20,242 bases of DNA from a virus. Of this stretch, positions 1 to 20,242 are shown in pieces. Position 1 is the first letter of the stretch; each line of letters opens with the position of its first letter. The stretch is taken from the IMG/VR virus record IMGVR_UViG_3300034407_003447, positions 1 to 20,242 of that record, one strand, 5' to 3'. The notes beneath the pieces are model-generated. The model worked only from the letters and a program-made list of their open reading frames with translations, ran no database searches and was not told the origin of the DNA. Both the position numbers and the translations under genes were made by a program.

Positions 1-9
1 TTTCTTTTT

Positions 10-121
10 GTTGCAGGTGACGGCTTTCTTCACGTTGCAACGTTATTGTAGGGTAGGTGGTTTAAGAGGGCTACCGTCCGACTTATTGACCTTGCGTGTT
101 TGGGTAATCCCTGACAACCAC
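10..121. other. GC-rich, hairpin-rich stretch; candidate structured RNA or DNA site
   Basis: Bases 1-120 are clearly richer in G and C than the rest of the window. Two imperfect hairpins can be drawn. In the first, 10-15 pairs with 36-41 and 17-20 with 30-33. In the second, larger one, 57-62 pairs with 116-121, 67-70 with 109-112, and 72-75 with 103-106, leaving a loop at 76-102. A TATA box on the minus strand at 141-149 could start a transcript near 120. A leaderless minus ORF of 26 codons (43-123) and an open + frame (2-130) also exist, but neither has a recognisable product or codon use like the neighbours. No tRNA T-loop is seen. It could be a small RNA, a packaging or recombination site, or the edge of an unrelated gene. 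Confidence 0.35.
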
Positions 122-140
122 ATATTATAATATGCTACCT

Positions 141-149
141 TATTTATAG
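141..149 (-). promoter_or_regulatory. Possible TATA box reading leftwards
   Basis: Minus strand reads CTATAAATA. It lies just after the stop of the 157-336 gene and about 22 bases before a minus-strand ATG at 123. It would drive transcription into the structured stretch 10-121. Confidence 0.4.
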
Positions 150-156
150 GTTTAAC

Positions 157-336
157 TTAATCTTCATAATCTTCGTCATGTTTTTTTAACTTTTCTATTT
201 CATCTTCAATTAAGAATGTAATCTTCCAAAACACTTTTTTATCATTTATGTGTATTTTAGATCTATCAAACCTAGCAAATGCCAATTCAAACCATTTTAA
301 AAGAGCTTGATAGTCCTCTAAAGTAAAAGACACCAT
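157..336 (-). CDS. Small hypothetical protein, 59 aa
   Basis: Unrecognised. The reading frame starts MVSFTLEDYQALLKWFELAF and ends in an acidic tail (KKHDEDYED). It looks helical, with a hydrophobic first half and a charged second half, and has no cysteines and no membrane segment. It lies 32 bases downstream of the zinc-finger gene 369-569 on the same strand, so the two may share a transcript from the divergent promoter at 570-606. A TATA-like string at 341-349 is too close to the ATG to serve this start, and only a weak AT stretch lies near -26. The AT-rich codon use matches the rest of the virus. The reading is a supported ORF without a known function; small accessory or early proteins are common at such positions. 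Confidence 0.6.
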   Translation of the reverse strand: MVSFTLEDYQALLKWFELAFARFDRSKIHINDKKVFWKITFLIEDEIEKLKKHDEDYED

Positions 337-368
337 GTTTAGTATTTAAATGGGTTACTAATATTCTT

Positions 369-569
369 TTAGTATCTTTTATGTTCGCAAAGTGGTATAG
401 GTCTTGAACGTATTTTAACACGTAATTTAGTCCCACAGCAAGGGCAATGTATCCCTTCCCAATCCACGAACAATGCACATTCTGTGCAGCGTTTTCCTCC
501 ACCTAAATAGGTTCTTCTACCTTTAGGTGCATAATATTTAGATAAACAAACGCCTTTACATACTCCCAT
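369..569 (-). CDS. Small zinc-finger protein of thaumarchaeal type, 66 aa
   Basis: The protein has a C-terminal zinc-binding block: KRCTEC (first cysteine pair), then GIHCPCCGTKLRVK (second group). Short proteins with the pattern KRCxxC...GxxCPCCGxxLR are, from memory, frequent in Nitrosopumilus and Nitrososphaera genomes, where their role is unknown; this is the best host clue in the window. Two more cysteines near the N-terminus (MGVCKGVC) may complete or extend the site. The start at 569 is supported by a minus-strand TATA box (591-599, CTTATATTA) about 26 bases upstream, so the mRNA would be leaderless. It shares a 37-base divergent promoter region with the 607-729 gene. A role in nucleic-acid or protein binding during infection is a guess. 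Confidence 0.75.
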   Translation of the reverse strand: MGVCKGVCLSKYYAPKGRRTYLGGGKRCTECALFVDWEGIHCPCCGTKLRVKIRSRPIPLCEHKRY

Positions 570-576
570 GACAAAC

Positions 577-583
577 TATATAT
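577..583 (+). promoter_or_regulatory. TATA box for the 607-729 gene
   Basis: TATATAT centred about 27 bases before the ATG at 607, giving a leaderless start. It lies inside the same 37 bases as the opposing box at 591-599. Confidence 0.7.
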
Positions 584-590
584 CTTTGCG

Positions 591-599
591 TAATATAAG
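591..599 (-). promoter_or_regulatory. TATA box for the 369-569 zinc-finger gene
   Basis: Minus strand CTTATATTA, centred about 26 bases before the ATG at 569. Each divergent TATA box lies within the initiation region of the other gene, so the two promoters may compete. Confidence 0.7.
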
Positions 600-606
600 T
601 GTTATA

Positions 607-729
607 ATGGAAGAAAAAGCCTTCAAAGAACCTAAAGAAGTCAAAAAAGAAGTTAAAAAATGTACCTGTAATGAAGATATAGGAAGAAATATCAGATGTC
701 CTATTGATGGCGATGCTGACAAGATCTGA
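607..729 (+). CDS. Very small Lys/Glu-rich protein with three cysteines, 40 aa
   Basis: A 40-residue frame with an alternating Glu/Lys N-terminal half (EEKAFKEPKEVKKEVKK) followed by CTCNEDIGRNIRC, a CxC-x9-C arrangement that could bind a metal if one more ligand is supplied. A good TATA box at 577-583 and viral codon use support expression. The portal gene follows after 54 bases with its own promoter, so it is probably monocistronic. No family is recognised. It is divergent from the zinc-finger gene at 369-569, and both are small and cysteine-bearing. Confidence 0.6.
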   Translation: MEEKAFKEPKEVKKEVKKCTCNEDIGRNIRCPIDGDADKI

Positions 730-754
730 CATATTTTGACATTATTAGACAAAG

Positions 755-761
755 TTTATTA
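755..761 (+). promoter_or_regulatory. TATA box for the portal gene
   Basis: TTTATTA preceded by an A-rich AAAG (BRE-like), centred about 26 bases before the ATG at 784. Confidence 0.65.
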
Positions 762-783
762 ACTAATGATTTCTTAAATTATC

Positions 784-2652
784 ATGGGTATTAGAGATTC
801 TCTTAGTAGAATAACTAAGGCATTTACTCCTGTTAATAAGAGTTACACTAATGCTACAACTAGACCAAGTATAGCTCAACCTTATATGAGCACTGATACA
901 GGTGCAAAACTACCAATTTTCCCATTTCCACTCATTATGATCTATGAGTTGGCAGATAATATTGATGCTATTAGAATTCCTATTGAAACACTTAACCGTG
1001 AAATGTTCAAAAACGGGTTTGAAATAGTAGAAAGATTCAAGTACAAATGTAATAACTGCTCAAAAGAATTCCAATATGCACCAAATATTCACGAAGAAGG
1101 TGAAGATAAGATAGACATGAAGAGAGTTCAATGTGATTCATGTAGCAGTTATGATATGAAAAGACCTGTACCAGAACACAGGAAGATTCTTGAGGACATT
1201 ATGAGTAAACCTATAAACGGCAACATGCAAAACATGGAAGACCTTGCAAGACAGTTGGAAAGAGACTTGGAAATTGCTGACAATGCTTACATGTTAATGC
1301 TAAAGAATTATTTCATTGATGATATTACTGGAGAAATAGATATGCAAAAAACTGAGATCAAAGAACTGTTAAGAATTGATCCACCACAGGTAGCAATGAT
1401 TGCTGACTCTGACGGCAGAATAGGTTATGATGATAAAAGACAAAAGATCTGGGTATGTCCTAGATTTGAACACAGGGACAAAAGACAGTACACTGACAGA
1501 TGTGATATTTGTAATGCCAAATGTCTAAAAGCAATAATTGAAGTAAACTCTGTATATTCTATAGGTATTCCTCACCCAAAAAGGGTAATCTATGGTGAAG
1601 GTGAAGTTATTTGGAAAGCAGGTAAGTATAAACCAAGTTTAATCTATGGTTTGTCTCCTATATTTGCTATATGGAGTAAGGCTATGTCATTGTCACACAT
1701 GGACGAATATGTCAGAAAATACTTTGATAAAATGCGTCCACCAAGAGGATTGCTTGTAGTTGCATCAAGAAACTATGAGACATTCAGAAAGTCATGGGAC
1801 GCTTTGGAACAAAAAGCAACTGAAGATCCATACATGATACACCCACTTATGGTCGAATCTGACAAAGGTGGAAAGAATATGGCTAACTGGATAGACTTTA
1901 CTGGATCATTAGAAGAGTTACAATTTATTGAGGTAAGAAAAGAATTAAGACAAATCATTGGTGCAGTTTATGGTGTACTTCCATTATACTATGGAGAAAT
2001 GGTAGGTGGTTGGTCACAAGAAGGATTGCAAGTTACAATTACAAACAGAGCAGTAAAGTGGGGACAGGATATTTTATACAAGGCTTTCTTTAAGAAATTT
2101 GCAGAAGTCATGGGAGTTGACGATTGGGATCTTAAACTTGTAGCAGGTGAAGAAAATGACAAACTATCAGAACTACAAAGAGATGGTGTTGAGATTGACA
2201 ACATGGCAAAGTTACAACAAATGGGATTCAAAGTAGAAAGAACTCATACAGGAGAATATAATGTATCCAAAGAGGTTCAAGAAAACTATGAAAATCCTGA
2301 ACTTAAAAATGGTAGAGGTAGATCAACTGCTGCACCTGAAGAAGAAAGACAAAATGCACAAGGCGAACATGTTGAAAATAGACCTTCTGACATGGGAGGA
2401 GTTGCACAAGGACACCCTTCATCTGGTTCTGGAACATCTATGTCACAAAAGAATTATCCTGACGGAATCACACCTGATAACTTTGATGTAGTAAAGAAAA
2501 CATTACAAACAGCAATGGACTTTGGTTGGAAGAAAACCAAAACAGTAGAGGAATTAAGAAAGTATGCAGGAATGACAGTAAGAAACGCAAGAAATATAGT
2601 TAATGAAGAGTTTGGACATATAAAGAGGTGGGAAGATGAAGAAAATAATTGA
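784..2652 (+). CDS. Portal protein with two zinc-binding cysteine clusters, 622 aa
   Basis: The portal forms the dodecameric DNA gate at the capsid vertex, onto which packaging motor and tail dock. Portal character is seen in an N-terminal helical part (IRIPIETLNREMFKNGFEI, residues 63-81), the segment SLIYGLSPIFAIWSKAMSLS (285-304) and the stem/crown-like stretch RQIIGAVYGVLPLYYGEMVG (389-408) with following long helices. Unusually, residues 89-120 hold CxxC-x24-CxxC and residues 225-247 hold C-x14-CxxCxxxC, two likely zinc sites. The tail after residue 500 is polar and probably disordered. A short helical end (from about 553) includes ELRKYAGMTVRNARNIVNEE, which may bind another head protein. 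The start at 784 fits the TATA box. The last 17 bases overlap the next gene. Terminase is not in the window. Confidence 0.85.
   Translation: MGIRDSLSRITKAFTPVNKSYTNATTRPSIAQPYMSTDTGAKLPIFPFPLIMIYELADNIDAIRIPIETLNREMFKNGFEIVERFKYKCNNCSKEFQYAPNIHEEGEDKIDMKRVQCDSCSSYDMKRPVPEHRKILEDIMSKPINGNMQNMEDLARQLERDLEIADNAYMLMLKNYFIDDITGEIDMQKTEIKELLRIDPPQVAMIADSDGRIGYDDKRQKIWVCPRFEHRDKRQYTDRCDICNAKCLKAIIEVNSVYSIGIPHPKRVIYGEGEVIWKAGKYKPSLIYGLSPIFAIWSKAMSLSHMDEYVRKYFDKMRPPRGLLVVASRNYETFRKSWDALEQKATEDPYMIHPLMVESDKGGKNMANWIDFTGSLEELQFIEVRKELRQIIGAVYGVLPLYYGEMVGGWSQEGLQVTITNRAVKWGQDILYKAFFKKFAEVMGVDDWDLKLVAGEENDKLSELQRDGVEIDNMAKLQQMGFKVERTHTGEYNVSKEVQENYENPELKNGRGRSTAAPEEERQNAQGEHVENRPSDMGGVAQGHPSSGSGTSMSQKNYPDGITPDNFDVVKKTLQTAMDFGWKKTKTVEELRKYAGMTVRNARNIVNEEFGHIKRWEDEENN
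2625..2630 (+). promoter_or_regulatory. Shine-Dalgarno site for the 2636 gene
   Basis: GAGGTG inside the end of the portal gene, 5 bases before the ATG at 2636. It shows that this downstream gene is translated from the portal mRNA. Confidence 0.7.
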
Positions 2653-2827
2653 TAAAGTTAAACCAAAACCTAAGACTACAAAACCAAAAGTTGTAAAACC
2701 TAAACAAGAAGATGAATTTGATAGACTGTTAAATCTTATTATTGATGCTATGAAGACAAAAAGAACGGCAGGAGTGCTTGTTGCATTACAAAGATGTCTA
2801 AAAGGTATTGAAAACGAGGATAAATAA
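2636..2827 (+). CDS. Small Lys/Pro-rich protein, 63 aa
   Basis: The first third is strongly basic and proline-rich (KPKPKTTKPKVVKPK), resembling a flexible DNA- or RNA-binding arm. The remainder (DEFDRLLNLIIDAMKTKRTA and on) is a predicted amphipathic helical segment. The gene overlaps the portal gene by 17 bases and has its own Shine-Dalgarno site. Its stop codon overlaps the next ATG by one base (TAATG), so three genes are translationally linked. No family is recognised. By position it may act in head assembly or packaging with the portal, but nothing in the sequence proves it. Confidence 0.7.
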   Translation: MKKIIDKVKPKPKTTKPKVVKPKQEDEFDRLLNLIIDAMKTKRTAGVLVALQRCLKGIENEDK

Positions 2828-3273
2828 TGGCAGAAAAACTAAACATTGATTCTGGTGAATCAAAAATGGGAAGTAAAATAATAGATATACATCAATCAAA
2901 CGAATATACCAAAGTAAATAATTACAAAGAAGGCATGTGTTTTGGTTGTTTCTCTAATGGTGTGCCAGTAGGAGCAGGTGTAGTTGATATTTGTGGTGAC
3001 TGTGCAGGTAAAAAAGGTAGAGAAACAATTCTAGTTCCAATTAAAGAAGTATATTATGGCATGTGTTATTTCTGTGGAAATTATAAATTCCACATGGAAC
3101 AAATAAATGCACGACTTTGTGAAAAATGTCATAGAAGAGTGGCAAATGTCATGAAAGACTATAATAAAAAGGGTGGATTTATGAATGTTGATCCATTTTG
3201 GAAAAATATGAGAAGAAAACACGGAAAAGACTGGCAAATCATCATGTCTAAAGGATTAGGCAACAAACGTTAG
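2827..3273 (+). CDS. Double zinc-ribbon hypothetical protein, 148 aa
   Basis: Four cysteine pairs form two apparent zinc ribbons: CFGC (38-41) with CGDC (56-59), and CYFC (80-83) with CEKC (98-101). The C-terminus has a conserved-looking basic/aromatic stretch (DPFWKNMRRKHGKDWQIIMS). A GAGGA Shine-Dalgarno site at 2816-2820 and the TAATG overlap support the start at 2827; an internal Met (MGSK) offers a shorter alternative. It is the third gene of the portal operon and meets the minus-strand gene 3270-3707 tail to tail with a four-base overlap; six Ts directly after the stop may terminate it. The zinc ribbons suggest nucleic-acid or protein contact. The function is not known to me. Confidence 0.75.
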   Translation: MAEKLNIDSGESKMGSKIIDIHQSNEYTKVNNYKEGMCFGCFSNGVPVGAGVVDICGDCAGKKGRETILVPIKEVYYGMCYFCGNYKFHMEQINARLCEKCHRRVANVMKDYNKKGGFMNVDPFWKNMRRKHGKDWQIIMSKGLGNKR

Positions 3274-3707
3274 TTTTTTAGCACTAAATTTATCCTATTA
3301 TTCTCAAAATCATAGAATCTGTTGTCATAGTCAATTATTTTTGACTTTTTGTTGTTATTTACACCAATACACTTATCAACCTTCCATCTAAGATCTGGTT
3401 TTCTTAAAAAATGTGGAAATATGTCAATACACATGTTTTTAGGGTTAAATTTTATCTTATCATGTAAAATAAGCTTAGTTTTGTCAGTTTTATGCTCTTC
3501 TACAGTAGCATTTCTGAAATGAACCAATGATTTATGTAAATGTGGTCTTTCTTTTAGATCATTTGTGTTAGTTACCACCCATAATTTATTCTTATCATGA
3601 ACATACATGTCTATTATCTTAATTGTTTTAAACGATTCATTGAAATTATCCTTGTTAAACCGTTCAAATTCATCATAATTATCATAAATATATATTGATG
3701 AAGCCAT
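3270..3707 (-). CDS. Hypothetical protein on the opposite strand, 145 aa
   Basis: The protein begins MASSIYIYDNYDEFERFNKD and is rich in Asn, Asp, Lys and aromatic residues, with no signal peptide, membrane segment or known motif. A clear minus-strand TATA box (3728-3736) lies 25 bases before the ATG, so it is independently transcribed. It is the only minus-strand gene inside the structural cluster, which is the pattern of a moron-type cargo gene with its own promoter; that reading is inference. Its end overlaps the end of the zinc-ribbon gene. It is very AT-rich. It could be an anti-host or superinfection factor, but nothing in the sequence shows this. Confidence 0.7.
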   Translation of the reverse strand: MASSIYIYDNYDEFERFNKDNFNESFKTIKIIDMYVHDKNKLWVVTNTNDLKERPHLHKSLVHFRNATVEEHKTDKTKLILHDKIKFNPKNMCIDIFPHFLRKPDLRWKVDKCIGVNNNKKSKIIDYDNRFYDFENNRINLVLKN

Positions 3708-3727
3708 ATTATTACTAATATATCACT

Positions 3728-3736
3728 ATTTATAAA
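3728..3736 (-). promoter_or_regulatory. TATA box for the 3270-3707 gene
   Basis: Minus strand TTTATAAAT preceded by GG. It is centred 25 bases before the ATG at 3707 and lies in a 70-base divergent promoter region. Confidence 0.7.
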
Positions 3737-3743
3737 CCAACCG

Positions 3744-3752
3744 ATATAAATA
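3744..3752 (+). promoter_or_regulatory. TATA box for the 3778 membrane-protein gene
   Basis: ATATAAATA centred about 30 bases before the ATG at 3778, only a few bases from the opposing box at 3728-3736. Confidence 0.65.
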
Positions 3753-3777
3753 AAAGTCATAAGGTTGTAAAAAATCC

Positions 3778-4026
3778 ATGTTAGAAATCATGGACGCAAT
3801 TTATGAAGAGGTAGTAATGCTTGTTGCATTAGGTGCAGGTTCAGCAATTTTTGCATACTTTAAAAAATTACACAGTACACAAAAAAGTCTTTGTGAACAA
3901 GTAGCAAAATTACAAAAAACCATTATTATTTTAGCTAAAGCAGTTGATAGACAATCAAATAGACTTCACCCTGAAGAAGCCAATTCTGATTTTGATGATT
4001 TAGTCAAAGAATTACTCGACAAATGA
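3778..4026 (+). CDS. Small membrane-anchored coiled-coil protein, 82 aa
   Basis: One hydrophobic span (VVMLVALGAGSAIFAYF, about residues 12-28) is followed by a helical, probably coiled-coil part (TQKSLCEQVAKLQKTIIILA) and an acidic C-terminus (SDFDDLVKELLDK). This single-anchor plus coiled-coil layout resembles small phage holin or spanin-like accessory proteins, but no specific family can be named. The start at 3778 follows the TATA spacing; an alternative Met lies at residue 5. It is followed after 40 bases by a second small membrane protein. Placing the pair next to each other suggests a lysis or envelope role; this is inference. Archaea with S-layers need a different lysis mechanism from bacteria. 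Confidence 0.7.
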   Translation: MLEIMDAIYEEVVMLVALGAGSAIFAYFKKLHSTQKSLCEQVAKLQKTIIILAKAVDRQSNRLHPEEANSDFDDLVKELLDK

Positions 4027-4035
4027 GTAGTAATA

Positions 4036-4043
4036 GTTAAATA
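4036..4043 (+). promoter_or_regulatory. TATA box for the 4067 gene
   Basis: GTTAAATA centred about 27 bases before the ATG at 4067. The gene also has AAGGAG at 4053-4058, 8 bases before the ATG, so both leaderless and Shine-Dalgarno initiation are possible. Confidence 0.5.
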
Positions 4044-4066
4044 CAGCTCTAAAAGGAGTTTTTGTT

Positions 4067-4330
4067 ATGGTAGATCCATTACTTATTGCAGTAATTGCAA
4101 CTATATCTGGTGCTGTTCTTAATACAGTCAGAGGATATTTAGGTAGTGAAGATACAACTTACTCTGCAAAGAAATTAATCGGTGCATTGATAGTATCTTC
4201 ATTTGCAGGTATTGCAATAGCAAACACAATCGCCATAGACAGTTTAAGTCTATTAGGTGTTGCTTTGATAGGTTTGACAGCAGGTTTCTCTGTTGATTAT
4301 GCCGTAACCAAGGCAAAAAAAGTAGCATAA
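4067..4330 (+). CDS. Three-span small membrane protein, holin candidate, 87 aa
   Basis: Three hydrophobic segments are visible: residues about 4-19 (PLLIAVIATISGAVLN), 36-52 (KLIGALIVSSFAGIAIA) and 59-80 (SLSLLGVALIGLTAGFSVDY), with a short basic C-terminal end (KAKKVA). Length and layout match class I holins, which are small, have two to three spans and a charged tail. It sits directly after another small membrane protein. AAGGAG 8 bases upstream plus a TATA box supports the start. A T-rich stretch after the stop probably terminates it. No endolysin-like gene lies beside it, so the holin call is by shape and position only; an internal virion membrane or superinfection-exclusion protein is an alternative. 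Confidence 0.65.
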   Translation: MVDPLLIAVIATISGAVLNTVRGYLGSEDTTYSAKKLIGALIVSSFAGIAIANTIAIDSLSLLGVALIGLTAGFSVDYAVTKAKKVA

Positions 4331-4340
4331 AACACTACTC

Positions 4341-4356
4341 TTACTTTCTTTTTTAT
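4341..4356 (+). terminator. T-rich archaeal terminator after the membrane-protein pair
   Basis: A T-rich stretch with a run of six Ts at 4349-4354 and no clear stem, typical of archaeal intrinsic termination, just after the stop at 4330. Confidence 0.5.
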
Positions 4357-4363
4357 CATAATA

Positions 4364-4370
4364 TTTATTA
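4364..4370 (+). promoter_or_regulatory. TATA box for the protease-fusion gene
   Basis: TTTATTA centred about 27 bases before the ATG at 4394; same core as the portal promoter at 755-761. Confidence 0.6.
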
Positions 4371-4393
4371 ACCTCACCACGATTAGTTTATAT

Positions 4394-7066
4394 ATGACCG
4401 TATATGGGTTCCATAAACTTACAAGTACATTGAAAAGCATGGAAAGTATAGGTTCAGATGATAGATATTTTGAAGGACTACTAACAGTACAAATGAAAGA
4501 CAAACAAGGTGAAGTTACCATTGTTGATGAATTGTACAAGGTATTACCTGTATGGATTGACAGGGGAGCACCAATAAGTGACACTCACACTAACAGAATT
4601 GTAGGTAAGGGCATAAACTATTCCAGAACAACCGTAAAAAATGATGATGGTGAAGAACTACCTGCAATTAAAATTACAGGAAAGATTTTCAAGAACTATG
4701 AATTAGATAATGTTATCTGGGAGAAAATTAAAAACAATGAATACAAAGGATTGTCATTCGGTGGTGCAACAAGATCAGCAAGATCACCAATCAGAATGAA
4801 AGATGGCAGTACTGCTTATGCTCTAGGTGATTTAGAACATTATGAGGTTGCAGTATGCAAAGATCCTGCCGTACCAATGGCTATCATTACAGATTTCAAT
4901 CAGATTGCAAAAGCAAACTTCAACTCTTCTGTAAGAGATGATGGCAAGATGGTAATTCAATGTGACAACATGGGTTGCTATGTCAACAAAGACTCTCTTA
5001 TAAAAATAGAAGATGATGAAGATGAGAATACACAAGTAACAATTTTAGATGAATGGGAAAATGAAACACACCCAGATAAGAATGGAAAAACTGAAGGTCT
5101 TAGAACAACAAAATCAGATTTGTTAACTGTAATGGAAGGTGACAAACCTGAAAATTATCAAGCAGTTGAAGAAGGAAAATCACGTGGAAGAGCCATTGAT
5201 AAAAAAGACAACCCATGTTGGGAAGGATATGAACAATATGGTATGAAAGATAAAAATGGTAAACAAGTTCCAAACTGTGTAAAAAAAGCAGAAGTTACGC
5301 AATGTGCACATTGTAATGGAACAGGATATCATGGAGATGAAAAATGTTCAAAATGTGGAGGAACAGGTAAACTTGAAGTAAATAAAGCAGAAGAAGATAA
5401 AGAAAAGAAACCATTAAACAAACCAATGAGAGATGATGGTGATAAGAAATTTAAGGTATATGTTAGAGATCCAAAAACTGGAAACATAGTAACTGTAAGA
5501 TTTGGTGATCCAAACATGGAAATTAAACGTGACGATCCTGAAAGAAGAGCATCATTTAGAGCAAGACATGATTGTGATAATGCCAAAGATATTACTACAC
5601 CTCAGTATTGGTCATGTAAGATGTGGGAAAAAGACACATCTGTTACAGAATACACTGAAAAAGCAGGTGGAGGTTATGCTGACAATGATAATTTTGCTGA
5701 TCCAGATACATCTTTATTATTAGATGATGATGAAGAAAAGAAAAAATTCATGGAAAAGAAAGAAATGATGGACGCAGTAGATGATATGCCTGATAAAAAA
5801 GATGTAGAAAAAGCCATTGAAATTTTAGAGAAAGCAGGATACAGAGTTGACACAGAAGACAGAAATAACGGTACAGAAATAAATGATCTACAAAGAGAAA
5901 AAAGACAATTTAATGGTACTGAAGGAACATTATCTGAAAAACTTCCTATGAATATTCAACAAGCAAACCTAAACGAATCACAAACATTTGAACAAAAAGT
6001 ACAAGCATTAATGAGAGAAGGTAAGTCAAGAGAATCAGCAGAAAAAATTGTTGGTTCATTTGTTCACAAAGTTGAAGCATCTTCTGGTTCAGGTGGAGCA
6101 GGTATTGGTGGAGCAAATCTAACTAATGGTGGCACATTAACAACAGATACAGATGGTGTAAGAAACGCAGTTTATAATAGAAAAAAGAGAAAAAAATCAA
6201 GAGATATTAGCAATACTAACGCAGGTGGAGTTATGGAATCAGCATTTAATCAAAATCCACCTAACGCACAAAGATTGAATAACAAATCAAATGCAATTAG
6301 AAAACTAAACAAGGTACATGCCTTAATGAAGTTAAACAAAGTAAAAACACAATTAGATGGTGGATTTGGTGAAGAATCTGCTTCTACAAGACATGCAACT
6401 AACTATAAGGAGGGTGTCAGAAAATTACCAAAAACAGGTAAATCCCCAATAGAAGGAGGTGATCAAGGTACTTGGAACACACATAACTATCCAAATATAA
6501 CAGATGATGCTAGACTTGTTCCGTCAAGTGAATCAACATCTTGGGAAGTAAATGATGATAATGAACGAAAAAGAATACAGAGACAAGGAACAAAACAATT
6601 ACCAAAGGGTGGTAAATCACCAAAAGATTTGGGTAAAGCATTGGCTGAACTTAAAAAACTACATATTTCAGGTGGATTAGGCTCAAGAGGTCTAGGTTCA
6701 GAAGGTGGATATACACAAGGTTCAGGAGAATCTACACAGGTAAGCAATACCCGTAAAAGACCTGAAGATGATAGGGTTAAAGTTAAGGCAAAAGGCAAAT
6801 ATGAACAAGGTGGTAGATATTTTAATTCTTATGAAGTACCTGTAGGTGATGTTCCTAATGTAGAAGGTACAACTTTAAGACAAGGTAAACCACAAACTAA
6901 AGAATCAAAAAGAAGAAGAGCAGCAACTAGATTAATGGGTGATGCAAAACAAAGAAAAGTTATGAGTAATTTTAGTAATTTTCAAAATATGGTAAATCCT
7001 GACAAAAAAACAATAAAAGAAAGAAAATTAGACGAAGAAAGGACAAATAGATTATATAACGATTAA
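4394..7066 (+). CDS. Prohead maturation protease fused to a long multi-motif tail, 890 aa
   Basis: Residues 1-175 look like an HK97-type prohead serine protease. They contain His65 in SDTHTNRIVGKG, Ser121 in YKGLSFGG, and the closing strand EVAVCKDPAVPMA (151-163), matching the His/Ser pattern of that family. The family cleaves scaffold and capsid precursors inside the prohead. The remaining 700 residues are mostly low-complexity and hydrophilic. They carry discrete motifs: CWEGYEQYGMKDKNGKQVPN (275-294, continuing to a Cys); two DnaJ-like CxxCxGxG repeats (304-311, 318-325); a segment with FRARHDCDNAKD and YWSCKMW (388-411); REGKSRESAEKI (541-552); and an internal repeat KLNKV (637-641, 646-650). 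I recall the first and third motifs from head proteins of marine phages. The fusion is far longer than a standalone protease and may be processed or serve as internal scaffold. Confidence 0.8.
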   Translation: MTVYGFHKLTSTLKSMESIGSDDRYFEGLLTVQMKDKQGEVTIVDELYKVLPVWIDRGAPISDTHTNRIVGKGINYSRTTVKNDDGEELPAIKITGKIFKNYELDNVIWEKIKNNEYKGLSFGGATRSARSPIRMKDGSTAYALGDLEHYEVAVCKDPAVPMAIITDFNQIAKANFNSSVRDDGKMVIQCDNMGCYVNKDSLIKIEDDEDENTQVTILDEWENETHPDKNGKTEGLRTTKSDLLTVMEGDKPENYQAVEEGKSRGRAIDKKDNPCWEGYEQYGMKDKNGKQVPNCVKKAEVTQCAHCNGTGYHGDEKCSKCGGTGKLEVNKAEEDKEKKPLNKPMRDDGDKKFKVYVRDPKTGNIVTVRFGDPNMEIKRDDPERRASFRARHDCDNAKDITTPQYWSCKMWEKDTSVTEYTEKAGGGYADNDNFADPDTSLLLDDDEEKKKFMEKKEMMDAVDDMPDKKDVEKAIEILEKAGYRVDTEDRNNGTEINDLQREKRQFNGTEGTLSEKLPMNIQQANLNESQTFEQKVQALMREGKSRESAEKIVGSFVHKVEASSGSGGAGIGGANLTNGGTLTTDTDGVRNAVYNRKKRKKSRDISNTNAGGVMESAFNQNPPNAQRLNNKSNAIRKLNKVHALMKLNKVKTQLDGGFGEESASTRHATNYKEGVRKLPKTGKSPIEGGDQGTWNTHNYPNITDDARLVPSSESTSWEVNDDNERKRIQRQGTKQLPKGGKSPKDLGKALAELKKLHISGGLGSRGLGSEGGYTQGSGESTQVSNTRKRPEDDRVKVKAKGKYEQGGRYFNSYEVPVGDVPNVEGTTLRQGKPQTKESKRRRAATRLMGDAKQRKVMSNFSNFQNMVNPDKKTIKERKLDEERTNRLYND

Positions 7067-7085
7067 TATAAATCTTCCCACAATC

Positions 7086-7093
7086 TTTATAAA
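7086..7093 (+). promoter_or_regulatory. TATA box for the scaffold-capsid operon
   Basis: TTTATAAA centred about 29 bases before the ATG at 7119. As the capsid gene at 7693 has no TATA box at the right distance, this promoter probably drives both. Confidence 0.6.
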
Positions 7094-7118
7094 CCCCCTA
7101 TATCTTAAATCAATATAC

Positions 7119-7691
7119 ATGACTCTTGAAGAACTTAGAAAAGAAGATCATGAAGACGAAGAAAAAGAAGAGAAAGAAGAAGATGAAGTAGAATCAAAAG
7201 AGAAATCCTTTGATGAAGCATTAATCGAAACTCTCTCAACTTTAACTGAACATGTGAAAGCATTGTCAGATTCTCAAGCCGAATTAGAGTCTAAAGTCGA
7301 AAAAGCACTCTATGAGGAAAGCGACGCACAGTTAAACATCAAACCAAAAGAATCAGATTCTGAAGACATTGGTGCTGATGTTACTGTACCAGATACATAT
7401 CAATCAAATTCTGTTCAAGCAGGATTAGATGATGATAAATCTGGAGAAGACAAACCAGAAAGTGATGATAACGGACTAGCTATGCAACAAAAAGCTAATT
7501 TTGATTTCACCACAGAAACACCTAGACCAAGTGCATCTGTCGAAAACGTAAACAAATCTGCTAACGTAGAATTGAATATGGTTTTGAAAGATGCAAGAGC
7601 TCAAGGTTATGAAGGTTTATCTACCGTAGCAAAAAGAATCTTAGCAGGCGATTACGGTTCTCCTTCGGAAAACGACGGAGGTATATATTAA
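7119..7691 (+). CDS. Acidic coiled-coil protein, scaffold candidate, 190 aa
   Basis: The N-terminus is extremely acidic with Lys (EDHEDEEKEEKEEDEVESKE), followed by a helical, coiled-coil-like part (LIETLSTLTEHVKALSDSQA, about residues 36-65). A long Asp/Glu/Ser-rich linker leads to a more ordered C-terminus (LNMVLKDARAQGYEGLSTVA and on). Scaffolding proteins and capsid delta domains are typically acidic and helical, end in a capsid-binding segment, and sit between protease and capsid genes, exactly as here. Its stop lies one base before the capsid ATG, and its last codons hold the Shine-Dalgarno site of that gene, so the two are co-translated. It is presumably removed by the protease encoded upstream. 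The call rests on composition and position, not on a named family. Confidence 0.7.
   Translation: MTLEELRKEDHEDEEKEEKEEDEVESKEKSFDEALIETLSTLTEHVKALSDSQAELESKVEKALYEESDAQLNIKPKESDSEDIGADVTVPDTYQSNSVQAGLDDDKSGEDKPESDDNGLAMQQKANFDFTTETPRPSASVENVNKSANVELNMVLKDARAQGYEGLSTVAKRILAGDYGSPSENDGGIY
7677..7682 (+). promoter_or_regulatory. Strong Shine-Dalgarno site for the major capsid gene
   Basis: GGAGGT, a perfect match to the archaeal 16S rRNA 3' end, 10 bases before the ATG at 7693. It is the best such site in the window. Confidence 0.75.
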
Positions 7692-7692
7692 A

Positions 7693-8916
7693 ATGCCTAA
7701 AATACAAACAATCGACGAACTAGAAGCACTCTATTATGGATATAATAGAAACCTCATTAGAAAAGCTGACGCTCCAATCACAACATCAACTACAGGTACA
7801 TTCAATGCCGTATTTGGTGCTTATGCATGGGCTCAACTTAACTTAGAGGCAAACGCCTTTGGTATCCTTCCAAAAGTCCCTTGGGACAAATCTGGTTGGA
7901 GAACTATAACTGCAAAACCAACATTGAATACAACCAATGGTAACACCACATTAGGTGGTACAGCAGAAGGTGGACAAATTGCTGAAACAGTAAAGCCAAC
8001 TTTACAAGAGATCGATATCCGTCCAAAGACAGCTCAGTTGCCTTTCAGTGCATCTGAAGTTATGGAATGGCTCGCAACTCACAGTAAAGACGATATTTGG
8101 GGAGGCTTAGGCTCACTCAGATTATACATGGCAGTTCAGCACAAAGAATTCATCAATAGAATGTTGCTAGCAGATGTTGAAAGTGCAGCAGCAGGAGCCA
8201 GTGGTAACTACACAGGAACTACTGACTTTGAAACCCTAGATAGAATTATTTCTTCACACGCTGAAGAAAATGCTCTAGGTGGCTCACACGCAAACTTCTA
8301 CAACTGTTGGGAAGAAGGAAATGCAGGTATTAACAGAAATACCAGTGCACAACCTGCTTTCGACTGTACTGTAGAATCAGCTTCAGGTACAATAGGTACT
8401 GATGGTGTCCTTACCGACGATACATTACGAACTTTCCTCAGAAAGATCCGTATTGCAGCAGGTAAAGATCCAAACGTATTCCTAGGTAGCCACGAAGTTT
8501 ATTCCGAAATCCAAGGCTTGTACATGCCTTCTGTAAGGGTTGCAAATCCATACGGTGAGAGCTTAGTACAAATCGACGTAAACGGAATTCAAACATTCAA
8601 GGGTACTGGAGTAGGTATTCACGTAGATTCCATCTATGGAGTTCCATTCATTCCAACCAAAGACGCACCTTCTGGTGGCGGTGATGAGGTAGGAAGACTC
8701 TTCGCATTAGATACATCTGATGCAGAAGGATATGGTTATCCAAGAATCGGAATTCAAGTAGCAATTCCTACAGAGTATTACGAAGCAACCCGAAGAACTC
8801 CTGCATACCCATTCGTCAACAATGCATTTGTTGAGAAAGGTGTTTACAGAACTATGGGTGAAACTGTATGTCGTCACTTCAAATCTCAAGGTAAGATCAG
8901 AGATATCAAACTCTAG
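7693..8916 (+). CDS. Major capsid protein, HK97 fold, 407 aa
   Basis: This is the shell protein. Length, position after protease and scaffold, and content fit an HK97-fold capsid protein: an N-terminal arm with FGAYAWAQLNLEANAFGILP (residues 41-60), a long spine-helix-like region (WGGLGSLRLYMAVQHKEFINRMLL, in 136-159), and an A-domain-like C-terminal part rich in Gly and aromatics ending MGETVCRHFKSQGKIRDIKL. Codon use is distinct: more C-ending codons (for example ATC, TTC, TCC, GAC) and higher GC than neighbouring genes, as expected for the most highly translated viral gene. A strong Shine-Dalgarno site supports the start. A T-run terminator follows the stop. It probably is trimmed by the upstream protease, though no cleavage site can be shown. 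Confidence 0.85.
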   Translation: MPKIQTIDELEALYYGYNRNLIRKADAPITTSTTGTFNAVFGAYAWAQLNLEANAFGILPKVPWDKSGWRTITAKPTLNTTNGNTTLGGTAEGGQIAETVKPTLQEIDIRPKTAQLPFSASEVMEWLATHSKDDIWGGLGSLRLYMAVQHKEFINRMLLADVESAAAGASGNYTGTTDFETLDRIISSHAEENALGGSHANFYNCWEEGNAGINRNTSAQPAFDCTVESASGTIGTDGVLTDDTLRTFLRKIRIAAGKDPNVFLGSHEVYSEIQGLYMPSVRVANPYGESLVQIDVNGIQTFKGTGVGIHVDSIYGVPFIPTKDAPSGGGDEVGRLFALDTSDAEGYGYPRIGIQVAIPTEYYEATRRTPAYPFVNNAFVEKGVYRTMGETVCRHFKSQGKIRDIKL

Positions 8917-8931
8917 TCAAACCACAAACCA

Positions 8932-8945
8932 TTTTTTTATTTTTT
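8932..8945 (+). terminator. Poly-T terminator after the capsid gene
   Basis: Seven Ts, one A, then six Ts, 15 bases after the capsid stop codon; an archaeal-type intrinsic terminator ending the scaffold-capsid transcript. Confidence 0.7.
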
Positions 8946-8951
8946 AGTTAC

Positions 8952-8959
8952 ATTTATAA
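8952..8959 (+). promoter_or_regulatory. TATA box for the secreted-protein gene
   Basis: ATTTATAA centred about 28 bases before the ATG at 8984. Confidence 0.65.
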
Positions 8960-8983
8960 CACGGTGCCACATGTTATTTTCTA

Positions 8984-9928
8984 ATGATTAAATCAACTTT
9001 CGCAATAGTTGCAATTCTAGCAATAGGTGTAACTTTTGCACACGCAGAAGAATCAGTAGTACAAGTGCCATTTGAATATCATGGTCAATCTTGTTGGTTA
9101 GAATCTGATACAATCTATCAATGTACTTGGGAAGGCATAATCAAACCATTGACAGTTGAAGAACTTGAATTATTTCAAAATGTATTAACTGAGGAACAAT
9201 ATGAAGCAGAGTTAGAAAAACTCACAGCAGTTCCAGAACCAGAAGTTGTTGTAGATGACAGAACTCCTGAAGAAAAATTAATTGACAAACTTCAAAAGAA
9301 ATTGTTTAAGGGAGAAGCTGATGCAACAGAGGCAACACATCTAAGATTGTTAAAACAACTAGATGAATGTCAACGTGGACTTGGTAACAGTGCAGCAATA
9401 CAGGACAGAACCTCATTTGTTATCTCAGAGTTTGAGTACGGTAAATACAACAACATTGAGATAAAAGGACAAGTAGGAGATTTGTTACAGGCAATTCAAG
9501 AATGTAAAGCACAGCAAACATTGGAACATTATGTACTAAGTGAGGAATACAAAAACAAAGCCAATGGTGCTGATGATGTATTCTATGATCACTTGGGAGC
9601 ATGGAAAGGAATTCAGGCACTAGATTACGAGTTATACACCAAAAACTCTGAAAGATTAGACTTGAGACCTATCTGTAACAGTTGGCTCTATGCTGACACT
9701 CACAAGGTTGAAATGGGCTGTGAAAATGTATATGAGTATGAGGGAAAGACAAATGTCAATCCTAAAGGCTACATAACCTACTACTCACAAGCACATTCAG
9801 AGTATCAACAATACTTGAATGAGAATAGCAGATACGCAACTACTGAGGACAAACAAATCCAAGAACAGATAGCACAGCCTATATTAGAGGAAATGCTAGA
9901 AGAAAATCGTTGGTATAATAGGGAATAA
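8984..9928 (+). CDS. Secreted six-cysteine protein of unknown function, 314 aa
   Basis: The N-terminus is a textbook Sec signal peptide: MIKS, a hydrophobic core (TFAIVAILAIGVTFA) and an AHA/EE cleavage site near residue 21. The mature part has six cysteines (37, 47, 129, 174, 231, 246), an even number suited to disulfides outside the cell. It begins with a small domain (VPFEYHGQSCWLES ... CTWEG), then a helical charged region (about 52-130) and a Tyr/Glu-rich C-terminal half without membrane anchor. It has its own TATA box and a T-run terminator, so it is an independent unit between the capsid and decoration genes. An exported protein is unusual in a head cluster; it may alter the host surface, block other viruses, or aid release. 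It resembles host-type secreted proteins in style, which suggests acquisition from a host. Confidence 0.75.
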   Translation: MIKSTFAIVAILAIGVTFAHAEESVVQVPFEYHGQSCWLESDTIYQCTWEGIIKPLTVEELELFQNVLTEEQYEAELEKLTAVPEPEVVVDDRTPEEKLIDKLQKKLFKGEADATEATHLRLLKQLDECQRGLGNSAAIQDRTSFVISEFEYGKYNNIEIKGQVGDLLQAIQECKAQQTLEHYVLSEEYKNKANGADDVFYDHLGAWKGIQALDYELYTKNSERLDLRPICNSWLYADTHKVEMGCENVYEYEGKTNVNPKGYITYYSQAHSEYQQYLNENSRYATTEDKQIQEQIAQPILEEMLEENRWYNRE

Positions 9929-9934
9929 TCCCCC

Positions 9935-9944
9935 TTTTTTATTT
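9935..9944 (+). terminator. T-run terminator after the secreted-protein gene
   Basis: Five Cs (9930-9934) followed by six Ts, an A and three Ts, directly after the stop at 9928. Confidence 0.6.
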
Positions 9945-9947
9945 ATC

Positions 9948-9956
9948 TTTATATAA
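9948..9956 (+). promoter_or_regulatory. TATA box for the 9978 gene
   Basis: TTTATATAA centred about 26 bases before the ATG at 9978. Confidence 0.7.
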
Positions 9957-9977
9957 TAGTAGTATTTATATCAATCA

Positions 9978-10367
9978 ATGACAACTGTTATACAAAACGC
10001 CAATCATAAAAGTCTAACTGGCAAGACACTATCTATTCAAAGTGAACTGACTTCAAAATTAAAATCAGTAGTAGTCGACGTAACTTTCGGAGGATCTGAA
10101 AACTATACTACAAATGGAGTAGTAGTCGACCTTTCTTTGGGTGGTAGAATCGATACTGTTATCGCAGCACAAGTCTACGATGGCAATAAAGGTTTACTCT
10201 TGCAATATGCCCCTGCAACAGGTAATGCTGCTGCAACAGGTAAAATAAAGTGTTATGGTGAAGACCACACTGCTAAAGGTTCAGAAGCAAGAGCATTTGC
10301 TGAATTAGCAAACGCTTCAACTGCAACACAAGGCATGACTTTTAAAGTACGAGTACTAGGTTTCTAG
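9978..10367 (+). CDS. Capsid decoration-like structural protein, 129 aa
   Basis: The protein is a run of short beta-strand-like segments: VVVDVTFGGSENYTTNGVVV (51-70), then DLSLGGRIDTVIAAQVYDG, LLLQYAPATG, GKIKCYGED and a closing GMTFKVRVLGF. Small proteins with a VTF...YTTxGxxxDLS..LG pattern ending in a short strand are common just downstream of capsid genes in marine tailed viruses, where they are thought to decorate or cement the capsid; I rely on recall for this. It has its own TATA box and is followed by a strong T-run, so it is a separate, probably highly expressed transcript. Codon use is near that of the capsid gene. An alternative is a minor structural or fibre-base protein. Confidence 0.65.
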   Translation: MTTVIQNANHKSLTGKTLSIQSELTSKLKSVVVDVTFGGSENYTTNGVVVDLSLGGRIDTVIAAQVYDGNKGLLLQYAPATGNAAATGKIKCYGEDHTAKGSEARAFAELANASTATQGMTFKVRVLGF

Positions 10368-10371
10368 TCTC

Positions 10372-10386
10372 TTTTTTTTATTTTTT
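10372..10386 (+). terminator. Poly-T terminator after the decoration-like gene
   Basis: Eight Ts, an A, then six Ts, starting five bases after the stop at 10367. Confidence 0.65.
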
Positions 10387-10389
10387 AAA

Positions 10390-10452
10390 AAGTTAATTAA
10401 CTTAGCTTAATTAAGTTAGCTAACTTTACATGCGTTAATTAAGAGTTAATTA
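10390..10452. repeat. Cluster of TTAATTA palindromes in an intergenic region
   Basis: Three perfect palindromes lie almost end to end: AAGTTAATTAACTT (10390-10403), CTTAATTAAG (10406-10415) and AAGTTAGCTAACTT (10413-10426). Two further TTAATTA copies follow at 10435-10442 and 10446-10452. It sits in the 135-base gap between 10367 and 10503, after the terminator and upstream of the TATA box at 10474. It may be an operator array for a dimeric regulator or a recombination/replication site; AT-rich chance is possible. Confidence 0.55.
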
Positions 10453-10473
10453 GTGCTCATTTTTTCCTTAAAG

Positions 10474-10482
10474 TTTATATAT
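10474..10482 (+). promoter_or_regulatory. TATA box for the 10503 gene
   Basis: TTTATATAT centred about 26 bases before the ATG at 10503 and about 20 bases downstream of the last palindrome. Confidence 0.7.
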
Positions 10483-10502
10483 TTAGTGTATTTATCATAA
10501 TC

Positions 10503-10778
10503 ATGGGTACTGAAAATCATAATGCAGTAACAGTTGGAGCTTCAGATACTACAATTAAATCCAGTCATGGTGTTGTTGTGGCAGTTCATGTAACACTTGT
10601 TGGTGCTTCAGGAGATAAACTCGTATTAAGAAATGGTACATCAAACTCAGATCCTGTTGAGTTTGAAGTACATGGTGAAGGTATTCAAAATGTAATTGAG
10701 ATTAACAGAAGATTTGAAGACGGTATTAGAGCAGATTTCACTGGTTCTACAGCAAGATATATAGTAGTTTATAAGTAG
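10503..10778 (+). CDS. Small beta-rich structural protein, 91 aa
   Basis: Short strands alternate with turns: GVVVAVHVTLVGASGDKLVL (23-42), an NGTSNSDPVEFEV turn-strand, then DGIRADFTGSTARYIVVYK at the end. Small proteins with a GVL-hxV-x-hxG ... GL/GI-xxxxTG-xxxxVVY pattern occur in the head or tail-fibre blocks of many tailed phages; the resemblance is from memory. The gene lies between the decoration-like gene and the head-tail adaptor, and has its own TATA box and the palindrome cluster upstream. A second decoration or head-fibre protein is the best guess. Confidence 0.55.
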   Translation: MGTENHNAVTVGASDTTIKSSHGVVVAVHVTLVGASGDKLVLRNGTSNSDPVEFEVHGEGIQNVIEINRRFEDGIRADFTGSTARYIVVYK

Positions 10779-10781
10779 AAA

Positions 10782-10790
10782 ATTTAAATA
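10782..10790 (+). promoter_or_regulatory. TATA box for the neck gene pair
   Basis: ATTTAAATA centred about 26 bases before the ATG at 10812. Confidence 0.65.
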
Positions 10791-10811
10791 ATAAGTAACC
10801 TTTATAAAATT

Positions 10812-11432
10812 ATGACTACAACCTATTGTACGGTAGCCGATGTATCAGATTTTCTTCGTGTTCCAATCACTGCTACTACTACTCCAAATAAGACTCAGGT
10901 GGAGAAAATTATCAATAGGAAGGAAGAAGAACTTGACAGAAGAATAGGTCATACGTTTGGAAGAACAAAAACAGCATCTAAGGAAATTCATGATTTGCCT
11001 TTACTCTATACTTATGGTTGGGGTTCACCTATATTTTTAAGACATAGAGAAGTCAAAGATATTGATGCAAGTGAAGGTGATAAAATAGAAGTTTGGAATG
11101 GTAGTACTTATGAAGATCAAACAGCAAACACAGGAAATATTCATAATCTTGAAGGTGAACTTGGTAAATTATATTTTCGTGGTTATATATTTACAATAAT
11201 GAGAAAAAGTAGAATTAGAGTTACATATCGTTATGGTTCTGCAACAGTTCCTCCTGATGTAGCTGATGCATGTATTAAACTCACTGCAATAGATTTAATT
11301 AATTCTAGTTTTCGTATGGATATTTTGCCAGTTGGAGCAAATGGTGTTGATTGGTCAGCATCTAAATCTGATTGGAGAGCTGATATTGAAAACTGTGTAG
11401 ATAATCGTCAGGAATTATTCTTTATACCATAA
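10812..11432 (+). CDS. Head-tail adaptor (connector) protein, 206 aa
   Basis: The start TTTYCTVADVSDFLRVPITA followed by a helix KTQVEKIINRKEEELDRRIG is the hallmark of gp15/gp6-like adaptors, which form the ring under the portal and join head to tail. The middle has strands with a characteristic basic-turn stretch (PIFLRHREVKDID) and GELGKLYFRG; the end PPDVADACIKLTAIDLINSS fits the final helices of the family, in which ...P..V..A....A..L is common. Length is slightly longer than phage adaptors (about 100-200). It starts from a TATA box and its stop overlaps the next ATG by one base, making a two-gene unit. The call is by motif and gene order. Confidence 0.75.
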   Translation: MTTTYCTVADVSDFLRVPITATTTPNKTQVEKIINRKEEELDRRIGHTFGRTKTASKEIHDLPLLYTYGWGSPIFLRHREVKDIDASEGDKIEVWNGSTYEDQTANTGNIHNLEGELGKLYFRGYIFTIMRKSRIRVTYRYGSATVPPDVADACIKLTAIDLINSSFRMDILPVGANGVDWSASKSDWRADIENCVDNRQELFFIP

Positions 11433-12661
11433 TGGTAGATACAAGCAGGTTAGGAGAAACCCCTACACCTAACATCATTAATGAGTTAGTAAAAGATGAA
11501 GAAGTGGAAACTATAAGTTTAGGAGAATCAAAAATATCAAAAAAAGATAGGGATCTATATGATATATCTGTTCAAGGACTTGTAAGAAATATGAATCAAA
11601 CATTTTATAGAAAATTTAAACAACAGTTAGGAACTGATATAGTTCCTGTATATGCACAGTATGTAAAGTCAGGAAACTTAAAAGGAATTAAAATATTTAT
11701 AAGAAAAGATTGGTTAAAAAAGAAATATGAAGCAAATTTATCATTTGCTGAATGGTTAATTAAAAAAGGAAAACGAAATTTAGCAGTTAAACTTGAAGAA
11801 TGGGAAAAATCACCAAGTCAACAAAAACCACATTGGATAAAACGTGAATGGAAAAAATGGCAAGAAGAAGGAGGAATTAATTTATTGTTTGAACAGTCCC
11901 AAAACAAAGGTGTTTTTGCTTTTAAATCAAAATACGATCGTGTATCTGAAATAACTACAAAAGGAAAAAGTGGTAGAATACAAGGAGAAGTGAAACAGCT
12001 TTATACTAAACCATTAAAAAGTGCAGATTTTGAAAAATTAATTGATCCTGAAAATGAAGATTTTATATTTGGTGATAGAAACGTTAAAAATTATTTCTCT
12101 TCATCAATGTCAGATGAAAAAGAACGAAAAATATATCGTGATGTTATGAAAGGGGTTTTAGATGAATATTGGAAGATATATGAACAAATACAAGCAGTAG
12201 GATTATCAACTCCTGAAGGACTTGAAAATGTTGAAGCACTTACAAATTTTGAAGCAGATTTTCCTAATATAGAAAGAATAAGAAAATGGTTTGTTAAAAA
12301 AGGTATTTATCAAAATAGTCCACAGTTTAGACCATCTAATAGATACTATACATTAGAAAAATTTAATGAGTTAAAAACAAACACTCAAAGAGCAAATTTT
12401 ATAGATAGAGCAACTTTTTTGATTGCAAATTCAATATATATTAAAAATAACAATATTAAGGTTCGTGCAAATTCTCAAAGTGGAGGTAAAAAAGTACCGA
12501 TATCAAGAGCTAGAGCATATAAAAAATACTCAAAAGACAGAAATAAATATAGTACTGAAAGGGTAAAACAATATGAAGGTTGGAAAGTTGATAATAGAAA
12601 AATTGCATCTTCATTAAAACGAACAATAAATAGGCAAGATAATAGGAAGAGGAGTAGGTAA
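11432..12661 (+). CDS. Basic protein in the tail-completion position, 409 aa
   Basis: I do not recognise it firmly. It is Lys-rich throughout, with an ordered early part (DLYDISVQGLVRNMNQTFYR, about residues 42-61), Trp-containing basic helices (HWIKREWKKWQEEGG), a helical middle and a very basic C-terminus ending DNRKRSR. In siphovirus-type gene order, the slot between adaptor and tail terminator holds an HK97 gp10-like tail-completion or head-closure protein. The stretch IERIRKWFVKKGIYQNSPQF (281-300) followed by helices to about 345 faintly resembles the C-terminal part of that family. It is over twice the usual length and very AT-rich. A one-base overlap couples it to the adaptor gene; no Shine-Dalgarno site is seen. 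Confidence 0.5.
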   Translation: MVDTSRLGETPTPNIINELVKDEEVETISLGESKISKKDRDLYDISVQGLVRNMNQTFYRKFKQQLGTDIVPVYAQYVKSGNLKGIKIFIRKDWLKKKYEANLSFAEWLIKKGKRNLAVKLEEWEKSPSQQKPHWIKREWKKWQEEGGINLLFEQSQNKGVFAFKSKYDRVSEITTKGKSGRIQGEVKQLYTKPLKSADFEKLIDPENEDFIFGDRNVKNYFSSSMSDEKERKIYRDVMKGVLDEYWKIYEQIQAVGLSTPEGLENVEALTNFEADFPNIERIRKWFVKKGIYQNSPQFRPSNRYYTLEKFNELKTNTQRANFIDRATFLIANSIYIKNNNIKVRANSQSGGKKVPISRARAYKKYSKDRNKYSTERVKQYEGWKVDNRKIASSLKRTINRQDNRKRSR

Positions 12662-12663
12662 AT

Positions 12664-12673
12664 CTATATAATA
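12664..12673 (+). promoter_or_regulatory. TATA box for the tail-terminator gene
   Basis: CTATATAATA centred about 25 bases before the ATG at 12694. Confidence 0.65.
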
Positions 12674-12693
12674 TAAGAGGTTTATATTAAATT

Positions 12694-13110
12694 ATGGGTA
12701 ATTCAACAATGTATACTACAGGTGAAGAATTAAAATCTCTTATTAATGATAGTTGGACTCTTTCTAGTCAACCTCAAGTGTCTTTTAAATGGGAAGAAAA
12801 AACCACTGGATTTATGGACGATAGAAGAGATATGATATTAATTACGCCTACCACTGAAAACCCACAATATTTTAGTCTTTATGGTCAAGATTTTTTTCAT
12901 GAGATATATTTGACTATAGAAATACACACTTTTCAAAACATAGATCATAATCAAAATATAGTAAATGAGGTGTTTAGAATAATTAAATCTAACATAAGAG
13001 GAACTGATTATGTGGATCTTATGCTTCAATCATCATCTCAAAATAATGATTTATATAGGAATATATTCAATCATACAATAACTGTAAGGTATAGAAAACT
13101 TAATCCATAA
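12694..13110 (+). CDS. Tail terminator/completion protein, 138 aa
   Basis: Small alpha/beta protein. The central strand-helix unit FFHEIYLTIEIHTFQNIDHN is followed by a helix NEVFRIIKSNIRG and a final strand IFNHTITVRYRKL. This pattern, a strand of type hxhxIxIxTx followed by ...NEVxRII, fits tail-terminator or neck proteins that cap the tail tube and dock it to the head, and the position immediately before the tail tube gene is where they are found. Length is typical (120-200). It has its own TATA box, and its stop codon abuts the next promoter. Assignment is by pattern and synteny; no catalytic residues are expected. Confidence 0.6.
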   Translation: MGNSTMYTTGEELKSLINDSWTLSSQPQVSFKWEEKTTGFMDDRRDMILITPTTENPQYFSLYGQDFFHEIYLTIEIHTFQNIDHNQNIVNEVFRIIKSNIRGTDYVDLMLQSSSQNNDLYRNIFNHTITVRYRKLNP

Positions 13111-13111
13111 T

Positions 13112-13119
13112 ATTTATAA
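13112..13119 (+). promoter_or_regulatory. TATA box for the tail tube gene
   Basis: ATTTATAA centred about 26 bases before the ATG at 13141, starting right after the preceding stop codon. Confidence 0.7.
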
Positions 13120-13140
13120 GTCAATAGGATAAATAAAAAC

Positions 13141-14130
13141 ATGGTACGAACAGGTGCACATACTTATGTAAAATATGGTTGGGAAACAGGTTTTGCAACA
13201 ATAGGACAAGCATCAGATATTACTAAAAAATTCGGATTACAAGATAGATTATCAAGTTGGACACTAACAAATAATAAAGTAGATTTAAATAAACTTAATC
13301 AAAATACAGTAGATAAATATGCATACGGTCAAGAATCAGGAACTATGTCAGTTGGATTCACATTATCCAATCCTTGGATATTTGGAACCGTTTTAGGTGC
13401 ACCAACAAAAACAGGTTCAGGATCACCATATACTTACACTTATCCACAAAGTTCAGGACTTCCTAAATCCCCTAGAACAATACAAGTGGAAGTAGGTTAT
13501 GATGGAGCATCAGCAGATATCGTGAGAACAGCAAAAGGTTGCCTAGTTAATTCATTTTCAATTAACGCAGCAGTTGGTGGACTTGTTGATTGTACTGCTG
13601 ATATTACTTATGGTAAAGAATCAGCACCATCTACATCATTAACTTCAGCACCATCATTACCAAGTGTAGAATTTCCATATACTTTTGCACATGCTGAATT
13701 AACAATAGGTGGAAATGTAGTTGCACAATGTCAAGATGCAAGTGTCAATATTTCACAAAATACAGAATTACTTTATGGCTTAAATTCACATCAAGCAGTA
13801 GATTCATTTAAAAGAGTTTTATCAATGACAGGTTCATTTAGAGCATCTTTAATTAATAAAACATTATTTGAAAAAGTACTTGAACAAATTAAAGCAGGTA
13901 CAGCAGGTGCTTCAACTTACAGCGAAACTGTTGGTGGAAGTCCAGAATTCAAATTAACATTTATTAAAGACAATACTAATGAAAAAATTGAAATTACTAT
14001 GACAGGTTTAGGTATTAATGAATATTCAGTAACAGGTATTGAGCCAGTAGAGCCAGTATTTGAAGAAATTACTTGGACAGCAAAAACAATTTCAGTAGTA
14101 GCAAAAAGTACCGTAGCTGCTGAAGAATAA
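13141..14130 (+). CDS. Major tail tube protein, 329 aa
   Basis: Tail tube proteins stack as hexamers to make the DNA conduit. Here two beta-rich halves can be seen: residues 1-160 with GTMSVGFTLSNPWIFGTVLG (61-80), YTYTYPQSSGLPKSPRTIQV and a strand pair GCLVNSFSINAAVGGLVDCT (128-147); and 170-310 with PYTFAHAELTIGGNVVAQCQ, DASVNISQNTELLYGLNSH and a long strand-rich end. The NSFSINAAVGG-like hairpin and the FAHAELTIGG...VNISQNTE pattern are typical of siphovirus and haloarchaeal tube proteins. Position between terminator and chaperone agrees. Length is larger than lambda gpV, consistent with a duplicated or decorated tube fold. No contractile sheath gene is next to it. Confidence 0.8.
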   Translation: MVRTGAHTYVKYGWETGFATIGQASDITKKFGLQDRLSSWTLTNNKVDLNKLNQNTVDKYAYGQESGTMSVGFTLSNPWIFGTVLGAPTKTGSGSPYTYTYPQSSGLPKSPRTIQVEVGYDGASADIVRTAKGCLVNSFSINAAVGGLVDCTADITYGKESAPSTSLTSAPSLPSVEFPYTFAHAELTIGGNVVAQCQDASVNISQNTELLYGLNSHQAVDSFKRVLSMTGSFRASLINKTLFEKVLEQIKAGTAGASTYSETVGGSPEFKLTFIKDNTNEKIEITMTGLGINEYSVTGIEPVEPVFEEITWTAKTISVVAKSTVAAEE

Positions 14131-14139
14131 TAACAACAC

Positions 14140-14148
14140 TTTTATATA
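14140..14148 (+). promoter_or_regulatory. TATA box for the tail-chaperone gene
   Basis: TTTTATATA centred about 24 bases before the ATG at 14168. Confidence 0.65.
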
Positions 14149-14167
14149 GATATCATAAATATTCTAT

Positions 14168-14575
14168 ATGATAAAATCATTTGAAATAGATTGGGAAGGT
14201 AAAAAAGAAACTGTTGAATATGAAGATGATATTACTTTTGGTGAATTAGAAGCTATTCTAAATAAATGTCTTGATATGACACATGTAAATGAACCTAAAG
14301 TTAATTTACCATTATATAGACAAATGATATTAACATCAGTTATAACAAAAGCACCTTTTGAAACAAAAGATACAGCAGCAATTAGAAATCTTAAAGCAAG
14401 TGTTGCAAAAACAATCATGAAGGAGGTCATGAAAGACTACCCTTTAGCAAAGTATCTGGAAGAGTGGGTGGAGACTTTCGTGGGGGAGGATATACAAGAT
14501 CAACTGGATCAATATACTACTTCTTCGCAAGGGAATTCGGTTGGGACAAACAAAAAGTCGACTCCCAACAAGTAG
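14168..14575 (+). CDS. Tail assembly chaperone, gpG-like, 135 aa
   Basis: It lies between tube and tape measure genes, where almost all long-tailed phages carry a chaperone that coats the tape measure before tube polymerisation. The N-terminus has strands (SFEIDWEGKKETVEYEDDIT) then helices (FGELEAILNKCLDMT; AIRNLKASVAKTIMKEVMKD), matching the small gpG fold, and the C-terminus is low-complexity (DQYTTSSQGNSVGTNKKSTP). A second reading frame overlaps its end in the -1 phase (open from 14395 to the stop at 14644-14646), the arrangement of a gpG/gpGT frameshift. Composition from about 14415 to 14570 is richer in G and C than flanking DNA, consistent with two-frame coding. Confidence 0.75.
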   Translation: MIKSFEIDWEGKKETVEYEDDITFGELEAILNKCLDMTHVNEPKVNLPLYRQMILTSVITKAPFETKDTAAIRNLKASVAKTIMKEVMKDYPLAKYLEEWVETFVGEDIQDQLDQYTTSSQGNSVGTNKKSTPNK

Positions 14576-14646
14576 GATATCTTAACATTATTATATCTGA
14601 ATATAAGGAAGAAGCACGCAAACAAAGAGTAAATTTAAATAAGTAG
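14168..14646 (+). CDS. Frameshifted tail chaperone, gpGT-like fusion, about 159 aa
   Basis: If ribosomes slip back one base in the 14395-14575 overlap, translation continues in the -1 frame to the TAG at 14644-14646. The -1 frame encodes TGSIYYFFAREFGWDKQKVD then a helical end (VGYLNIIISEYKEEARKQRV), which resembles the T domain of phage chaperone fusions (a short acidic/aromatic segment with GW followed by helices). This frame is not preceded by a good start codon of its own; a GTG at 14464 is possible but has no TATA box or convincing Shine-Dalgarno site. The best slip site is G GGG GAG at 14482-14488, where a GGG-decoding tRNA re-pairs perfectly. The fusion would be about 106 + 53 residues. 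The T domain binds the tape measure or tube in lambda. Confidence 0.65.
14482..14488 (+). other. Candidate -1 ribosomal slippery site
   Basis: Frame-0 codons GTG GGG GAG give the heptamer G GGG GAG. The P-site GGG pairs fully after a -1 shift; the A-site GAG would mispair at one position (GGA), so it is not a perfect X XXY YYZ site. No strong downstream pseudoknot was identified by eye. Confidence 0.45.
14633..14641 (+). promoter_or_regulatory. TATA box for the tape-measure operon
   Basis: ATTTAAATA centred about 26 bases before the ATG at 14663; it overlaps the last codons of the chaperone -1 frame. Confidence 0.65.
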
Positions 14647-14662
14647 CACGGATACGATATAT

Positions 14663-16384
14663 ATGGTCATTCCTACTGATGAAATGGAGATGGAAGCTTA
14701 TACTAAGTATTTAGAATTTTTCAAAAAGAAAATTGAATTACAAAGAGTTTCATCAATTCAAAGACGTAAAGAAGTAGCTGATTATGAGCACATGCTTGTA
14801 ACTCAAAGACAAATGCAAAGAACAATGACTAGATTGTCAGGTGCAGGTGGTGCTTTAGGAAGCGTGATGAATTTATTACAAGGAGTAGGATCAATGAAAG
14901 TTGGCAACTATCAAAGACTACAACAGTTAAATAAACAAGGTACACTTACTTCTCAAGAAAGAAAAGAAAAACTCATGTTAGAAGGTAGTGGAAAAACTAA
15001 TGCAGTACTAACAAGATTAGATAATTTGTTTGAAAAGACATTTGGTGGTGATTCTAAATGGAATCAAATGTTTGGAGGTCAAGGTAAAATGGCAGCAGCA
15101 GGTATTGGAATGGGTGCAATAGGAGCAGGAATAGGATTATCATCAAAAATTATTGATTCATCTCCTTTAATGCAACAGATGTTAAAATTACTTAATTTTG
15201 GTATTATGCTTATACTTAGACCTATAGGTGATTTCTTTGCAATGTTATTTAGACCTATATTGATACTTTTATTAAGAAAATTCATTATACCATTTTATCA
15301 AACTGTTTATCCTTGGTTTATGAACAATGCTAGAATGATAAATGATGTGGTTAGTAGTGTAGAAAGTATAGGTGAAGATATTACTAAAGGTGTTACAGAA
15401 AGTGCTAAGGTGGCATCAGCAGGAATTTCAAAATCAACTACTGCATTAATTACAAAAATAGCACCTAAAGCTTTTGCAACAACAATTAAAGAAACTCCTA
15501 TACCAAAAGCACCAAAAGATGCAGTAAGTCCAAAAAGTGTTGTTACTACAACTAAAACAATAGCAAAAACTGCAACTGCCACTGAAAAAATTATAGCAAA
15601 TGTAGGTAAAGCAGTAAAAGTAATGGATACAATATCATCTGCTCCTGCAAAGATAATAAAAGCAAGTGTATCTCCGTTGTTATCAGCAGCAAAAACTGTT
15701 AGTAATGTAGGTGTTAATCTTGCTACTGTAGGTCAAGCAGATAAAATAGCTAAACAAACATCAAAAGTTACTTCACCTGCTGTTAAATCATTACAAACAG
15801 CTTTACAAAAATCAGGAATGATGGCAGCAGCAAAAACAAGTTCTAGATTTATACCTGTTGTAGGACAAGCATTGTTGGCAGTAGATGCAGCAGGTTCTCT
15901 TATGAAACAATTTGCTAAGCCTCAATATGACATGGTACGAGACGGTGCATTAGGAGTAGGTAAATTCTTTGGAGATGATAAAGGAACTTATACTGAACAC
16001 GCATTAGACTTTTTAGGATTTGGTAAACAGTCAACTGCTGAACAAGTAACAGGAATGGCAGGTGGAATAATGGATTTCTTTACTGGACACAAAAGAGATC
16101 AGAAAAAGGAAGGTGCATTTGGATTAGGTGGAATATTTGGTATGGCTAATGGTGGAGTTATCAGAGAACCAATTAGAGGTATAGGTAGATCAGGACAAAA
16201 ATACATGTTTGGTGAAAGAGGATCAGAAGCAGTAATACCAATGAATAGAATAACAAATGATGCAGGCGTAACATTAAACGTAACAGTTAATGGTAGCATA
16301 TATTCAGATAAAGATATGCTTAAATTCCAAAGAACAATAATGAAAGCAATAGAGACAAGTAGTACGAGGAAGGCTAAACTATGA
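14663..16384 (+). CDS. Tape measure protein, 573 aa
   Basis: The tape measure sets tail length and is threaded through the tube. Evidence: an N-terminal coiled-coil-like region (about 10-60); a Gly/Ala hydrophobic patch (AAAGIGMGAIGAGIGLSS, 144-161); strong membrane-like helices (MLKLLNFGIMLILRPIGDFF and AMLFRPILILLLRKFIIPFY, 173-212); a long Ala/Lys/Thr/Val-rich helical stretch; and the C-terminal signature ANGGVIREPIRGIGRSGQKY with FGERGSEAVIPMNR (495-529), the GGI..EP...GE.G.EAV.P motif common to tape measures. At roughly 1.5 angstrom per residue it would measure a tail of about 86 nm, short to medium. Its stop overlaps the next ATG (ATGA), with Shine-Dalgarno GAGGAAGG upstream, so the next two genes are co-translated. 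Confidence 0.85.
   Translation: MVIPTDEMEMEAYTKYLEFFKKKIELQRVSSIQRRKEVADYEHMLVTQRQMQRTMTRLSGAGGALGSVMNLLQGVGSMKVGNYQRLQQLNKQGTLTSQERKEKLMLEGSGKTNAVLTRLDNLFEKTFGGDSKWNQMFGGQGKMAAAGIGMGAIGAGIGLSSKIIDSSPLMQQMLKLLNFGIMLILRPIGDFFAMLFRPILILLLRKFIIPFYQTVYPWFMNNARMINDVVSSVESIGEDITKGVTESAKVASAGISKSTTALITKIAPKAFATTIKETPIPKAPKDAVSPKSVVTTTKTIAKTATATEKIIANVGKAVKVMDTISSAPAKIIKASVSPLLSAAKTVSNVGVNLATVGQADKIAKQTSKVTSPAVKSLQTALQKSGMMAAAKTSSRFIPVVGQALLAVDAAGSLMKQFAKPQYDMVRDGALGVGKFFGDDKGTYTEHALDFLGFGKQSTAEQVTGMAGGIMDFFTGHKRDQKKEGAFGLGGIFGMANGGVIREPIRGIGRSGQKYMFGERGSEAVIPMNRITNDAGVTLNVTVNGSIYSDKDMLKFQRTIMKAIETSSTRKAKL
16366..16373 (+). promoter_or_regulatory. Shine-Dalgarno site for the 16381 gene
   Basis: GAGGAAGG inside the end of the tape measure gene, 7 bases before the ATG at 16381. 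Confidence 0.65.
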
Positions 16385-17301
16385 CTGGCGTAGAAATACA
16401 GTTGTATAAAATACACCCTGAAAAATACACCAATTCATCAAATGATGCAGTAGATGAATATAGAATAGACAAGTTTGTAGCCAAGACATTTGAGTCCATA
16501 GGAATAGATTTGAACACACCTATATCACCTATGCCTTTACCTGAAGACAGATCTACAGAAAACATATTGGTGAAAATGGAAGGTAACTCACAACAGGTAA
16601 GATTTGGTTGCAGGTTTGATGGTAACTTAGTTGAATTAAGCTATGTAGAAGATATAGATGAGATAAGAACAGATGCAGGAATTGTAAATGTAGATACTGC
16701 CCTTGATGGTTCAGCATATAATTATGATGCAAATATTATAAACGAAGATGATAATATACAGTTAGTACAAACATTTTTAAATAACTTTGAATCAAGATCC
16801 ATAACTGACACATTCGTATTAAGAATAGTAGACAAGTCACAGTCACCTGAAAAGATTCTATTTTCAGGTGGTGGATCAATTCAATCAATCAATACATCTA
16901 CAGATTCATCTTCTCCTGTAGTTTGGAATGTCAACGTGGACTTTTTAGTAGGAAATGTAATATCAATATATGATGCCGATGTGCCTGAAGAGGTAACAGG
17001 TTTAGAAGTAAGTGTACCTTCATCGGGAAGTATAAAATTCAGATGGAGTGATCCTGCAAGAGAAGGTGGATCTGCGATTACTAAGTTTTGGTTTGTTTGG
17101 CAAGACACATTACTAGGTGTATGGAACTCCCTTAATTCTATCACATACGCAGCAGCACAGAGTACAATACCTGCAAATGAAACCAAGTACTCATACACAT
17201 TAACATCTTTGCCTACAAATAAAACTTACAAAGTATATGTGGTTGCTGAAAACACGGCAGGTGTAGGTGCAATATCAGAGATTGTCAGGGTTGGGTTATG
17301 A
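16381..17301 (+). CDS. Distal-tail protein with C-terminal fibronectin type III domain, 306 aa
   Basis: Residues 1-195 form a beta-rich domain (ENILVKMEGNSQQVRFGCRF, 60-79; DTFVLRIVDKSQ; VVWNVNVDFLVGNVISIYDA, 180-199). It follows the tape measure, the usual place of a distal-tail (Dit-like) ring protein. From about 201 there is a fibronectin type III domain: PEEVTGLEVSVPSSGSIKFR, WSDPAREGGSAITKFWFVW, YSYTLTSLPTNKTYKVYVVA and ENTAGVGAISEIVRV contain the usual Trp, Leu, Tyr and NxxGxGxxS marks. Fibronectin type III domains are common in phage tail tips, and may bind cell-surface sugars or proteins. It shares ATGA overlaps with both neighbours. No own promoter is needed. The Dit assignment is from position; the fibronectin call is strong. 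Confidence 0.75.
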   Translation: MTGVEIQLYKIHPEKYTNSSNDAVDEYRIDKFVAKTFESIGIDLNTPISPMPLPEDRSTENILVKMEGNSQQVRFGCRFDGNLVELSYVEDIDEIRTDAGIVNVDTALDGSAYNYDANIINEDDNIQLVQTFLNNFESRSITDTFVLRIVDKSQSPEKILFSGGGSIQSINTSTDSSSPVVWNVNVDFLVGNVISIYDADVPEEVTGLEVSVPSSGSIKFRWSDPAREGGSAITKFWFVWQDTLLGVWNSLNSITYAAAQSTIPANETKYSYTLTSLPTNKTYKVYVVAENTAGVGAISEIVRVGL

Positions 17302-19202
17302 GATCCTTTGTTAAACTCTTAAAAGAAAACACTCAGGGTTCAGCTCAAGTAACTTCTGTTGTTCCTTTGGATCATGCAGAAATATCAAGAGATGGTTTGA
17401 GAGCAGTGGATTCTGGTATGTTTACATGTCCTTCAAGAATAGAATCAAATATAGGAGATGAATACAAATACATACAGGATATAGCAGATGCAACACATTT
17501 GAGAGGTGCTTACTTGTTTCAAGGTTCATGCCTTGACGAAAGTGGATATAACAACGATCCTGTAAATCAAACACATGCAACAATATCTGGTTTTACAGAT
17601 TATGATGGATTGGATTATACATTAAATACTGCTACAAATAAATTTAAAAATTTTTATGGTGCAACTGCAACAACTAATGGTAAAGGTGCAATAATTCCAA
17701 ACAAGTTTCTTAAAGATGGTATTACTAATACATTTGACTTTTCAGGAGATTTTGACATATTTTGTTGGGTAATTGCTGATGATTCCAATGGATCTAGTGG
17801 AACAATATTTTCAAAAACTAACAGTTCTACTGAAGGTATAAGAATATCATTAAATAAATCTGGAAGTCAATACTATGCATCTGCATATATTCATACTACC
17901 AATACAGGAGTCACTTCTAAGTCATTTTCTACAACAGGTAATGACGGTGGTTCTGCATCATACGTTCAAGCTGATGAACCATGTCTTATAAGACTACAAA
18001 GAAAAGGCATAACATTTAATTTATGGTTAGTTAACGGTTCAGAGTCTATTCCATTTGGTTCACCTAATGGAACTTATACTGGAACTACTTCATTTCCAAA
18101 AAGCAAAGGTTCTTTTTCAGTACCTACTGACGCAACTATAGGATCACAAGCAAATGGATATAGTGGTAATACGGTTACATCTGTAACCAACAAGTTTGGA
18201 GGTAAATTACAATCTATAAGAATATACTCTAACGTACTTGAAACATTTAGTTCCAATCAAATATTTTCATCAAGACCTATACCATTGATTATGAAACTTG
18301 CAGGAACTTTATACAAGTTGGAATCTGGTATAGATCAAAAGAAATTATATGTAAAAGGATTTGGTAAAGTAATAATAGACACATTGGTAAGTGCAGAGTT
18401 GTTAACATCTGGAACTGCAACAGGAGAATATTATCAGTATAGTGGATCAAGAACTTTAACAAATTTTACAAATGCTACTCCTATAGAAATAGTAAGAGCA
18501 ATATTTGCTAAACTCAATGCTGCACTTTCACTAACACCTACTTTCAAATTAAGTGTAAGAGATCTCACTACTGTGTCAAACGTATTAAATACTTACAAAG
18601 CCGAAGGTAATTTTTTAGAAATTGTTGATCAATTAATGACAATAGTTGACAAGTCATTTTATGTATCACCAAGAGGAAAATGTATTATAGAAGATCAAGA
18701 AATTGATTTGACTGGAACATTGAAGTTTGGTAAAAAATATAATATAAGTGCAGATGGATTTGATGATACTTTGACTGTAAATGACTTGTATGTATCTACA
18801 AGAGCAGGTGGTAATTTCAATGTAATACATACAGATGATTCAACGTCTATTAATCTTATAGGAATATATTCAAAAAGAATATTGGCACCTCAGATTACTG
18901 ATGCCACGGCAGCAACAAATTTTATGAATAAATTTATTGCTAAGCATAAAGATATTAATTCCAGATATACCATAATTGCCCCTGCTTTGATAGATTTTGT
19001 CAGAGAAAATTTCAAGATAAAAGTCACAAATACAACTAAAAATCTTGATGTTGACAGTACTATAAAATCAATAACTTGGACTTATCCAGAAGGAAAAACT
19101 GTAATCGAAACAGGTGACTTTTTATTAGATGCTTTTGATATAGAAAAGACTTCAGCAGAGGCAATTCAGAACTTAGTTACTGACACAAATCTAAACCCAT
19201 AA
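17298..19202 (+). CDS. Tail hub/tip protein with an inserted LamG-like domain, 634 aa
   Basis: Residues about 60-320 look like a LamG/concanavalin-like lectin jelly roll: HLRGAYLFQGSCLDESGYNN (67-86), FDFSGDFDIFCWVIADDSNG (146-165), the strand-turn IRLQRKGITFNLWLVNGSES (231-250), and the closing FGGKLQSIRIYSNVLE. The C-terminal half (330-634) resembles a baseplate/hub protein (gp27- or tail-lysin-N-like): IVDQLMTIVDKSFYVSPRGK followed by CIIEDQEIDLTG, repeated beta segments, and a final YPEGKTVIETGDFLLDAFDI. It follows the fibronectin gene with an ATGA overlap. A lectin-like insertion at the tail tip suggests host-surface recognition. It is the last gene of the tape-measure operon. The domain calls rest on pattern; the hub assignment is less certain. 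Confidence 0.65.
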   Translation: MRSFVKLLKENTQGSAQVTSVVPLDHAEISRDGLRAVDSGMFTCPSRIESNIGDEYKYIQDIADATHLRGAYLFQGSCLDESGYNNDPVNQTHATISGFTDYDGLDYTLNTATNKFKNFYGATATTNGKGAIIPNKFLKDGITNTFDFSGDFDIFCWVIADDSNGSSGTIFSKTNSSTEGIRISLNKSGSQYYASAYIHTTNTGVTSKSFSTTGNDGGSASYVQADEPCLIRLQRKGITFNLWLVNGSESIPFGSPNGTYTGTTSFPKSKGSFSVPTDATIGSQANGYSGNTVTSVTNKFGGKLQSIRIYSNVLETFSSNQIFSSRPIPLIMKLAGTLYKLESGIDQKKLYVKGFGKVIIDTLVSAELLTSGTATGEYYQYSGSRTLTNFTNATPIEIVRAIFAKLNAALSLTPTFKLSVRDLTTVSNVLNTYKAEGNFLEIVDQLMTIVDKSFYVSPRGKCIIEDQEIDLTGTLKFGKKYNISADGFDDTLTVNDLYVSTRAGGNFNVIHTDDSTSINLIGIYSKRILAPQITDATAATNFMNKFIAKHKDINSRYTIIAPALIDFVRENFKIKVTNTTKNLDVDSTIKSITWTYPEGKTVIETGDFLLDAFDIEKTSAEAIQNLVTDTNLNP

Positions 19203-19234
19203 TAAATTTTACTGTTTGGATTATTGATAATAAT

Positions 19235-19243
19235 ATTTAAATA
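19235..19243 (+). promoter_or_regulatory. TATA box for the tail-fibre genes
   Basis: ATTTAAATA centred about 26 bases before the ATG at 19265. Confidence 0.7.
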
Positions 19244-19264
19244 CTTCAATAATAAACATATTAC

Positions 19265-19843
19265 ATGTTAATTCACGGTAACGGTAAAGAACTCCCAAGC
19301 GAGATAGACCCAAAAAATAATATTTGTTTAGTAGTAACCCACGAAGACGGTTCAAAAGATTGGTGGTACGGTGCAAACCTAGTCACTAATGACGGTGATA
19401 TATATTATGCTAAAAAAGCAGCAGGAGAAACCCCTGCAACTAATGAGGACTTTGGTGCTTCAGCATGTGTTTTACAAAACCCATCAAGTGCAGACACCAT
19501 TGCAAAAACTGATACCTATGGAAGTGTAAACAATCCAATTACAACTACAGGTGCAGTTAGAGGTTTAACAGCAACTTATCCAAAAACCGATGATCAAGAT
19601 TCTGATAATACAGGTGCTTCAGCAGATGCAATATCTTACAGATTTGATTGGGCAACCAACCAAATTGATACATCAGCAGGAAACCCAATTACAGGAGGAG
19701 CAATTTATGATGTTGGACAAACATCTCCAGTATCAGGAACTAAAATCTTGACACACTGGAACTTTACATCTCCTGCAACATTCCACAAGACAAGCACAGA
19801 TACTCTAAAATTATTCGTCAACCATACATTTAACGGAGTATAA
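19265..19843 (+). CDS. Tail-fibre-type structural protein, 192 aa
   Basis: The protein is beta-rich and Thr/Ser/Asp-rich. It starts MLIHGNGKELPSEIDPKNNI with a Trp-rich turn DWWYG. The closing stretch PATFHKTSTDTLKLFVNHTF NGV is similar in style to a block I recall in tail-fibre or virion proteins of marine phages (...KTxSDTLKxFVNHTxNG). The segment YRFDWATNQIDTSAGNPITG fits a fibre-adhesin fold. It has its own TATA box and starts a set of at least three closely spaced genes (19265, 19852, 20001). It is probably exposed on the virion. No catalytic or chaperone domain is seen. Confidence 0.6.
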   Translation: MLIHGNGKELPSEIDPKNNICLVVTHEDGSKDWWYGANLVTNDGDIYYAKKAAGETPATNEDFGASACVLQNPSSADTIAKTDTYGSVNNPITTTGAVRGLTATYPKTDDQDSDNTGASADAISYRFDWATNQIDTSAGNPITGGAIYDVGQTSPVSGTKILTHWNFTSPATFHKTSTDTLKLFVNHTFNGV

Positions 19844-19851
19844 CCACTACC

Positions 19852-20001
19852 ATGTTTAATTCATGGAGTGTATTTAATCTTTTAGAACGATTAAATATGA
19901 GGTTCCCAAAAGCAACAGGGGGACTTGACGACAAAGTTAGATTTGATGAGAAAGTAAATTTTGTACTAACAAAAGAAAACAAAGAGGTACGTGGTAATTA
20001 A
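19852..20001 (+). CDS. Small hypothetical protein in the fibre operon, 49 aa
   Basis: A short frame beginning MFNSWSVFNLLERLNMRFPK and ending KENKEVRGN, basic overall, with no known motif. It starts 8 bases after the stop of the 192-residue gene, and its stop overlaps the ATG of the next gene by one base (TAATG), a coupling seen in other gene pairs here. A GGAG 13 bases upstream is a weak Shine-Dalgarno site. The coupling and viral codon use make it likely to be real, but no function can be given; small proteins between fibre genes may be assembly factors. Confidence 0.6.
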   Translation: MFNSWSVFNLLERLNMRFPKATGGLDDKVRFDEKVNFVLTKENKEVRGN

Positions 20002-20242
20002 TGGCACGTAAAGCACTTTATAAACACGCAACACAAGTAGATACTAATACTTATCCTGATGATGGTTCTTCTCCAGTAGGTTCTAATGAATGGAATGAAT
20101 CACCAGATCCACAAGGTATGCTTGGTTTTTCTCCACAAACAGCAACCATTACAATAGCAAGTGGAGCTGCAACAGTTACAGATACAATTACAGTAGTCGC
20201 AGCAGAGACAGGAACAACTGATACTTTAGACACATTAGCAAT
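20001..20242 (+). CDS. Fibre/adhesin-type structural protein, 5' part only
   Basis: The frame runs off the window after 80 codons. It starts MARKALYKHATQVDTNTYPD, then GSSPVGSNEWNESPDPQGML GFSP, and continues with a Thr-rich strand series (ATITIASGAATVTDTITVVA). The GSNEWN...GMLGF pattern is one I recall from marine phage tail-fibre proteins, where it precedes a beta-helical or jelly-roll adhesin. GAGGT at 19984-19988 and the TAATG overlap support the start. It is probably the beginning of a longer fibre or receptor-binding protein; the remainder is needed to know the domain. Confidence 0.6.
   Translation, partial: MARKALYKHATQVDTNTYPDDGSSPVGSNEWNESPDPQGMLGFSPQTATITIASGAATVTDTITVVAAETGTTDTLDTLA

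Follow-up and report, generated by a model that had tools for sequence, protein, structure and literature searches.

In phage lambda, and in tailed phages generally, one tail gene gives the products gpG and gpGT by a shift of reading frame (Xu, Hendrix and Duda 2004, cited in PMC5009743). Tail chaperone −1 frameshifting has also been proposed in haloarchaeal viruses, in 2013 for HVTV-1, HCTV-1, HCTV-2, and HCTV-5 (covered by the reviews PMC8211752 and PMC5009743) and, for Hardycor1, in 2021 (PMC7911831), so that the kind of event considered here is itself known. An earlier note on this DNA had called −1 frameshifting in archaeal viruses little documented, which is a fair description, although it passed over these proposals. 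Experimentally supported −1 frameshifting in archaea essentially comes down to one Sulfolobus gene, fucA, for which it has been shown (PMC8211752), and the archaeal virus cases were proposed from sequence. For −1 frameshifting stimulated by an internal Shine-Dalgarno (SD) sequence, the spacing published is 9 to 14 nt, and an absence of competing SDs just upstream has been described for such stimulators (PMC5009743). As to the heptamer reported below, the open-access literature yielded CCCUUUA (or CCCTTTA) as a slip site only for the CP/RdRp of Giardia lamblia virus, where it was proposed as a −1 heptamer and where the mechanism has been challenged (PMC8230311).

The DNA that we analyzed (here called the window, meaning the whole stretch of 20,242 nt from IMG/VR record IMGVR_UViG_3300034407_003447) carries a tailed-virus structural module with a portal gene (784 to 2652) and a gene for an HK97-type major capsid protein (7693 to 8916; PHROG 24667). 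The two-frame gene G (14168 to 14575, plus strand) is located between a tail tube gene (13141 to 14130, plus strand; PF18906, Phage_tube_2, E value = 4e-21) and an ORF that probably encodes the tape measure protein (14663 to 16384, plus strand). The latter assignment was made from position and from variable length, which ranges from about 475 to 860 aa among the complete ORFs at this position in relatives; family searches with the ORF itself gave no match. In relatives too, G is flanked by ORFs of corresponding size. Elsewhere in the module, a strong GGAGGT ribosome-binding site (7677 to 7682) stands ahead of the major capsid gene (ATG at 7693), unlike many other ORFs of the window, G included, which have no ribosome-binding site. 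A signal-peptide protein is encoded 3′ of the capsid gene (8984 to 9928), and different, apparently secreted proteins with a common C-terminal end (..WYxxAMxQLxxMVxxLGL) are encoded in the records of three relatives, at L165:2201-2959, L168:3318-4109, and L170:16901-17605.

The zero-frame product of G is 135 aa long. Sequence profiles of G matched no known family in Pfam, PHROG, or PDB, and tblastn found no G in annotated phage records. An AlphaFold model of G (pLDDT 79) was ordered over residues 1 to 106, and in a comparison with the predicted viral structures of BFVD several of the best matches were proteins annotated as tail assembly chaperones, at a moderate TM score of about 0.5; these were the chaperones of Bacillus phage 019DV002 (E value = 3e-4), a gcode-4 phage (E value = 3e-3), Haloarcula hispanica tailed virus 2 (HHTV-2; E value = 3e-3), and Bacillus phage Gemini (E value = 4e-3). 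A fold search of G against PDB returned nothing significant, and the profiles of G and of T, the segment encoded in the −1 frame, gave no convincing match there. Among 38 members, five T segments weakly matched PHROG 9001, “tail assembly chaperone” (best E value = 0.007), and a fold search with T yielded nothing beyond a weak match, with a 72-aa protein from an “uncultured archaeal virus” (E value = 0.05). A lambda-like pair of G and G-T is the best reading of the position, the predicted fold resemblance, and the weak match of T, and the tail assembly chaperone of the earlier note is in line with this reading.

Relatives were collected from IMG/VR. G alone gave 30 loci and a profile of G gave 80; the major capsid protein was chosen as a third query (80 loci) against bias towards the slip site. 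We obtained 68 distinct relatives with a complete G over the site, 53 from the G searches and a further 15 from the capsid search, the remaining loci of which stop short of the slip site. G proteins in this set go down to about 45 to 50% identity to the G of the window. The 68 sequences have a common ancestry, and the counts given below are not independent events; the argument is based on the contrast with neighboring columns of the same alignment and on synonymous randomizations.

Within G, the sequence C_CCT_TTA at 14440 to 14446 (zero-frame codons TAC CCT TTA; −1 codons CCC TTT) is a canonical X_XXY_YYZ heptamer. CCCTTTA was exact in all 68 distinct relatives (53/53 of those found through G and 15/15 of those fetched by capsid), and the sole records without it are those that end ahead of the site. 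The slip codons were never swapped for synonyms: synonymous identity across the 53 sequences was 1.00 at the three codons, versus the 0.60, 0.48, and 0.29 expected from the codon usage of the window, where TAT and TAC stand at 131:51. Furthermore, the residue preceding Pro varies across the 68 relatives (Tyr in 49, Phe in 13, and His in 6), yet the third base of its codon is always C, and it is thus the base that is conserved and not the amino acid. In the window, CCCTTTA occurs only once on both strands, with 2.6 occurrences expected. Downstream of it, folding gave no signal of a stem-loop (mean z between −0.3 and +0.2 for six folding windows in the 53 sequences). On the evidence of these comparisons, the candidate slip site is C_CCT_TTA and protein constraint is not the cause of its conservation.

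The earlier note had instead placed the shift at a G-run (14482 to 14486), 42 nt downstream of the heptamer, and had overlooked both the invariant CCCTTTA and the SD-like candidate stimulator 12 nt upstream of it. GGGGG does exist at these positions, a single Gly tRNA could re-pair there in the −1 frame (GTG GGG GAG), and GGGGGAA is often annotated as a frameshift motif in SEA-PHAGES data (PMC10885494). However, GGGGG was found at the position in only 3 of 33 aligned relatives, against CCCTTTA in all, and a shift at the G-run is extremely improbable.

The frame that a slip at the heptamer would open is itself conserved. Part of the G ORF (135 aa) is shared, as the earlier note had described, with a −1 frame that stays open between 14395 and the TAG at 14644 to 14646; this frame encodes a FAREFGWD-type segment (...IYYFFAREFGWD...). 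Counted from the heptamer, T comprises 66 codons and the TAG (14446 to 14646, plus strand), and the zero-frame tail of G past the slip site, 42 codons and a stop (14447 to 14575, plus strand), is dual-coding with it. The −1 frame is open in 68/68 relatives, and it extends 21 to 65 codons past the G stop. Over the overlap it was open in 53/53 sequences, versus about 6% of synonymous random draws on average and 0.6% for the window. T has the conserved pattern IYYFFAxEFGWxKxQVDxQP..YL..LI (also written IYYFFAREFGWxK..VD), in which the F, Y, A, and W columns are conserved.

A T with a start of its own was the finding that the earlier note had named as speaking against frameshifting. No conserved start codon for T was found in the 68 relatives, and 16 of them have no ATG, GTG, or TTG at all before the T motif; moreover, the −1 frame opens only 3 to 6 nt ahead of the heptamer in 11 of the 68. 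Many relatives do have a GTG, ATG, or TTG at one shared position, +21 relative to the TTT codon (GTG 14464 in the window), from which T might be started as a separate gene within G, but this triplet is imposed by the codon that precedes a conserved Trp in the zero frame (x-TGG) and is not a start codon in other relatives. A separate start would also leave the invariant heptamer unexplained, and we regard this account of T as very improbable. The alignments argue that the −1 frame is maintained as protein and has no start of its own, and a programmed −1 frameshift, which the earlier note had proposed, is strongly supported by the invariant heptamer, the open −1 frame, and the lack of a separate start for T.

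The sequence AAGGAGGT (14420 to 14427, plus strand), with the core GGAGGT at 14422 to 14427, ends 12 nt upstream of the heptamer; the spacer (14428 to 14439) therefore lies inside the published range. It is the fifth strongest position for anti-SD pairing in the 20-kb window, and the four stronger positions overlap one another at a single site near 6453 to 6456. Among the 34 in-frame XXXYYYZ sites of the window, only the CCCTTTA site has pairing stronger than −8.5. Averaged over the relatives, pairing along the gene is strongest in 9-mers whose first base lies 20 nt ahead of the heptamer (−9.5 kcal/mol). It is near 0 in the 30 to 40 nt preceding the SD, and competing SDs are missing just 5′ of the SD. 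Pairing of this SD-like kind is kept in 62/68 relatives, and a hexamer GGAGGT, GGGGGT, AGGAGT, or TGGAGT ends exactly 12 nt upstream of the heptamer in 47/53, which makes the spacing almost constant. Furthermore, GC3 in G goes from 0.05 ahead of the SD to about 0.55 to 0.59 from the SD onward; this jump marks an added constraint, the downstream part of which is expected from dual coding.

Pairing is weak in six of the 68 relatives (L030, L031, L076, L101, L116, and L119), all of which retain the heptamer; the heptamer is thus present throughout, whereas the SD is common but not universal. These six are natural tests of an SD requirement. In L030, L031, and L076, the −1 frame has a stop almost directly ahead of the heptamer.

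The SD-like element might also be an internal ribosome-binding site, or simply reflect the residues that it encodes, with no stimulatory role. An ATG does come after it in many relatives; at 14429 in the window, this ATG is only 1 nt past GGAGGT, too near for initiation, and it is in the G frame and missing in several relatives. With regard to the encoded residues, the observed pairing (mean of −10.6 kcal/mol) is about twice that of synonymous randomizations of the same residues (−4.9 kcal/mol, standard deviation of 0.3), which makes amino acid constraint an insufficient explanation. We consider it unlikely that the element lacks a stimulatory role and treat it as a candidate stimulator of the slip at the heptamer. 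RNA polymerase slippage is known from certain prokaryotic genes that contain A or T runs and could in principle change the frame in place of the ribosome. The homopolymers in CCCTTTA are no longer than 3, though, and an SD at −1 spacing would have no role in such slippage, which has next to no chance of being the cause of the frame change here.

We are highly confident, from the conservation described above, that the tail chaperone gene makes both G and G-T by an SD-aided −1 slip of the ribosome at C_CCU_UUA. At the efficiency that we assume, most ribosomes would read G to its stop (14573 to 14575) and release the 135-aa product. The element AAGGAGGU (14420 to 14427), about 12 nt behind the heptamer, would pair with the anti-Shine-Dalgarno sequence of the 16S rRNA, and the strain of this pairing would favor a simultaneous back-slip by one base, of tRNA-Pro from CCU to CCC and of tRNA-Leu from UUA to UUU. 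The slipped ribosomes would then follow the −1 frame to the TAG and produce a G-T of 159 aa, consisting of G residues 1 to 93 and 66 further residues with the FAREFGW domain. By analogy with phage lambda, G and G-T may jointly coat and fold the tape measure protein and recruit the tail tube protein.

Evidence on the host comes from the relatives of the window. The nearest named relatives of the capsid protein belong to haloarchaeal viruses and to viruses assigned to Methanofastidiosa and Methanomassiliicoccales. An amoC gene was found in 4 of 18 records of relatives (L162, L163, L164, and L165, the records of L077, L020, L030, and L017) and none in the window. One of these amoC sequences was scored and reached 53 bits, versus a cutoff of 319 for bacterial AmoC; we take it to match marine ammonia-oxidizing archaea. 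The amoC genes look like the auxiliary ammonia monooxygenase genes of viruses of ammonia-oxidizing archaea. In at least two relatives (L164 and L165), amoC lies just 3′ of the capsid gene, and in L162 (TAA) and L163 (TAG) the amoC profile match crosses one in-frame stop. The record of one relative also carries an archaeal-type RadA and a segment of MCM; at L168:18190-19910 (minus strand), the MCM helicase next to this RadA is represented by its C-terminal part alone (216 aa). Proviruses were looked for in sequenced genomes with the G profile and with the capsid, and none was found. Taken together, the amoC, RadA, and MCM genes of relatives and the archaeal-virus kin of the capsid argue for an archaeal host, in line with the archaeal virus that the earlier note had assumed. 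Judged from these relatives, the decoding ribosome is very probably archaeal and the host probably lies in the Nitrososphaerota, among the ammonia-oxidizing archaea. We think it likely that, in viruses of ammonia-oxidizing archaea, anti-SD pairing by the archaeal ribosome during elongation drives a −1 shift at C_CCU_UUA, a heptamer otherwise unreported in prokaryotes, without a downstream structure.

Compared with the systems described so far, what appears new is the virus group, the invariant C_CCU_UUA, and the conserved internal SD that would act on archaeal ribosomes. The arrangement resembles that of lambda in that a gene between tail tube and tape measure encodes G and a −1 fusion, G-T, over an XXXYYYZ heptamer; no sequence similarity to the lambda system was found. 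The slip site is G_GGA_AAG in lambda and C_CCU_UUA here, the overlap of T with G is deep here, with the heptamer 136 nt before the end of G, and an SD-like element is present here. The signal appears to work in part like that of Escherichia coli dnaX, in that an internal SD precedes an XXXYYYZ heptamer by 9 to 14 nt, here by 12. The dnaX site has A_AAA_AAG and a downstream hairpin, whereas a hairpin signal was not seen here and the −1 frame gives an extension of 66 residues; because the downstream stem-loop was not found, the signal is not placed in the dnaX family. Giardia lamblia virus, with which the heptamer is shared, differs in being a eukaryotic double-stranded RNA virus with a pseudoknot.

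These 68 natural variants of one signal make its parts, and a role of the anti-Shine-Dalgarno during elongation in archaea, directly testable. They also correct how the tail chaperone is annotated in a widespread, probably archaeal, virus group in which T would otherwise be missed or called a separate ORF. The haloarchaeal viruses are likewise archaeal tailed viruses with a −1 G/G-T, and the capsid protein of HVTV-1 is 24% identical to that of the window; the G of HVTV-1, tried as a sequence relative, was rejected (hhalign probability of 0.2%). Their slip sites are GGGAAAG, GGGAAAC, AAAAAAC, and GGGAAAT, as opposed to C_CCU_UUA, and in the four viruses checked 10 to 37 nt separate the slip site from the end of G. 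No mention of an SD stimulator for archaeal sites was met in the open-access reviews (PMC8211752 and PMC5009743), a silence that is weak evidence. In HCTV-1 a weaker GGGAGA stands 7 nt before the slip site, and HCTV-2 has no good SD, but in HVTV-1 (L166:6450-6471) and HCTV-5 (L171) a GGAGGA ends 9 nt before the published GGGAAAG. If our reading is true, the locus would be a case of conserved, natural SD-stimulated recoding in archaea, possibly common to haloviruses of the HVTV-1 type.
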